Shown here piece by piece: positions 1 to 64,000 of a DNA stretch of 64,000 nt (positions are counted from its first letter, which is position 1; the number at the start of each line of letters is the position of its first letter). The stretch spans positions 1-64,000 of the forward strand of contig WYBW01000071.1 of the NCBI GenBank assembly GCA_011525685.1, read 5' to 3'. The DNA comes from Verrucomicrobiia bacterium (GTDB lineage: Bacteria; Verrucomicrobiota; Verrucomicrobiia; Limisphaerales; JADLHS01). Under the pieces are notes generated by a model, which did no database searches, was not told where the DNA came from, and saw only the letters and a program-made list of their open reading frames with translations. Made by a program: the position numbers and the translations under genes.

Positions 1-63
1 CGGCCCGGGGTGGCGGGCGCGGGCGCGTGGCGGCATCCACGCAAAAGCAAGCGCTGAATGTTG

Positions 64-506
64 GTTGAGAGTTGAGGGTTGAAAGTTGAGGGTCAGACCG
101 ACTCCAAAGCCTTTCGCAGGCCACTCAACATGCGGCTTTGCTTTTCGGCGGCTTGATAGAGCTGCTGGTAATCTGCCTCGGAAAGGAAGCCTTGGTTGCG
201 TCCAATCGTGGCTTGCGAAACCACTTCAAAGACGCTGCCGGTGGCGATTTCCACGAAGCGGGCGTAGTCCACGCGGGAGGATCGCGAGCAGCCCTCAGCG
301 ATATTCGAGGAGATGGAAACGGCCGCACGGCGCATTTGATTGGTGAGGCCGAAACGTTCTTCGGCGGGAAAGTTCCGGGTGAGTTGATAGACCAGATCGG
401 CAAAGTGAATTGCCTCGTGCCAGGTTTCGAGTTTTTCAAAGTTGAACATGGGTTGCAGAGGTTGAGTGCCGCCGGTCATTTACCCCCTCAACTTTCAACT
501 CTCAAC
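64..506. mobile_element. IVS-like cassette 1: four-helix-bundle gene between inverted heptad-repeat arms
   Basis: A 443-bp unit bounded by inverted arms. The left arm (64-92) is four 7-nt units of the form gttgaRR plus g. The right arm (485-506) is the exact reverse complement with one 7-nt unit fewer (12 + 10 matching bases around the missing unit). The only gene inside is the minus-strand four-helix-bundle gene, whose stop codon directly abuts the left arm. The unit lies in the integron integrase gene. Known 23S rRNA intervening sequences also carry an S23 gene between inverted repeats, so I call it IVS-like. Mobility is inferred, not shown. Confidence 0.65.
93..449 (-). CDS. Four-helix-bundle protein (S23/IVP family)
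   Basis: Encodes 118 residues starting at [13 protein letters not shown]; a start 30 nt upstream is possible, but the family begins near FEKL. Family hallmarks are clear: F-KLE-W, the [20 protein letters not shown] segment and [12 protein letters not shown], followed by two further helices. These proteins are known as ORFs within 23S rRNA intervening sequences and resemble the Avd accessory protein of diversity-generating retroelements. They form small multimeric helical bundles thought to bind nucleic acid, but no enzymatic activity is established. The gene runs opposite to the integrase it interrupts and its stop codon touches the left repeat arm. No Shine-Dalgarno sequence is evident. Confidence 0.85.
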
Positions 507-963
507 ACAAACGGGCTGCGGTTGCTGTATGGGAGCGGGCTGCGCCTCATGGAGTTGTTGCGCTTGCGAATCAAGGACCTGGACCTGGAGCGCGGCCAGA
601 TCACGGTGCGGGATGGAAAGGGGTTCAAGGATCGGGTGACGATGGTGCCGGACAAGCTGAAGGTTCAACTTCAACAACATCTGGCAGGTGTGCGAGCGCA
701 GTGGGAGGCGGATGTGAAGGCCGGTTACGCCGGGGTGTGGTTGCCGGAGGCGCTGGCGCGCAAATATCCGCAGGCGCCCAAGGAGTGGCCTTGGCAATGG
801 GTGTTTCCGGGGTGGTCGCTGACAAAGGGGCAGTTGCGGCCGGACGCACCGGCGCACGGCACGGGGCGGTGGCGGCATCATCTGTTGCCGGAGAATTTAC
901 AGCGGGCCATGAAGGTGGCGGTACAGCGTACCGGCTTGAACAAGCTGGCCACGCCGCACACGT

Positions 964-994
<31 letters not shown>

Positions 995-1131
995 AGCGAA
1001 CACGGACATCCGGACGGTGCAGGATTTACTCGGGCACAGGGATGTCAGCACGACGATGATTTACACGCATGTGATGGCCAAGCCGGGCATCGGCGTGCGC
1101 AGTCCGCTGGATCAAACTTGAGACAGAAGCG

Positions 1132-1180
1132 GAAAGTCCAAGGTCTGAAGGCCAGGGTCTGAAGTCTGAAGTCCACAGTC
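1132..1180 (+). repeat. Degenerate 7-nt-period array after the integrase
   Basis: Seven consecutive heptamers, mostly of the form NNRRGTC or NNRAGTC (for example tgaagtc twice in a row). They begin 10 nt after the integrase stop codon. The exact 7-nt spacing matches the arms of the four-helix cassettes, but no four-helix gene is attached here. Confidence 0.7.
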
Positions 1181-1220
1181 CTGGGGCCAGAGCACCTCGA
1201 ACACGGAAGTGAGGGTGGTG

Positions 1221-1349
1221 GTTTTCGCGCTGCGAAAACCTGCGGCGTGGGCCGGGCCGCGGCGCACCAATGGGCTGCCATCTCTGGGTCGTGCCTGGAG
1301 TCCCGGGCCGCCCGCTCGGACGCGGGCGGGGTTCTCGCAGCGCGAGAAC
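1221..1349. repeat. Inverted pair of compensated hairpins
   Basis: The 19-mer at 1221-1239 (gttttcgcgctgcgaaaac) folds into an 8-bp stem with a 3-nt loop. The one at 1331-1349, read on the other strand, is the same hairpin with one base pair changed from T-A to C-G on both arms. This compensatory change points to selection on, or copying of, the fold. Flanking GGTGG-type bases are also shared. Confidence 0.6.
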
Positions 1350-1466
1350 GGCCACCGGAAACGGTTGTGCTGGACTGCTGGACGGTCTTTCGCATGGTTT
1401 CTCCCCCTTTCCAGTGGAATGGCATCGCGAGGGTGCAGGTGAATGCCCCGGAGTCTTGGCAACAGT

Positions 1467-1507
1467 CTCCCTCTCCCAGCGGGAGAGGGAAAAAGGGTGA
1501 GGGAGAG
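1467..1507 (-). repeat. REP-like palindrome, copy 1
   Basis: Stem ccctctccc / gggagaggg (1469-1477 with 1481-1489) and loop agc, followed by a gggtgaggg tail. It has the same core as copies at 1564, 25016 and 28124, and is inverted relative to the copy at 1564. Confidence 0.8.
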
Positions 1508-1563
1508 TCTTCGCATCCATTGTGGCGGGCTGAAATGAATCCCTGCGTCCCGGGTATTCCCCG

Positions 1564-1605
1564 CGCTCTCCCTCACCCCGCCCCTCTCCCGCTGGGAGAG
1601 GGAGA
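1564..1605 (+). repeat. REP-like palindrome, copy 2
   Basis: The ccctcaccc head is followed by a 9-bp stem (1582-1590 with 1594-1602) and loop gct. With copy 1 it forms an inverted pair about 60 bp apart, like the BIME arrangement of enterobacterial REPs. Confidence 0.8.
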
Positions 1606-1865
1606 CCCGCGGTCCGCTCCTGGTGGCTCCTTGCTTTTGGGAAAACAGCGAAGAACATTTCTCATGTCCCGCGTGCCGCCGTCCGCGTCGCGCGGGCGGC
1701 AACGTGACACCAACTTGAGCGCAGTCATCTGGGATGACTTGGTGCGACGAACTTTGCGGCGCGACGCCGCCAAGCACACGCCGGAGGCGTATGCTCCGCA
1801 TTCCACTGTGACCAGGGCCTGATATTCGGGTTGAAAAGCGGGCGGGTGCGCGACACACTTGATGC

Positions 1866-2420
1866 ATGCAATCCGTCTTTAGCGGGCCGGTGTATGTAGT
1901 GCGGGACAACATTGACACCGACCAGATCATCCCGGCGCAGTATCTGAATCTCGTGCCCACCATTCCGGACGAGTACGAGAAGCTCGGCGCTTATGCGCTG
2001 TGCGGTCTGCCGGAATCGCTTTATCCGACGCGCTATGTGAAGGAAGGCCAACTGGACAGTGCGTATCCCATCGTGGTGGCGGGTCGCAATTTTGGCTGCG
2101 GCAGTTCGCGGGAACACGCGCCCATTGCCCTGGGTTCGGCCCGTTGCCGGGTGGTGCTGGCGGAGAGCTTCGCGCGCATCTTCTTCCGCAACTGCGTGGC
2201 CACAGGGGAGCTTTACCCATGCGAAATCACCGAGCGGCTTTGCGAGACGCTCAAGACCGGCGACGTGGTCACCGTGAATCTGGACGCCGCCACGGTGACG
2301 GTGCAACAATCGGGCAAGGTTTATTCCTTCAAACCGCTCGGGGATGTGCGGCCGGTGGTGGACGCCGGAGGGATTTTCAATTACGCCCGAAAAAGCGGCA
2401 TGATCCCGGCGCAGGGCTGA
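1866..2420 (+). CDS. leuD: 3-isopropylmalate dehydratase small subunit
   Basis: Encodes 184 residues. It shows the swivelling aconitase-type small domain: VVRDNIDTDQIIPAQYL near residues 11-27, the GRNFGCGSSREHAP substrate-recognition loop near 73-86, then LAESFARIFFRN. With LeuC it isomerises 2-isopropylmalate to 3-isopropylmalate in leucine synthesis. The short length fits the prokaryotic two-subunit type rather than the longer enterobacterial LeuD. The large subunit is not adjacent in the window, and the downstream gene is convergent, so leuD appears monocistronic here or linked to genes outside. The ATG lacks an obvious ribosome-binding site. Confidence 0.92.
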   Translation: MQSVFSGPVYVVRDNIDTDQIIPAQYLNLVPTIPDEYEKLGAYALCGLPESLYPTRYVKEGQLDSAYPIVVAGRNFGCGSSREHAPIALGSARCRVVLAESFARIFFRNCVATGELYPCEITERLCETLKTGDVVTVNLDAATVTVQQSGKVYSFKPLGDVRPVVDAGGIFNYARKSGMIPAQG

Positions 2421-2427
2421 ACAATCT

Positions 2428-4836
2428 TCAGCGCGTGACGGACGTGCGCAGTCCGGTCAATGCGCCGCCATCGGCGGCGCGGACACGAACGGCCGCCGCG
2501 CATCCGAGGGTGTGTTGGGTGATCTTCATCAGGAACTCATTCCAGCCTTCCTTGAGCATGCCCTTGGCCTTGTCTTCGCCGGCGGTGAAGCCGCGCACGG
2601 CATTGTTGGCGTGGATCAGGTCGCCGTTGATCCAGAGCTTCACGCCGTCGTCGCTGCCGATTTCCAGCAACACGGTTTGTTCCTTGGGACTGAACACGGT
2701 GGTCTTGAGATAGACCACGCAATGGTCGCCTCCCACGACGGATGCAAGGTCCGCGAGCCAGTAGTTGGCAAGGCTGGCGCCGCCGGGCAAAGGCCGCCAT
2801 TCGGTGCGAGCGGCATCCGACTCCGGCGCAAACGCCACCTCGAACAACTGTTGCGCTTCCTTGCCCGCCTGCCGATACGGGCCGCTGACGAGCCAAGGCG
2901 ACAGGTAATCGCGGTGCGTCTCCAACGCCGTGAGCAGCGAGCGTGACTCGTTGCGAACGCGCGGGTTCTCCGCCGACTCCGCCAATTTGCGCAAGGCGGA
3001 AACAGCCTCCTCCATGTGCGCGGCCTCCAGGCGTGAAGCAATCTGAAGGCAGGCCACCTCGGCCTCCGCCCGGACGGTGGTATCGCCTCGAAAGGTTTCC
3101 GCCAGTTCCAAGGCGGCGGGTATTCGCAATTCCGCCAATCGTGCCAGCCCCAGCTTTCGTTCTGCCGGTGTCCTGGCGGCACCCAAACCGGATTGAACCG
3201 CCGCGAGCCGATCCGAGGAAGATTGTTGTTGCATGGCTTCGACCAACCGCCAGTAGCCGTCCAACGCAATCGCCCGTTGCGACTCGCGCTTCGCTGTCAA
3301 CGCAAACCGCAGGAGGTCGGGTCGCGCCTCATCGCCGGCATGGTCGGCCAGGGTGCGAAGCGCGGTCTCGACGAGGCGAGAATCGTCCTCAAGGAGAGCC
3401 AGTCGCAGGGCTTCGAGCACGCCAGGCCCGCCGATTTGGCCGGCGGCCGACAGCAAGGCGCAGCGCGCATCGGTCGAGGCGCCAGTCAACGATTCCAAGG
3501 CCGCAGTGCTGAAAGTCTGCGGTTGGCGGCTCCTCAGGCCCGCGGCGACAAACGCCTCCACCGCCGCTTCGCGACGCGCCGGGGTCGCTGACTGGACCAG
3601 CAGCCCGAGCAGTTGCTGGCGGTGAGAATCGTCGGCCAGCTTCTCCAGCGCCTGAGTCGCGGCCAAAGCGACTTGCTCGTCAGCTTCCCCGGCCAGTCGC
3701 AGCAAGGCGGGCACCGCGCCGCGTTCAACGCGTCGAGCCATCGCCTGTACGAGTTCGACTTTTGTCTCCGACGGGGCGCGTCCCATTTCCGATAACATGG
3801 TGGTCAGCACATCGCCGCGATGCAGGCTCACCAAGGCCGCGCGGGCGGCGGAACGTTCCTCGCCGGTGGTGCTCGCCGCCACGCCGGCCAGCAGCGCGAC
3901 CTCGCGTTCGCTTCCGAGTTCGCCCAAGGCTTTGAGCGCGGCCGTGCGCACCGAGGAGTCGCCATGGCGAACCAGCCGGGACATGGCTTCCGCCACCGCG
4001 GGGTCGTTCCTTTGCCGCAATGCTTCAATCAGTGCGAGTTGAGCATCAGCGGGCACGCGGTCAAGGGAATCGGCGATGGCCACCGTGGCCGCAGTGCCGG
4101 GACCTTCCCTCACGAACTGAATCGCCGCCCAGCGTTCGGAATCGTCCTGGCCCGTCAAGGCCGCCAGCACGAGGCTGGTTCGTGGTTCATCGGGCCCGCA
4201 GGTCAACACGCCTCGGAAAGCCGCCATGCGGACGAGGGGAGTTTCGTCAGCCGAGCGCAAGGATTCGTAAACTATGACCGCGGCGTCTCTCTGGCCTTCC
4301 GCGAGCAATTGTTCAGCGGCGGCGAGCAATGCGTCGTTGATGAACCCGCGTTTCCGGCCACCGGCGCCGGCGCGCGCGGTTTGCAAGGCCTCCAGCGCTT
4401 CGTGGTTGGCGACTCTGCCCAGCGCGCGCGCCGCCGTGACCGCCAGCATCTCCTCCGAAGCGGCGAGCAATGCCGCGAGGTCAGTCACCGCCCGGGCATC
4501 CCGGCGCAAGCCGAGCGCGTGGATCACGCCAGCCTGGGTCTTGCCTGAAACGCGCGGTAACGCGGCCAGCAGCGCATCGCCGGCTTCCGGGCCCGGCAGT
4601 GTTTCCAGAACGTCCAACGCCCATTGCGCGAGAGATTCGTCCGCCAGCAGGTTTGTCAGATAAGGAACGGAGCTGGCCGTGCCGGCTTCCTTCAGGCGCA
4701 AGCAGGCTGCTTCCTTCTGCGCCAGAGGCGCGGAGGATTGCAGCACGGAGATGGCGTGGCGTTCGGCTTCGGTTTCCGCGGCCATCACCGAGGCAGAACC
4801 GGTTGCGATCAGGAGGAGGTAGGAAATGAGTTTCAT
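2428..4836 (-). CDS. Exported HEAT-repeat protein with C-terminal PA14-like domain
   Basis: Encodes 802 residues. An N-terminal signal peptide (MKLISYLLLIATGSASVMAA, cleavage near residue 20) is followed by many HEAT/PBS-lyase-type helical repeats, with repeated units such as AVTDLAALLAA and ALKALGELGSEREVALLAG, to roughly residue 640. The last 150 residues are beta-rich and contain a GSDDGVKLWINGDLI motif typical of PA14/jelly-roll carbohydrate-binding modules. It probably acts in the periplasm or at the cell surface as a scaffold. No catalytic residues are recognisable. The Gfo/Idh gene ends 18 nt upstream of its start on the same strand, so co-transcription is likely. Confidence 0.8.
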   Translation of the reverse strand: MKLISYLLLIATGSASVMAAETEAERHAISVLQSSAPLAQKEAACLRLKEAGTASSVPYLTNLLADESLAQWALDVLETLPGPEAGDALLAALPRVSGKTQAGVIHALGLRRDARAVTDLAALLAASEEMLAVTAARALGRVANHEALEALQTARAGAGGRKRGFINDALLAAAEQLLAEGQRDAAVIVYESLRSADETPLVRMAAFRGVLTCGPDEPRTSLVLAALTGQDDSERWAAIQFVREGPGTAATVAIADSLDRVPADAQLALIEALRQRNDPAVAEAMSRLVRHGDSSVRTAALKALGELGSEREVALLAGVAASTTGEERSAARAALVSLHRGDVLTTMLSEMGRAPSETKVELVQAMARRVERGAVPALLRLAGEADEQVALAATQALEKLADDSHRQQLLGLLVQSATPARREAAVEAFVAAGLRSRQPQTFSTAALESLTGASTDARCALLSAAGQIGGPGVLEALRLALLEDDSRLVETALRTLADHAGDEARPDLLRFALTAKRESQRAIALDGYWRLVEAMQQQSSSDRLAAVQSGLGAARTPAERKLGLARLAELRIPAALELAETFRGDTTVRAEAEVACLQIASRLEAAHMEEAVSALRKLAESAENPRVRNESRSLLTALETHRDYLSPWLVSGPYRQAGKEAQQLFEVAFAPESDAARTEWRPLPGGASLANYWLADLASVVGGDHCVVYLKTTVFSPKEQTVLLEIGSDDGVKLWINGDLIHANNAVRGFTAGEDKAKGMLKEGWNEFLMKITQHTLGCAAAVRVRAADGGALTGLRTSVTR

Positions 4837-4854
4837 GGCAGCACGAAGGCGGCG

Positions 4855-6246
4855 TCAAATTTGCCACGGCGGCCGGAACGCGGTGGAGAGCAGTCGGTTG
4901 GCTTCGTCATCGTTGATGAACCGTTCCTGCCGCGGGTCCCACTTGAGCGCGCGTTTCAGTTGCAGGGCGATTCCGCCGAGCAACACGGCGCTGGCGGAAC
5001 GGTGGGAGGTTTCGATGTCACAAATCGTCCGGGCGCGCGTGCGCACACACTCGAGAAAATTGCCCGAGTGACTGTCGCTGCGATAAACGCCGGGCACCGG
5101 CGGGCCGGGGGGTTCGGTCAAAAGCTCCGGTGGATCGCTCACGATGTTGTCCCGGTCCACGGCGATCCAGCCCTGGGTGCCGATGAACCGCGCGCCACCG
5201 CTGCCGCCGGGGCCGCCTTGCGGCGCCGGGCACGCGTGAACCACCACGCCGCTGGCATAGCGATACTGGAGCACGTCGTTCTCGAAGAACATTTCCACCG
5301 GTCCGGTCCGGTCCGCATCGAGCACCCATTGGATGAAATCGTAATGGTGCGGTCCCCAGTTGATGTCGCCGATGCCGCAATACATGTGGGCGTGAACCGT
5401 GCCCTGATAGGGACGCCACGGGGCGGGGCCGAGGGCGAGATCCCAATCCAGGTCGGGCGGCACGGGTTTGGGCTCGCCGAATTGATGCCAGGCGAACGAA
5501 CCACCCGGGCGGAACGCGTACACTTCCTTGAGCGTGCCAATCCGCCCCGCGCGCACCAGTTCGCAGGCCCGGCGAAACCGGGCGCCGTATTCGGAGCGCT
5601 GCTGGGTTCCGCCTTGAAAAACGCGGCCATAGCGTTTGATGGCTTTGACCATTTCCTGGCTCTCGCGGATGACGATGGCGGTGGGCTTTTCGCAATATAC
5701 GTCCTTGCCCGCCTGCGCCGCCAGGATGGTCATCACGCCATGCCAATGGACGGGAGACGCGATCAACACCCCGTCAATGTCCGGGCGGTCGAGCAATTCG
5801 CGGAAGTCGTTGTAGGCCCGGCAGGGAGCGTAGTTGCCCGCGCCGAATTTGGCGGTGTAAAACTGGTCCACCTGCCGGCGGGCGGATTCGCGGCGGTCCT
5901 GCCAGACATCGCACACGGCCAGAACCTGAACGTCGTTGCGCGAAACGTAGCCGCCGCTCACATAAGTCCACGCTCCGCCCACCAGATGGCCGCGGCCCTG
6001 TCCGCCGATGCCGATGAAGCCCATCGCCACCCGCTCGCTCGGTGGTTTCATGCCGGCGCGTCCCAGGACGGAGCCGGGCACGATCAGCGGCCCGGAGGCC
6101 GTTGCCGCACCCAAAGCCAGCGCGGATTGGCGAAGGAAGGCCCGGCGAGAGAGGGACTTTGCGCGGTCAGGCCGGCTTGGTTTGATCTGTGGCGAAGCGA
6201 CGACTGGTAACTGAGGGTTGAGGGAGAGAGGCGCTGCCGACTTCAT
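4855..6246 (-). CDS. Tat-exported Gfo/Idh/MocA family oxidoreductase
   Basis: Encodes 463 residues from the chosen ATG; the open frame continues 33 codons upstream without family similarity. The N-terminus has a twin-arginine signal (LSRRAFLRQSALALGAATA), then a Rossmann fold (VAMGFIGIGGQGRGH), a CEKP motif (DVYCEKPTAIV) and the C-terminal beta-sheet domain with HHYDFIQWVLDAD. It belongs to the NAD(P)-dependent sugar/cyclitol dehydrogenase family and may carry a tightly bound cofactor into the periplasm. The substrate is unknown. It precedes the exported HEAT protein and is divergent from the GH20 gene. Confidence 0.85.
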   Translation of the reverse strand: MKSAAPLSLNPQLPVVASPQIKPSRPDRAKSLSRRAFLRQSALALGAATASGPLIVPGSVLGRAGMKPPSERVAMGFIGIGGQGRGHLVGGAWTYVSGGYVSRNDVQVLAVCDVWQDRRESARRQVDQFYTAKFGAGNYAPCRAYNDFRELLDRPDIDGVLIASPVHWHGVMTILAAQAGKDVYCEKPTAIVIRESQEMVKAIKRYGRVFQGGTQQRSEYGARFRRACELVRAGRIGTLKEVYAFRPGGSFAWHQFGEPKPVPPDLDWDLALGPAPWRPYQGTVHAHMYCGIGDINWGPHHYDFIQWVLDADRTGPVEMFFENDVLQYRYASGVVVHACPAPQGGPGGSGGARFIGTQGWIAVDRDNIVSDPPELLTEPPGPPVPGVYRSDSHSGNFLECVRTRARTICDIETSHRSASAVLLGGIALQLKRALKWDPRQERFINDDEANRLLSTAFRPPWQI

Positions 6247-6567
6247 AGACGTTGGCAGCGTGCCGCCCGCGCTGGTGTCGGGCAACAGGAAAATCGCCGA
6301 GCGATGCGTTTCCTGAATCCTTGCCGACCTGCTCAAGGCGTTCACCCGTTGGGCGAGACGCAGAACTCACGGGCGCGCTGCCTTCGGGCCGCTTCAACGC
6401 GGAGTTTGCCGGCGGACGCGGACGCGGCGTGAACGCCACGCGCCAAATTCGCTGAGGATTCGGGTGCGTTTCAGCGCTCGCGCTACGCACCGCGATAACA
6501 GATTGCCTGTTTTGACAAAGCCGACAACACTCCGTGCGGCGATTGAGCGTCGCGTGAGATCACCCGC
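6247..6567. other. Divergent intergenic region
   Basis: About 320 bases between the divergent Gfo/Idh and GH20 genes. It must hold promoters for both. A TTGACA occurs near 6515 on the plus strand but lacks a matching -10 box. No gene or strong repeat is seen. Confidence 0.5.
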
Positions 6568-8520
6568 ATGAAAACTTTGAACCTGCTGCCCGCGCCCCGA
6601 TCACTCAGGTTGACCGGCGGATTTTTCAAATTGCCCGCGCGGGCGGAACTGGCTTATGCCGGCGAGTGGTCGCATGCGACGATCACACGTCCGCTGACGG
6701 AGCGACTGCAAGCCGCGGCCGCCGCGGCGGGTGTGAAGTTTGTTCCTTTGGCTGGCAAGGCGGCGGCACAGCGGCCGGCGGTGGAGGTGCGGCTGGACGA
6801 ATCAGCTTCCAAGCACGCGGAAGGTTACCGATTGACCATCAATCGGGATGGGGTCCGGCTTGCGGCATGCGAGGTTGGCGGCCTGCGGGCGGGTGCGGCC
6901 ACGTTGTGCCAGTTGTTGCGCGAGTGTGGATCGCGTCTGCCGTGTCTGGTGATTCGCGATCATCCGGATTTTCCGCGGCGCGGCGTGATGCTGGACGTTT
7001 CCCGCGGCCGGGTGCCCAAACTGGAAACGTTGCTCGAACTGGTGGAGCATCTGGCCAGCTTCAAGATCAACGAATTCCAACTCTACACCGAGCACACGTT
7101 TGCCTACCGAAAATACAAACCGGTCTGGCGCGATTGGGGCGCGTTGACCGCCACGGACATTCGGAAGCTGGACGCGCGCTGTCGCGAACTGGGCATGGAC
7201 CTGGTGCCCAACCAGAATTCCTTCGGCCATCTCCGCTATTTTCTGGAGCATCCGCCGTTGCGCAAGCTGGCGGAGGTTTCCGAACCTTACGAGGGTTCCA
7301 CCGGCGATTTTCTGCGTTACCCGACCACGCTGGCGCCGAATCATCCCGAGACGCTCCAGTTCATCCGCGAACTTTACGACGAGTTGCTGCCGAATTTCTC
7401 GAGTCCATTTTTCAACGTCGGCTGCGATGAAACTTGGGACCTGGGTCGGGGTCAAAGCCGGCGGCTTTGCGAGCGGCAGGGCAGGGGACGTGTCTATCTG
7501 GCGTTCCTCCGGAAAATCCACCGCGAGGTCACGAAGCGCGGCCGGCGCATGATGTTCTGGGGCGACATCATCTTGCACCACCCGGAGCTGATCCGGGAAC
7601 TTCCGCGGGACGTGATTGCGCTGAACTGGGGCTACGAGGCGAATCATCCGTTCGAGAAGGAGGCCGCAACCTTCGCCGCGTCCGGGATCCGGTTTTATGT
7701 TTGTCCCGGCACGTCCACGTGGATGTCGCTGATTGGCCGGCATGACAATGGGTTCGCCAACCTGGCGCTCGCCGCGAAGGCCGGACGGAAGCACGGTGCG
7801 ATCGGTTATTTGAACACGGACTGGGGGGATGGCGGTCATCCACAGCCGCTGGCCGTCAGTTACGCGCCGTTTCTGGTGGGCGCGGCGATGGGTTGGTGCG
7901 CCAGAACCTTTGATGAGCGACTGCTCGTTCCGGTGCTCAGTCGCGATGTGTTCAATGACCCGACGCAACGCCTGGCGAAAGCGGCCCTGGCTCTGGGTTT
8001 TGCCCACCGCCGGTTCGGGTATTACGAGCCAAACATCACGCCATACGGGGCCGTGATTGCTGCGCCGCCGCCGGCCACGAGGGAGTTGTTCTGCCGGAGC
8101 GGGCTGAAGTATTACGCGCGCATCCCGGAGACGAAAATCCGGGCGGCGCTCGCCGAAGTGGCAAAGCAACGGGCCGTGCTGAAGGGAGGCAAACCGCTGA
8201 CCAAGACCGGCCAGATGTTGCGAACGGAACTGGACCTGGCCACGCGCATGGCCATGCAATCCTGCAAGATCATGTTATGGCAAAAGGCCCTCGCCTCGGG
8301 GCGAAAAGCCCAGGCACGACGCATGGCCGGCCTGGGCGTCGCCGAACTGCGCAAACTTGAGCGCGACTTCAGCCGTTATTGGCCGACACGCAACAAGGCC
8401 ACCCCGGCCAAGTGCGCGGCCTTCCTACGATGGCGCATGGAAGATTGTCGCCGCGGCGTCCTGCATTTTCCGCCGGACGCGGCCAGATTGTCGAAGCCCA
8501 AAGTCCACCCTGCGGACTGA
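6568..8520 (+). CDS. Glycoside hydrolase family 20 protein (beta-N-acetylhexosaminidase-like)
   Basis: Encodes 650 residues. The N-terminal GH20b domain is followed by the TIM barrel, which starts at FPRRGVMLDVSRGRVPK near residue 137. The paired catalytic acids are present in NVGCDETWDLG (Asp-Glu, near residues 291-292), and the barrel includes NQNSFGHLRYFLEHP. Members cleave terminal GlcNAc/GalNAc or related amino sugars by substrate-assisted catalysis. No signal peptide is evident, so it may be cytoplasmic. The C-terminal 180 residues are helical and basic with no assignment. Precise substrate uncertain. Confidence 0.82.
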   Translation: MKTLNLLPAPRSLRLTGGFFKLPARAELAYAGEWSHATITRPLTERLQAAAAAAGVKFVPLAGKAAAQRPAVEVRLDESASKHAEGYRLTINRDGVRLAACEVGGLRAGAATLCQLLRECGSRLPCLVIRDHPDFPRRGVMLDVSRGRVPKLETLLELVEHLASFKINEFQLYTEHTFAYRKYKPVWRDWGALTATDIRKLDARCRELGMDLVPNQNSFGHLRYFLEHPPLRKLAEVSEPYEGSTGDFLRYPTTLAPNHPETLQFIRELYDELLPNFSSPFFNVGCDETWDLGRGQSRRLCERQGRGRVYLAFLRKIHREVTKRGRRMMFWGDIILHHPELIRELPRDVIALNWGYEANHPFEKEAATFAASGIRFYVCPGTSTWMSLIGRHDNGFANLALAAKAGRKHGAIGYLNTDWGDGGHPQPLAVSYAPFLVGAAMGWCARTFDERLLVPVLSRDVFNDPTQRLAKAALALGFAHRRFGYYEPNITPYGAVIAAPPPATRELFCRSGLKYYARIPETKIRAALAEVAKQRAVLKGGKPLTKTGQMLRTELDLATRMAMQSCKIMLWQKALASGRKAQARRMAGLGVAELRKLERDFSRYWPTRNKATPAKCAAFLRWRMEDCRRGVLHFPPDAARLSKPKVHPAD

Positions 8521-8527
8521 CCAAGCG

Positions 8528-8971
8528 TCAAAACGCAGGCACGATTTCCAGCTCCTGGCCGGGTTTGGCGACGAGGTCCTCGCCCTTGGCCCAAACCTGG
8601 TCGTTCAACAACAGCTTGAAGGTCAAACCTTCCTCGACTTTGCCGGTCCACTGCCAGGTTTTTCCATCCACACAGGTCAACGGCACGCCGCGTTCCCAGC
8701 TCAAACCCGCGCCCTGTCCGCGCAGAAAGAGGTTGTTGCCGAAGCCCACGTCAATGTTCGCCTTGATCGTGGTCACCGGGGCGGGACGGTTAGCATTGCC
8801 GTTTTGCCTGGCCGGCGAGTTTTGGCTGGTGGACGTGCGGGCATTGAGCGCTGACACCGGCCGGGGGGCCGGGGCGGGCGCGGACGAAACGGTCGCCGGA
8901 TTTGCCTTGGCGACCGTGGTGGGAGTGGTCGAAGTCTTGGTGGTTCGTTTGGTTGCTTTCACTGGTTTCAT
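8528..8971 (-). CDS. Small protein with CBM20/48-like domain
   Basis: Encodes 147 residues. Residues 1-65 are low-complexity, basic and rich in Thr, Ala and Pro. Residues 66-147 resemble a starch/glycogen-binding beta-sandwich: IKANIDVGFGNNLFLRG, GAGLSWERGVPL, then WQWTGKVEEGLTFKLLLND and LEIVPAF. It may be a carbohydrate-binding accessory protein. It converges with the GH20 gene, 7 nt apart. No catalytic residues or signal peptide are seen. Confidence 0.65.
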   Translation of the reverse strand: MKPVKATKRTTKTSTTPTTVAKANPATVSSAPAPAPRPVSALNARTSTSQNSPARQNGNANRPAPVTTIKANIDVGFGNNLFLRGQGAGLSWERGVPLTCVDGKTWQWTGKVEEGLTFKLLLNDQVWAKGEDLVAKPGQELEIVPAF

Positions 8972-9137
8972 ATTAACAAGGTTTCAATTACAGTTTTCTT
9001 TCTTTCAGACTGACAAAATCGCGACAGACATGCTCAAACTTTTCCGCATGTAACGACACGACCTGCTGCCAAGCAAGCGACGTTCCATGCCGGTTTGGTT
9101 ACGAAACGATGACGAAGACCGCCAAGAACCAAGCCGC

Positions 9138-10574
9138 TCAAAGCTGCCTGGTGAATTGCACTCCGAGACGAAGGAGTCTGCGCACGTCGGCGTCCGATCT
9201 GGCTTCCGCGTAAATGCGCAGGATCGGTTCGGTGCCCGAGCCGCGCAGCATCAGCCACGACCCATCTTGGGAAATGAACTTCACGCCGTCAAATGATTTT
9301 ATGTCGGCCACCGGCGAGCGCAGCAGCCGGGCGGGCGGATTCGCTTTGAGGTGCTCCATCAGTTCCCCTCGCTTTTCCAAGGGGAAATGCGTGTCAATCC
9401 GCCCGTAGCGATGCGGGCCGAATTCCTTGTCGAGGGCTTTGACGAGTTGATTGAGGCCCGTGCGTTCCGTGGCGAGCATTTCGAGCAACATCAAGCCGGC
9501 GGCGATGCCATCGCGCTCCGGGATGTGCCCCGGAAAGCCAATCCCGCCGCTTTCCTCCGCGCCAAGCAGGACGTCACCGTGAAGCATTTCCGCGCAGATG
9601 TATTTGAAGCCGACCCCGGTTTCCGTGAGCGTCAAACCGTGCGCGGCGCACATCTTGTCCACCATTGAAGTGGTGGTCAGCGCCTTGACGACGCGCCCCC
9701 GGCCGCGACGGTTGACCACCAGGTGGCGCAGCAGCAGGCAAATCAACTGGTGAGTGGTCAGGTAATTTCCGCGCCCATCCATTCCACCCACCCGGTCGGC
9801 GTCGCCGTCGGTCACCAGGCAAAGGTCGTGCGGGTGTTTTCGCAGAAAGGCCTGGCTGCGGGCGTAATTCTGCTCGACCGGTTCGGGGTTGATTCCGCCG
9901 AACAACGGATCATGCCGGCCATTGAGCGTGGTGACCTTGCAGGTGGTGCCGCGAAGAATTTGCTCGAAGCAACCCGCGCCCACGCCAAACAAAGCCTCGT
10001 GCGCAAAACGCAGCTTCGACTTCGCAATCAGTTTGAAGTCCACGAGTTGCTTGAGCGCCGCGAAATGGGTCGGTCGAATGTCCTCGATGACAATCCGCCC
10101 TGCGGCCACGGCCTCGGCCAGCTTTTCCGTCCGGACGGCGTTGCGGTCCACAAATCCCTCGACCGCCTGGCAGGTTTCCGGGTCGCTGGACCCGCCATAG
10201 TGGGACTTGAGTTTGAAGCCGTTGAAGATGGGTGGATTGTGACTGGCGGTGATCATCACTCCGCCAACGGCCGCTTGAGCATGGACGGCGTGCGACACGG
10301 AGGGTGTCGGGGTCGGCTCCGGCGTGAGCACCACGGCGAATCCATTGCCCGCGAACACCTCGGCCGCGCGTTGGGCAAATTGACCGGAGAAAAAGCGACG
10401 ATCATAGCCGACAACGACTTTCGCCACACGGCCGCAAATTTCGGATTTTGGATTTCGGCTTTCGGATTTCCAGTAATCCGCCGTCGCCTGCGCCACGCGA
10501 GCGACATTGGCGAAAGTGAAATCCTCCGCAATGACTGCCCGCCAGCCGTCGGTGCCGAATTTGATCTTTCCCAT
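9138..10574 (-). CDS. Phosphoglucomutase/phosphomannomutase family protein
   Basis: Encodes 478 residues. It has the alpha-D-phosphohexomutase architecture: N-terminal KFGTDGWRAVIAEDF, active-site serine loop MITASHNPP, metal loop VTDGDADRVGG, sugar loop GAEESGGIG and C-terminal phosphate loop LRGSGTEPILRIY. It interconverts hexose 1- and 6-phosphates; glucose versus mannose cannot be decided here. Residues about 36-46 (SESRNPKSEI) are encoded by a 7-nt-period repeat and interrupt the normal N-terminal fold region, between helix 1 and the VVVGYDRRF strand. rpe follows 28 nt downstream-side on the same strand group. Confidence 0.88.
   Translation of the reverse strand: MGKIKFGTDGWRAVIAEDFTFANVARVAQATADYWKSESRNPKSEICGRVAKVVVGYDRRFFSGQFAQRAAEVFAGNGFAVVLTPEPTPTPSVSHAVHAQAAVGGVMITASHNPPIFNGFKLKSHYGGSSDPETCQAVEGFVDRNAVRTEKLAEAVAAGRIVIEDIRPTHFAALKQLVDFKLIAKSKLRFAHEALFGVGAGCFEQILRGTTCKVTTLNGRHDPLFGGINPEPVEQNYARSQAFLRKHPHDLCLVTDGDADRVGGMDGRGNYLTTHQLICLLLRHLVVNRRGRGRVVKALTTTSMVDKMCAAHGLTLTETGVGFKYICAEMLHGDVLLGAEESGGIGFPGHIPERDGIAAGLMLLEMLATERTGLNQLVKALDKEFGPHRYGRIDTHFPLEKRGELMEHLKANPPARLLRSPVADIKSFDGVKFISQDGSWLMLRGSGTEPILRIYAEARSDADVRRLLRLGVQFTRQL
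10436..10470 (-). repeat. In-frame heptad array inside the phosphohexomutase gene
   Basis: Exactly five heptamers (35 bp) of the form gaaatcc or close variants on the minus strand. They are translated as part of SESRNPKSEI in the hexomutase. Same 7-nt period as the cassette arms. Homologous enzymes go directly from helix 1 to the conserved strand, so this is an insertion that left the gene open. Confidence 0.7.
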
Positions 10575-10602
10575 GTGGATATGCGTGCAATTCGGGTTTC
10601 CA

Positions 10603-11301
10603 TCATGCCCCGGCCAGCGCCGGGGCCGGGACAGGCTGGCGGGTGCGCGCCGCAGTCACGATCTTCCGCAACTTCTGGACGGCCGCCTTGAAATTGCGCT
10701 GTCCGAACAGGGTGGTGCCACTGACGAACACGTCGGCGCCCGCGCGGGCACATTCCGCCGCGGTCTTGAAATTGACGCCGCCATCCACGGTGATGCGGAA
10801 GTCAAACCCCCTTTCGCGCCGCCAGGCAGCGGCTTGCTGAACCTTGGGCAGAGTTTCGTAAATGAACTCCTGCCCGCCGAATCCGGGATTCACCGTCATC
10901 ACGAGCAAGTTATCCACCTTGTCGAGATAGGGCCGCACCGTGCTGATGGCCGTGGGGGGATTGATCGCGAGTCCCACCTTCCGTCCGAGTGAGCGTATTT
11001 TCCAGATAAGCGGTGACACCCGCTCGCCCAGTTCGACGTGAACGGTGATTTGATCCGCGCCCGCGCTGGCGAACGGTTCGAGCAGAATCTCCGGCTTCGA
11101 GCACATCAGGTGGACATCGAAGAACATTTTCGTCAGCGGGCGGAGGGCGCGCACCACGCCTGGCCCGAAGGAAATGTTGGGCACGAAGTGTCCGTCCATG
11201 ATGTCCAAGTGCAGCCACTCGGCCCCGGAACGCGAGGCCCGGGCCACTTCGCCGGCCAGGCCGGCGTACTTGGCCGCCAGCAGCGAGGGTGCGATAATCA
11301 T
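10603..11301 (-). CDS. rpe: Ribulose-phosphate 3-epimerase
   Basis: Encodes 232 residues from ATG at 11301 (MIIAPSLLAAKYAGL); the frame extends upstream but without family similarity. TIM-barrel signatures are present: HLDIMDGHFVPNISFGP (metal His and catalytic Asp), DVHLMCSKPE, MTVNPGFGGQEFI, and ITVDGGVNFKTA with the second catalytic Asp. It interconverts ribulose 5-phosphate and xylulose 5-phosphate in the pentose phosphate pathway. Divergent from the ferritin gene, with about 120 bp between starts. Confidence 0.95.
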   Translation of the reverse strand: MIIAPSLLAAKYAGLAGEVARASRSGAEWLHLDIMDGHFVPNISFGPGVVRALRPLTKMFFDVHLMCSKPEILLEPFASAGADQITVHVELGERVSPLIWKIRSLGRKVGLAINPPTAISTVRPYLDKVDNLLVMTVNPGFGGQEFIYETLPKVQQAAAWRRERGFDFRITVDGGVNFKTAAECARAGADVFVSGTTLFGQRNFKAAVQKLRKIVTAARTRQPVPAPALAGA

Positions 11302-11420
11302 GCGCAAAAAGTAGTTGGCCGCCGGCGGCAAGGAAAGGTGGAAGATGCGCCCGGCGGGACAACTGACGCTTGCATGAGCGTTGGACCTGTTGCATAACTG
11401 GCGCGACCAATACAAACTTT

Positions 11421-11936
11421 ATGCGCCACTCCAAAATCGCCGCCAAAGTGCTCGCGGAACTGAACCGCCAGATCAACCATGAACTCGCCGCCGCGCACAG
11501 TTACCGCGCCTTGTCCGTCTGGTGCGCGGAACAAAACCTGAAGGGCTTCGCCGGGTTCTTTGCCAAACAGTCGGCCGAGGAGCAGGAACACGCGGATAAA
11601 ATCATCGGCCATCTGATTGACCGCGGCGCGGCCCCTGAACTGGCTGCCATCGCCGCGCCGAAGCAGAGTTTCAAATCCCTTCTCGAAATCGCCCGGCAGG
11701 CGCAAGCGATGGAGCAGACCAACACCCAGGGAATCCACGCGGCGTATGAAGCGGCGGTGGCGGCCAAAGATTACGCCGCGCAAGTGTTGCTGCATTGGTT
11801 CATCAACGAGCAGGTCGAGGAAGAAGCATGGAGCGCCGAGATGGTGGATCGCGTGCAAGCCGCCAGTTGTGCCGGAAGTCTCTCCGACCTGGACCGTCAC
11901 ATTGAGCGGCTGCTTGCCCGGGAAGAGAGCAAGTAG
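11421..11936 (+). CDS. Ferritin
   Basis: Encodes 171 residues from ATG at 11421. It is a four-helix ferritin-like diiron protein with ferroxidase ligands Glu21, Glu54 and His57 (EEQEHAD), plus the later NEQVEEEAW segment. It resembles bacterial non-haem ferritin FtnA and lacks the bacterioferritin haem Met environment. It stores iron as ferric mineral in 24-mers and limits Fenton chemistry. It converges with ftsH. No Fur box was identified. Confidence 0.9.
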   Translation: MRHSKIAAKVLAELNRQINHELAAAHSYRALSVWCAEQNLKGFAGFFAKQSAEEQEHADKIIGHLIDRGAAPELAAIAAPKQSFKSLLEIARQAQAMEQTNTQGIHAAYEAAVAAKDYAAQVLLHWFINEQVEEEAWSAEMVDRVQAASCAGSLSDLDRHIERLLAREESK

Positions 11937-12003
11937 GCAAAAGCAGGAGCGGCCGCTCGTTCGGCAATGAGGCGCGGAGCAGCGCCAACCAGGCTGGATT
12001 GGA

Positions 12004-14046
12004 TCAGGCAGCGGGCGCAGGCGCGGGAGTGCCCAGTCCCGGCAGGCTTGGCGGAGACGGCTTGGGTGGCACTTCCGGCAGTGGGGTGCCGGCGGGCGCA
12101 CCCATGACCGGGCCGGATTCCTTCCGCGGCGCCGGCGGATTGAACCTGCCGGTGCGGACAATTTCCTCCACTTGCGCGCCATCGAGGGTCTCGTACTCCA
12201 GCAACGAATTGGCGATCAGTTCCAGCTTGTCCCGGTTCGAGTCAATCAGGTGTTTGGCGGTCTTGTAGGCTTCGTCAATGATCCGCCTGACTTCCGCGTC
12301 AATTTCCTGCGCGGTTTTTTCGCTGTAATCCTTGGTGCGCATCATGTCGCGACCCAGGAAGACATATTCCTGGCTCTCGCCGTAAAGCACGTGCCCCAGT
12401 TTGTCGCTCATGCCCCAGTGCATCACCATGGCTTTGGCCATCGAGGTCGCCTGCTGAATGTCGCTGGCGGCGCCGCTGGAGATGTCTTCGATCACGTATT
12501 CCTCGGCGATGCGTCCCGCCATGGTCATGATGATCGTATCCACAGCCTGTTTGCGGCGCATGTTGAGCACGTCTTCCTTGGGCAACGACATCGTGACACC
12601 CAGGGCCTGTCCGCGTGGAATGATCGTCACCTTGTGTAGCGGGTGGGTGTGCTTGAGCAGAACGTTTACGAGCGCGTGTCCGGCCTCGTGCCAGGCGGTC
12701 GCGCGCTTCTCTTCGTCGGACATGGCCATGCTGCGCCGCTCGCGTCCCCAGCGCACCTTGTCGCGCGCCTCCTCGAGTTCGGACATGCCGACACCCTTCT
12801 TGTTCGTGCGCGCCGCCAGCAGGGCGGCTTCGTTGAGCAGATTGGCCAGCTCGGCGCCGGAGTATCCCGGAGTGCCGCGCGCAATGATGGACAAGTCCAC
12901 GTCCGGCGCGAGTTTCACGTTTTTGGCGTGAACCTTCAGGATGGCCTCGCGTCCGCGCACGTCCGGCAGGTTCACAGTCACCTGGCGGTCAAAGCGCCCG
13001 GGCCGCAACAGCGCGGGATCCAGCACGTCCGGCCGGTTGGTGGCCGCGATGATGATGATGCCTTCCTGAGTGTCGAAACCGTCCATCTCGACGAGCAAAG
13101 CGTTCAAGGTCTGCTCGCGCTCGTCGTTGCCGCCGCCGAGACCGTGTCCACGGCTGCGGCCCACGGCGTCAATTTCATCAATGAATATAAGGCAGGGCGT
13201 ATTCTTCCGGGCCTGCTCGAACATGTCGCGCACGCGGCTGGCCCCGACGCCGACGAACATCTCAACAAAGTCTGAACCGCTGATGCTGAAAAAAGCCGCG
13301 TCCGCCTCGCCGGCAATGGCCTTCGCGAGCAGGGTCTTGCCGGTGCCGGGCGGACCGATCATCAGCACACCCTTGGGAATGCGTCCGCCGAGCCGTTGAA
13401 ACTTCTTGGGGTCCTTCAGGAATTCGACCAGTTCGGAAACCTCCTCAATGGCCTCGTCAATGCCGGCGACGTCTTTGAACGTGGTTTTGTTGCGTTCCTT
13501 GGCCAGCAAACGGGCCTTGCTCTTCCCGAAACTCAGCGCGCCCTTGCCGGCCATTTTGATCTGTCGAATGAAGAAGAACCAGAGAATGAGGCCGATGCCG
13601 AGGAAGATAAGGAGTTGATAACCGAGACTGAGCAGGAATGTATTCGGCTCGCGTGCCTCAAACTTGTCGAGGGCGAACAGCTTGTCCTCCATCTTCTCGG
13701 TGAGCCGCGCCTTGGTGCGAAAAGCCACTTCCTTTGGCTGCCCGTTGACCATGACCTTGTTGCCATCGCGATCAGTCTCGTAATAAGTGCCCTCGATTTC
13801 ACGGAGGTAGGTGGATTGCGCCACGTAGTTGACCGTCGCCCGCGCGATGAGGTCCGCGTCCACCTTCTGGAAGAATTCGTGCTGTGAAATCGGCTTGCTG
13901 GGGGGCGTCATTTTCTCCTTGGCCAGCATCAGGAGGATGATGCCGCCAAAGATGGCGATCCAAACGATCCAAGTGCGGGGTGGCACTCGAAACTCGCCAC
14001 CCTTCTTCGTGGACTTCTCGTCGTCGTTGTATTTGTCGTCAGCCAT
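12004..14046 (-). CDS. ftsH: ATP-dependent zinc metalloprotease FtsH
   Basis: Encodes 680 residues from [10 protein letters not shown]; an upstream ATG adds 16 unsupported residues. Two membrane segments lie at about 24-41 and 137-160, with the periplasmic domain between. The AAA module has Walker A GPPGTGKT (231-238), Walker B LIFIDEID and the SRH. The protease site is HEAGH (453-457), with the third Zn ligand Asp in the [11 protein letters not shown] region. The tail is rich in Pro and Ala. It degrades membrane and short-lived cytosolic proteins as a hexamer. tilS lies 68 nt upstream on the same strand, echoing the tilS-hpt-ftsH linkage of Bacillus. Confidence 0.97.
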
Positions 14047-14113
14047 GGTTTGCTTAAGCCCGGGCAAGTTAGCATGGGGCTGATGCGCCTGCAATGCAGG
14101 AGTTACGCAGGAG

Positions 14114-15481
14114 TCATGCCTGTTTCCAGCGCCATTCCAACCGTCGCCGGGTGTGGTTCGTCAGCTTGAAGCGTTCGGAAATCCGCAACCCTTCGATCCA
14201 GAAAATCTCCCCGTCAGCGGTCGTTGCCAGCATCAGTTTGCGCCGCCGCGCCGCCGGAATTTTCAGATTGGTGAACCAGTCCTGAAGCTTCACCGTTGCG
14301 GACATGCCGATGGGTTGGAAGCGGTCGCCCGGTCGCCAATGACGAAGGATTATACTGGCGCCAACGCGGTCGGCATCGAATTGCTCGCGCGGGCTTTGCC
14401 CGGACGGTTTGCGGAACGAACGCGCAGCGGTCACGCGCCAGGAGCATCGCAGCCGGCCAAAGACGATTTCACCCGCCGGCTCGCTCAGGGGCACGCAAAG
14501 TTCTGATGGATCGAAGCCGTGTGTCGTTGGCTTCCAGATTCGGACCAGGCCGGATTCATCGCGATAGACTGAAACCGCTCGCTGAACGGAGATCGGCAGG
14601 CGGGGACGCAGGCGAAGCCATTCCGTGGTGGAGAACTCCGCGGCCAGTTTTCGTCGTCGCATTTGCAACTGGAGACACCGCCGCTGGACGGCGATGGCCA
14701 GGGAATCAAACGGCGTCCGATGCCGTCCCGCCAGCCAGCGTCGGGCCGACTCGGTGACGAATTCATTTTCAGCTCCAATGATCTCCATGGCGCGCCAGAC
14801 GGCATTGCGGAACCCGGGACGGGCGCGGGATTCCAGCGCCGGCAGCAAGTCATGGCGAATCCGATTCCGCTCGTAAGCCAGCGAAGCATTGCTGCGGTCC
14901 TCGCGAAAGCGGATGCGGTGTTCACGGGCGAATCCCGCCAAGTCTGCCCTTGGCACATCGAGCAGGGGCCGAATCAACTCCACGCGCTCATCGGCGGGAG
15001 AAGGCGACCGCCACCTCATCCCCGCCAAGCCCTCTCCACCAGCGCCGCGCAGCAACCGCAGGAAGAACAACTCCACTTGATCGTCGGCATGATGCGCCAG
15101 GGCCACCGCGCGGGCGGAGAACTGGCGCGCCGCTTGTGCCAAAAAAGCATGCCGGAGTTCGCGCGCGGCCATCTCCAGTGACTGACCGGTGTGTTGAGCG
15201 TGGCACTTGACCGATCCCTTTCCGGCGAAGCAGGGCAGTCCCAGTGTGCCCGCCGTTGCGCGGACGAAACGTTCATCCGCAGAGCTGGCCCGCCCGCGAA
15301 GCTGATGATTGAAATGAGCCACGCCCAGCCGCCATCGGTTCGCCGCGGCCCGGCGATGCAGCAGGTGCAACAAGACCATTGAATCCAACCCGCCGGAAAC
15401 CGCCACGAGCACGCGCCGGCCTGGCGGCAGGAGCTTTCGTTGGCGGATGGAGTTTTCGACGTGAGCCAGCAGGTCTGTCAC
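14114..15481 (-). CDS. tilS: tRNA(Ile)-lysidine synthase
   Basis: Encodes 455 residues. The N-type ATP pyrophosphatase P-loop VAVSGGLDSMVLLHLL lies near residues 27-42, followed by HFNHQLRGRASSADERFV and ALAHHADDQVELFFLRLLRG. The C-terminal part includes IILRHWRPGDRFQPIGM, the TilS C-terminal domain. It converts C34 of tRNA-Ile(CAU) to lysidine so AUA is read correctly, and is usually essential. Upstream of ftsH and divergent from the glutathione peroxidase gene. Confidence 0.94.
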   Translation of the reverse strand: MTDLLAHVENSIRQRKLLPPGRRVLVAVSGGLDSMVLLHLLHRRAAANRWRLGVAHFNHQLRGRASSADERFVRATAGTLGLPCFAGKGSVKCHAQHTGQSLEMAARELRHAFLAQAARQFSARAVALAHHADDQVELFFLRLLRGAGGEGLAGMRWRSPSPADERVELIRPLLDVPRADLAGFAREHRIRFREDRSNASLAYERNRIRHDLLPALESRARPGFRNAVWRAMEIIGAENEFVTESARRWLAGRHRTPFDSLAIAVQRRCLQLQMRRRKLAAEFSTTEWLRLRPRLPISVQRAVSVYRDESGLVRIWKPTTHGFDPSELCVPLSEPAGEIVFGRLRCSWRVTAARSFRKPSGQSPREQFDADRVGASIILRHWRPGDRFQPIGMSATVKLQDWFTNLKIPAARRRKLMLATTADGEIFWIEGLRISERFKLTNHTRRRLEWRWKQA

Positions 15482-15580
15482 GGCGACATGCTAGTCCACC
15501 ATGAGAGGCGGGCAAGGGGATTGAAGCGTTTGACGGCAACGTTTGTTGGTAACGAACGTGTAACGCGCCGAAGCGTGGAG

Positions 15581-15608
15581 TTGACAAGCCATGGATTCGG
15601 ACTAAATC
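15581..15608 (+). promoter_or_regulatory. Sigma70-type promoter of the glutathione peroxidase gene
   Basis: A perfect -35 TTGACA (15581-15586), 16-nt spacer, then TAAATC (15603-15608). The expected start site is about 7 nt further, almost at the ATG (15617), so the transcript may be leaderless. Confidence 0.4.
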
Positions 15609-15616
15609 TTCGCCGC

Positions 15617-16162
15617 ATGAAAGCACTTATTTTGTTGGTGGTTGTTGGTTTGCTGCAAACGGTCATTGTCCAGGCGGGCAACCTACACGATATCAAAGTC
15701 AAAAACATTGATGGTAAGGAATCAAAGCTCGGTGACTACAAGGGCAAGGTCGTTCTGATCGTCAATGTCGCCTCCAAATGTGGTCTGACGCCCCAATACG
15801 AGTCTCTTGAAGCCGTTTACCAAAAGTATAAAGACAAGGGCTTGGTGGTCCTGGGATTCCCTTGCAACCAGTTCGGCGGCCAGGAGCCAGGGACAAACGA
15901 AGAGATCAAGGAATTCTGCTCCAGCAAATACAACGTGACATTTCCGCTTTTCGACAAAGTGGATGTGAACGGACCAAAGCGTCACCCGCTATTCGCGGCT
16001 TTGGCTGGACCGGACTCTCCCTTCCCAGGCGACATCAAATGGAATTTCAACAAGTTCCTGGTGAGCAAGGACGGGAAGATTCTCAAGCGATTCGAACCTC
16101 GCACGTCGCCCGATGCTCCCGAAGTGACCGCGGCCATCGAAAGCGCGCTGGCTCAGAAGTAG
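15617..16162 (+). CDS. Exported glutathione peroxidase-family protein (Cys type)
   Basis: Encodes 181 residues. The signal peptide is MKALILLVVVGLLQTVIVQA. The thioredoxin-fold GPx core has the peroxidatic Cys55 in VASKCGLTPQY, Gln85 in FPCNQFGGQEPG and Trp142-Asn143 in KWNFNKF, which is the full catalytic tetrad. A Cys rather than selenocysteine codon is used. Bacterial members usually use thioredoxin rather than glutathione to reduce peroxides. The signal peptide suggests a periplasmic role. The upstream frame is open but unsupported. It converges with the cupin gene. Confidence 0.92.
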   Translation: MKALILLVVVGLLQTVIVQAGNLHDIKVKNIDGKESKLGDYKGKVVLIVNVASKCGLTPQYESLEAVYQKYKDKGLVVLGFPCNQFGGQEPGTNEEIKEFCSSKYNVTFPLFDKVDVNGPKRHPLFAALAGPDSPFPGDIKWNFNKFLVSKDGKILKRFEPRTSPDAPEVTAAIESALAQK

Positions 16163-16282
16163 TACGCCCCACAAGGGCTGCGCCATCTGCTCATTTCAAG
16201 TAAAAGCCAGGCAACGCGGGCCACTTGAAACAGAGCCAGATCGAGGTGGGCGTGCTCCTCACCTTTGAAATTCCGGATAAAC

Positions 16283-16759
16283 CTACTCTTCACCGTCGAA
16301 ATACTCGGCGGGCTGGATGCGAAAGGGCTTCATCTGGCCGGGGACACTCAGTTTGTTGCTGTCCGGATAGTGGCAGACATCGGAGGCCGGATTGTCCGCG
16401 ACGACGTAATAGACGAGATCCGTCGCACCGGTGTTGATCAACTGGTGCGGTTCGCCCGGAGGATGCAACAGGAAATCTCCGTCCCGCACATCCGCCAAGC
16501 CGGCGGGCGTTCGCACCTGGCCGCGTCCGGCCACGATCATGTAAAATTCCCACTGCGCCGAATGTGCGTGGTAGGGCCAGTTGACCGCGCGCGGCGGCAG
16601 CCGAACCAGTTCCAATTCGAATGGCCAGGGTATCGAGCGCGCCTGCTCCCCGTTGCCCTGCCGCAGCGCGGCGGAGATGTCCTGACTGAACAGGCGAAAG
16701 CGCCCCTTGGGTGATTTACATTCGTCGGTGGGAACGGCCGCAAGATTGATCCGCTGCAT
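16283..16759 (-). CDS. Cupin-domain protein
   Basis: Encodes 158 residues from MQRINLAAVP. A single conserved cupin barrel is seen: motif 1 in YHAHSAQWEFYMIVAGRG (metal His-x-His and Glu) and motif 2 in HPPGEPHQLINTGATDL. Such proteins bind a divalent metal and include isomerases, dioxygenases and sensors; no substrate can be named. The next gene upstream (prepilin-like) ends about 130 nt away on the same strand. Confidence 0.75.
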   Translation of the reverse strand: MQRINLAAVPTDECKSPKGRFRLFSQDISAALRQGNGEQARSIPWPFELELVRLPPRAVNWPYHAHSAQWEFYMIVAGRGQVRTPAGLADVRDGDFLLHPPGEPHQLINTGATDLVYYVVADNPASDVCHYPDSNKLSVPGQMKPFRIQPAEYFDGEE

Positions 16760-16892
16760 GCTTATGTTTCTTGGGATACTGGGCGCTCGGCAACTTTCTC
16801 TCAACCCGAATTCCGCCATCCCAAACGATTCTCCGGAAATCAGACAGACCCCGGCTGTTCGCTGCGTCCATCCACCCCCGGTCTCGATCTAA

Positions 16893-17774
16893 TCAAGGGA
16901 CGATCGGATAATGAAACTCGTCGGTGCCGCGGAAGAAGCTGCGCAGGTAATTCTTCTGGGGCACCCATTCGGCGTGACCGTCGCAGAAAACCACGTTGCC
17001 GCCGTCGCTGCCATGGTTGTCACCCGGGTCGGGGTAATCACCGTTCCGGCGGGAGGGATCACCGGCGCCCACGTCGTCCGCGTCGTAAATGATCCAGATG
17101 TCGGAAGGGCCGCCGCGTTGACGGAAGAAATTCATCTGGGGATCGCCAGTGTTGAGCAGATAAGTCCAGCCCACGACGGTGCTCTGGGTCTTGCGCGCGT
17201 TGGCGCCGAGGGCGCCGCCGGTGCCCACCCGATTCAGAAAACCGGCCACCTCGTAACTGTGCCCGAGGATGCCATTCTTCCCGCCCGCGTTGTCCACCAG
17301 GTCCGGCAGAAACGTCAACCGGCCATGCAGGCGTTCCTCGTAATACGCGACGCCCGAATCGTTGATCAGGGGTTGGTAGGGGCCGACGAACGTGGGCTGG
17401 AAGGTGGCGGCATTGGTGTTGCGCACGAAATTCCGCGTGGCGGGACACTGAAACGACCGCGTATTGGGCAGGTAGTGCGGATACAACCAGTTCATATCGT
17501 CGTCCGAGTAATTGATGGCGCCGCTCAACGCACCTTTGGCATCGTCGTCCGCGTACATCTGGCTGCCCAATCCCATTTGCTTGCCATTGTTCAGGCAATT
17601 CATGCGCAGGGCCCGCAGCTTCGCTTTACCGAGAGCCGGCAGGAGCATCGCCGCCAGAATGGCGATGATGGCAATGACCACCAACAGTTCGATCAAAGTA
17701 AAGGCGCCCAGTCGCCGCCGGCCGGGCAGACCACCAGTCGCTGGTTGCGGAATCGCGAAGGAGGCTTTCGGCAT
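16893..17774 (-). CDS. Prepilin-like protein with N-terminal methylation motif (1)
   Basis: Encodes 293 residues. After a basic leader (about 24 residues) comes [25 protein letters not shown], a type IV pilin/type II pseudopilin hydrophobic helix, with Ala instead of the usual Gly before the cleavage point. The rest is a beta-rich domain ending near [17 protein letters not shown], the DGH motif common to the large family of such proteins in Planctomycetes and Verrucomicrobia. Probably secreted or surface-anchored; function unknown. It follows the small 17778-18167 gene by 3 nt, so it is likely the last gene of a three-gene operon with the response regulator. Confidence 0.85.
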
Positions 17775-17777
17775 GGC

Positions 17778-18167
17778 TCAGGGAGATGGTGATGCGGTTG
17801 GACTGTTTGCGCTCAGGGCGAGGAATTCCTCCAACGCCCGATCCAGCGCGGCGCGGTCGGTTGCCGTCATCTTCTTGGATACGAACACGCCCAGGATGGC
17901 GCCGTCCTGACGCCGCACACAATGCAGCAGCGCCCGCTCATAGATCCAGGTCAGGCGCGAGGGAGGCAGGTGTTGAGCGGAGAGCACTTGGAAGGTGTCG
18001 GCCACGGAACGCCACGCCTGTTCGAGGGCGCTCATGGGAAAGTCGCGCGAATCGAAATCGCACACGAACGTCTGATCGGCAAAGCGGATGCCGCGCACCA
18101 ACGCGCCGGTCACCGGCGTCGTTGTGCGCAACCAGTCGGTGATGCGTTGCTTGGTTTCCTCGTTCAT
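17778..18167 (-). CDS. Small protein of unknown function, possible roadblock/LC7-like partner
   Basis: Encodes 129 residues with an alternating alpha/beta pattern: ITDWLRTTTPVTGALVRGIRFADQTFVCDF, a helix with AWRSVADTFQVL, LTWIYERALLHCVRRQDGAILGVFV, and a C-terminal helix. The order and the LHCVRRQDGAILGVFVS strand suggest a regulator of the roadblock/LC7 type, but no diagnostic motif is present. It lies 19 nt after the DUF4388 response regulator and 3 nt before the prepilin-like gene, so it probably works with that regulator. Confidence 0.7.
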   Translation of the reverse strand: MNEETKQRITDWLRTTTPVTGALVRGIRFADQTFVCDFDSRDFPMSALEQAWRSVADTFQVLSAQHLPPSRLTWIYERALLHCVRRQDGAILGVFVSKKMTATDRAALDRALEEFLALSANSPTASPSP

Positions 18168-18186
18168 GCTTCTTCCACGGTCCCGC

Positions 18187-19272
18187 TCAGGTGGTCACGG
18201 GTTCCCGGCGAGATTTCACCAACACTCCACGATCCAGTCCGATGATCACCACGGCCCGGGTTTCGGCCGCTTGAATCTCAAGCCGGTCAAATTCACCCAG
18301 CGGCAACGCCTGGGCCACGCGTTGCGCTCGTTGTGAAAGGAACTCGAAGAAGTTGACCCATATCGCCGAGTTGCGGCACTGCCACTGGTGCAACACCTCG
18401 CCCTCCGCCGAGCAGACCAGCATTTCATCTATGACGGGCCGCAGTTCCGCGGTCGCCGTGGCGGTTGGCACGGGAGGTGGGGCAGCTTCGAAAGCCTCGG
18501 GCGGCAGCGGGGCGGCCAAAGCGGCCGCGTCCGGTCTTGTCGCCGCCGCTTCCGCCGCTTCGTCGCGCTTGCGGGCCGCTTCCATCAGCAGAAACTCCCA
18601 CGACCCGCTGATGCTGCGGGCGGGCGGTTCGCTAAAGGGCTTGAGATTGAACTGCCCGCCGCTCAGGCCCAGCAGTTGATTGAACGCCTCCTCGCCACTC
18701 AGGTCTCCGACCTGGGCATGAATGATCTGGCCTTGCTCGACGAAGATCAGGCCGCTCATCCGGGCATTGGAGATTTCGAGCACGGAGGAACTGCGCGCCA
18801 GACACTCCATTTGCAGCACATCCGCGATGCCCACCCGGCGCAAGACTCCGCGAAAGCCCTCCTCGGGCTTGAACCGGATCAACTCGTTCAGCGCCGTGAA
18901 CAGAATTTGCCAGCCGTCCTGGCTGGTGGGTTTCTCGAGAAACAACTCGGCGCCCTTGGCCAGGCAGGCCGTCCGGTACTTCTCGTTGGCGAAACCGGTG
19001 AGCACGACCTTCTGCACGTTCGGATAGCCGCGATTGAGCAGGGAGAGCATCTGGATGCCGTCCATCACGCCCATCTGCACGTCAATCACCGCCAGATCCA
19101 CCGGTTGCTGTTGTAGAATCGCGAACGCCTGACTCGCGCTTAGGGCCGTCGCAATCTCCCATTGGCCCCGGCTCAACGCCGACATCAACTCCCGGGTGAT
19201 TTCCAGGAAGCGGGCGTCATCATCCACGAATAGAACCCGGCGGAGGTTGGGGGCGGCGGCAGGCATGGGCAA
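18187..19272 (-). CDS. Response regulator with DUF4388 (PATAN-type) effector domain
   Basis: Encodes 361 residues. The receiver domain (about 10-130) has FVDDDARF acidic residues, phosphoacceptor Asp in LAVIDVQMGVMDG, Thr in VVLTGFAN and Lys in LFLEKPTS. It is followed by a DUF4388 segment (GIADVLQMECLARSSSVLEI, LIFVEQGQIIHAQVGDLSGEEAFNQLL), an Ala-rich linker and a C-terminal alpha/beta part resembling roadblock domains (MLVCSAEGEVLHQWQCRNS). DUF4388 proteins are linked to surface motility and signalling in myxobacteria and cyanobacteria. There is no DNA-binding domain, so output is by protein contact. First gene of a putative operon ending in a prepilin-like protein. Confidence 0.85.
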   Translation of the reverse strand: MPMPAAAPNLRRVLFVDDDARFLEITRELMSALSRGQWEIATALSASQAFAILQQQPVDLAVIDVQMGVMDGIQMLSLLNRGYPNVQKVVLTGFANEKYRTACLAKGAELFLEKPTSQDGWQILFTALNELIRFKPEEGFRGVLRRVGIADVLQMECLARSSSVLEISNARMSGLIFVEQGQIIHAQVGDLSGEEAFNQLLGLSGGQFNLKPFSEPPARSISGSWEFLLMEAARKRDEAAEAAATRPDAAALAAPLPPEAFEAAPPPVPTATATAELRPVIDEMLVCSAEGEVLHQWQCRNSAIWVNFFEFLSQRAQRVAQALPLGEFDRLEIQAAETRAVVIIGLDRGVLVKSRREPVTT

Positions 19273-19632
19273 GTGGCTTAACGAATTGACATGTCACCAT
19301 TCAGCGAAATGCCGGGTCAAAAGTGAAGCGAATTTCTGGGGCGCTGTGATTGGAAGCCGATGCCGTCATTGACCGACGCTTACCAGAATAGCCGGACCAT
19401 GCAACGGTCGGGATTGGAGATTGCTCCGGGGAGTGAGGCTGGATGAAACGACTTCCGCGGGTTCCGGGTTCAACAGGGGGTAAACGCGAGCGGGTGATCC
19501 ATCACAAGAACCATTCTTCGGCCACGCCGACTTTCCGTTCGTCGCGCGCTGCTTGGGAAACCGGCGTTACGCCGCGGCGGTGCCACGGCTCGAAGCGGGA
19601 ACATCAATTCGGAGACACTTCACGGAGACACT
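19273..19632. other. Intergenic region, no gene seen
   Basis: About 360 bases. The only structure is a perfect 13-bp tandem duplication (cggagacacttca at 19610-19622 and 19623-19635), the second copy of which contains the stop codon of the HEAT gene. A promoter for the response regulator should lie in the left part. Confidence 0.5.
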
Positions 19633-21030
19633 TCATCTGGCGGCACTGGATGCGGCTGGTTGGCCGAGCGATTCCAAAGCCTGATATGCAGCCAGCTTCA
19701 CCCACGGATCGGAATCCTTCAAAGTCAGTCGCAACGCCGTCGCGCTGGTCGGCAGTTGCAGACGGCCAATGGACTCCGCTGCCGCCAATCGCACCACCGC
19801 ATCGGGATCGTGCAACAAGTCCTCCAGGATGCCCACCAGTTTCCCCGCCTTCCGGACAGGCTCGGGTTGAGCCGCGGCGGCGACGGCCTCGCTCGCTCGG
19901 CGTCCCGTGAGCCGGCGCAGGAGACACGATGCCGCGTATTGCACGCCCGAATCCCGGTGTCGCAAAGCCGCCTCGATGTTTGGCAGGAGGGCGCGCACGC
20001 GCTCGGAGCGTTCCCATAGCGAATTCAGCATCGCCGCGGCCCGCGCCGCCGATTGTCGCACACCGAGTTGTTCATCCAGCATGGCCAGCACCAGTTGGTC
20101 CAGCACCATTTCATCGCCCACCCGCCCCAACGCCTCCGCCGCCTGCTGCCGCACTTCGGCATCCGCATCCTGCAACAAGCCGGCGACCGCAGGCAGTGCC
20201 CGCGAATCTCCCAAACGGCCCAACGAACCCAGCGCCGACGTCCGCACCTCCCAATCGGAATCCTCCAGCAACTCCATCAACGGTTCAACGGCCTCCGCGG
20301 CGCGCAACTCGCCCAAAGCGCCGGCGGTGGCCAGCCGAACATTGCGATCGCGGTCGCGCAGCAGGGCGATGAGACTCGGCACCGCTTGCGGATTGCCCAG
20401 CCGCGCCAAGGCGTTTGCCGCGGCCGAGCGCACGAGGGCATCCGAATCCTTCAACGCCCCCAACAGCGGCCGCAGCACACACTCCTCACCTATTTCGCCC
20501 ATGGCATTGGCCGCCGCGATGCGCTGTTCATAACTGCCGCCGCTCAACACCGAGGCTATCACCTTCACCGCCGCCTCACCGTAAATGGCGGCGCGCTTCC
20601 ACTCGCCCAGCGCGACATAGTAGTGGATTTCCTCGGCTTGACCGTGCGGCACCCAGCCCAGGGACTTTAGAGCGCGGGCGGCGCGGCGCTGGACGCCCGG
20701 CGTCGCGCGCATCAACGAGCCGCTCAAGGCGTCAATCGCCTTGGGGTCGCCCAGTTTTTTGAGGGATTGTACCGCCGCCTCCTGCACCGCCTCCGCCGGG
20801 TCCTTCAACAACTCGATCAACGGTTGCAGGGCCTGTTCTGCCTTGGCTTCGCCCAAGGCCAGCGCCGCCTCGGAACGAATCGCCGGCTCCGGATCTTTGA
20901 GCGCACCGATGAGCAGTTCCGTCCCCGAACCATCGCGCAGTGAACGAAGCTTCTGCACCGCCTCCAGCCGCTTTTGCGGCGACTTGGAGTGCAGCCGATG
21001 CTGGGTCAGCCAGAGTTTCGTTCTGATCAT
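19633..21030 (-). CDS. HEAT-repeat (PBS-lyase type) protein
   Basis: Encodes 465 residues from MIRTKLWLTQHRL; the 30 upstream codons are unsupported and overlap a promoter. At least ten helical repeats of about 31 residues run through the protein, with units such as PEPAIRSEAALALGEAKAEQ and DRNVRLATAGALGELRAAEA, so it is a superhelical scaffold. There is no signal peptide. Residues around 150-185 (LGWVPHGQAEEIHYYVALGE) break the repeats. Likely cytoplasmic; partner unknown. Confidence 0.85.
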   Translation of the reverse strand: MIRTKLWLTQHRLHSKSPQKRLEAVQKLRSLRDGSGTELLIGALKDPEPAIRSEAALALGEAKAEQALQPLIELLKDPAEAVQEAAVQSLKKLGDPKAIDALSGSLMRATPGVQRRAARALKSLGWVPHGQAEEIHYYVALGEWKRAAIYGEAAVKVIASVLSGGSYEQRIAAANAMGEIGEECVLRPLLGALKDSDALVRSAAANALARLGNPQAVPSLIALLRDRDRNVRLATAGALGELRAAEAVEPLMELLEDSDWEVRTSALGSLGRLGDSRALPAVAGLLQDADAEVRQQAAEALGRVGDEMVLDQLVLAMLDEQLGVRQSAARAAAMLNSLWERSERVRALLPNIEAALRHRDSGVQYAASCLLRRLTGRRASEAVAAAAQPEPVRKAGKLVGILEDLLHDPDAVVRLAAAESIGRLQLPTSATALRLTLKDSDPWVKLAAYQALESLGQPAASSAAR

Positions 21031-21058
21031 TGCCGGTCCGTTGTTTTCAGACGCGCGT

Positions 21059-21087
21059 TGTATATTCCTTTGTCTGCCATCTGTCCA
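21059..21087 (-). promoter_or_regulatory. Sigma70-type promoter of the HEAT-repeat gene
   Basis: Read on the minus strand: TGGACA, a 17-nt spacer, then TATACA. One and two mismatches from consensus with optimal spacing, about 30 nt upstream of the ATG at 21030. This supports the shorter protein start. Confidence 0.5.
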
Positions 21088-21494
21088 GCGACGCCCTGTT
21101 ACAACTTCGGGGTTGTCCAAGCCTTGACTCTTGCGGGCATCGGCTTTCGAGGCTAGTGCTTGAGCATGTCCGGCCCGTGGGAATCACCAACCCGCGCCCC
21201 GGGTCCGGGCGGCTGGCAAGCTGCCCCTCTGGCAGACCGGCGAGCCGGCAAAAATCGAGGTGCGCCGTGTGCCCCTCTTGGACAATCTGCGATGTTGAAA
21301 TCGCGCTTCGCTTTTCCGAGCATGGGTCAATGCAAGTTTACCCGCCGAGCACATGCTGGCTCGAATCCCGTTTGCCCGAAGGGGAGCGCAAGCTGCTGAG
21401 GCAACTCGCGTTTGACTCTGGTCACGCTGCGAGCCGTCGGATTGAATGCGCCCGCCGGTTCACTGGGCCGGCCTCCCTGCGGCCCGGCTGAATC
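21088..21494. other. Region upstream of the inositol operon
   Basis: About 400 bases before iolJ that should hold the operon promoter and operator. I see no clear -35/-10 pair and no inverted repeat long enough to name an operator. A fragment near 21358 looks like a tRNA T-arm but does not fold into a tRNA. Confidence 0.4.
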
Positions 21495-22625
21495 ATGCGA
21501 ACGCGTACCCTCGACTTGTTGCTGGCCGCCCAAGGCCGTTACGCACTCGGTGCGTTCAACGTCGCCAATCTGGAACAAATTCACGGCCTGTTTCGTGGCG
21601 CGGCGGAGGCCAGAGCGCCCGTGGTTGTTCAATTTACCCGATTAATGCGAGACTACGCCCATCCGCTGATGCTGGAGCATCTGCTGCGCGCCGCGGAGGA
21701 GATTTATCCCGAGGTCACGTTCGCCGTGCATCACGATCATGGCGACGAGGCAAGCTGCGCGGATGCCATCGCCTCCGGCCATTACACGTCAGTCATGATG
21801 GATGCGTCTCATTTGCCGTTCGAGGAAAACATCGCCGCCACGCGCCGCGTCGTGAGTCTGGCTCATCCGCACGGCATTGCGGTGGAAGCCGAATTGGGCC
21901 AACTCAAGGGTGTCGAAGATGAAACACCCGCGGCGGCCAGGAACCGGAAGCAAGGGCACTCCTCCCGGCGAGGTGATGCATTATTGACCGATCCGGCCCA
22001 TGCGGAGGAATTTGTCGCCCGCACCGGTTGCGACAGCCTGGCGGTGGCCATCGGCACGAGCCACGGCGCTTACAAATTTTCCGGAAATCAGCGTCTGCAT
22101 CTGGACGTGCTGGCGGAGATCAAGCGCCGGCTGCCAGGCGTGCCGCTGGTCCTGCACGGCGGGTCAGCCGTGTCGCAGGCTGAACTCGAACGCATCCGCA
22201 AAGCGGGAGGCACACTCGACGCCTCCGCACGCGGCGTATCGGCGACGGAGCTCAAGCAAGCGATCGCTTTGGGTGTCGCCAAGGTGAACATCGCCACCGA
22301 TGGCCGGCTGCTCTGGACGCGTGTGCATCGCGAATTTTTTCGGGACCACCCGGCTGAATTCGATTTCATGCGCCCCGGCCGAAACTACATGGACGAATTC
22401 GGCGCGTTTGTGGCCGGGAAGTGCAAGCTGTTAGGGGCCATGGGCAAGTCGTTCTCCCGTGGTCTCCGAGTCAAGCAAACTGGGAGGAAAAGTCCCTTGG
22501 CGACCTCGGCGAGGGCCTTCGCGCCCTCCGCGTCAAAGCTTGAACGCCGCGGACGCAATGGTTCACGCAAAGGTCACCAGGGAAGTTCCTTTCGTGTTTC
22601 CCGCTCACCTCGCCTGCTCTCATGA
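21495..22625 (+). CDS. iolJ: Class II aldolase, probable 6-phospho-5-dehydro-2-deoxy-D-gluconate aldolase
   Basis: Encodes 376 residues. Class II fructose-bisphosphate aldolase fold with Zn/catalytic residues in VHHDHGD (80-84 region), EAELGQLKGVED, IGTSHGAYKF and VLHGGSAVS, and phosphate-binding KVNIATDGR. In the operon context it should split 5-dehydro-2-deoxygluconate 6-phosphate into dihydroxyacetone phosphate and malonate semialdehyde. Two oddities: a basic insert at about 145-160 before ALLTDP, and a basic, low-complexity tail of roughly 58 residues after KSFSRGL that family members lack; it is encoded by 22460-22620, which looks repeat-derived. The tail overlaps the iolB start by 4 nt. 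Confidence 0.82.
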   Translation: MRTRTLDLLLAAQGRYALGAFNVANLEQIHGLFRGAAEARAPVVVQFTRLMRDYAHPLMLEHLLRAAEEIYPEVTFAVHHDHGDEASCADAIASGHYTSVMMDASHLPFEENIAATRRVVSLAHPHGIAVEAELGQLKGVEDETPAAARNRKQGHSSRRGDALLTDPAHAEEFVARTGCDSLAVAIGTSHGAYKFSGNQRLHLDVLAEIKRRLPGVPLVLHGGSAVSQAELERIRKAGGTLDASARGVSATELKQAIALGVAKVNIATDGRLLWTRVHREFFRDHPAEFDFMRPGRNYMDEFGAFVAGKCKLLGAMGKSFSRGLRVKQTGRKSPLATSARAFAPSASKLERRGRNGSRKGHQGSSFRVSRSPRLLS

Positions 22626-23512
22626 AAGCGCAACCAACCTCTGGCCTTCTGGTTCGTCCGCGGTCAAGTCAAGGTGAATACCTTCGGGTTTCGCCCGAGA
22701 CCGCCCGTTGGGAGCACCTTCACTTTGCGGCGCGCCGTATGAAGCATGGTGAGCATTGGCAGGCGAACACCGGAGCATTCGAATACGGCCTGGTCCTGCT
22801 CGGTGGCGTTTGCCGTGTCGAGTCTTCCCGGGGCAACTGGAACCAGATTGGCCGGCGGCCCGATGTGTTTTCGGGAATGCCCTACGCCCTTTATTTGCCC
22901 AAGGAAACCCGCTTCACCGTAACGGCGTTGAGCGATCAACTGGACCTCGCTTGCGGTTGGTGCAAATCGTCGGGCGATTATCCGCCGCAACTCGTCACGC
23001 CCGAGCGGGTGGCAATGGAGATTCGTGGGGGTGGAAACGCCACGCGCCAGATCAACTCGATTTTCCCGCCGGGCTTCAACTGTCACCGGCTGGTCGCCGT
23101 GGAAGTCTATACGCCGCCCGGAAACTGGAGCAGCTATCCGCCGCACAAGCATGACGTGCATCGCGTTGACGCCACGGGCCAGCTCATTGAGGCCGATCTG
23201 GAAGAGATTTATTTCTACAAGCACGACAAACCGCACGGCTACGCCATCCAGCGAGTTTACACCCCGGACTCGCATCTCGACGAGGTGATCGTGGCGCGCG
23301 ACGGCGACGTTGTCCTCGTGCCGGAAGGTTACCATCCCGTGGCCTCCGCCCACGGTTACACAACCTACTATCTCAACTTTCTGGCGGGCAGCGCACAATC
23401 ACTGGCGAACACCGACGATCCCGACCATGCGTGGATCAAGCAAACGTGGACGGACAAAGATCCCCGCGTTCCGGTTGTGACGCCAGCGATGGAGATTGAA
23501 ATTGAAAATTGA
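22622..23512 (+). CDS. iolB: 5-deoxy-glucuronate isomerase
   Basis: Encodes 296 residues. KduI/IolB bicupin family: GAFEYGLVLLGG, YALYLPKETRFTVTA, then the C-terminal metal site SSYPPHKHD, EEIYFYKHDKPHGYAIQRVY and VPEGYHPVASAHGY. It converts 5-deoxy-glucuronate to 5-dehydro-2-deoxy-gluconate. The start overlaps iolJ by 4 nt (translational coupling). The last residues, MEIEIEN plus stop, are encoded by the left heptad arm of cassette 2, so the natural C-terminus was probably replaced by that insertion. Confidence 0.93.
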   Translation: MKAQPTSGLLVRPRSSQGEYLRVSPETARWEHLHFAARRMKHGEHWQANTGAFEYGLVLLGGVCRVESSRGNWNQIGRRPDVFSGMPYALYLPKETRFTVTALSDQLDLACGWCKSSGDYPPQLVTPERVAMEIRGGGNATRQINSIFPPGFNCHRLVAVEVYTPPGNWSSYPPHKHDVHRVDATGQLIEADLEEIYFYKHDKPHGYAIQRVYTPDSHLDEVIVARDGDVVLVPEGYHPVASAHGYTTYYLNFLAGSAQSLANTDDPDHAWIKQTWTDKDPRVPVVTPAMEIEIEN

Positions 23513-23971
23513 GCTTTGAAAAATGGAAACTGAAAATTGCTCCGCGCGGACTGGAGAATCATGACCTCGGAGGAACTATCGAATCGGCTTTGGCAATGCG
23601 CGGCACGTGTTGGAAAGGCGGTGGATGCTTTGCCAAACACGCGTCTGGGACGGCATGTTGCCGGACAACTCGTTCGTTGTGACACTGCTGCGCCACCGAA
23701 TTACGATGAAGGCTGCGCCGCTGAAAGCCGTGCGGACTTCATTCACAAGCTCGCCATCGCGCTAAAGGAACTCAAGGAAACCAGAGGCTGGCTGCACTTC
23801 GTCGTTATTGCTGAACTTCTCCAAGCACGGCGGATTTCGCCGCTCTCCGAGGAGGCCGACGCGCTGTGCAGAATCGTTGCCAAGTCCATTATTACCGCCA
23901 AGGCGAATCGGCGCGGTCCGCCGCGCGCCGAAATTTGACATTTCCATTTTTCAATTCGCAATCTGCAATTC
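23492..23971. mobile_element. IVS-like cassette 2: four-helix-bundle gene between inverted heptad-repeat arms
   Basis: A 480-bp unit between iolB and iolC. The left arm (23492-23540) is seven exact heptamers such as aaattga and aaaatgg. The right arm (23930-23971) is six heptamers in opposite orientation (gaaattt, ccatttt and so on). The best inverted match is a 14-mer, ttgaaaaatggaaa. The left arm contains the iolB stop; the right arm contains the stop of the four-helix gene and ends 3 nt before the iolC ATG. Layout and size match cassette 1 although the repeat sequence differs. Confidence 0.6.
23561..23938 (+). CDS. Four-helix-bundle protein (S23/IVP family)
   Basis: Encodes 125 residues from ATG at 23561, preceded by a ctggaga ribosome-binding site; a TTG start 24 nt upstream is possible. 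The family pattern is clear: LPNTRLGRHVAGQLVR, then NYDEGCAAESRADFIHKL and ALKELKETRGWL. The usual SGTSVGANYREA segment has diverged to CDTAAPPNYDEG. No known role in inositol catabolism. It is co-oriented with the iol genes and so is probably co-transcribed. It is a different subfamily from the copy at 93-449 (longer spacing, KELKET motif), which suggests independent acquisition. Confidence 0.82.
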   Translation: MTSEELSNRLWQCAARVGKAVDALPNTRLGRHVAGQLVRCDTAAPPNYDEGCAAESRADFIHKLAIALKELKETRGWLHFVVIAELLQARRISPLSEEADALCRIVAKSIITAKANRRGPPRAEI

Positions 23972-23974
23972 ACC

Positions 23975-24991
23975 ATGTCTTCCCTACCAGCTTACGATCT
24001 CATCACGATGGGCCGCTCGTCCATTGATCTGTATGCCAACGAGGTCGGTGCGCCGTTTGTGGACATCAAGTCGTTCGCCGCCTACGTGGGCGGATCACCC
24101 ACGAACATCGCCGTGGGCGCACAGCGACTTGGACTCAAAACCGCAGTTCTCACTGCTGTGGGCGACGACCCGGTGGCGGATTTCATCCTGAGATTTCTAA
24201 ATCAGGAAGGGGTGGAAACAAAATTCATCCCCTGCAAACCCGGCACGCGCACCAGTGCCGTCGTGCTGGGCATCGAGCCGCCGGATAAATTCCCGCTCGT
24301 TTACTACCGCGACAATTGCGCTGACATCGCCTTGACGATTGATGACGTGCTGAAAACGCCCGTCGGCAATTGCCGGGTGTTTGAGTTTTCCGGAACGGGC
24401 CTCAGCCGCGAACCCAGCCGGAGCGCAACCATGTTTGCAGTTGAACAGGCCAGGGCCGCCGGCGCGACCATCGTGCTGGACGTGGACTTCCGCCCGAATC
24501 AGTGGCACGACGCGCGCGCGTTCGGCGTGGTCGTGAGGTCTGTCTTGCCGCTCGTGGACATTGTGCTCGGCACGGACGACGAGTGCAAAGCGGTGACGCT
24601 GACCGATCCGACGCAGGTGAACGTCAGCCACTCGCAAATCTCCGGCGCGAAGGTGGCCGGCGACCTGCAGGCCGCAGTGCAGGCCATGCAGCGGCGCGGG
24701 CCAAAGACCGTTGTTGTAAAGCGCGGTGAGAAAGGCGCGACGCTTTTTGAATCCGACAAAGCCCCCTTGGATGTGCCCGGTTTTCCCGTTGAAGTGTACA
24801 ACGTCCTCGGCGCGGGCGATGCGTTTGCCGCAGGTTTCATTTACGGCCTCGTCAAGGGCTGGGATTTCTACAAAGCTGCGCGCATGGGTAACGCGGGCGG
24901 CGCCATCGTTGTGACCAGGCACGGTTGCGCAAACTTCATGGCTTATGAGGAAGAGGCGATGAAATTCATCGTTGAGCGCGGCGGATTCTAG
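23975..24991 (+). CDS. iolC: 5-dehydro-2-deoxygluconokinase
   Basis: Encodes 338 residues. PfkB/ribokinase family: N-terminal DLITMGRSSIDLYANEVG, the YVGGSPTNIAVGAQRLG sugar-binding motif and the ATP-site motif GAGDAFAAGF with catalytic Asp282. It phosphorylates 5-dehydro-2-deoxygluconate at C6, giving the IolJ substrate. The right arm of cassette 2 ends 3 nt before the ATG, so the native ribosome-binding site seems to have been displaced; no purine-rich SD is visible. Confidence 0.93.
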   Translation: MSSLPAYDLITMGRSSIDLYANEVGAPFVDIKSFAAYVGGSPTNIAVGAQRLGLKTAVLTAVGDDPVADFILRFLNQEGVETKFIPCKPGTRTSAVVLGIEPPDKFPLVYYRDNCADIALTIDDVLKTPVGNCRVFEFSGTGLSREPSRSATMFAVEQARAAGATIVLDVDFRPNQWHDARAFGVVVRSVLPLVDIVLGTDDECKAVTLTDPTQVNVSHSQISGAKVAGDLQAAVQAMQRRGPKTVVVKRGEKGATLFESDKAPLDVPGFPVEVYNVLGAGDAFAAGFIYGLVKGWDFYKAARMGNAGGAIVVTRHGCANFMAYEEEAMKFIVERGGF

Positions 24992-25015
24992 GCGATGAAC
25001 ACGCGATCGGATTTT

Positions 25016-25058
25016 CCCCTCACCCCGGCCCTCTCCCCTTCAGAAGGGGAGAGGGAGA
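25016..25058 (+). repeat. REP-like palindrome, copy 3
   Basis: A cctcacccc head then a 10-bp stem ctctcccctt / aaggggagag with loop cag (25031-25053), in the iolC-iolD junction. Confidence 0.75.
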
Positions 25059-25137
25059 ATCGTTTGCCAGTCTTCCGGAATTGCAGCCGCCGGAAACTGC
25101 ACAGGCGCATCCAGCAATCCAGAACAGACCGAATGTT

Positions 25138-25176
25138 GTTCCCTCTCCCTTGGGGCGAGGGTCAGGCTGGGCGGTT
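25138..25176 (-). repeat. REP-like palindrome, copy 4 (degenerate)
   Basis: An imperfect, inverted member of the same family (ccctctccctt / ggggcgaggg followed by tcaggctggg), 80 nt after copy 3 in the iolC-iolD junction. Confidence 0.6.
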
Positions 25177-25224
25177 CGTTCCCCTTGTTCCCGCTGCCGC
25201 CCGAAACACAAGACAACTTCCATA

Positions 25225-27087
25225 ATGAAAACCAAACGACTGACGACAGCACAAGCCATCATCCAGTTCTTGTTGAAGCAGCAGGTCGAACGCGATCGCA
25301 AGCGACAACCGTTCTTTGCCGGTTGCTTGGGCATCTTCGGCCACGGCTGCATCGCCGGCATCGGCCAGGCGCTGCGGCAATATCCCCGGTTCCGCTACAT
25401 CCACACCAAGAACGAACAGGCATCGGCACACATCGCCACGGCGTTTGCCAAGATGAGCAACCGCCTGCGCACGTTCGCCTGCGTCAGTTCCATCGGGCCG
25501 GGCGCGACCAACATGGTCACCGGCGCGGCCACGGCGACGATCAACCGCATCCCGGTGCTGCTGCTGCCCGGCGACATCTTCGCGCGGCGCAACGTCGGAC
25601 CGGTCCTGCAACAATTGGAACATCCCGGCTCGCAGGATGTCTCCGTCAACGATTGCTTCCGTCCGGTCTCCAAATACTGGGATCGCATCAACCGGCCCGA
25701 CCAGCTCATGAACGCGCTGCCCGAAGTCATGCGCGTGCTCACTTCCCAGGCGGAAACCGGCGCGGTCACGCTGGCGCTGCCGCAGGATGTGCAGACCGAG
25801 GCGTTCGATTATCCTGTGGCGCTGTTCGAGGAAAGAGTCTGGTACATCCCGCGCCCGGAACCGGAGAGAAACCTTCTGGCCCGGGCGGTTGACTGGATTC
25901 GCGCAAGCAAAAGGCCGTTGATCGTCGCCGGCGGCGGGGTGCTTTACAGCGAAGCCCACAAGGCGCTGGCGAGGTTTGCGGAAGCGACCGGCATTCCGGT
26001 CGGCGAAACTCAGGCGGGCAAAGGTTCGTTGCCCTACAACCATCCAGAGAATCTCGGCGCCATCGGCGTGACTGGCACCTTTGCGGCCAACCGGATGGCT
26101 CGCGAGGCGGACCTGGTCATCGGCGTCGGCACGCGCTACAGCGATTTTACGACTGCGTCCAAAACGGCGTTTCAAAATCCCAAGGTGAAGTTCATCAACA
26201 TCAACGTCGCCGAGTTCGACGCCTTCAAACACAGCGCGCTGCCGGTGGTGGCGGATGCCCGCGCGGCCATCGAGTCGCTCGGCAAGGCTCTGGGCGGCTG
26301 GCATGTGAGCGACGCGTATCGGCGGCGCGCCGAGCAGTTGAATCGTGCCTGGGATCGCGAAGTGCATCGTCTTTACCATACGCCCACCGGTGTGCCGGTC
26401 AGCCAGGCGGAGGTCATCGGCGCGGTCAACGATTTCGCGCGGCCTCGCGACGTGGTGATGTGCGCGGCGGGCAGTCTGCCGGGCGACTTGCACCGGCTGT
26501 GGCGCACGCGCGACCCCAAGGGCTACCACCTCGAATACGGCTATTCGTGCATGGGCTACGAAGTCGCCGGCGGTCTCGGCATCAAAATGGCCGCGCCCGA
26601 CCGGGAAGTGTACGTCATGGTCGGCGATGGTTCCTGGTTGATGATGTCGAGCGAACTGGTCACGGCCGTCCAGGAAGGTATCAAGCTCACCATCGTACTC
26701 TTGGACAACCACGGTTTCCAAAGCATCGGCGGTTTGTCCCAAGCCATCGGGAATGGGCCGTTTGGCGTTCGTTACAAGCAGCGCAACCCAAAAACCGGCC
26801 AACTCGACGGTGCCAACGTGCCGGTGGATTTTGCCGCCAATGCCCGCAGTCTCGGCGCGCATGTCATTGAAGCGCGCGACATTCCGGAATTGAAAGCTGC
26901 CCTGGTGGCGGCGCGGCGTCAGAAACGCAGCACGGTGATCGTGATCGAAACCGATGCCGAGAAGCGCGCGCCGGGCTATGACTCCTGGTGGGACGTACCG
27001 ATCGCGGAAGTCTCCACGATGGGTTCGGTCAAGAGGGTGCGCAAGGAATACGAGCGGGCCGTGCGGAAGGAGAGGTTCTTTCTGTGA
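25225..27087 (+). CDS. iolD: 3D-(3,5/4)-trihydroxycyclohexane-1,2-dione hydrolase
   Basis: Encodes 620 residues from MKTKRLTTAQAIIQFLLKQQ; the open frame upstream runs through REP repeats and is not credible. ThDP-dependent fold: FAGCLGIFGHGCIAGIG, the catalytic Glu64 in HTKNEQASAHIATAFAK, a central domain, and the ThDP/Mg motif starting GDGSWLMMSSELV and ending in LLDNHGFQSIGGL. It hydrolytically opens the cyclitol dione to 5-deoxy-glucuronate. Preceded by a 233-bp junction with two REP copies. Confidence 0.95.
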   Translation: MKTKRLTTAQAIIQFLLKQQVERDRKRQPFFAGCLGIFGHGCIAGIGQALRQYPRFRYIHTKNEQASAHIATAFAKMSNRLRTFACVSSIGPGATNMVTGAATATINRIPVLLLPGDIFARRNVGPVLQQLEHPGSQDVSVNDCFRPVSKYWDRINRPDQLMNALPEVMRVLTSQAETGAVTLALPQDVQTEAFDYPVALFEERVWYIPRPEPERNLLARAVDWIRASKRPLIVAGGGVLYSEAHKALARFAEATGIPVGETQAGKGSLPYNHPENLGAIGVTGTFAANRMAREADLVIGVGTRYSDFTTASKTAFQNPKVKFININVAEFDAFKHSALPVVADARAAIESLGKALGGWHVSDAYRRRAEQLNRAWDREVHRLYHTPTGVPVSQAEVIGAVNDFARPRDVVMCAAGSLPGDLHRLWRTRDPKGYHLEYGYSCMGYEVAGGLGIKMAAPDREVYVMVGDGSWLMMSSELVTAVQEGIKLTIVLLDNHGFQSIGGLSQAIGNGPFGVRYKQRNPKTGQLDGANVPVDFAANARSLGAHVIEARDIPELKAALVAARRQKRSTVIVIETDAEKRAPGYDSWWDVPIAEVSTMGSVKRVRKEYERAVRKERFFL

Positions 27088-27185
27088 ACACCAGCAGCCA
27101 AAACCCCGGCGTCTCTGTCGGCGTGGTGAGCATTCCTCCCACGAGCCGGCAAGAGTGCCGGCGCTTCCAATAAGCACCTGAAATC
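27088..27185 (+). repeat. iolD-iolE junction with GCCGGC hairpin
   Basis: A 98-bp spacer with gccggc aagagt gccggc (about 27137-27154), a short GC hairpin not followed by a T run. It is not a convincing terminator and looks like a further small repeat type. Confidence 0.4.
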
Positions 27186-28100
27186 ATGAACACCTCGACC
27201 CCAATTCGCATCGCCAACGCCCCGTGTTCATGGGGCGTGCTGGAATTCGATCTGCCGGGCAAGGCGCTCGGTTATGCCCAGGTGCTCGACGAGATCCGGG
27301 ACACCGGCTACGACGGCACGGAATTCGGCGACTGGGGCTTCATGCCCACGGATCCATCCGCACTTCGTCGCGAGCTGGACGCGCGCAAGCTGGCGATGGT
27401 GGGCGCGTTCGTGCCGGTCGCCTTTGCCGACCCCGGCGCCCACGCTGCCGGAGCGGAACTCGCCGTGCGCACGGCGAGATTGCTGGCAGCGGTTGAAGGC
27501 CAAGCCCCCTTCATCGTGCTCGCCGACGACAACGGCAGGAATGTCAACCGAACGAAAAGGGCCGGTCGCATCTCCGCCGCTGACAGCTTGACCGACAAGC
27601 AATGGAGAACATTTGCGCAGGGCGTCGAGTTTGTGGCCCGCGCGATAGGTGACCAAGCCGGGCTGCGCAGTGTCTTTCATCATCACGCGGCTGGCTTCGT
27701 TGAGACGGCGGAGGAAGTGTCCAAGTTGCTTGAATTGACCGACCCGAAACTTGTCGGTCTTTGCTTCGACACCGGGCATCTGCGGTTCGGCGGCGGCGAT
27801 CCGTTGACTACGCTGCGTGAGCATCGCGACCGCATCTGGCATGTGCATTTCAAGGATTGCAGCCCGGCGGTTCATCAACGTTCGCGCGCGGAAGGTTGGG
27901 ATTATTTCGAGTCTCTCAAGCATGGTATTTTTTGCGAACTGGGTAAGGGCGACGTTGATTTCGCAGTGGTGATTGAGGAATTGCGCCGCACAAATTACTC
28001 CGGCTGGATCGTGGTTGAACAGGACGTGCTGCCGGGCATGGGCGCGCCCAAGGAGTTTGCGCGGCGGAACCGGGATTATTTGCGGAGGCTGGGACTTTAG
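27186..28100 (+). CDS. iolE: Inosose dehydratase (sugar phosphate isomerase/epimerase fold)
   Basis: Encodes 304 residues. AP-endonuclease-2/xylose-isomerase-like TIM barrel: IANAPCSWGVLEFD at the start, GYDGTEFGDWGFMP, LRSVFHHHAAGFVETAEEV, LVGLCFDTGHLRFGGGDP and HVHFKDCSP, with metal His, Asp and Glu (WIVVEQDVLPG). It dehydrates 2-keto-myo-inositol to the trihydroxycyclohexane dione used by IolD. Position between iolD and iolG strongly supports this role over other isomerases of the fold. Confidence 0.92.
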   Translation: MNTSTPIRIANAPCSWGVLEFDLPGKALGYAQVLDEIRDTGYDGTEFGDWGFMPTDPSALRRELDARKLAMVGAFVPVAFADPGAHAAGAELAVRTARLLAAVEGQAPFIVLADDNGRNVNRTKRAGRISAADSLTDKQWRTFAQGVEFVARAIGDQAGLRSVFHHHAAGFVETAEEVSKLLELTDPKLVGLCFDTGHLRFGGGDPLTTLREHRDRIWHVHFKDCSPAVHQRSRAEGWDYFESLKHGIFCELGKGDVDFAVVIEELRRTNYSGWIVVEQDVLPGMGAPKEFARRNRDYLRRLGL

Positions 28101-28123
28101 CGCGGTAGCGGGATGCACATGCA

Positions 28124-28161
28124 CTCCTCCCTCACCCTTACCCTCTCCCGCTGGGAGAGGG
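28124..28161 (+). repeat. REP-like palindrome, copy 5
   Basis: A cctcaccc head and 9-bp stem ccctctccc / gggagaggg (28141-28149 with 28153-28161) with loop gct, nearly identical to the copy at 1564. It lies in the iolE-iolG junction. Confidence 0.8.
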
Positions 28162-28288
28162 AACAGCCACGCATATCCCGAGACTGCTCCACCGTGCTTG
28201 TCACGCCGACCGATGGCCCGAATTTCTGCCTTCACCTTCCAAAGGCAAAAAGGGCTTTCTATCAAACCGATCAACTCAGGACAATTTA

Positions 28289-29308
28289 ATGGCAAATCAA
28301 ATACTGAATGTCGCTGTCATCGGCTGTGGGCGCATTGGCCGTATTCATGCGGAGAACCTGGCCCTGCGCATCCCTTGTGCCCGATTGGTCGCCACTGCGG
28401 ATGTCACCATAAACGCGGCAAAAGAGGTCGCTGCGCAGCTCCATGTCGCCAGGGCCACCGGTGAATACCGCGAGCTGCTCGCTGACCCCGCGATTGACGC
28501 CGTGGCGATTTGCTCGTCCACAGACACTCACTCACGCATCATCCAAGAGGCGGCAGCGGCGGGAAAGCATATCTTTTGCGAGAAGCCGATTGACTACGAC
28601 CTCACCCGCATCCGCGCCGCTCTAGCTGCGGTTGAAAAAGCCAAGGTGAAGCTCCAAATCGGTTTCAACCGTCGCTTTGATCCGAGTTTTGCGAGGGTCC
28701 GTGAGTTGGTGGCTGCGGGCGCGGTCGGGCAACCGCATGTCATTCGCATCACCAGCCGCGACCCCGGTCCACCGCCTTTGGAATACATCAAGGTCTCCGG
28801 CGGGATATTCCTCGACATGACCATTCATGACTTCGACATGGTGCGCTTTCTTAGCGGCAGCGAGGCGGAGGATGTTTACGCCATCGGTGACGCGCTGGTT
28901 GATCCGGCCATCCGCGATGCTGGCGATGTGGACACCGCCGTCGTGACGATGCGGCTCAAGAACGGTGCGCTGGCGACGATTGATAACAGCCGGAAGGCGG
29001 TCTATGGCTATGATCAGCGCGTGGAAGTGTTCGGCTCAAAAGGATCGGTCGCGGCGGGCAATCGCACACCGGACGCGCACGTGCTTTCCGATGCAGCGGG
29101 CGTGCATGAAGCCAGGCCCTTGCACTTCTTCCTCGAACGTTACGCCGAGGCTTATGTGATCGAGATCCGGGCCTTTGTGGAAGCGGTGTTGAAGGACCAG
29201 CCGCCGCCGGCGTCGGGTCTGGACGGCCTGCAACCTGTCATCATGGGACTGGCGGCGACGAGGTCCTTGCGCGAGGGCCGGCCCGTCAAGTTGGCCGAAG
29301 TGGCGTAG
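28289..29308 (+). CDS. iolG: Inositol 2-dehydrogenase
   Basis: Encodes 339 residues. Gfo/Idh/MocA family: NAD-binding VAVIGCGRIGRIHAENLA, EKPIDYDLTRI (catalytic-region Lys), and GGIFLDMTIHDFDMVRFL with the Asp-x3-His pair of inositol dehydrogenases. It oxidises myo-inositol to 2-keto-myo-inositol with NAD, the first step of the pathway encoded by this operon. There is no signal peptide, in contrast to the Tat-dependent relative at 4855. The downstream PAP2 gene is convergent, 23 nt away. Confidence 0.93.
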   Translation: MANQILNVAVIGCGRIGRIHAENLALRIPCARLVATADVTINAAKEVAAQLHVARATGEYRELLADPAIDAVAICSSTDTHSRIIQEAAAAGKHIFCEKPIDYDLTRIRAALAAVEKAKVKLQIGFNRRFDPSFARVRELVAAGAVGQPHVIRITSRDPGPPPLEYIKVSGGIFLDMTIHDFDMVRFLSGSEAEDVYAIGDALVDPAIRDAGDVDTAVVTMRLKNGALATIDNSRKAVYGYDQRVEVFGSKGSVAAGNRTPDAHVLSDAAGVHEARPLHFFLERYAEAYVIEIRAFVEAVLKDQPPPASGLDGLQPVIMGLAATRSLREGRPVKLAEVA

Positions 29309-29331
29309 CGCAATACCGCTCCATCTTCCGG

Positions 29332-30303
29332 TCAAACTGACTCCACGGTCGAAACCGGCTTGGGCGAGGAGACCTCTGCGCCATTCGCCTGCTTCAGCAA
29401 CCGTTGGAAGCGGAAATAAAGCCAATTGCCCAGCGGGATGAGCAACGCCGCGGTCACGACGCCCGCCGCAACGTCCACCGCGTAATGATAACGGCAATAA
29501 ACGGTGGACAGGCTCAACAACACCACCATGAGGAGGTGAAGGACGCGAATCCGCGGCAGATAGCGGAAGGAGAAATACAGGGTGACAATGGCCACCGCGA
29601 CATGGCTGCTGGGGAAGGCCGCGCCCGAGGCTTCAAAGTGTTCGTAAATCCAATCCATGAGCCGGAAGAACGGCCCGGCCTGCACGGCGGAGGGATACTC
29701 CGGCAAGACTGCCGGCTGCGCTTGCGCCGGCAGCTCGTAACCGTTCACCGCGCGGAAGAAAATGCGCGGTCCGGTGACGGGCGTGAAAATGTAGATCAGA
29801 TAACAGACATAGAAGACGAAGCACACGATGGACAAGTAATGAAAAAACTGCCGCCGGTCGCGAAGGAACAGGGCCAGGCCGACCCCGACGATCATCACGT
29901 AATAGGAAAAGTACGCGGCATAAAACATCTCGCTCACCGGCCAGTAGGGCAGGTGTTCCATGAAAGTGAGGCTGGGTTGACCTCCGAACAGCCTTTCGTC
30001 CCAATGAATGAACACCGGATCAAGGAAGCCAGAGACGAAAATCTGGTTCAGTTCCCCGGTTTCACGATAAAAGCCGATGAACATCGGCACGGGATAAAAG
30101 TGTCGAAGGAAATCCAGCAGGCGGTTCGCCGGCCACCGGACGTGGAGCAGTATCAGAAGATGAACCAAAGCAAGTCCGGCGACGTGCGCCACCACCAGCC
30201 AGGGCCACTGCGCCACCGCCTCGCCGTGAAAGATGAGGATCAGCAGGCCGACCATCGCCAGGTAGCCCTGAGTCGCGAAATCAATGAACGTGTAATGTTT
30301 CAC
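29332..30303 (-). CDS. PAP2-family membrane phosphatase / Aur1-like inositolphosphotransferase type
   Basis: Encodes 323 residues from a GTG at 30303; an upstream frame covers the ligase gene and is not credible. Six or more membrane segments are visible (YLAMVGLLILIFHG, LVVAHVAGLALVHLLILL, MFYAAYFSYYVMIVGVGLALF, YLSIVCFVFYVCYLIYIF and others). PAP2 catalytic boxes are AAFPSSHVAVAIV and YCRYHYAVDVAAGVV. The long N-terminal part and the TGPRIFF segment resemble the Aur1/Ipt1-like branch, which transfers phosphoinositol in eukaryotes, but substrate cannot be told. 10 nt after the ligase gene, so co-transcribed with it and holB. Confidence 0.75.
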   Translation of the reverse strand: MKHYTFIDFATQGYLAMVGLLILIFHGEAVAQWPWLVVAHVAGLALVHLLILLHVRWPANRLLDFLRHFYPVPMFIGFYRETGELNQIFVSGFLDPVFIHWDERLFGGQPSLTFMEHLPYWPVSEMFYAAYFSYYVMIVGVGLALFLRDRRQFFHYLSIVCFVFYVCYLIYIFTPVTGPRIFFRAVNGYELPAQAQPAVLPEYPSAVQAGPFFRLMDWIYEHFEASGAAFPSSHVAVAIVTLYFSFRYLPRIRVLHLLMVVLLSLSTVYCRYHYAVDVAAGVVTAALLIPLGNWLYFRFQRLLKQANGAEVSSPKPVSTVESV

Positions 30304-30313
30304 CCGCAGTGAC

Positions 30314-31663
30314 TCAGTGTGGCGACAGCCGGCCCGCCTTTGTTTGCAGCAACCAGCCCGCGAAGGCAAAGGCGGGCCACGCCAGAGCCGGAATGTACAA
30401 CCCGAACTCCAGAAAACTTTGAAGCGCCCATCCCAGCAGTCCCAGCCAGACCAGAAACCCGATGCGGCTGTCCTGGTCCTTCGGCTTGTCGTACCCGCGC
30501 CACAACACACTCAAAACAAACGCGAGATACACCGCGCCGGCGGCGAAGCCGGAGTCGGATGCCTGTTGCAGGTAGTCGTTATGGGTCAGGCGGGACATTT
30601 CCGATTCGGGCTTCTTGATCGCTTGATACGCAGTTCCGAAAGTGCCCGGTCCGGTGCCGAAAAGCGGATTGGCCGCCGCCGTTTGCATCGCCGCGCGCCA
30701 GTAATCGAACCGCGCCACCACGCTGGTCGCGCCTCGCTCGAAGAAAGCGGCATACCTGACCAGGAAGCCCGTGAGGCCGCCGATCAGGACCAAGGCGACA
30801 ATCACCGCCTTGACACGATTGGGAATCGGCAGATGCAGCAGGAACACCAGTCCGAGCAGCAGCGCCAGCAACCACCCGCCCTTGGAGCCGGACCAATAGA
30901 GGCAGGCGGATGCTCCGATGGCCAGCAGGCCCATGAGCAACCCGCGCGCTCCCGGCGTCAGCCGCCGGTCGGATTGCCAGATCAACCCTAGCGAAACCGG
31001 CAGCAGCAGCAGGATCACTCCCGCCAGCGCGTTGGGATAAAACAGGGTCGAAAAGATGCGATCGCTGGAAATTCGCTTCAGGTATTCCGGCGGCACGGCT
31101 GGCAGATCGGGATAAATGTAGGCGAAGAAGTAACGGCGCGTTTGCTCGAGTCCGCCGAAGTGCTGCTCAAATCCGACGGCAATCACCAAGACAAGAGCGC
31201 ACACGATCGGAATCCAAAAGGAAGCCCGCTGCCGCTGAGCATCCAGGCAGCAACATCCCAGGTAGAAGCAGGCGACACAGGCGGTAAAATGTTTCAGGGT
31301 TTGGCGGGTGAGTTCCGCATCCACGGTCCGGCTCGCGGCGACAAACTGCCAGCCCAACCAGACCAGTGGCAACGCCAGCAGCCAGCGGGGGATGGCCGAA
31401 GGCCGACGCGCCACCATCAGGCCAACCAGTGCCGTCACACCCAGCAGCCAGTAGCCGACCTTCAAAGGCCAGGCGATGAGAATCCACTCCGTCAGGTCGG
31501 CGGGCCGGGTGACAAATTTGGCCATGATGGGTGGATTGCCCAGCTTCAACACCGCCAGGCCCAGCACGACTCCAAACACGCCGGGAAACAGCCATGCGGG
31601 CAGAACATTCCGAACCGGATGGGCTGGTTGGGGCGCGGCTGCCTTCGGTGCGGAGGATTTCAA
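30314..31663 (-). CDS. O-antigen ligase family (Wzy_C) membrane protein
   Basis: Encodes 449 residues with about 11-12 hydrophobic segments. The family landmark is the large periplasmic loop with DYWRAAMQTAAANPLFGTGPGTF and SRLTHNDYLQQASDSG, which carries the conserved His used by WaaL/Wzy-type enzymes. Members ligate O-antigen to lipid A core, polymerise O-units or glycosylate proteins; which one applies is unclear. It starts 6 nt after holB ends, so it is in the same transcript. Inner membrane. Confidence 0.85.
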   Translation of the reverse strand: MKSSAPKAAAPQPAHPVRNVLPAWLFPGVFGVVLGLAVLKLGNPPIMAKFVTRPADLTEWILIAWPLKVGYWLLGVTALVGLMVARRPSAIPRWLLALPLVWLGWQFVAASRTVDAELTRQTLKHFTACVACFYLGCCCLDAQRQRASFWIPIVCALVLVIAVGFEQHFGGLEQTRRYFFAYIYPDLPAVPPEYLKRISSDRIFSTLFYPNALAGVILLLLPVSLGLIWQSDRRLTPGARGLLMGLLAIGASACLYWSGSKGGWLLALLLGLVFLLHLPIPNRVKAVIVALVLIGGLTGFLVRYAAFFERGATSVVARFDYWRAAMQTAAANPLFGTGPGTFGTAYQAIKKPESEMSRLTHNDYLQQASDSGFAAGAVYLAFVLSVLWRGYDKPKDQDSRIGFLVWLGLLGWALQSFLEFGLYIPALAWPAFAFAGWLLQTKAGRLSPH

Positions 31664-31669
31664 GCGTGG

Positions 31670-32695
31670 CTACAGGTGAAGTTTCAACAACCCGACTTCC
31701 AGCGCCAGGGCTTCTTGCACGTTGGTGTGCAGCAGTCGTTGGGTCTGCTCAAGAACGTGCAGATTCTCCAAGGCCTGCTTGCAGGTGATCCGGCCCGCCA
31801 CGCGCTCGGCCCCGGCCACTCGCGGAAATCTGAGCAATTCGCGTCCGGTCGCCAAGGTGAGCAGCCAGATGTCGCGCAACCACCATTCCAAAGCCAGCAG
31901 AACTCCCCCGCGTTGCCAGCGGTATTCCGCCTCGATGGCCGCCTTCAACTCGTCCTCCCATTTTTCCCGCAAATCCTTGTCCACGTCCTCGTGACGTTCC
32001 AGCGGCGAGCGCGCGGTCAGCGACTGCTCCACCTGGGAACGGATATCGCCCAGCTTCCTGGCCAGCAAGTCCAGCAGACGATAGCGGCCCAACAGGCTTT
32101 TCTGTTCGGCGGCGGCCAGTTCGCTGAACTGGGCGAGCCAGCCCACCAAGGCATCCTCGAATTTGCCCGCGCCCTCTCCGGCAAAGTTCAGGCGCAGGCA
32201 GCGCGACAGAATGGTTTCCAACAGTCGTTGCGGCTCCGTGCTGAGGAGGATCAAGACCGACCTGGCCGGCGGTTCCTCCAGTGTCTTGAGGAACGCGTTG
32301 GCCGCGTTCACGTTCAGCCGGTCCGCTGCCACGATGATGGCCACCTTATAGTCGGCCTCGGTGGGCTTGAGGTTGATCTCCTGCATCAGCTCGCGCATCT
32401 GTTCAATCAAGATCACGCGCGACTTGGACTCCGGCCGCACCCAATGGACATCCACGTGATTCCCATGCTCGATTTTCCGGCAGTTCAGACAGGCGCCGCA
32501 GCAGTCAATGGCCGCGCCGCCGGCTCGAACCGGCTGCTGGCAGTTCAAGGTCCGGGCGAGGGTGAGTGCCAGTTCCTCCAGCCGGTCGAGTTGGTCGCCG
32601 GTAAACAAATAGGCGTGGGCCAGCCGTCCGCGCTCCAACGAACGTTGCAGCAACTGGACGCTTTGTTCCCGATCCGCAAAATCTTTGAAAGCCAT
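31670..32695 (-). CDS. holB: DNA polymerase III delta' subunit
   Basis: Encodes 341 residues from MAFKDFADREQSV (gggaag lies just upstream); ATGs 12 and 39 nt further upstream are alternatives. Clamp-loader AAA fold with Zn-binding cysteines (CCGACLNC), AANAFLKTLEEPP and LLSTEPQRLLETILSRC (SRC motif). The P-loop position reads LFTGDQLDRLEELA and has lost GxGK, consistent with the non-ATPase delta' rather than the DnaX subunit. First gene of a minus-strand operon with the ligase and PAP2 genes. Confidence 0.9.
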   Translation of the reverse strand: MAFKDFADREQSVQLLQRSLERGRLAHAYLFTGDQLDRLEELALTLARTLNCQQPVRAGGAAIDCCGACLNCRKIEHGNHVDVHWVRPESKSRVILIEQMRELMQEINLKPTEADYKVAIIVAADRLNVNAANAFLKTLEEPPARSVLILLSTEPQRLLETILSRCLRLNFAGEGAGKFEDALVGWLAQFSELAAAEQKSLLGRYRLLDLLARKLGDIRSQVEQSLTARSPLERHEDVDKDLREKWEDELKAAIEAEYRWQRGGVLLALEWWLRDIWLLTLATGRELLRFPRVAGAERVAGRITCKQALENLHVLEQTQRLLHTNVQEALALEVGLLKLHL

Positions 32696-33296
32696 CTTCC
32701 CGGACATGGTTGCTGATGCCCGCCTGCCAAACAACAGATTTCAAGTCACTTCCATCTCACCGACCGGATTGCCACAAGGCGGGCGCCCCGTCACAACGCA
32801 CCCACCTTGATCCGACCGTACCGCCTCCCCGTCAGCGTGCCGCCCGCCCGGCATGACTGAGTTTCCCTGATTGTAACGCGGCTGCGCTTGGTTTGTCACA
32901 AGGTCCGGGCAGGATGCCGCCGCGAACCAAGCCATTGGCCGATGAAACCAACGACTGCCTCGACGCAAACCGCAGAATGGTTTCGCGGCCTGATGGGGTT
33001 CGCGCAATCCCCGCGGCGGAGGAACGCCCGACCCGCAATCTTCCCGCTCCGCCCACTGCGGCCGCATCCGTGGCGGCCCGACTCTCCGCCACGGATGCCG
33101 GCTCACCCCCGCAAGCCCCGACGCTGTCCGGCAATGCTGTAGCGTTGACTTCGCATCCGCCAGATTGCGGGGTGACTGCTCCTCTTATCCTGCGGGCCAG
33201 CCTGTGGCAAATGTAACAATTTAGGGCTTGTCGGCGCTTCGCCAGCCCACAAGCATCCATTGACTCGATGAATTCGAGGGTGCCACCTTCACGAAC
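32696..33296. other. Intergenic region, no gene seen
   Basis: About 600 GC-rich bases between the divergent holB and histone-like genes. Short open frames exist on both strands but none has family-like composition or a credible start. No strong palindrome or terminator was found. Confidence 0.5.
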
Positions 33297-33707
33297 ATGA
33301 AAACCAAAACCCCGCAAAAATCTGAATCGGCAGACGCCCGACGCATCCGTCTGTCCACAGCCGCGCAGCAGGCCTGCCGGAAAGCCGACTTGACCCGCAA
33401 ACAGGCCGAATTGGCCAAGTCCCGGCTCAAGGCCGCCCGTCGCACCTACAAGTTGCTCAAGAAGGCCGCGAAGAAATCGGCCAAGAAAGCCGAACGTTGC
33501 GAGGAGGAATTGAAGGCATACTTGAAATCGCTCAAGCGTGCCGCCAGACGAAAACCCGCCAAGCTCAAAGCCAACCCCGCCCGACGGACTGCGCCAAAGA
33601 AAGCCGTGCGCCGGCCAGTGGCGAAAGCGGTCGCTCCTGCAGTGCCCGCGGCTGTTCCGCTTGTTCCTGCCGCGCCGGGAGCCAGCCCGGTCGGTCCACA
33701 GCTCTGA
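33297..33707 (+). CDS. Lysine-rich histone H1-like protein
   Basis: Encodes 136 residues. Residues 1-90 are strongly basic and helical (AELAKSRLKAARRTYKLLKKA, AKKSAKKAERCEEELKAYL). The C-terminal tail alternates Lys/Arg with Ala/Pro (KPAKLKANPARRTAPKKAV), ending in Pro/Val/Ala. Composition matches bacterial H1-like DNA-binding proteins (Hc1/AlgP style). It likely binds DNA non-specifically; low-complexity sequence makes homology weak. About 145 nt before the response regulator on the same strand. Confidence 0.65.
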   Translation: MKTKTPQKSESADARRIRLSTAAQQACRKADLTRKQAELAKSRLKAARRTYKLLKKAAKKSAKKAERCEEELKAYLKSLKRAARRKPAKLKANPARRTAPKKAVRRPVAKAVAPAVPAAVPLVPAAPGASPVGPQL

Positions 33708-33853
33708 GATTCGCTTTCGACCGCATTTCCGGCGAAGTGCCCGGCCTGTTCCTGCTCCCGGCGACGGCCTCACTTCCGGTGCGACGCTGAATTGTCGCAC
33801 AAGCTTCACGCCGCTGTCATTGCCCTGCCTTGGACGTGTCGTAGAAAGCAGGC

Positions 33854-34273
33854 ATGGCGAAATTGATTTTGGTGGTGGATGACGAGGCGGATTTTTCCGA
33901 ACTGCTCCAATTCTGGTTGCGCAACCGGGATTACGAAGTGGTCGCGGCAGGGACGGGCACTGAAGCCTTGGAACAGGCCCGACGCCGCCTCCCCGACGCG
34001 ATTCTGGTGGACCTGCTGCTGCCAGACCTGGACGGACTGACCTTGTGCGAGATTTTCCGGCGACATCACGCCACCCGCCATGCGCCGGTCATCATGATCA
34101 GCGCGGTGTCCACGGATGTGACCCGCTACTCGGCCAAGATTGCGGGGGCGGCGGCCTTCCTCGGCAAGCCGTTGGACTTTGAACAATTGCGGTCGCTCCT
34201 CGAACTGCTCCTCCCGCCGGCTCCCGCCAGACCTGCGCCCGCCTCTGCTCCGGAGAGTATCACAGAATCGTAA
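33854..34273 (+). CDS. Single-domain response regulator
   Basis: Encodes 139 residues. Receiver fold with acidic pair in VVDDEADF (Asp9, Asp10), phosphoacceptor Asp53 in ILVDLLLPDLDG, Ser in MISAVS and Lys105 in FLGKPLDF. The tail is Pro/Ala rich and there is no output domain, so it signals by protein contact. The partner kinase is not in the window. PhoU follows, which hints at a phosphate-related circuit, but the 400-nt gap makes that weak. Confidence 0.88.
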   Translation: MAKLILVVDDEADFSELLQFWLRNRDYEVVAAGTGTEALEQARRRLPDAILVDLLLPDLDGLTLCEIFRRHHATRHAPVIMISAVSTDVTRYSAKIAGAAAFLGKPLDFEQLRSLLELLLPPAPARPAPASAPESITES

Positions 34274-34685
34274 CGTGCCCGTCATTGACCTGACACCGGT
34301 GGCAGCCACATTGCCTCACAGAGCCCATGCAAACCACTCTGCAACAAGGTGCGTTGGAGGTGACGAAGCTGGCGGAGCTTGAGGTTCGAGCCGGCACGGA
34401 GGCCTTCACCACCCCGATTCGCCATTTCGTGCGCCGCAGGCTGCCGAGCGCGCCGGGTCGGTATTTGATGCTCCTGCGTCAGCGGCACCACGCCCGCAAC
34501 CACCGTCCCTGGCGGTGGGGACGTGCCCTCGAGGAAGTGTGACCCATCTTCTCCATCTGCTGTTTCTCGACGAGTGGGCGGCCGCCACTCCGTCGCCCCG
34601 GCTGGCGACCGAGATTCCCGCTGGCGCAACATCGCAAAAACTCGTTGCACCAGGCGGACTTAACGGGGAAAGTTCGGAACGAACC
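34274..34685. other. Intergenic region upstream of phoU
   Basis: About 410 bases. A 71-codon plus-strand frame at 34327-34542 has an ATG but no ribosome-binding site or recognisable similarity; I do not call it. No obvious Pho box. Confidence 0.4.
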
Positions 34686-35375
34686 GTGACATCCTTGGGA
34701 CGAACCTTCAATCATGAGCTGGGTGAACTCCAAGCGCGCTTGTTGACCATGGCCAGCCACGCCGAGCGCGCGGTCAACGATGCCGTGCGCGCCCTGGTGA
34801 ATCGCGATTACGATCTGGCCGTCCGGACCAACGAAAACGACCGCGTTTTGGACCGGCTCGAGGTGGAAATTGATGAATTGGCCATCAACCTGTTGACCCG
34901 CACCCCGCCGGCGGGCGGCGTGCGGCAGGTGGCGGTGGCCATGAAGATTTCCCAAAACCTTGAACGCATCGGGGACGAAGCCGCCAAGGTGGCCAAGCGC
35001 ACACGCGATCTCTGTCAGGAACCTCCCCTCAAGGTGCAGGTGGACCTGCCCCGGATGGCGCAACTCACCCTCGACATGCTCAAGCGCGCGCTGGACTCAT
35101 TCGTTCATCGGGACTCCGCGGCGGCGCGGAAGATCATCCCTGGCGACAAGGAGGTGGACCTGCTCAACAAGGAAATCACCCGCGACCTGGTGCGCTACAT
35201 GACCGCACACAAGGAGGCCATTCCCGGCTGCTTGAATCTCATGATTGTCTCGAAATGCCTGGAACGCATCTCCGACCACGCCACCAACGTGGCGGAGGAA
35301 GTCGTTTACCTCTGCGAAGCGCAGGACATCCGGCACTCGCGCGATCCACGGCCGCCTGCGGCCAAGCCCTCTTGA
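34686..35375 (+). CDS. phoU: Phosphate transport regulator PhoU
   Basis: Encodes 229 residues from a GTG at 34686 (VTSLGRTFNHELGELQARLL); the frame is open for 57 more codons upstream but without PhoU similarity. Two three-helix PhoU repeats are visible, each with its metal-binding motif: QNLERIGDEAAKVAKR and KCLERISDHATNVAEEVVYL (E-R-I-x-D pattern). PhoU restrains PhoR/PhoB signalling and Pst uptake when phosphate is plentiful. No pst or pho genes are adjacent in the window. Confidence 0.92.
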   Translation: MTSLGRTFNHELGELQARLLTMASHAERAVNDAVRALVNRDYDLAVRTNENDRVLDRLEVEIDELAINLLTRTPPAGGVRQVAVAMKISQNLERIGDEAAKVAKRTRDLCQEPPLKVQVDLPRMAQLTLDMLKRALDSFVHRDSAAARKIIPGDKEVDLLNKEITRDLVRYMTAHKEAIPGCLNLMIVSKCLERISDHATNVAEEVVYLCEAQDIRHSRDPRPPAAKPS

Positions 35376-35514
35376 TCCACGCCATCGCGGCGAGACGGAC
35401 CTGTGGCTTCTTCCGCATCTCGCCCGTGCGCGGCACGAATCCTTCTCGGAATGTTGACGAGCGAAAAAAGGCGTTGCCCTCGGCACGGATTCATTGCATC
35501 ACAAGGATCAACCA

Positions 35515-36948
35515 ATGATAAAGCTCTGCCATGCCGTCGTCTTGATCCTCGCGTCATTCATTTGCGCTGGCCCGCTCCTCGCGGCTGAAAAACCCAATCT
35601 CATCTGGATCATGGCCGACGACCTCGGCTACGGCGAAGTCGGTTGCTTTGGTCAAAAGGTCATTCAGACACCAAACCTCGACCGCATGGCGCGTGAGGGA
35701 ATGCGCTTCACGCAGTTCTACGCCGGGGCGACGGTGTGTGCGCCGTCCCGCAGCGTGTTGATGACCGGTCAACATCACGGTCGCACGCGCGTGCGCGGCA
35801 ACGCGGGCGCTAATAATCCCGCCGCCCAGGCGCTCAAGCCGGACGATTTCACGGTCGCGAAGTTGTTGCAGCAGGCCGGTTACGCGACGGCGCTCATTGG
35901 CAAGTGGGGACTCGGCGACGTCGGCCCGGCGGAAACCGGATTGCCGCGCCGGCACGGATTCGATTATTTCTTCGGCTACCTGAACCAGCGTCACGCGCAC
36001 AATCACTTTCCTGATTTTCTCTGGCGCAACGAGGATCGCATCGCACTGCCGAACGTCGTCACGCCCGTCGGCGGCGACGGCGCGGGTTACGCGGTGGACG
36101 GCGTTCTGTATGCCGATGATCTGCTGACGGACGAGGCGCTGAAGTTTGTGGCCAACCACCAGGACCGTCCGTTCTTCCTCTACTGGAGTCCGGTCATCCC
36201 GCACGCGAACAACGAACGCAATCGCGAGTTGAAGGACGGCGCGCACGTTCCCGATTACGGACCTTACGCGAAGGAGGACTGGCCCAGACAGGACAAGGGT
36301 CACGCCGCGATGATCACGCGGTTGGACGGCTACGTGGGGCGAATGTTCGACCATCTGCGCCTGCTCGGCCTGGAGAAAAACACGCTGGTCATTTTCACCA
36401 GTGACAACGGTCCCCACAACGAAAGCAGCCACAACCTGTCGCGCTTCCAGCCGTCCGGCCCGTTTAGCGGGATCAAGCGCAGCCTGACCGACGGGGGCAT
36501 TCGCGTGCCCACGATTGCGTGGTGGCCCGGCCGGGTGAAGGCGGGGTCCGAGTCGGCGCACGCTGGTTACTTCGGTGACTGGATGGCAACCGCCGCTGAA
36601 CTGGCCGGTGCGAAGCCGCCCGCGAACATAGATTCCATCAGCTTCGTGCCCACGTTGGTCGGCAACGCGGCGGCCCAAAAGCAGCACGAGTTTCTGTATT
36701 GGGAGTTTCACGAGGGCGGATTCAAACAAGCCGCGTTGTATCAGGGCCGCTGGAAGGGAATTCGCGCCGGCACGCCCGATGCGCCCGTGCAGTTGTTCGA
36801 CCTCCAGCACGACGCGGCGGAGAAAACCGACGTTGCGGCGAAGCACGCGGACATCGCGAAGCGAATCGGAGACTATCTGCAAACCGCGCGCACGCCGTTG
36901 CCCGAGTGGGAACCGCGCTGGCAGGTTCAGCGAAGGGCCAACCCGTGA
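35515..36948 (+). CDS. Exported sulfatase (arylsulfatase A type)
   Basis: Encodes 477 residues. Signal peptide MIKLCHAVVLILASFICAGP, then PNLIWIMADDLGYGEVG with metal-binding Asp35/Asp36, and the formylglycine motif Cys75-Ala-Pro-Ser-Arg. Later landmarks are LIGKWGLGD and FTSDNGPHNE (metal Asp-Asn). Cleaves sulfate esters after conversion of Cys75 to formylglycine; the maturase is not in the window. The C-terminal EWEPRWQVQR is typical of verrucomicrobial arylsulfatases. 35 nt before the second sulfatase, suggesting an operon. Confidence 0.93.
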   Translation: MIKLCHAVVLILASFICAGPLLAAEKPNLIWIMADDLGYGEVGCFGQKVIQTPNLDRMAREGMRFTQFYAGATVCAPSRSVLMTGQHHGRTRVRGNAGANNPAAQALKPDDFTVAKLLQQAGYATALIGKWGLGDVGPAETGLPRRHGFDYFFGYLNQRHAHNHFPDFLWRNEDRIALPNVVTPVGGDGAGYAVDGVLYADDLLTDEALKFVANHQDRPFFLYWSPVIPHANNERNRELKDGAHVPDYGPYAKEDWPRQDKGHAAMITRLDGYVGRMFDHLRLLGLEKNTLVIFTSDNGPHNESSHNLSRFQPSGPFSGIKRSLTDGGIRVPTIAWWPGRVKAGSESAHAGYFGDWMATAAELAGAKPPANIDSISFVPTLVGNAAAQKQHEFLYWEFHEGGFKQAALYQGRWKGIRAGTPDAPVQLFDLQHDAAEKTDVAAKHADIAKRIGDYLQTARTPLPEWEPRWQVQRRANP

Positions 36949-36983
36949 TGCATGTTGCGTTACCAACCCGAAGATCATTGTCC

Positions 36984-38462
36984 ATGCAAAACCTCGCCCG
37001 AATTCTTTTCGTCACGCTGCTGGTTGGCTTTGCCGCGCCGGCCGACGCAGCGAATTCCAAACCCAACGTCCTGTTTATCATCTCGGATGACTTGAACAAC
37101 TTCCTCGGCGCTTACGGCGACCCGCGTGCCAAGACGCCAAATCTGGACAAGCTGGCCGGGCGTGGCGTGCGGTTCGATCGCGCCTATTGCACATTCCCGC
37201 TCTGTGGCCCGAGCCGCAATTCGATGCTCACCGGCCTTTATCCCAACAGCACGGGCATTCTGCGCAACGCGGAGATTTTCCGGCAGACGATTCCCTCGCA
37301 CGTCAGTCTGCCGCAAGCGTTCCGTCAGCACGGCTACTTCGCCGCGCGCCTCGGCAAGCTCTATCACTACGGCGTGCCGCGCTCCGTCGGCACGGACGGA
37401 CATGATGATCCGGGTTCGTGGGAATTGGAGTTGAATCCCGCCGGTGTGGATCGGTTGGAAGAAGAGCCGCAGATTTTCACGCTCACGCCGGGACAGTTCG
37501 GCGGCACGTTAAGCTGGTACGCTTCGCCGAAGAGCGACCGGTATCACACCGACGGTTTGTTGGCCGGTGACGCGGAATGGGTGCTGGAACGTTGCGCGAA
37601 ACAAAAGGATCGCCCGTTCTTCCTCGCCGTCGGCTTCTTTCGACCGCATACGCCCTACGTTTCGCCGAAACCGTATTTCGACCTCCATCCCCGGAAGGAC
37701 ATGCCGGTGTTTCCACCCGTGGAAGCGTTTCGTCGGCCCGACCTGCCCGCCGCCGCGCTGGGTAGCGCCAAGAAGGAGCAGGAGAAACTGACCGACGAAC
37801 TCCGCCGCGAATGTGTGCAGGCCTACTACGCGAGCATCAGTTTCATGGACGCGCAGGTGGGACGCGTAATTGGCGCGCTCGACCGGCTCGGACTCGCGGA
37901 CAACACGATCATCGTCTTCACCAGCGACCACGGCTATCACATGGGCGAGCATGGACTCTGGCAAAAGATGAGCCTCTTCGAGGAAAGCGCCCGCGTGCCG
38001 TTGCTGATCGTCGCTCCCGGCGTGACGAAACCCGGCACGGTGGCCAAGTCGCCCGTCAGCCAGGTGGACCTCTATCCGACGCTGGCCGAGCTGTGCGGGG
38101 TGAAAGCACCGGCCAATCTTCAGGGCCAAAGCCTTGTGTCCATGCTGGCCAATCCTGCGGAGACGGGGCGTGGTTGGGCGCTGACGCAAGTGACGCGAGG
38201 CAACCAGTTCTTCGGCTACACCCTGCGCACCGCGCGCTGGCGTTACACCGAATGGGACGAAGGCAACCGGGGCCGCGAGCTTTACGATCACGACGCCGAC
38301 CCGCATGAACAAAAGAATCTCGCCGCCGTTTCCGGGCACGCAGAAACCGTCGCCGAACTCTCCGCCCAGCTCCGCGCCGCCGTGAAGGCATCCTTTCCCG
38401 CGGACGGCCAGACGCCCGAAATCAAACCTGGACTCTGGATGCCGAATCTCACGAATCCTTGA
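36984..38462 (+). CDS. Exported sulfatase (iduronate-2-sulfatase-like)
   Basis: Encodes 492 residues from ATG at 36984; a longer upstream frame overlaps the first sulfatase and is unsupported. Signal peptide MQNLARILFVTLLVGFAAPADA, metal Asp pair in VLFIISDDLNNFLGAYGD, formylglycine Cys74 in LCGPSRNSMLTG, GKLYHYG, and FTSDHGYHMGEHGLW. The overall pattern (SDDLN, GYHLGEH-like, LYDHDADPHEQKNLA) is that of iduronate-2-sulfatase-type S1 sulfatases. Tandem with a different sulfatase subfamily, which implies a substrate with two kinds of sulfate group. Confidence 0.93.
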   Translation: MQNLARILFVTLLVGFAAPADAANSKPNVLFIISDDLNNFLGAYGDPRAKTPNLDKLAGRGVRFDRAYCTFPLCGPSRNSMLTGLYPNSTGILRNAEIFRQTIPSHVSLPQAFRQHGYFAARLGKLYHYGVPRSVGTDGHDDPGSWELELNPAGVDRLEEEPQIFTLTPGQFGGTLSWYASPKSDRYHTDGLLAGDAEWVLERCAKQKDRPFFLAVGFFRPHTPYVSPKPYFDLHPRKDMPVFPPVEAFRRPDLPAAALGSAKKEQEKLTDELRRECVQAYYASISFMDAQVGRVIGALDRLGLADNTIIVFTSDHGYHMGEHGLWQKMSLFEESARVPLLIVAPGVTKPGTVAKSPVSQVDLYPTLAELCGVKAPANLQGQSLVSMLANPAETGRGWALTQVTRGNQFFGYTLRTARWRYTEWDEGNRGRELYDHDADPHEQKNLAAVSGHAETVAELSAQLRAAVKASFPADGQTPEIKPGLWMPNLTNP

Positions 38463-38465
38463 GTT

Positions 38466-39428
38466 ATGAAATTACGCGCGGAATCCCATTTGGTGTGGCG
38501 CATGGGCCACCGCGTGACTTGTTTGTCCGCGCTCTGCGTCATCGGCGCGACGCTCTCGCTCGCGGCAGCGGAGCCTTTTCCCAATCTCGCCACCAACAGC
38601 GCGCTGCCCCAAGGCAAGGGATTGGCCGCGCAGTTCCAGGCGGACAAGGGCATTGCCGAGCACACGGGGATCATCTTTGCCGATGATTTTGAAGGCAGCG
38701 AACTGGGCGCGCGGTGGGATGAAAAGGGTCGCACCAAGGGCCGGGCGTTGAGCCTGGTGTCGCCCGACGATTCGAGGCTTGGAAAACAATGTTTGCGAGT
38801 CGAGGCCCGGTTGGGTGAGAACACGGGCGATGGTTTCACGAAGTGGTTTGAACCAAGCGCGCAGGTGTTCGTCCGCTTCTATGTCCGCTTCGATGAGGGC
38901 TGCGATTACGTGCATCACTTTGTCACGTTGCGCGCCAACAAGGGGCTGCGCGGCGGCGACCGGTGGAGCGGTTTCGGCGGCGCGGGTTTGCGTCCGGCCG
39001 GTGATGAGCGGTTCTCCACCGCGCTCGAACCGTGGGGCAACTGGGCGCGGTGGCCGGCGCCGGGCAAGTGGAACTTCTATAGTTACTGGCATGAGATGGA
39101 GGTGTCGCGCGATGGCAAGTATTGGGGCAACTCGTTTCAGGTTGAACCGCAGGACGTGATCCCGAAGGGCCGCTGGATTTGCGCGGAGTTCATGTTGAAA
39201 CACAGCACGCCGGGCGAACCCGACGGCGAGCAGGCGTTCTGGATTGATGGCCGCTTGCTGGGCCACTGGCGCGGCATCAACTGGCGCAAGTCGGCAACGC
39301 TTCAGGCCAACGCCCTTACGCTCGAATCCTACGTCACCGACCGTTGGACGAAGAACCCGACGAACGTGGTGTTCTTCGACAATCTGGTCATCGCGCGCGA
39401 ATACATCGGCCCGGCGGGACGCGAATGA
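38466..39428 (+). CDS. Exported polysaccharide-lyase-like / jelly-roll protein
   Basis: Encodes 320 residues starting 4 nt after the second sulfatase. A secretion signal covers about residues 17-35 (VTCLSALCVIGATLSLAAA). The rest is beta-rich with FADDFEGSELGARWDE, VFVRFYVRFDEGCDYVHHFVTLR, GKWNFYSYWHEM, and FWIDGRLLGHWRGINWR, ending with VVFFDNLVIAREYIGP. This pattern fits concanavalin-like jelly-roll proteins such as alginate-lyase-like or LamG modules. Catalysis cannot be confirmed. Operon position supports glycan binding or depolymerisation. Confidence 0.7.
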   Translation: MKLRAESHLVWRMGHRVTCLSALCVIGATLSLAAAEPFPNLATNSALPQGKGLAAQFQADKGIAEHTGIIFADDFEGSELGARWDEKGRTKGRALSLVSPDDSRLGKQCLRVEARLGENTGDGFTKWFEPSAQVFVRFYVRFDEGCDYVHHFVTLRANKGLRGGDRWSGFGGAGLRPAGDERFSTALEPWGNWARWPAPGKWNFYSYWHEMEVSRDGKYWGNSFQVEPQDVIPKGRWICAEFMLKHSTPGEPDGEQAFWIDGRLLGHWRGINWRKSATLQANALTLESYVTDRWTKNPTNVVFFDNLVIAREYIGPAGRE

Positions 39429-39529
39429 ACAGCCACCACAAGCCACGGCCGGAGCAAGGTGCCAAAGCAGAATTGAAGTCTTGGGCCGTCGGCGGCGTCG
39501 GATTGGGGGGCAATCGTTTGAGGCAAACC

Positions 39530-40684
39530 ATGAAAACGGCATCCCGTTTGACTCGTCGAGAATTCCTGAATCACGCCTCTTGCGTGGCGGGTGGACTGGC
39601 CTTGTGCCGCGTGCCGGCGTTGGCCGCCGCTGAGTCCGGCGTTGCCGTCCGCCGGTTGGAGCGTCTGGCCGCCGGTGGGAACGTGTGTCGCTGGTTTCGC
39701 TATCCCCGCCGCGAAACGACCGAGCATTTCGAGAATTACATCCCGGCAGCCGAAGCCGCCTTGATGGCGGACCTGGGGCTGAAGCACGTCCGGCTCTGCA
39801 TTCACCCCCGGGTTTTGATGGAACAGGCCACAGGCGCGTTGCGGGAGGAACGGGCCGCGCAACTCGAGGCGGCGCTGCAACGATTCCATGGTGCCGGTCT
39901 GCTGGTGGTCGTGGACATTCACAACGAGGACCGCGCGGCGGAATTGAATCCCGAGTGGCAGGACGCTTTCGTCAGATTCTGGACCGCGCTGGCGTCGCGC
40001 TTGAGCAAGTTCGATCCAGAATTGACCGTGCTCGAAATCATCAACGAACCCGTCTTCCGCGGACGCGAGGCGGAATGGGACACGTTCAATGCCCGGCTGG
40101 CCGCAGCCATCCGCTCGAGCGCGCCGAGACACACCATCATGACCACCGGCGCGAACTGGGGCGGCATTGATGGTTTGAGGAAGCTCAAGCTGCTTCCCGA
40201 CAAGAACGTCGTTTACTCCTTTCACTGCTACGATCCGTTCCCGTTCACGCATCAAGGCGCGACCTGGTCCAGTGAAGAAGTGAAACCCTTGCGCGGCGTG
40301 CCATATCCGTCCAGTCCCGAGGCGGTGGCCCCGTTGCTGACGGCGCTCGAAGACAAGCCCGGATCGCGCCGGATGGTGGAGCGTTATGGCAACGAGCGCT
40401 GGAACAAGGCTAGACTCGCGGCGCGGTTCAAGGAAGGCATCGAATGGGGCGCGCGCCATGGCGTGCCGCTGTATTGTGGCGAGTTCGGCGTGTTTCCGCC
40501 GCGCGCCAATCCGGAGCATCGGGCCAACTGGTTTCGCGATTTTGGAGAAGTGCTGGCGGAGCACAAGATCGGCTGGGCGGTGTGGGGTTGGGATGAAGGT
40601 TTCGGCCTCAACCGCCGATACGTGGATGGCAGGCCGGTGGTGGACCAGGTCGTGGCAAACGCGCTGGGACTCAAGTCCGCTTGA
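39530..40684 (+). CDS. Exported glycoside hydrolase family 5-type protein
   Basis: Encodes 384 residues from ATG at 39530; an ATG at 39425 is possible but the Tat signal TRREFLNHASCVAGGLALC sits right after 39530. TIM-barrel clan A features: LLVVVDIHNED, acid/base Glu173 in LEIINEPVF, HCYDPFPFTHQ, and nucleophile Glu318 in LYCGEFGVF, ending WAVWGWDEGFGL. Family 5 enzymes hydrolyse beta-linked glucans, mannans and others; the exact specificity is unknown. Its stop is 27 nt before the next start. Confidence 0.85.
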   Translation: MKTASRLTRREFLNHASCVAGGLALCRVPALAAAESGVAVRRLERLAAGGNVCRWFRYPRRETTEHFENYIPAAEAALMADLGLKHVRLCIHPRVLMEQATGALREERAAQLEAALQRFHGAGLLVVVDIHNEDRAAELNPEWQDAFVRFWTALASRLSKFDPELTVLEIINEPVFRGREAEWDTFNARLAAAIRSSAPRHTIMTTGANWGGIDGLRKLKLLPDKNVVYSFHCYDPFPFTHQGATWSSEEVKPLRGVPYPSSPEAVAPLLTALEDKPGSRRMVERYGNERWNKARLAARFKEGIEWGARHGVPLYCGEFGVFPPRANPEHRANWFRDFGEVLAEHKIGWAVWGWDEGFGLNRRYVDGRPVVDQVVANALGLKSA

Positions 40685-40710
40685 CCGCAAAAAAGTCTGA
40701 GGAGGCAAGC

Positions 40711-41691
40711 ATGAAACAAACGCCCGCAAGTCAACTTGGAACAATTTCACGGCGAACATTCTGCCGGTCGGCAGCGATGGCGGTGGCGATCCCGTGGACA
40801 ACTTTGATGGCCGGGACTGCGGCGTCCAAGCCCGTCAAGTTCTTCAAGAACCTTGCGCCGGGACATATCGGCGTCCGGGCCAATCAACGACAATTGCTCG
40901 ATCACGCCGTCAAACATGGGTTCGCGGGCATCAGCCCGAGCGAAGGGGAGTTCGCCGGCAAGTCCGCCGGCGAGATTCGCGACTGGGTCGCCACCATGAA
41001 GGAGCAGAACATTCGCTATGGGACGGCTGGTTTGCCGGTTGAGTTCCGGCGGGACGAGGAGCGTTTCCGGACCGATCTCGCGGAGCTTCCCCGGCGGGCG
41101 GCGTTGCTGCAACAACTGGGCGTAACGCGGGTGGCCACTTGGATTCTTCCTGGCCATGCTGAATTGACCTACTTGGAAAACTTCAAACTGCACGAACGGC
41201 GCTTCCGGGAGGTGGCCGGCGTGTTGCGCGATCACGAGATCCGGCTCGGACTGGAGTTCGTGGGGCCGCGCACGTCGCGGTCGCGCTTTCGCTTTCCGTT
41301 CGTCTGCGCCCAACGCGACATGCTGGAGCTGGTGCGGGCCATCGGCGTGGACAACGTCGGGTTGCTGCTCGATAGCTGGCATTGGTACACCTCGCACGGC
41401 ACGGTGGCGGAACTGGGGCAGCTCAGCAACCGCGAGATTGTGCATGTGCATGTCAACGACGCGCCGGCGGACATTCCCGTGGATCAACAGGTGGACTCCC
41501 GCCGCCGTTTGCCGGTCACCACGGGCGTGATTGACATGAAGGGATTCATCAACACTCTGGCGCGGCTTGGTTACGACGGTCCCGTCGAGTGCGAACCGTT
41601 CGATCAAGAGTTGCGCAGTCTCCCGCCGGAGGAAGCCGTCCGGGCGACGGCGGCGGCGTTGGAGCGGGTGTGGGAACTCCTCGAGGCGTAA
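40711..41691 (+). CDS. Tat-exported sugar isomerase/epimerase (xylose-isomerase-like TIM barrel)
   Basis: Encodes 326 residues from ATG at 40711, preceded by tctgaggaggc (strong SD). Twin-arginine signal ISRRTFCRSAAMAVAIPW. AP-endonuclease-2 fold with metal residues in RLGLEFVGPRT, VGLLLDSWHWYTSHG, IVHVHVNDAP and GPVECEPFDQEL. Likely epimerises or isomerises a sugar released by the preceding enzymes. Export of such an isomerase is common in planctomycete and verrucomicrobial carbohydrate clusters. Last gene of the sulfatase operon proper. Confidence 0.82.
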   Translation: MKQTPASQLGTISRRTFCRSAAMAVAIPWTTLMAGTAASKPVKFFKNLAPGHIGVRANQRQLLDHAVKHGFAGISPSEGEFAGKSAGEIRDWVATMKEQNIRYGTAGLPVEFRRDEERFRTDLAELPRRAALLQQLGVTRVATWILPGHAELTYLENFKLHERRFREVAGVLRDHEIRLGLEFVGPRTSRSRFRFPFVCAQRDMLELVRAIGVDNVGLLLDSWHWYTSHGTVAELGQLSNREIVHVHVNDAPADIPVDQQVDSRRRLPVTTGVIDMKGFINTLARLGYDGPVECEPFDQELRSLPPEEAVRATAAALERVWELLEA

Positions 41692-41785
41692 AGACGCGTC
41701 CTGCCGCACGCGCGGCCGGAGTCGGCACTGGACACGTTTCCCATTTTGCGGCAAACGGGTCTGAGACAAAGCCAACTCGGTTTTC

Positions 41786-43627
41786 ATGAACCCTGAGCAA
41801 CTTCAAATCCTGGCCATCCTCGTTGCCACGGTCGTGATGTTCCTGTGGGGACGTTGGCGGCATGACATGGTGGCGCTGGGCGCGCTGTTGGCCTGTGTGT
41901 TTGCCGGCTTGGTGCCGCGGTCGGAGGCGTTCGCCGGTTTTGGCCATCCCGCGGTCATCACCGTCGCTTGTGTGCTGGTGATGAGCCGCGGTCTGCAGAA
42001 CTCCGGTGCCGTTGACATCCTCACCCAGCGTCTGTTGCCGTCCAGCGCCGGACCGACGCTCACCATTGCCGCTTTGACCGGGCTGGGGGCGCTGCTCTCG
42101 GCGTTCATGAACAATGTGGGCGCGCTGGCGTTGCTGATGCCCGTGGCGATCCAGGTGGCCGCCAAGCAGCGCCTGCCGCCGGGCCAGGTGCTGATGCCGC
42201 TGGCGTTCGGCTCGATCCTGGGCGGCATGACAACCCTGATCGGCACTCCGCCCAACCTGATTGTCTCAGGTTTCCGCGCGCAAACCGGGGCGGGCACGTT
42301 CGCCATGTTTGACTTCACACCGGTCGGTCTGGCGGTGGCGGCGGGCGGGGTGTTGTTCGTGGCGCTCCTGGGTTGGCGCTTGGTGCCGGCGCGCGAGCGG
42401 GCGGGCGTGGAGGGTTTCGACACCGGCGCTTATCTCACGGAAGCGCGGATCACCGAGGATAGCAAAGCCCATGGCAAGTCGCTGGCCGACATCGGCAAGG
42501 TCCTCGAAGACGCCGACGCGCAAGTGGTCGGCCTGGTCCGCAACGAGGTGCGCGTCACCGCGCCCCATGCCGGAAGGATTATGCGCGCGGGCGACATTTT
42601 AGTGATTGAAGCCGAGCCGAAGTCGTTGGCCGCCGCGCTCTCCAGCCTGGGGCTAAAACTGGTTGAAGCCCTGCCGGTCAAACCACAGGAGAAGTCACCC
42701 AAGGTGGAATCCGTTCCCGCCAAGGACAAACCCTTGGACAAGGGCAAGGGCGAGAAAGCGGTTGACGTTGAGGAGGTCGTGTTGATGGAACTGGCGGTGC
42801 GGCCGGATACTTATCTGGTGGGGCGTTCCGCCACGGACCTGCAACTGCGCACCCGCTTTGGCATCAACCTGCTGGCGCTGTCGCGGCAGGGCCGGCGTTC
42901 AATCCGGCGATTGCGCTCGGAACGCATCCAGGCCGGGGACGTGTTGCTGCTGCAAGGGTCGCCCGATGCGGTCGTGAGTTTTGGCAACGAGTTTGGCTGT
43001 GTGCCACTGGCGCAAAGGGCCATTCGCCTCCCGAACCGGCGTCAGGCCGTCCTGGCCACGCTGATCATGGCGGCAGCCGTCGGCGGGGCGGCGTTCGGCT
43101 TGCTGCCGGCGGCCATCTCCTTCGCAGCCGGCGTGCTGGCGGCGATGGCGTCGCGCGTCGTGTCGCCGCGGACGGTGTATGACGCGGTGGACTGGCCGGT
43201 GATCGTGTTATTGGCGGCATTGATACCGGTGGCGGGGGCCATGGCGTCCACCGGGGCGGCGGACCTGGTCGCGCGGTTCTTTCTCGAGCATCTGGCGCGA
43301 GGCCACCCGATCATCGGGGTGGCCTTGATCCTCGTTGTCACCATGACTTTGTCGGATTTCATGAACAACGCGGCCACGGCAGCGGTGATGTGCCCCATCG
43401 CCATCAGCACGGCGGCCCAGTTGGATGCGCGGCCGGATTCATTCTTGATGGCGGTGGCCATCGGCGCTTCGTGCGCATTCCTGACGCCCATCGGCCATCA
43501 GAACAATACGCTGATCCTGGGGCCGGGCGGATTTCGGTTTGGCGATTATTGGAAACTGGGTCTGCCGCTGGAGATTGTGGTCATCGCCATCAGCATCCCG
43601 CTGCTGCTTTTCTTTTGGCCGCTGTGA
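41786..43627 (+). CDS. SLC13/DASS-type anion permease with two TrkA-C domains
   Basis: Encodes 613 residues. N-terminal half has membrane segments including VVMFLWGRWRHDMVALGALLAC and the FMNNVGALALLMPV hairpin, followed by GSILGGMTTLIGTPPNLIV. Two regulatory RCK-C/TrkA-C domains lie at about 215-300 and 335-410, with a charged Lys/Glu linker. The second membrane half repeats the pattern with DFMNNAATAAVMCPIAI and FLTPIGHQNNTLILG. Such carriers move sulfate, dicarboxylates or phosphate with sodium. After a sulfatase cluster, sulfate is a sensible guess but is inference. Confidence 0.85.
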   Translation: MNPEQLQILAILVATVVMFLWGRWRHDMVALGALLACVFAGLVPRSEAFAGFGHPAVITVACVLVMSRGLQNSGAVDILTQRLLPSSAGPTLTIAALTGLGALLSAFMNNVGALALLMPVAIQVAAKQRLPPGQVLMPLAFGSILGGMTTLIGTPPNLIVSGFRAQTGAGTFAMFDFTPVGLAVAAGGVLFVALLGWRLVPARERAGVEGFDTGAYLTEARITEDSKAHGKSLADIGKVLEDADAQVVGLVRNEVRVTAPHAGRIMRAGDILVIEAEPKSLAAALSSLGLKLVEALPVKPQEKSPKVESVPAKDKPLDKGKGEKAVDVEEVVLMELAVRPDTYLVGRSATDLQLRTRFGINLLALSRQGRRSIRRLRSERIQAGDVLLLQGSPDAVVSFGNEFGCVPLAQRAIRLPNRRQAVLATLIMAAAVGGAAFGLLPAAISFAAGVLAAMASRVVSPRTVYDAVDWPVIVLLAALIPVAGAMASTGAADLVARFFLEHLARGHPIIGVALILVVTMTLSDFMNNAATAAVMCPIAISTAAQLDARPDSFLMAVAIGASCAFLTPIGHQNNTLILGPGGFRFGDYWKLGLPLEIVVIAISIPLLLFFWPL

Positions 43628-43804
43628 TTGCGTTGGAGAATGATCGCGACGAGGCGCGGGTGGCGTGCCGACCGTCCAACAACTCCCACGTTGGGATCCC
43701 CGGCCTTGACCGGCATTTGTCCGGCATTTATTGTCCGTGCGGTTCAACTGCTGGACAAGACCGCCAAGTCCAGTGTCAAGCCGTTGCCAATGCCCGGCAA
43801 AATT

Positions 43805-44584
43805 ATGACTGCGACAAACCAAACTGCGCCTCTGGGTTTCAGGCGGGCCATGGTCCGCTCCAAGGCATTTACCCTCATTGAACTGCTGGTGGTGATTGCC
43901 ATCATTGCCATCCTCGCGGCCATGCTGCTGCCGACCCTGGCCGATGCCAAGGAGAAGGGCCGGCGTTCGGTGGACCACAGCAACCTGCGTCAGCTCGGCA
44001 TCGCAATGAACATCTACGCCGGCGACAACAGCGATCGGCTGCCTTACACGGGAACGGCCGGTGGCGGCTGGCTGTGGGACGTGGACCGCAACATGCGAAA
44101 CCTGATGGTGGACAGCGGGGCGCGGCGCGAAATCTTTTACTGCGCGGGCTTCCACGCGTACTACAAGAGCTCGCTCAACAACATCAGCAACTGGTGGAAT
44201 TTTAACGGACCCAACTCCCAGGGGTGTGTACTCGGCTACATCTGTCTGATTCAGCGCAACGGGGTCAGCCAAGGTTACATGGCACCGTCATCGTCGCCGT
44301 TTCCGCAACCGCCCAAGACGTTTCTCGTCAAACTGTCCGTGACCAATGCTCCCAACATGGAGCTCTTTGGCGACGTCGTCATCCAGGAGGACAACAACAG
44401 CTTCACTCAGATTCGCAGCACCAGCGGCATCGTTCCATTCCACACTTCGAGCCACTTCGGCAAAGGCGGCCGGCCCACGGGCGGAGTCATCCTGTTTGCC
44501 GACGGCCATACCAGTTGGCGACCGTTTCGAGAGATGCGCATCCGCTACCGCGCCGGCGGCAGCCGTCCGATTTTCTGGTTCTGA
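43805..44584 (+). CDS. Prepilin-like protein with N-terminal methylation motif (2)
   Basis: Encodes 259 residues from [11 protein letters not shown]; the open frame starts 59 codons earlier without support. A basic leader is followed by [21 protein letters not shown], with Ala at -1, then [21 protein letters not shown] typical of this family, a variable beta-rich body and [14 protein letters not shown] near the C-terminus. Probably processed by a prepilin peptidase and placed at the cell surface; partner unknown. Stand-alone gene. Confidence 0.85.
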
Positions 44585-44766
44585 GAGGCCCGCGCGTTTG
44601 CTGTGGGACTGCGAAAGAGTCACTTCTTCGAGTCAGCCGCCGCGCGGCCAGCCAATGGGCCGGACCGGCATGAACTTGCCTTGTTTTCGAGTCAACTTGC
44701 GGCCACTGCCTTGGCGGGTAGTGGCGAGCGTCGCCGAAGGCTGAATTCAGCCGGGGGACACCTAAC

Positions 44767-45747
44767 ATGTTGGTGAAGCCGCGCGTTTATCTTACCCGCC
44801 GACTACCCGCGGCGGTGATGGATCGCCTGACGGAAGAAACCGATTTGGCGTTCAACCCCGAAGACCGATCCGCGACAAAGTGTGAAATCATCGCCGGTTT
44901 GCATGGACGCGACGCGTTGCTGTGCAACATCGCCGATCAGATTGATGCGGCCATCCTGGAGGCCTGTCCCGGCTTGAAGGTCGTGGCCAACTTTGGCGTC
45001 GGGTTCAACAACATTGACGTTGCCGCTGCCACGCGCGGGGGAATTCCTGTGACCAACACTCCCGGAGTGCTCACGGAGGCCACGGCCGACCTTGCATTCC
45101 TCCTGCTCCTGGCGGTGGCGCGGCGGTTGAGTGAGGGAGAACGCTTGGTCCGCGCGCGGCAATGGACCGGTTGGGCGCCGCTGCAACTGTTGGGTGCCGA
45201 CGTCGCCGGGGCGACGCTGGGCATCGTTGGCTGCGGCCGAATTGGCCGGGCGGTGGCGCGGCGCGCGCGGGCGTTCGACATGCGGATCGTTTATTGGAAC
45301 CGGACTCGCCTGCCCGCGGATGTTGAAGCGGGCGAGGGGATAGAATACGCAAGCTTGGAAGGTTTGTTGCAGCGGGCGGATTTCGTGTCGCTGCACGTCG
45401 CATACGGTCCCGCGACGCACCACCTTTTGGGAGCACCCCAGTTGGCCTTGATGAAGTCCTCGGCGTTCCTCATCAACACAGCACGTGGCGCGGTGGTGGA
45501 TGAAAGGGCGCTGGTGCAGGCTTTGCACAACAAACGGCTCGCGGGCGCGGGGCTGGATGTTTTTGAGAATGAACCCGCGGTGTCGCCGGGATTATTGCAA
45601 AGGGAGAACGTCATCTTGTCCCCACACCTGGGCAGCGCCACCATCGGGACACGAACCAGAATGGGCATGATGGCCGTGGATAACCTCCTGGCCGCCTGCG
45701 CGGGGAGGCGGCCGCCACATTGTGTGAACCCGGAGGTGCTCGGTTGA
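44767..45747 (+). CDS. D-isomer-specific 2-hydroxyacid dehydrogenase (glyoxylate/hydroxypyruvate reductase type)
   Basis: Encodes 326 residues. N-terminal catalytic domain with VVANFGVGFNNIDVAAATRGGIPVTN, then the NAD(P) fold TLGIVGCGRIGRAVARRARAF, catalytic Arg in NTARGAVVDERALV, Glu in LDVFENEPAVS and His in LSPHLGSATI. Reduces glyoxylate or hydroxypyruvate, or oxidises a D-hydroxyacid. It faces gcvP tail to tail; glycine and glyoxylate metabolism are related, but co-function is only a guess. Confidence 0.9.
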   Translation: MLVKPRVYLTRRLPAAVMDRLTEETDLAFNPEDRSATKCEIIAGLHGRDALLCNIADQIDAAILEACPGLKVVANFGVGFNNIDVAAATRGGIPVTNTPGVLTEATADLAFLLLLAVARRLSEGERLVRARQWTGWAPLQLLGADVAGATLGIVGCGRIGRAVARRARAFDMRIVYWNRTRLPADVEAGEGIEYASLEGLLQRADFVSLHVAYGPATHHLLGAPQLALMKSSAFLINTARGAVVDERALVQALHNKRLAGAGLDVFENEPAVSPGLLQRENVILSPHLGSATIGTRTRMGMMAVDNLLAACAGRRPPHCVNPEVLG

Positions 45748-45847
45748 GGCGGTCCGCCAGCGGCCTATGGATGTCAGTGACTTGCTGACGGAGTTGGTAC
45801 GCCACGAAGTGGCAAACCTGCGCCAGCGCAACGAATACCCGTTCAAT

Positions 45848-48800
45848 TCAGCTCTGGTAATTCTCCATCCCCACGCACGAGCAGACCGGATTGCGATCGC
45901 CGAAGACGTTGTCCACGCGGGCGACGGGCGGCCAGAATTTGTAATCGCGCAGATTCTTGACCGGGAACGCGGCGGCTTCGCGGCTGTAAGGGCGATTCCA
46001 ATAGTCGCTGGCGATCTGGTCGGCGGTGTGCGGAGCGTTCTTGAGCACATTGTTCTTCGCGTCGGCTGCGCCGGTTTCCACGGCGGTCATTTCCGCGTGG
46101 ATGGAAATCATCGCGTCGCAGAAGCGATCCAATTCGTACTTCGATTCGCTTTCGGTGGGTTCGACCATGAGCGTGCCGGCGACGGGCCACGAGAGCGTCG
46201 GCGCGTGAAAGCCGTAATCCATGAGGCGCTTGGCGACGTCCTCGGCGGTGGTGGCCTTGAACGCGCGCAGGTCGAGGATACATTCGTGCGCGACCAGGTT
46301 GTGGTTCTTGTAGAGCGTCGGGAAATGCTTTTCGAGCCGCTTGGAAATGTAATTCGCGTTGAGGATGGCGAACTTGGTGGCTTCGGTGAGGCCGCTCGTG
46401 CCCATCAGGGCGATATACATCCAAGAGATCGGGAGGATGCTCGCGCTACCCCACGGCGCGGCAGAAACCGCCCCGATGGGACTTTCGCCGCCGAGGTTCA
46501 CGACGTTGTGGCCGGGTAAAAACTCGACGAGATGTTCCGCCACGCCAATCGGCCCGACGCCCGGTCCGCCGCCGCCGTGCGGGATGCAAAAGGTTTTGTG
46601 CAGGTTCAGATGGCAGACGTCCGCGCCGATGAAGCCGGGGCTGGTGAGGCCGACTTGCGCGTTCATGTTCGCGCCGTCCATGTAAACCTGGCCGCCGACG
46701 GCGTGGATGATGTCGCAAATCTCGCGGATGGTTTCCTCGAACACACCGTGCGTGCTGGGATAAGTGACCATGAGGCAGGCCAGCGTGTCTTTATGGGCTT
46801 CTGCTTTGGCTTTGAGGTCCGCCACATCTATGTTGCCGGATGAGTCACATGCGACGGATAGGACTTTCATGCCGGCCATCACGGCGCTTGCGGGGTTTGT
46901 GCCGTGGGCTGAGGACGGAATCAGGCAGACGTTCCTATGGGACTCATTGCGCGATTCGTGATACGCGCGGATGACGAGCAAGCCGGCGTATTCGCCCTGC
47001 GAACCGGCGTTGGGCTGGAGCGAAATGCCGGCGAACCCGGAGATCTCCGCGAGCCAGGTTTCGAGCTGCTCAAACATCTTCTGGTAACCGCGCGTCTGTT
47101 TGATGGGCGCGAACGGATGAATCTTCGCGAACTCGGGCCACGAGACTGGGAACATCTCGGCGGCGGCGTTGAGCTTCATGGTGCAGGAGCCGAGCGGAAT
47201 CATCGAGGCCGTGAGCGAGAGGTCGCGCGATTCGAGCCGCTTGATGTAGCGGAGCATCTCGGTCTCGGAGTGGTAGCGGTTGAAGACGGGGTGCGCGAGA
47301 AATGAAGAGTGACGAATGACGAATGACGAATGGGCCGAGTGACTCTCATTAGCACCGGGCTTTAGCCCGGTGTTGGGCGTAGCGGAGGTGCAAACCGTTT
47401 CAACGGTTTGCTGTGCTGACGGGGAAGCCGTTGAAACGGCTGAACTTTCGTCGTTCGATTCAACACCGGGCTGAAGCCTGGTGTTAATGAGAGCCGAAGC
47501 GATGGTCGCGGAGAGTTCCTCCACGGAAAAGCTCGCGGGTTTGTCGCTGTTGAAGATTTGCCAGAGTTCCGCAATGTCGGCGGCGCTTGTCGCTTCGTCG
47601 AGCGAAGTGCCGATGGTCGCGTCGTCAATCGCGCGGAGGTTGATGCGATGTGCTTCGGCGATCTTGAGGATATCGGTGGACTTCTTGTCGCCGAGATTGA
47701 TCTTCAACGTGTCGAAGCGCGGTGTGGTAGCAACTTCATAGCCGAGGCGTTCGAGGCCAGCAGCGAGAACTTCCGTCAGCGTGTGGACACGCTGCGCGAT
47801 CTTCTTCAGCCCTTCCGCGCCATGATAGCAGGCGTAGAGCGACGCCATGTTGGCGAGGAGCGCCTGGGCCGTGCAAATGTTGCTGGTGGCCTTCTCGCGG
47901 CGGATGTGTTGCTCGCGCGTGCCGAGCGCGAGGCGCAGGGCCGGCCTGCCGCGCGCGTCCTTGGACACCCCGACTAGGCGACCGGGCATCTGACGTTTGA
48001 ATTCATCGCGCGTGGCGAAGAACGCGGCGTGCGGTCCACCATAGCCAAGTGGCACGCCGAAGCGTTGCGCGCTGCCGACGGCGATGTCCGCACCAAATTC
48101 GCCCGGCGGCTTGATGAGTGTGATCGCTAGCAGATCGGTCGCAACGGTGACGAGTGCGCCCGCGGCGTGGGCTTTGGCGATGAACGGCGAGTAATCGTTG
48201 ATCGCGCCGAAAGTGTCGGGGCATTGAACGAGCGCTCCGAAGATCTTGTCGGAGAAGGCGAAGGTCTCGTGATTGCCGATGATGGCTTCGATGCCCAGCG
48301 CTTTGGCGCGGGCGGCGACCACTTCGATGGTTTGCGGGTGGCAAGTTTTGGAGATGAGGAAGACGTTGCGACCGTCTTTGAGGCGGTGGGACATGGTCAT
48401 GGCCTCGGCGGCGGCGGTCGCCTCGTCGAGCATGGAGGCGTTGGCGATATCGAGCGCGGTGAGGTCGGCGACCATCGTCTGGAAGTTCAGCAACGCTTCG
48501 AGGCGGCCTTGGGAGATCTCCGCCTGGTAGGGGGTGTATTGGGTGTACCAACCGGGGTTTTCGAGCACGTTGCGCTGAATGACCGGGGGCGTGATGCAGT
48601 CGTAGTAGCCTTGTCCGATGAAGGAGCGAAAAACCTGGTTTTGGGCGGCGATGAATTTCAGCTCGCGCAGCGCGTCAGCCTCCGATTTCGGAGCGGGCAG
48701 GTTCAGCGGTTGGGGCAGCCGAATGCCTTGTGGCACTGCGGCGTCCGCCAGTGCATCCACGGACTCGTAGCCGATGACCTTGAGCATGTCCGCGGTTTCG

Positions 48801-48889
48801 ACCGCGTTCGGGCCGATGTGGCGGCGGACAAACTGGTCCGGGTGAGCGAGCGGGTCAGGATTAGGCGTCTGCGTTTCCGAAAAAGACAT
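45848..48889 (-). CDS. gcvP: Glycine dehydrogenase (decarboxylating), P-protein, with in-frame insertion
   Basis: Encodes 1013 residues from [13 protein letters not shown]; an upstream ATG adds 46 unsupported residues. Both homologous halves are present: N-terminal [17 protein letters not shown] and [20 protein letters not shown]-terminal [16 protein letters not shown], the glycine-rich PLP region with [16 protein letters not shown] (Schiff-base Lys), and [19 protein letters not shown]. It decarboxylates glycine and passes aminomethyl to H-protein. Residues about 466-530 are encoded by a palindromic element plus a heptad array (47304-47493), at the linker between the halves; this explains the excess over the usual 950-960 residues. 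gcvT and gcvH are not in the window. Confidence 0.95.
47304..47331 (+). repeat. Heptad array at the edge of the gcvP insertion
   Basis: Four heptamers, gaagagt then gacgaat three times. On the coding strand it reads as SFVIRHSSF. It is next to the palindromic element and shares the 7-nt period of the other arrays. Confidence 0.75.
47343..47493. mobile_element. MITE-like palindromic element translated within gcvP
   Basis: A 151-bp element whose ends (47343-47375 and 47461-47493) are 33-nt inverted repeats with only three mismatches, outer end ctctcatta. Each end is itself a hairpin (caccgggct / agcccggtg). Two more hairpins lie inside: 47391-47410 (caaaccgtt / aacggtttg) and 47426-47441 (agccgtt / aacggct). 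No transposase is encoded, so it would depend on one elsewhere, perhaps a REP-associated tyrosine transposase. Together with the flanking heptad array it leaves the gcvP frame open. Confidence 0.75.
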
Positions 48890-49009
48890 GCGGGGGAAAT
48901 TAGGTTTGGCCCGGAGCAAAGCAAGTTGGATTTGGTTTGGTGACGCGTAGAATTGAGCTTCTTGTTGCTTTTTCGTGGCCAAACAGGCGTAGCGAATTAC
49001 ACTTGCGTC

Positions 49010-49630
49010 ATGTTGAGTCAGCGGCAACGGGCGGTGGTGTGGGCGGCGGTGGTGCTCGTCGGAATCTGGGCACTGGCGGGGGCGGGATTCCTTGTTGCGC
49101 GGAATGCCAAGGTGACAGCCGAGAAGGTGCGGGCTTATGTTGAATCCGTGGACTTGGCGAAGCTGTCAGTTGTCGAACGTGCCAGGGCGCTTCAGGAACT
49201 GGCGGACAAGCTCAACCGGCTCTCTCGCGAAGAACGGCAGCGGCTGCGCCTGGATCGGACCGCTTTTGCCTGGTTTGAGGAAATGACGGAGGAGGAGAAG
49301 GGACAGTTTATCGAGGCCACAATGCCAACGGGCTTCAAACAGATGATCTCCGCCTTCGAGGAAATGCCGGAGGAGCGAAGGCGCCGCGCGGTGGACAATG
49401 CGCTGCGGAGTTTGCGCGAGGCCAGCAACAGGATGCAGGGCGGTGCAGCCGTAGTGGGGGTAACGAATCCGCCGCCCATCAGCGAGGAACTGGAAGCCAG
49501 GGTGCGCACGATCGGGCTCAAGACGTTTTACAGCCAGAGTTCCGCGCAGACGAAGGCCGAACTGGCCCCGGTGCTGGAAGAGTTGCAGCGGGTGATGGAG
49601 ATGGGCGGGGGAAGGTATCACGGGAGATGA
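49010..49630 (+). CDS. Membrane-anchored protein of unknown function
   Basis: Encodes 206 residues from ATG at 49010. One N-terminal membrane segment ([21 protein letters not shown]) is followed by a charged helical domain ([40 protein letters not shown], and [20 protein letters not shown]) and a short Glu/Gln-rich tail. This looks like a periplasm-facing coiled region anchored at the inner membrane. I do not recognise a family. Divergent from gcvP; its stop overlaps the frame of the next prepilin-like gene. Confidence 0.7.
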
Positions 49631-49770
49631 TTTCCAGGTTCAATGTCCCAATTCCGCGGCAGGTGAGCGGTCAGGAGCGGAGGCGGAGTGGCCACTTTTT
49701 CGACGTGCGGAGGCAGATGGGGAGAGACTGCTGCTCTGCGCTGGGACGGACATCCGCCGTGGGAATCAGA

Positions 49771-50343
49771 ATGTCGGTGCCGCTCAACCCTGCCGGCGCA
49801 GTTCAAAGATTTGCCTTCTCGCTCATTGAACTACTCGTTGTCATCGCGATCATCAGCCTGCTGGCGGCGATGTTGATGCCGGCAGTGAGCCGCGCGAAGG
49901 AATCGGGCCGCTCGGCGGCGTGCATCAGCAATTTGCGGCAGATTGGCATTGCCCTACAGGTCTATGTGGATGGAAACAACAACCGGCTGCCGTTCATGCG
50001 GGATCAAATGATCGGCACGAACCAACCCACGAATTCGCTGCCCGGCATGAATGTGGTCTTGCGCGATGAACTCGGCAACACGAACGTGTTGCGCTGCCCG
50101 TCGGATCGGCAAGCCTTGTTCGAACTGACCGGTTCGAGTTACGCCTGGAACAGCTTGTTGAATGGCCAGCCGGCCGACAATCTGAACGTCATGGGACTGC
50201 ATTTCAATCCGCACGCCATTCCCGTCGCCTTCGACAAAGAGGCGTTTCACGCGGCTCGTGGCGCCAACAAGGGCGTGAACTATCTCTACGCCGACGGGCA
50301 TATCAAGAATCTGTTGGCCATCGAAGGGACCATTCAAAAGTGA
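49771..50343 (+). CDS. Prepilin-like protein with N-terminal methylation motif (3)
   Basis: Encodes 190 residues from [13 protein letters not shown]; an ATG at 49627 would put 60 residues before the pilin helix and is unlikely. [21 protein letters not shown] with Ala at -1, then [22 protein letters not shown], a short body and [16 protein letters not shown]. Its stop codon overlaps the ATG of the ABC ATPase by one base, so these are translationally coupled, an unusual partner for this family. Confidence 0.83.
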
Positions 50344-51254
50344 TGATTGAACTGCGAAAGGTAAGGAAAAGGTTCGGTCAGCGCCTGGCTGTGGACGAGG
50401 TTTCCCTTGAAGTTCCGCGGGGAGAGATTTTCGGTCTGCTGGGTCACAACGGCGCGGGCAAGAGCACGGCCATCGGCATGATGCTGGGCCAGGTTTGGCC
50501 CACAAGTGGCGACGTGAAGGTCTGTGGCCATGACGTGACCACGCAGCGAGCGCGCGCTCTGCAAAAGGTCGGGGCGATTTTTGAGACGCCGGCCTTTTAC
50601 GATTATCTGAGCGGCCGGCGGAATCTGGAGATACTGAGCCACTACACGGCGCCGACATCGCCCAAGCGGATTGGCGAGGTCGTGGACTGGGTCGGGCTGA
50701 CGGAGCGCGTTGATTCGAAGGTGAGGACTTATTCTCACGGCATGAGGGCGCGGCTGGCTCTGGCCCAAGCGCTATTACCGCACCCGGAATTGTTGATTCT
50801 CGATGAGCCGGGCAGTGGGTTAGATCCCGAGGGAATTGCCGAGATGAGGCAGACCATCGGGCGGTTGCACCGGGAATTGGGGCTGACGATTCTCCTGTCC
50901 TCACACTTGCTGAACGAGGTCGAGCAACTCTGCACGCGGATTGCCGTGCTGCAACAAGGCCGGAAGGTCTTTGAAGGGCTGGTGACGGAAATCCGCGCGG
51001 CGCGCAGCCAAGTGGCGCTCAAGACACCTGATTTTGCCTTCGCGGTCAGGCTGTTGCAGAAGCGGGGGCTCGTGACGGGTTCCTCCGACAATCGGTTCTT
51101 GTCACTGAAAGACGGCTGCTCCACCGCCGAGATCACGCGGGCGCTCGTGGAAGCGGACATCCCCGTGGAGGGCATCTGGCAGCACGAGCAAACCTTGGAG
51201 GATTTTTATCTGTCGCTGGTCAAAGCTCCTTCGTCAACTCCGGCGGTCAATTGA
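50343..51254 (+). CDS. ABC transporter ATP-binding protein
   Basis: Encodes 303 residues. Walker A GHNGAGKST near 38-46, signature YSHGMRARLALAQAL (LSGGQ replaced by YSHGM, as in many type-2 exporter ATPases), Walker B LLILDEPGSGLDPEGI and the H-loop ILLSSHLLNEVE. The 70-residue C-terminal extension is typical of CcmA/NatA-like ATPases. It pairs with the permease gene that starts 2 nt after its stop. Substrate unknown; exporter class by sequence type. Confidence 0.9.
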   Translation: MIELRKVRKRFGQRLAVDEVSLEVPRGEIFGLLGHNGAGKSTAIGMMLGQVWPTSGDVKVCGHDVTTQRARALQKVGAIFETPAFYDYLSGRRNLEILSHYTAPTSPKRIGEVVDWVGLTERVDSKVRTYSHGMRARLALAQALLPHPELLILDEPGSGLDPEGIAEMRQTIGRLHRELGLTILLSSHLLNEVEQLCTRIAVLQQGRKVFEGLVTEIRAARSQVALKTPDFAFAVRLLQKRGLVTGSSDNRFLSLKDGCSTAEITRALVEADIPVEGIWQHEQTLEDFYLSLVKAPSSTPAVN

Positions 51255-51256
51255 CC

Positions 51257-52093
51257 ATGTTCATTGCGCAACTTAAGAACGAACTTTGGAAGCTCTTTGG
51301 GAAGAAGCGGACTTACATTGGCTTCGGGGCGTTCATTTTTGCCCAAAGTGCCATGTTGCTGGCGTTCCGGTTTACCCGCTGGCAGAGCGATTTCGAGCGA
51401 TTGCTGTCGAACAATGGTTATCTCGCCACCGAGTTCATTTCCGCCCTGACCGTGTCAGTGGTCATGTTGATGCCGCAGATCATCTTGTTGATGCCGCTCT
51501 ACACCACCCTCGTGGGGGGCGACATGGTGGCCAAGGAGGCCGAAGACGGAACGCTGCGAATGATCCTGTCCCGGCCGATTTCACGGGTGCGACTGCTGTT
51601 CGTGAAGTGGGTGGCGGGGGTCATCTTCGCCATCATCCTCGTGCTGATCCTGGGAATGACGGCGCTGGTGCTGGCGCGCATCTGGTTTCCCTGGAAGGGC
51701 ATGTTCTTCTTTGCGCCGGGCATGGCCTTCAGCGTTCTGCCGGCGGGCGAGGGGTTGGAGCGTTTTGCACTCGCGCATGTGTTCCTCGCGGTGAACGCCA
51801 GCGTCATGTTGTCGCTGGCGTTCATGTTCTCGTGTTTCAACATGAAGCCGGCTGCCGCCACAATCCTGGCGCTCTCGTATTTGTTTGTGAATGTGGTCAT
51901 GGAGGGGATTCCATTCTTCGACCGTTACGAGAATTGGTTCATTACGCACCATTTTCGATGCTGGCTGTATGTGTTTCAAAGTCCTGTGCCATGGGCGGAA
52001 GTCTTCCAATCCGTAGTCATTCTGCTGGCAACAACTGCCACGGTGTTCATCATCGGTGCGACGGGGTTTCAGGTGCGCGACATCAAATCCTGA
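51257..52093 (+). CDS. ABC-2 type transporter permease
   Basis: Encodes 278 residues with six predicted membrane segments, including IGFGAFIFAQSAMLLAF, VSVVMLMPQIILLMPLYTTLV, VIFAIILVLILGMTALVLA, SVMLSLAFMFSCFNM and VVILLATTATVFIIGATGF. The DMVAKEAEDGTLRMILSRPISR cytosolic loop is the family hallmark. It forms an exporter with the preceding ATPase. The cargo is unknown; bacitracin/NatB-like exporters and gliding-associated systems share this form. Confidence 0.87.
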   Translation: MFIAQLKNELWKLFGKKRTYIGFGAFIFAQSAMLLAFRFTRWQSDFERLLSNNGYLATEFISALTVSVVMLMPQIILLMPLYTTLVGGDMVAKEAEDGTLRMILSRPISRVRLLFVKWVAGVIFAIILVLILGMTALVLARIWFPWKGMFFFAPGMAFSVLPAGEGLERFALAHVFLAVNASVMLSLAFMFSCFNMKPAAATILALSYLFVNVVMEGIPFFDRYENWFITHHFRCWLYVFQSPVPWAEVFQSVVILLATTATVFIIGATGFQVRDIKS

Positions 52094-52278
52094 ACTGCGG
52101 TTGCTGGTTGGAGAGGGCGGGTTGTTCCCACCACAATATCCCGGGCCTGTTTTGCTGTCCGGGCACAACTAATGGTGTTTTTCGTCGTGAATCAGGGGAA
52201 ATAAGAGTTGTGTCGAAATCCAGAATTTCTTAGGATTCCGTGGTTAAATTGGAATGGAGTTTTAGGGTGGGTTGTTGA

Positions 52279-54807
<2,529 letters not shown>

Positions 54808-54823
54808 GAGAAAGAGATTGACT

Positions 54824-54847
54824 AATGTAGTTACATGAGACTACATT
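54824..54847. promoter_or_regulatory. Putative Phd-antitoxin autoregulatory operator
   Basis: A perfect 8-bp inverted repeat aatgtagt / actacatt with an 8-nt spacer, 6 nt before the antitoxin ATG. Position and symmetry fit an operator for the antitoxin or antitoxin-toxin complex. Confidence 0.45.
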
Positions 54848-54853
54848 GAGCGC

Positions 54854-55192
54854 ATGAAAACAAAAGCGAAGAAAACATTGGTCTATCCCGAGCTCAAACC
54901 GCAGGCCTCCGTCCTGAACGACGCGGTTGCGATGCCTGGAGTGGGGTTGACCATTCCAGTGCGCGCTGCCAAAGCCAAACTCTCGGCGTTGCTGGAGCTC
55001 GTGGCGGGCGGGCAGGAAGTCACGATCACGTCGGATGGGAAGCCCAAGGCCGTTCTCCTGCCGGCGGGCGGACAGAAGGCGCGGAAGGTTTTCACCGGCA
55101 CTTGGGAGCACCTGCAAAAGCTGCCGAAGCAAACGGAGGGACCGTTCGCCGAAGAAATCATCCGCGCTGACCGCGATGGTCGTGGCTGGTAA
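54854..55192 (+). CDS. Type II antitoxin, Phd/YefM family
   Basis: Encodes 112 residues. Phd/YefM-like core TIPVRAAKAKLSALLELVAGGQEVTITSDGKPKAVLLP (about residues 34-70), preceded by an extra N-terminal segment and followed by a toxin-binding tail (LQKLPKQTEGPFAEEIIRADRDGRGW). It should repress its own promoter and neutralise the PIN toxin that starts 5 nt later. A possible operator is directly upstream. Sits between gyrB and gyrA. Confidence 0.88.
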   Translation: MKTKAKKTLVYPELKPQASVLNDAVAMPGVGLTIPVRAAKAKLSALLELVAGGQEVTITSDGKPKAVLLPAGGQKARKVFTGTWEHLQKLPKQTEGPFAEEIIRADRDGRGW

Positions 55193-55197
55193 CGACG

Positions 55198-55632
55198 ATG
55201 TACCTCGATTCCTGCGTCATCGTCAAGCTGGTCAGCCACGAACCGGACAGCGAGACTTACCATGGCATCGTGACGGGGCAGGCCCTCGTCACGTCAGAAC
55301 TGGCCGTGGCGGAAGTTCGATCCGCCCTGCTCACCAAAGAACGAACAGGGCGGATTTCCCGCCAGGCGCGGCTGGCGGGGTGGCGACTGTTCCAAGACAA
55401 GGTGCGTGACCAGGAGTTTTTGCTGCTGCCGCTGAACCGTCAGGTCATTGAGCGCGCGGGGGCCGTGATTGACCAGTGCCACCCGAACGTCGCGCTGCGC
55501 ACGCTGGATGCGATTCATGTAGCGACGGCAGAGTTGAATGGCGGCGAACAGATGTGCAGCAGCGACCAGCGCGTTTGTGAAGCCTCGGACTTCATCGGCT
55601 TGTCGCTCGTGTCACCGCCGAAAGGAAAATAG
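55198..55632 (+). CDS. PIN-domain toxin (VapC-like RNase)
   Basis: Encodes 144 residues. PIN fold with acidic active-site residues: Asp4 in MYLDSCVIVKL, Glu in SELAVAEVRSAL, Asp in RTLDAIHVATAE and Asp in CSSDQRVCEAS. VapC-type toxins cleave tRNA or rRNA with Mg. It is paired with a Phd-type rather than VapB-type antitoxin, a known mix. Its stop is 18 nt before gyrA, so toxin and gyrase transcripts may be joined. Confidence 0.9.
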   Translation: MYLDSCVIVKLVSHEPDSETYHGIVTGQALVTSELAVAEVRSALLTKERTGRISRQARLAGWRLFQDKVRDQEFLLLPLNRQVIERAGAVIDQCHPNVALRTLDAIHVATAELNGGEQMCSSDQRVCEASDFIGLSLVSPPKGK

Positions 55633-55650
55633 GATTTACCGCATTTCACC

Positions 55651-58338
55651 ATGCCAGACGAAACCGAAAACAATCAGCCGCCGCAGGAACAACCGCCATC
55701 CCAACCGGGGGGGCTGTACTCCCAGGGCGAGAAGATCCAGAAGATCAACGTCGCCGAGGAGATCAAGAACTCGTTCCTCGATTACTCGATGTCGGTGATC
55801 ATTTCGCGCGCGTTGCCCGATGTGCGCGACGGGCTGAAGCCGTCCCAGCGCCGCATCCTTTACGCGATGGAGAACCTGTCGCTGTTTCCGGGACGCAAGC
55901 ACATCAAGTGCGCGAAGATCTGCGGCGACACCTCCGGCAACTACCATCCGCACGGCGAGGCCGTGATTTATCCGACGCTGGTCCACATGGCGCAGCCGTG
56001 GGCGATGCGCGAGCGGCTTGTGGATGGCAAGGGCAACTTCGGGTCGGTGGAAAACGACCCGCCGGCGGCGATGCGTTACACCGAGGCGCGACTGACGCAC
56101 CTCGGCGCGGCGCTGATGACGGACATGGACAAGGACACGGTGGATTTCGTCCCCAACTACGACGAGCGTCTCACCGAGCCGACGGTTTTTCCCGCCGCAT
56201 TCCCGAACCTGCTGGTCAACGGCGGCACGGGCATCGCCGTCGGCATGGCGACAAATATGCCACCGCACAATTTGGGCGAGGTGATTGACGGCATCTGCGC
56301 GCAGATTGACCAGCCGGGCATCACGATCCCGGAGTTGATGAAGTTCATCAAAGGGCCGGATTTTCCCACCGGGGGCATTATCTGCGGGGTGGAGGGCATC
56401 AAGAATTACTTCACCACCGGCAAGGGCAGTGTGAAGCTACGCGGCCGCGTTGGGATCGAGGAACTCAAGGGCAACCGGGAGCAACTGGTCATCACAGAAA
56501 TTCCGTTCAACGTCAACCGCGCCGGATTGGAGGAGCAGATTGCCGCGCTGGTCAACGACAAGGTCATCACGGAAATCTCCGCGATGCGCAACGAGTCGGA
56601 TGAACACTGCCGGCTCGTCATCGAGTTGAAGCGCGAGGCCGTGCCGAAGGTCGTCATTGCGAACCTGTTCAAGCACACCCAGCTCGAGGTGTCGTTCAGC
56701 GTCAATTCGCTGGCGATTGATCGCGGGCGGCCCAAGACGCTCAACCTCAAGGAAATCATCCAGTGCTACATCGAGCACCGGCGGGAGGTGGTGCTGCGGC
56801 GCACCCGCTTCGAGTTGAAGAAGGCGGAGGAACGCGCCGAACTGCTCGAGGGTTACATCATCGCGCTGTCCAATCTGGACGAGTTTATCGCCATCATCCG
56901 CGGTTCGAAGAACCGCGAGGAGGCCAAGGTGAAACTGCTCGCCTTCGAGTGGTCGCGGGCACAGGTGGAGCATTGGCGGATCTTGATTCGCAGTGAGGCC
57001 CGGCTGCAAAGTGGCCGCTACGCGCTCACGGAGCGGCAGGTGGATGCGATCCTCGAACTGCAACTTTACCGGCTGACCGGCTTGGAAATTGACAAGGTGG
57101 ACGCCGAATACAAGGCGCTGCTGGAAACCATCAAGGACCTGCTCGACATCCTCGCGAAGGAATCGCGCGTGATGGGCATCATCAAGGCTGAGTTGCAGGC
57201 CATCAAGGAAAGGCACGCCACGCCGCGCAAGACCGAGATCGTGCCGGACGAGGGCGAGATTGCCATCGAAGACCTGATCGCGAACGAAGGGGTCATCATC
57301 ACACTGACGCACAACGGCCTCATCAAGCGCACCAACGTCAGCCAGTATCGCGCGCAGCGGCGCGGCGGGAAGGGCGTCATCGGGATGACCACGCGCGAGG
57401 GGGAGACGGCCGAGGACAAGGATTTCGTGGAGCATCTATTCACGGCCAGCACGCACGATTACTTGATGTTCTTTACGAACACCGGTCGCGTTTATGTCGA
57501 GCGGGTGCATGAAATCCCCGACATGGGCCGCGCGGCGAAAGGCCGGAGCATCGCGAACCTGTTGGAACTGAAGGAGGGCGAGAAGGTTGCCGCCATGATC
57601 CGGGTGTTGTCCAAGACTAACGAAGCCCGGGAGGACGTCACGTGGGAGCAGCCGGGCGAACTCTTCTTCGCCACCCAACAGGGCACTGTGAAAAAGACCG
57701 CGCTCCACGAATTCGCCAATGTCCGCAAGGGGGGCATTATCGCCATCACCATTGACCAGGGCGACACGCTCATTGACGTGAAGCAAACCCGTGGCAGCAC
57801 GAAGGAGGGCGATGAGGGCGACGACGTGGTGCTGATCACCCGCGGCGGCATGAGCATCCGATTCAGCGAATCCGACGTGCGGTCCATGGGCCGGGCGGCG
57901 GCGGGGGTGAAAGGGATTACGCTGGAAAAGGGCGATGCCGTGGTGGCGCTGGCCGTGGTGGTGCCGGACGCGGCGTTGCTGGTGGCGGGCGAAAACGGCG
58001 TCGGCAAGCGCACCTCCTTTGACGAGTACCTGGTGCAGGGCGAGTCGGGCACCCGCAAACAGTCCCGCGGTGGCAAGGGCCGCATCACGATGAAGGTTGG
58101 CGAGAAAACCGGGGGCGTGATCGGCGCGCTTCCCGTCCGCGACACGGATGAGATCATGCTCATCACCGTTGGGGGGCAGATGGTCCGCACCTTTGTGAAA
58201 GACATCCGCGAGGCGGGGCGCAACACCATGGGGGTCAAGCTCGTGAATTTGGACGAGGGCGACAAGCTTCAAGCCATTGCCCCGGTTATCAGCGAATCGC
58301 AGGAAGACGCCGCGACTGACGTTGGGCCAGCCGCCTGA
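55651..58338 (+). CDS. gyrA: DNA gyrase subunit A
   Basis: Encodes 895 residues. The breakage-reunion domain has SRALPDVRDGLKPSQRRILYAM and the catalytic Tyr143 in AAMRYTEARLTHLG. The C-terminal beta-pinwheel carries a GyrA box QRRGGKG near residue 569, which marks gyrase rather than topoisomerase IV. The N-terminal 35 residues are Gln/Pro rich. With GyrB it introduces negative supercoils. An acidic tail (SQEDAATDVG) resembles that of other GyrA proteins. Confidence 0.97.
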   Translation: MPDETENNQPPQEQPPSQPGGLYSQGEKIQKINVAEEIKNSFLDYSMSVIISRALPDVRDGLKPSQRRILYAMENLSLFPGRKHIKCAKICGDTSGNYHPHGEAVIYPTLVHMAQPWAMRERLVDGKGNFGSVENDPPAAMRYTEARLTHLGAALMTDMDKDTVDFVPNYDERLTEPTVFPAAFPNLLVNGGTGIAVGMATNMPPHNLGEVIDGICAQIDQPGITIPELMKFIKGPDFPTGGIICGVEGIKNYFTTGKGSVKLRGRVGIEELKGNREQLVITEIPFNVNRAGLEEQIAALVNDKVITEISAMRNESDEHCRLVIELKREAVPKVVIANLFKHTQLEVSFSVNSLAIDRGRPKTLNLKEIIQCYIEHRREVVLRRTRFELKKAEERAELLEGYIIALSNLDEFIAIIRGSKNREEAKVKLLAFEWSRAQVEHWRILIRSEARLQSGRYALTERQVDAILELQLYRLTGLEIDKVDAEYKALLETIKDLLDILAKESRVMGIIKAELQAIKERHATPRKTEIVPDEGEIAIEDLIANEGVIITLTHNGLIKRTNVSQYRAQRRGGKGVIGMTTREGETAEDKDFVEHLFTASTHDYLMFFTNTGRVYVERVHEIPDMGRAAKGRSIANLLELKEGEKVAAMIRVLSKTNEAREDVTWEQPGELFFATQQGTVKKTALHEFANVRKGGIIAITIDQGDTLIDVKQTRGSTKEGDEGDDVVLITRGGMSIRFSESDVRSMGRAAAGVKGITLEKGDAVVALAVVVPDAALLVAGENGVGKRTSFDEYLVQGESGTRKQSRGGKGRITMKVGEKTGGVIGALPVRDTDEIMLITVGGQMVRTFVKDIREAGRNTMGVKLVNLDEGDKLQAIAPVISESQEDAATDVGPAA

Positions 58339-58392
58339 CGCGCGGTCATTCAATGGAGACACTGCTCGCCCCTCGGCGGCACGGAATTACGC

Positions 58393-58959
58393 TTACGGGC
58401 GCAACTCGATCCGTGGTGGTGGCGAGTGATGGAGGATTCCATCCAGCACTGACGTCATCTGTGTGGCGCGCTGCGTCGCCGATTCGCAGGAATCGGGCAG
58501 CGACCGGTTGATGACCGGAGGAAAGCTCGTGAGGTAATCCATTCCGGCACGGTGCGCAGCCTCGCGCAGAAAGAGTTTCTTGTGATGCGCGGCGAGGCTC
58601 GAAGTCCCGGTCGCGGCGATGAGGTCAATCAACGCGCCTTCACGACCCTCGCGCTGCGTGGTCCACGCATCAAACCACCGTTTGACCTCGGGTGAAATGT
58701 CCCCGTCAGGCACGACGCACACCACGACGAAATCCGCATTGCGGGAGTTGTCGGCGGCGGTGGCGGCCATGCCGGCGTCTTCGAGAAAATCCGTGCGCCA
58801 CCAGTGAAACTTCAGTTCGACCTCCGACCAGAAGCGTCTGGCCAGAAGATCGCACACTTCCATCGCCCGCTGGCGCGTGGCCGTGTCGTCATACAGCACC
58901 ACCACGAACCAGGTCTCCTTGCTCTCATCGCCTTCGAGAGTTGGTTTGGTTGCATTCAT
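58393..58959 (-). CDS. Conserved-looking protein of unknown function
   Basis: Encodes 188 residues from MNATKPTLEGDES; longer starts exist up to 59475 but overlap pdxH without support. An alpha/beta order is visible: WFVVVLYDDTATRQRAMEVC, then VELKFHWWRTDFL, NADFVVVCVVPDGDISPEVK, and ALIDLIAATGTSSLAAHHKK. A strand-helix-strand arrangement with a central acidic site suggests a Rossmann-like or TIR-like fold, but no signature is found. Tail Pro-rich. Expressed toward gyrA, convergent. Confidence 0.65.
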   Translation of the reverse strand: MNATKPTLEGDESKETWFVVVLYDDTATRQRAMEVCDLLARRFWSEVELKFHWWRTDFLEDAGMAATAADNSRNADFVVVCVVPDGDISPEVKRWFDAWTTQREGREGALIDLIAATGTSSLAAHHKKLFLREAAHRAGMDYLTSFPPVINRSLPDSCESATQRATQMTSVLDGILHHSPPPRIELRP

Positions 58960-59126
58960 GGTTCCGTGTGCGGCGGCCGGGAGTTCGCGGAATTGCAGAC
59001 TCGACGGCCTGCTGGTCACAAAATCACCTTCCACCCGCGATGCGTTAAAGCAAGACCTTTTTTGTGGAATTATTTGGCCTGCCCTCCGCGGGTGGACCCA
59101 GGATGGATGGCGAAGACGGACGAAAC

Positions 59127-59828
59127 TTACGGCGACAACCGTTCGATTACCCAGGAATGGTCGGCTTGTCGCGTGTAGCGAAAACGATCGTGCAGGCGAC
59201 TGGGCCGGCCCTGCCAGAACTCGATGCGCTCGGGCGACAACACGTAACCGCCCCAATTCGGCGGACAAGGCACGTCGTCGCCGGGAAAGCGCGACTCCAT
59301 TTCGCGCCAGCGGAGCTCGAGGGTTTCCCGATCTCGCACCACCGAGCTTTGATTCGAGGCCCACGCTGCCAGGCGGCTGCCTTTCGGTCGGCTTCGGAAA
59401 TAGGCTTCCGATTCGGCGGCGGGAAGCTTGGTCACCCGGCCCGCGACGCAGACCTGTCGCTCCAATTCCGGCCAATAGAACACCAGCGCCGCATTCGGAT
59501 TATCGGCCAGTTCCTGTCCTTTGCGGCTGTCGTAATTGGTGAAAAAAATGAAGCCGCGATCATCCACGCCCTTGAGCAACACGGTGCGCGCGGAAGGCCG
59601 GCCATCCTTGGTGGTCGTGGCCAGCACCATGGCATTGACATCGGCGGGTGCGTGGCCAAGGACCGCGTGCCAGAGCTTGAACAAGGCGATCCCGATTTTA
59701 CGCCAGCGGCCGCCGTGTGCCGTGGCGGAGGCCTGGCCGAACCAGTTTTCAAATTGCTTGAATGGGTTCGCGTCCAGCTCCTGCCGGTTGAGTCCGCCAA
59801 GGCTGTATTCGCGCCTGAGGTCTGCCAT
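59127..59828 (-). CDS. pdxH: Pyridoxamine 5'-phosphate oxidase
   Basis: Encodes 233 residues from MADLRREYSLGGL (an ATG 6 nt upstream is possible). FMN-binding split barrel: NAMVLATTTKDGRPSARTVLLKG, FIFFTNYDSRKGQELADNP, ALVFYWPELERQVCVAGRV and, near the end, the PNWGGYVLSPERIEFWQGR signature. It oxidises pyridoxamine/pyridoxine phosphate to pyridoxal phosphate, supplying cofactor for enzymes such as GcvP. Divergent from the 59975 gene. Confidence 0.95.
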   Translation of the reverse strand: MADLRREYSLGGLNRQELDANPFKQFENWFGQASATAHGGRWRKIGIALFKLWHAVLGHAPADVNAMVLATTTKDGRPSARTVLLKGVDDRGFIFFTNYDSRKGQELADNPNAALVFYWPELERQVCVAGRVTKLPAAESEAYFRSRPKGSRLAAWASNQSSVVRDRETLELRWREMESRFPGDDVPCPPNWGGYVLSPERIEFWQGRPSRLHDRFRYTRQADHSWVIERLSP

Positions 59829-59974
59829 CGCCATAAGCTGGCGCAGGTTACAACGAGTTCGCCGCTGCTGTCCACGTCAAGGAACGCTGCAAACCTTCGG
59901 CACCATGAACTTTCCGCTTCCCATCGCCGGCCCAAGCCGCATAGTGGACCACGTAATCCCGAAGCATTGTTGCC

Positions 59975-62269
59975 ATGAAACCTCTGCCCTCTCGCATTGT
60001 GTGCCGGTGCTGCGTTTTGTTTTCCATCCTGGTGTGCGCATCATCAGTAATCACCCGCTCGACCGGTGCGACCGGGGAAATGTCGGTCGTCGCCGGCGTC
60101 GAAGCCCAGCCGCTGGGCGCGCAAGTCCGGCGAGTCATGGAGGCCATGGAGCTCTCCGGTGACCCCTTCCCGGAGGTGATTCGCAATGCTCTGGCGGACG
60201 CGATGGCTCAAGGCGATTCCCAACACGCCAGTGCGGCACTCCAGAAAATCCTTGATCCACTTTGCCTGTTCGTCATTCAGATCAATCCCGAGTCCCGCGT
60301 CAAAGCCGCCCGTGGACCGGTCACCGCGCAACTCGTCGAGCAAGGCTGGCGGCAATTTCTCGTCAAGGTGGTGAATGAAGCCGGCGTGACGGCCGCGTTG
60401 CGCGTGCAGAGTCCGAACGCGCGACGGTTGCACGGCTCACCCGCGGAAGACCTGGCCAATCGCTGGCTCGAACTGGCGTCCTTCGATTCCCAGCCCTTGC
60501 AACCCAGGCTCAGCGGTCTGAAGGTGGAGTATCGCATCGTGCAGCTTTACAGTCGGGACGCGGGCAAACGTGAGGCAAAGTTCACCTTTGATGTAGGGCA
60601 GGGGACTCAGGACCTGGGCTTCCGCAGTGAAGTGGATTTGTTGTTCGACTGTTTGCCCGCGCAGGTGGTGACATTGCGCGTGCGTGACGAAAACGGCCAG
60701 GCCGCCATGGGCTGTTTTGTGATTCGCGACCCGCAGGGCCGCGTTTATCCCTCGCAGGCCAAACGGCTCGCGCCGGACTTCTCGTTTCATCCCCAAGTCT
60801 ATCGCGCCGACGGGGAACATGTGCGCCTGCCGGATGGCGATTACTCCATCGAGTTTTCCCGGGGACCGGAATCGCTGGTGCAGACGCAAAGAGTGAGCGT
60901 TCACGGCAAGCCGCTGACCCTTTCGTTCTCCGTCAAACGCTGGATTGATCCCAGTCGGTTTGGTTATTGGTCCGGCGATCATCACATCCACGCCGCCGGA
61001 TGCGCGCATTACACCAAGCCGAGCGAAGGCGTGCATCCACCGGACATGATGCGCCACATTCTGGGTGAGGATTTGAAAGTCGGGTGCAACCTGACGTGGG
61101 GACCGTGTTTCGATTACCAGAAACAGTTTTTCTGCGGTGATCTGGACAAAGTGTCCGAGCATCCCTACCTCTTGCGCTACGATATTGAAGTGTCGGGGTT
61201 TGGCTCTCACCAGTCCGGTCATCTATGCCTTCTGCGCCTCAAGGAACAAATCTATCCCGGCGGCGATTCGATGCATCACTGGCCGACGCTCGGGTTGAAC
61301 ACGCTGCGTTGGTCGCGGAGACAGGGCGCGATTGGCGGTCCAGCCCACTCCGGCTGGGGACTCAAGGTGGACACCGAGGAACTGCCCAATTACATCATTC
61401 CGCCCTTCGACGGCATCGGCGCGAACGAGTACATCGTGGATGTGACCCACAAGATTCCCGGCCCGGACGGGCAGCTTGTGCCCGCGGTGGATTTCATCTC
61501 CACCGTGGACACGCCTTACGTCTGGGAGTTGAACATCTGGTATCATACGTTGAACGCCGGCTTCCGCACGCGCATCAGTGGCGAAACCGATTTTCCCTGC
61601 ATCTACGGCGAACGCGTCGGTCTTGGGCGCAGCTACGTGAAGCTGGACGGCAGGCTCGACTTTGATGAATGGTGCGAGGGCATCCGGCTTGGGCGCAACT
61701 ACGTGGGCGATGGCCGCAGTCATCTGATCAACTTCAAGCTCAACGACACCCTGCTCGGTGAAAACGGCAGCGAGCTTCGCCTGGACCAGCCGGGGCCAGT
61801 CCGGGTTTCCGTGAATGCCGCCGCATTGCTGGATGCGACACCAAACAGGCTGATCAAGCGCCGGCCCTATGACGAGAAGCCCTACTGGCACATTGAGCGG
61901 GCGCGCATCGGCGACTCTCCCGAGGTGCCGGTGGAGGTTTTGGTCAATGGCCATCCCGTGGCGCGCAAGGCTCTCGTCGGTGATGGTGTGCTGCGCGACC
62001 TGACTTTCGACGTGAAGATTGAGCGCAGTAGTTGGGTGGCTTTGCGCATCCTGCCCTCGTCGCACACCAATCCCATCTGGGTAACGGTCGGTGACCGGCC
62101 TTATGCTGTGAGTCGCCGCAGTGTGGAGTGGTGTCTGAAAGGCGTGGATCAGTGCTGGTCTCAGAAGAAGGGCTTCATCAAACCGGACGAGCTGAGGGAC
62201 GCCGAAGATGCCTATGAACACGCCCGGCAGACCTATCGCAAACTGCTTGCGGCGGCGGAAGCGCCGTGA
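59975..62269 (+). CDS. Exported CehA/McbA-like metallohydrolase (PHP-type)
   Basis: Encodes 764 residues. A signal region (CRCCVLFSILVCASSVITRS) is followed by about 290 residues of beta-rich N-terminal domain and then a PHP-like domain opening with GYWSGDHHIHAAGCAHY. Later metal-ligand candidates are IGGPAHSGWGL and SGETDFPCIYGERVGLGRSYV. Members of this group act on phosphoester or carbamate bonds in other bacteria, but the substrate here is unknown. The last 160 residues form a beta-sandwich. Monocistronic. Confidence 0.75.
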   Translation: MKPLPSRIVCRCCVLFSILVCASSVITRSTGATGEMSVVAGVEAQPLGAQVRRVMEAMELSGDPFPEVIRNALADAMAQGDSQHASAALQKILDPLCLFVIQINPESRVKAARGPVTAQLVEQGWRQFLVKVVNEAGVTAALRVQSPNARRLHGSPAEDLANRWLELASFDSQPLQPRLSGLKVEYRIVQLYSRDAGKREAKFTFDVGQGTQDLGFRSEVDLLFDCLPAQVVTLRVRDENGQAAMGCFVIRDPQGRVYPSQAKRLAPDFSFHPQVYRADGEHVRLPDGDYSIEFSRGPESLVQTQRVSVHGKPLTLSFSVKRWIDPSRFGYWSGDHHIHAAGCAHYTKPSEGVHPPDMMRHILGEDLKVGCNLTWGPCFDYQKQFFCGDLDKVSEHPYLLRYDIEVSGFGSHQSGHLCLLRLKEQIYPGGDSMHHWPTLGLNTLRWSRRQGAIGGPAHSGWGLKVDTEELPNYIIPPFDGIGANEYIVDVTHKIPGPDGQLVPAVDFISTVDTPYVWELNIWYHTLNAGFRTRISGETDFPCIYGERVGLGRSYVKLDGRLDFDEWCEGIRLGRNYVGDGRSHLINFKLNDTLLGENGSELRLDQPGPVRVSVNAAALLDATPNRLIKRRPYDEKPYWHIERARIGDSPEVPVEVLVNGHPVARKALVGDGVLRDLTFDVKIERSSWVALRILPSSHTNPIWVTVGDRPYAVSRRSVEWCLKGVDQCWSQKKGFIKPDELRDAEDAYEHARQTYRKLLAAAEAP

Positions 62270-62397
62270 GTGCTTCTCCATGGCTGTCGAGGGGACTGCT
62301 TCGCACGCCGCTCCGGCAATGGCCTTCGTCCCACCGGCTGACCCAAGTGGTCGCGATTGGACTTTGACTTTGGGTGACGGTCTTTAGACTGCCGGAA

Positions 62398-63084
62398 ATG
62401 AACTGCGCCATCATCGTCGCCGCCGGCCGGAGCACGCGAATGGGGGCGGATCGCGACAAATTGTTTCTTGAAGTTGCGGGCCAGCCCCTTGTCGCCCACA
62501 CATGGCGGCGGTTCGATCGTGCCGGGTGTATTGACGAAATCGTGCTTGTGGTCCGCGAAGACAAACAGGCGACCCTCGCCCAGCTCGCCGGGAGGTTTGG
62601 GTTTGAGAAGCGTCATCGTTATGTGATTGGCGGCGCGGAACGACAGGACTCCGTCTGGAACGGACTCGCGGCGCTTTCGGGCGAGGTGGAGATTGTGGCG
62701 ATTCAAGATGCGGCGCGGCCCTGCACCAGCGAACGCCTGATCGCCGCCACCATTGCAGCCGCCCGCGAAACCGGTGCGGCAGTCGCGGCCCAGCCGGTCA
62801 CCGACACCATCAAGGAATCGGCCGATGGCCTCACGGTTCTGCGGACGGTGGATCGCTCGCGGCTTTGGTCGGTTCAGACGCCGCAGACTTTCCGGGTTGA
62901 GGTCATTCGCCGGGCGCTACAAGAGGTTCGCCGGCGCGGGCTGACGGTGACGGATGACACCGCGGCGTGCGAATTGATCGAACAACCCGTCCGGCTGGTG
63001 GTTGGGGACGAGCCAAATCCGAAAGTCACCCGACCTGGAGACATCCCTTACATTGAATCGCTTCTCAAATTCACCGGGACCTGA
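62398..63084 (+). CDS. ispD: 2-C-methyl-D-erythritol 4-phosphate cytidylyltransferase
   Basis: Encodes 228 residues from MNCAIIVAAGRSTRM. CTP-binding AAGRSTRMGADRDKLFLEV, then VIGGAERQDSVWNGLAAL, VAIQDAARPCTSERLI, and QTPQTFRVEVIRRAL with TVTDDTAACELI. Third step of the non-mevalonate isoprenoid pathway. ispF is not adjacent in the window. The next feature is the convergent tRNA. Confidence 0.96.
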   Translation: MNCAIIVAAGRSTRMGADRDKLFLEVAGQPLVAHTWRRFDRAGCIDEIVLVVREDKQATLAQLAGRFGFEKRHRYVIGGAERQDSVWNGLAALSGEVEIVAIQDAARPCTSERLIAATIAAARETGAAVAAQPVTDTIKESADGLTVLRTVDRSRLWSVQTPQTFRVEVIRRALQEVRRRGLTVTDDTAACELIEQPVRLVVGDEPNPKVTRPGDIPYIESLLKFTGT

Positions 63085-63197
63085 ACCGCGCTCTGGTTGG
63101 CAGGTCTTGCGGGCCGAAAGCGCGGTGTGATAGGAGGTGATTCAGCTTTCGACACAGTGACTGCCCGGGAAGTATGGCGGCGCACTGGGAAGAGGAA

Positions 63198-63273
63198 TGG
63201 TGGAGCCGAGGGGATTCGAACCCCTGACCTTCTCATTGCGAACGAGACGCTCTACCAACTGAGCTACGACCCC
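63198..63273 (-). tRNA. tRNA-Ala (anticodon CGC)
   Basis: A full cloverleaf on the minus strand: acceptor GGGGTCG / CGGCTCC including the G3:U70 pair that marks tRNA-Ala, D arm GCTCAGTTGGTAGAGC, anticodon loop TTCGCAA (CGC, reads GCG), T arm GGGGTTCGAATCCCC, discriminator A and an encoded CCA (63198-63200). 76 nt in all. Confidence 0.95.
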
Positions 63274-63361
63274 ATCCACGCGGACAGCGGTAGTGTTGGC
63301 ATAGAACGCCGTGTGACGCAACTCCGAACCTCGGCGGGCAATGTGCGGCAGTCCCTCCCTC

Positions 63362-64000
63362 TCATTCCGATTCCACTGGCTTGCCCGACGCGCTTGCAGC
63401 CTGGCGCAATCGCCGCCAATGTTCAATGCGCTCCTTGATCTTCTTCTCCACGCCTTGCTCGGTGGGTTCATAGTAACGCTTTTCTGCGCCCAAATAGTCT
63501 TGCCCGACAAAATGGCCGGGAAACTCGTGGGCGTACTTGTAGCCTTCCCCGTGGCCAAGCCGTTTCGCGCCCTGGTAGTGAGCATCGCGCAGGTGCTCCG
63601 GCACGGGCAGAGTGCGGCCCGATTTGACATCGTCCAAGGCCGCGTCAATCGCCATGATGGTGCTGTTGCTCTTGTTCGCGGTGGCGATGTAGATCGTCGC
63701 CTCGGCAATGGGAATGCGCGCCTCCGGCCAACCAATGAACTCCGCAGCTTGAAAAGCTGCGTTTGCCAGCACCAGCGCCATGGGATCGGCCAGACCCACG
63801 TCCTCCGCCGCGTGAATCACGATGCGCCGGGCGATGAAGCGCGGGTCCTCACCGGCGTGAATCATCTTGGCCAGCCAGTAAAGCGCCGCATCAGGATCGC
63901 TGCCGCGCATCGCCTTGATGAAGGCCGAAATCGTGTCGTAATGCGCGTCCCCGTCGCCGTCATAGACCACGGCCTTCTTCTGGATGCTCTGCTCGGCGGC
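63362..64000 (-). CDS. rarA: Replication-associated recombination protein A, 3' part
   Basis: The C-terminal 212 codons of a RarA/MgsA-type AAA clamp-loader-like ATPase; the ATPase half is beyond the window edge and the frame is open to 64000. Visible features are [54 protein letters not shown], and the conserved end [19 protein letters not shown] with RYYEPTEQG. Acts at stalled forks. The first residues I read ([12 protein letters not shown]) precede the internal Met. Confidence 0.93.

Follow-up and report, generated by a model that had tools for sequence, protein, structure and literature searches.

How does a run of seven-base repeats come to lie, in frame, inside the gene of a conserved enzyme? 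The question is raised by a phosphohexomutase gene of the phosphoglucosamine/phosphomannomutase type (9138–10574, minus strand, 478 aa) in the window analyzed here, a stretch of 64,000 nucleotides from a Verrucomicrobiia bacterium whose genome, G000, belongs to the set of 57 genomes of relatives used throughout.

The array and its host enzyme

The hexomutase array is located at 10438–10470 on the minus strand and encodes KSESRNPKSEI, residues 36–46 of the enzyme. Read on the coding strand, from 10470 to 10438, it consists of AAATCCG, AAAGCCG, AAATCCA, AAATCCG and AAATT. The original prediction had described five exact heptamers in a 35-bp run; Tandem Repeats Finder returns instead a period of 7 with 4.7 degenerate copies and 84% matches, the array measures 33 bp, and its self-match score in our period-7 scan is 18. 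Since 33 bp are exactly 11 codons, the compensating change of frame that had been thought necessary is not needed, and a second mutation of that kind in the gene is ruled out. The array is not palindromic by itself, it has no inverted partner within 250 bp, and no target-site duplication could be seen by eye in the alignments of the hexomutase or of the array sites of G000 and G001.

The protein matches phosphoglucosamine/phosphomannomutase families across its full length, and TASHNP, DGDADR, EESGG and RGSGTEP, which we take to be the active-site motifs, are placed in invariant or near-invariant columns of an alignment of 30 orthologues. The view of a heptad run inside an otherwise normal phosphohexomutase gene is thus borne out, the period-7 array being present and the enzyme motifs intact. 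In the AlphaFold2 model (mean pLDDT 85.6) a helix spans residues 21–40, a loop 41–49 and a strand 50–57, and the alignment to the solved homologue 1tuo, presumably a Thermus protein, leaves a gap of about 10 residues at the array segment; as modelled, the segment is part of a variable helix-strand connection. A surface loop, which had been put forward as a point to check, agrees with residues 41–49 of the model and with the 1tuo gap found there, but not with residues 36–40, which extend helix 1, so that the array segment is not loop throughout.

A hexomutase match exists in all 57 genomes, and 30 loci were aligned. The spacing between W35 and GYDRR was measured in 29 of these 30 sequences, the remaining row, L056, showing nothing unusual when aligned. 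It amounts to 13 residues in 27 of them and to 19 in two, namely those of G000 and of G013, a genome of another family and the sole other orthologue with six additional residues. In both, the extra residues coincide with a period-7 run at codons 35–45, and the words are different: that of G000 is AAATCCG, with a score of 18, and that of G013 is GCGGAAC/TCGGAGC-like, with a score of 15. Different words at the same codons imply that one loop took two heptad arrays in two lineages. Conservation of the array segment by descent is ruled out by the 13-residue loop of the 27 sequences; homologues that lack the repeat were examined for a retained copy of the segment and none was found, G013 carrying its own, different heptads. 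Among close relatives, the in-frame gain adjoining a conserved strand, as it had been described, is found in this gene only. The net gain over the orthologues is 6 codons (18 bp), and from an array of 33 bp it follows that about five codons, SANPV-like, were replaced. The hexomutase of G036 (L053) has a separate insert of 12 residues, SPRGVAGLTPPG, whose GLTPPG is also found after the array in an RsmB-like protein (L011).

Dispersal, strand and frame of the arrays

When G000 was searched with the pattern TCCRAAWYCCRAAWYCCRAA, allowing up to 2 mismatches and counting overlapping matches, 94 forward and 90 reverse matches (184 in all) were obtained, and the reversed pattern, used as control, gave 0. 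Over 864 kb of the same genome, the window included, we counted 34 period-7 runs with a score of at least 13, where an order-2 Markov control gave 1, and a strict penalty left 14 arrays against 0. This excess, together with the empty reversed control, indicates that the hexomutase array is not a product of chance. With a stricter word, AAATCCG matches are present in 30 of the 57 genomes, 1 to 139 in each. Exact AAATCCG-array matches occur in at least 119 stretches of the public genome collection, the phyla among the matches listed being Verrucomicrobia, Acidobacteria, Planctomycetes, Bacteroidetes, Chloroflexi, Deltaproteobacteria, Armatimonadetes and candidate phyla. Arrays with a neighbour at 25–125 bp are mostly inverted pairs and lie mostly outside genes; in the acidobacterial record SZAS-13 (L229, 5893–7645) inverted AAATCCG pairs recur between putative successive tRNA genes. 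In several proteins (L275, L280, L284, L293 and L306) KSEIRNPKSEI is followed by a common DQSLLTSAAT-like segment, judging by which the array looks there as if it were within a larger repeat.

Unpaired arrays were surveyed in G000, G001, G036 and G054, 74 in number, with a strict coding test based on a hexamer model. By this test 40 are located inside genes, in 31 host-gene clusters, a sample that is no random draw, many loci having been taken from the highest-ranking pattern matches. In every one of the 40 the sense strand carries AAATCCG and reads KSEIRNPKSEI or a variant, and in 38 of them the single array is 26–36 bp long, the other two measuring 45 and 54 bp; the frame of a same-strand gene is shifted by none of the 74. 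That heptad arrays occur without a four-helix gene as neighbour, and that they occur inside many proteins, is corroborated, as originally proposed; the large dispersed family with its strong strand bias, and the arrays flanking most four-helix genes, had escaped that prediction. NCBIfam names were assigned to the hosts in a scan of nine array-bearing proteins, one of which had no match; they include LarE, LeuRS, RsmB, HypF, a PcrA/UvrD-type helicase and a PknB-like kinase. The hexamer model behind this coding test is crude and placed the hexomutase array itself in the 'one side coding' class. On a relaxed reading, antisense arrays turn up where genes start, and at least one (L282) lies within a gene, presumably that of an RluD-like protein from its motif. 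Among paired arrays the strict test placed 2 of 45 inside genes, both antisense. In loci from multiple phyla, classified by a simple long-ORF test, 49 of the 113 unpaired arrays are sense and 6 antisense, with 58 left unclassified, and the corresponding numbers for the 101 paired arrays are 17, 18 and 66. A preference for one codon phase was dropped, as the bias in the four-genome set (29:9:2) is absent from the multi-phylum set (20:15:14).

Since 7 is not divisible by 3 and neither strand of AAATCCG contains a stop codon, all frames of a strand yield a single cyclic heptapeptide, which is KSEIRNP for one strand and FRISDFG for its complement. From the Kyte-Doolittle residue values the mean hydropathy is about −1.9 for KSEIRNP against +0.1 for FRISDFG. 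On peptide composition, the hydrophilic KSEIRNP would fit a surface loop and FRISDFG would not, and this hydrophilicity may account for the strand preference; alternatively, the bias could arise in the copying itself and not from selection.

The window contains a second in-frame run, with CATTCGT on the coding strand, at 47303–47332 (minus strand). It closes a long linker insert of ORF 45848–49027 (minus strand), which we take to be glycine dehydrogenase-like. It is the same kind of feature as the hexomutase array, built from a different unit, and the long linker holds palindromic repeats besides it.

Recurrent loops and four-helix genes

Two conserved genes allow the words at one site to be compared between genomes. 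LarE is present in 51 of the 57 genomes, and its loop VRVRHHE...ARIEV, read in 30 orthologues, ranges from 7 to 39 residues and carries a period-7 run (score of at least 10) in 10 of them. The word is AAATCCG in G000, G001 and G036, GTTGCAG-type in G002 and G021, and other heptads in G034, G011, G017, G028 and G050; the loops of G002, G021, G034 and G011 have two arrays in inverted arrangement. Genome-wide, AAATCCG matches number 102 in G000, 56 in G001 and 139 in G036, and GTTGCAG matches 1, 2 and 5, respectively; G002 has 8 of the former and 21 of the latter, and G021 has 1 and 16. In these five scored genomes the word in the LarE loop tracks the common word of the genome and not the site, which makes copying from other arrays of the genome likelier than local slippage. 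The reversed GTTGCAG pattern, run as control, gave 73 matches in G026, 25 in G048 and 78 in G051, where another heptad word is probably abundant. The second gene, coding for a protein of 466 aa with no NCBIfam match, has arrays at one loop in 6 of 25 readable orthologues out of 30, with at least four different words; AAATCCG is the word in G000 and G036, and G001, a congener of G000, lacks an array there. One array, at C176:311207, is common to G000 and G001, the copy of G001 being the more regular, and so are two arrays in the HypF gene, from which it follows that some arrays are inherited and not fresh.

Heptad arrays are also associated with four-helix bundle genes of family TIGR02436, which is grouped with the 23S rRNA intervening-sequence proteins. 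G000 has 11 of these genes, two of them identified in the window by family match. The first (105–422, minus strand) is adjoined by a GTTGAGA array at 64–89 (plus strand), which is not next to the hexomutase, and on its other side by an inverted array at 488–506 (minus strand). The second (23588–23896, plus strand) has a heptad-like array on the left, at 23499–23539 (plus strand), and an inverted one on the right, at 23930–23969 (minus strand). By an empty-site comparison, G001 lacks this cassette of gene and arrays, 23499–23969, at the orthologous intergenic site. When 40 TIGR02436 genes (11 in G000 and 29 in other genomes) were compared with 3000 random places, a period-7 run was found at no more than 200 bp from a gene end in 33, against 2.6% of the random places, and at both ends in 24, against 0.07%. 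For 23 of the 24, the best match between the two arrays is the inverted one, and the words differ between loci. The observation suggests that the heptad arrays are the ends of a mobile four-helix cassette. In G024, at L376 1101–2105, a four-helix gene is placed between arrays of about 240 and 220 bp, inverted and with a matched word.

Across the 57 genomes AAATCCG matches correlate with TIGR02436 copies (Spearman 0.47, p = 2e-4), a value that we do not take as proof because the genomes share ancestry and differ in how large and how complete they are. G054 has 75 AAATCCG matches and 1 TIGR02436 gene, and 18 genomes with TIGR02436 have zero matches. No four-helix gene stands beside the hexomutase array, the nearest ones in the window being those at 105–422 and 23588–23896; with none adjoining, a link of this copy with such a neighbour is ruled out.

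Origin of the hexomutase array and its relation to known repeats

Taking these results together, we consider that the 33-bp run is probably an in-frame copy of the dispersed AAATCCG heptad repeat, tolerated in the helix-strand loop of the hexomutase. In this model, an AAATCCG array would have been copied into the gene, taking the place of about five codons in the helix-to-strand loop. Copies would arrive in either orientation, and those inside genes would survive if the loop is tolerant, the frame is kept and the coding strand reads AAATCCG. Their source would be other arrays of the same genome, and among related mobile forms the best candidate would be the TIGR02436 cassettes with inverted heptad ends. 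It counts against simple insertion that the array substitutes for codons, with no clean addition, both in the hexomutase and in the C176 gene. An enzyme encoded by the element was not found either.

The strongest competing explanation, which we nevertheless consider unlikely, is that the array was born locally, from a loop that already resembled the heptad and grew in place by replication slippage in the manner of microsatellites. Heptamer repeats are generally over-represented in bacteria, according to PMC4692102 and PMC6344855, and the S-A-N-P of the relatives' loop is near to the central S-R-N-P of the array. However, the 27 array-free loops are not unusually heptad-like, a mean of 41% of windows of the same gene scoring as high (52% for the loop of G001), and for this reason a local seed with slippage was rejected as the main cause. 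The dependence of the LarE words on the genome and a net gain of 18 bp, no multiple of 7, also argue against it.

Improbable too, and more so, is that a larger element, either a hairpin pair or a four-helix cassette, inserted here and later lost all but the array. The LarE loop, holding an in-frame inverted pair in some genomes and a single array in others, and the four-helix genes, 24 of 40 with arrays at both ends and 23 of these inverted, would be consistent with such a history, but the hexomutase array lacks an inverted partner inside 250 bp, and the tight length of single in-gene arrays, 26–36 bp in 38 of 40, is unlike the outcome of random deletion. Slightly less credit still is due to the proposal that the peptide itself is useful, as a flexible or binding loop, and that selection repeatedly places KSEIRNPKSEI in loops: peptide and strand are near-invariant across unrelated proteins and the same loops are struck repeatedly in different genera, yet other genomes carry unrelated heptapeptides in those loops, most orthologues are without the segment, and the inverted hairpin pairs of the same arrays are mostly outside genes. 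An artefact of assembly or sequencing, conceivable in a draft of 199 contigs, can practically be dismissed, since the array is in frame, codon-aligned and bordered by normal gene sequence on both sides, G000 and G001 hold common arrays at orthologous sites, and exact arrays also occur in records titled complete genome or chromosome.

The copied-repeat origin invites comparison with known repeat classes, the nearest precedents being the in-frame Rickettsia elements and the dispersed heptamer repeats. The STRR of cyanobacteria are dispersed heptanucleotide repeats, and the REP, REPIN and MITE families are short dispersed repeats, often in inverted pairs. Like the latter, heptad arrays are short, dispersed and often found as inverted pairs; unlike MITEs and REPINs, they are composed of heptads, and the hexomutase array has neither terminal inverted repeats nor a visible target-site duplication. 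The cassettes of TIGR02436 have flanking units that vary by locus, and the hexomutase array is without a four-helix gene. Among heptanucleotide repeats, TAACTGA is known from Beggiatoaceae, cyanobacteria and Bacteroidetes, where, according to PMC4679880, it is mainly intergenic, with few copies in reading frames and the forward orientation limited by its stops. GGGAATC of Xanthomonas and GGGGATT of Nostoc are likewise given as mainly intergenic in PMC4692102, as are dispersed bacterial heptamer repeats in PMC6344855. AAATCCG arrays resemble the TAACTGA, GGGAATC and STRR kind in their tandem 7-bp units, present in 2 to a few copies, their many sites and wide, patchy distribution, but differ in being often inside conserved enzymes (40 of 74 unpaired arrays by the strict test), and, unlike TAACTGA, AAATCCG is stop-free on both strands, so that stop codons cannot account for the strand bias inside genes. 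The Rickettsia palindromic elements (RPEs) are, according to the review PMC2229807, palindromes of 105–146 bp confined to one genus, which are tolerated in frame in conserved protein genes and one of which is borne by a guanylate kinase that is still active. As with RPE and MITE insertions, AAATCCG arrays are dispersed and in frame in conserved protein genes; unlike RPEs, the array is a 33-bp tandem, non-palindromic and strand-biased, with a unit that varies between genomes. In the open-access papers that were searched, we found no description of the AAATCCG array or its peptide, nor, for Verrucomicrobia, of heptameric tandem repeats or of a four-helix protein with a tandem repeat.

A broader and tentative possibility, doubtful as it stands, is that single 33-bp arrays, hairpin pairs and TIGR02436 cassettes are three forms of one mobile class bounded by heptad arrays. 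The word would be interchangeable from element to element and from genome to genome, yet matched at the two ends of each element, and loops of housekeeping enzymes would be recurrent landing sites.

Near-identical arrays are thus found in ordinary genes across several phyla, nearly always in the orientation that gives the hydrophilic peptide. Several features make the question of their origin testable: a given enzyme loop bears arrays in more than one lineage, with different words; the word tracks the genome; inside genes almost every copy has one orientation, although both are free of stops; and four-helix genes have inverted arrays with a matched word at both ends. Array copying would be a route for the repeated gain of near-identical loop peptides in unrelated enzymes and, if the three forms do belong to one class, the abundance of 7-bp repeats among prokaryotes, for long without an explanation, would have its cause in the ends of a mobile element.
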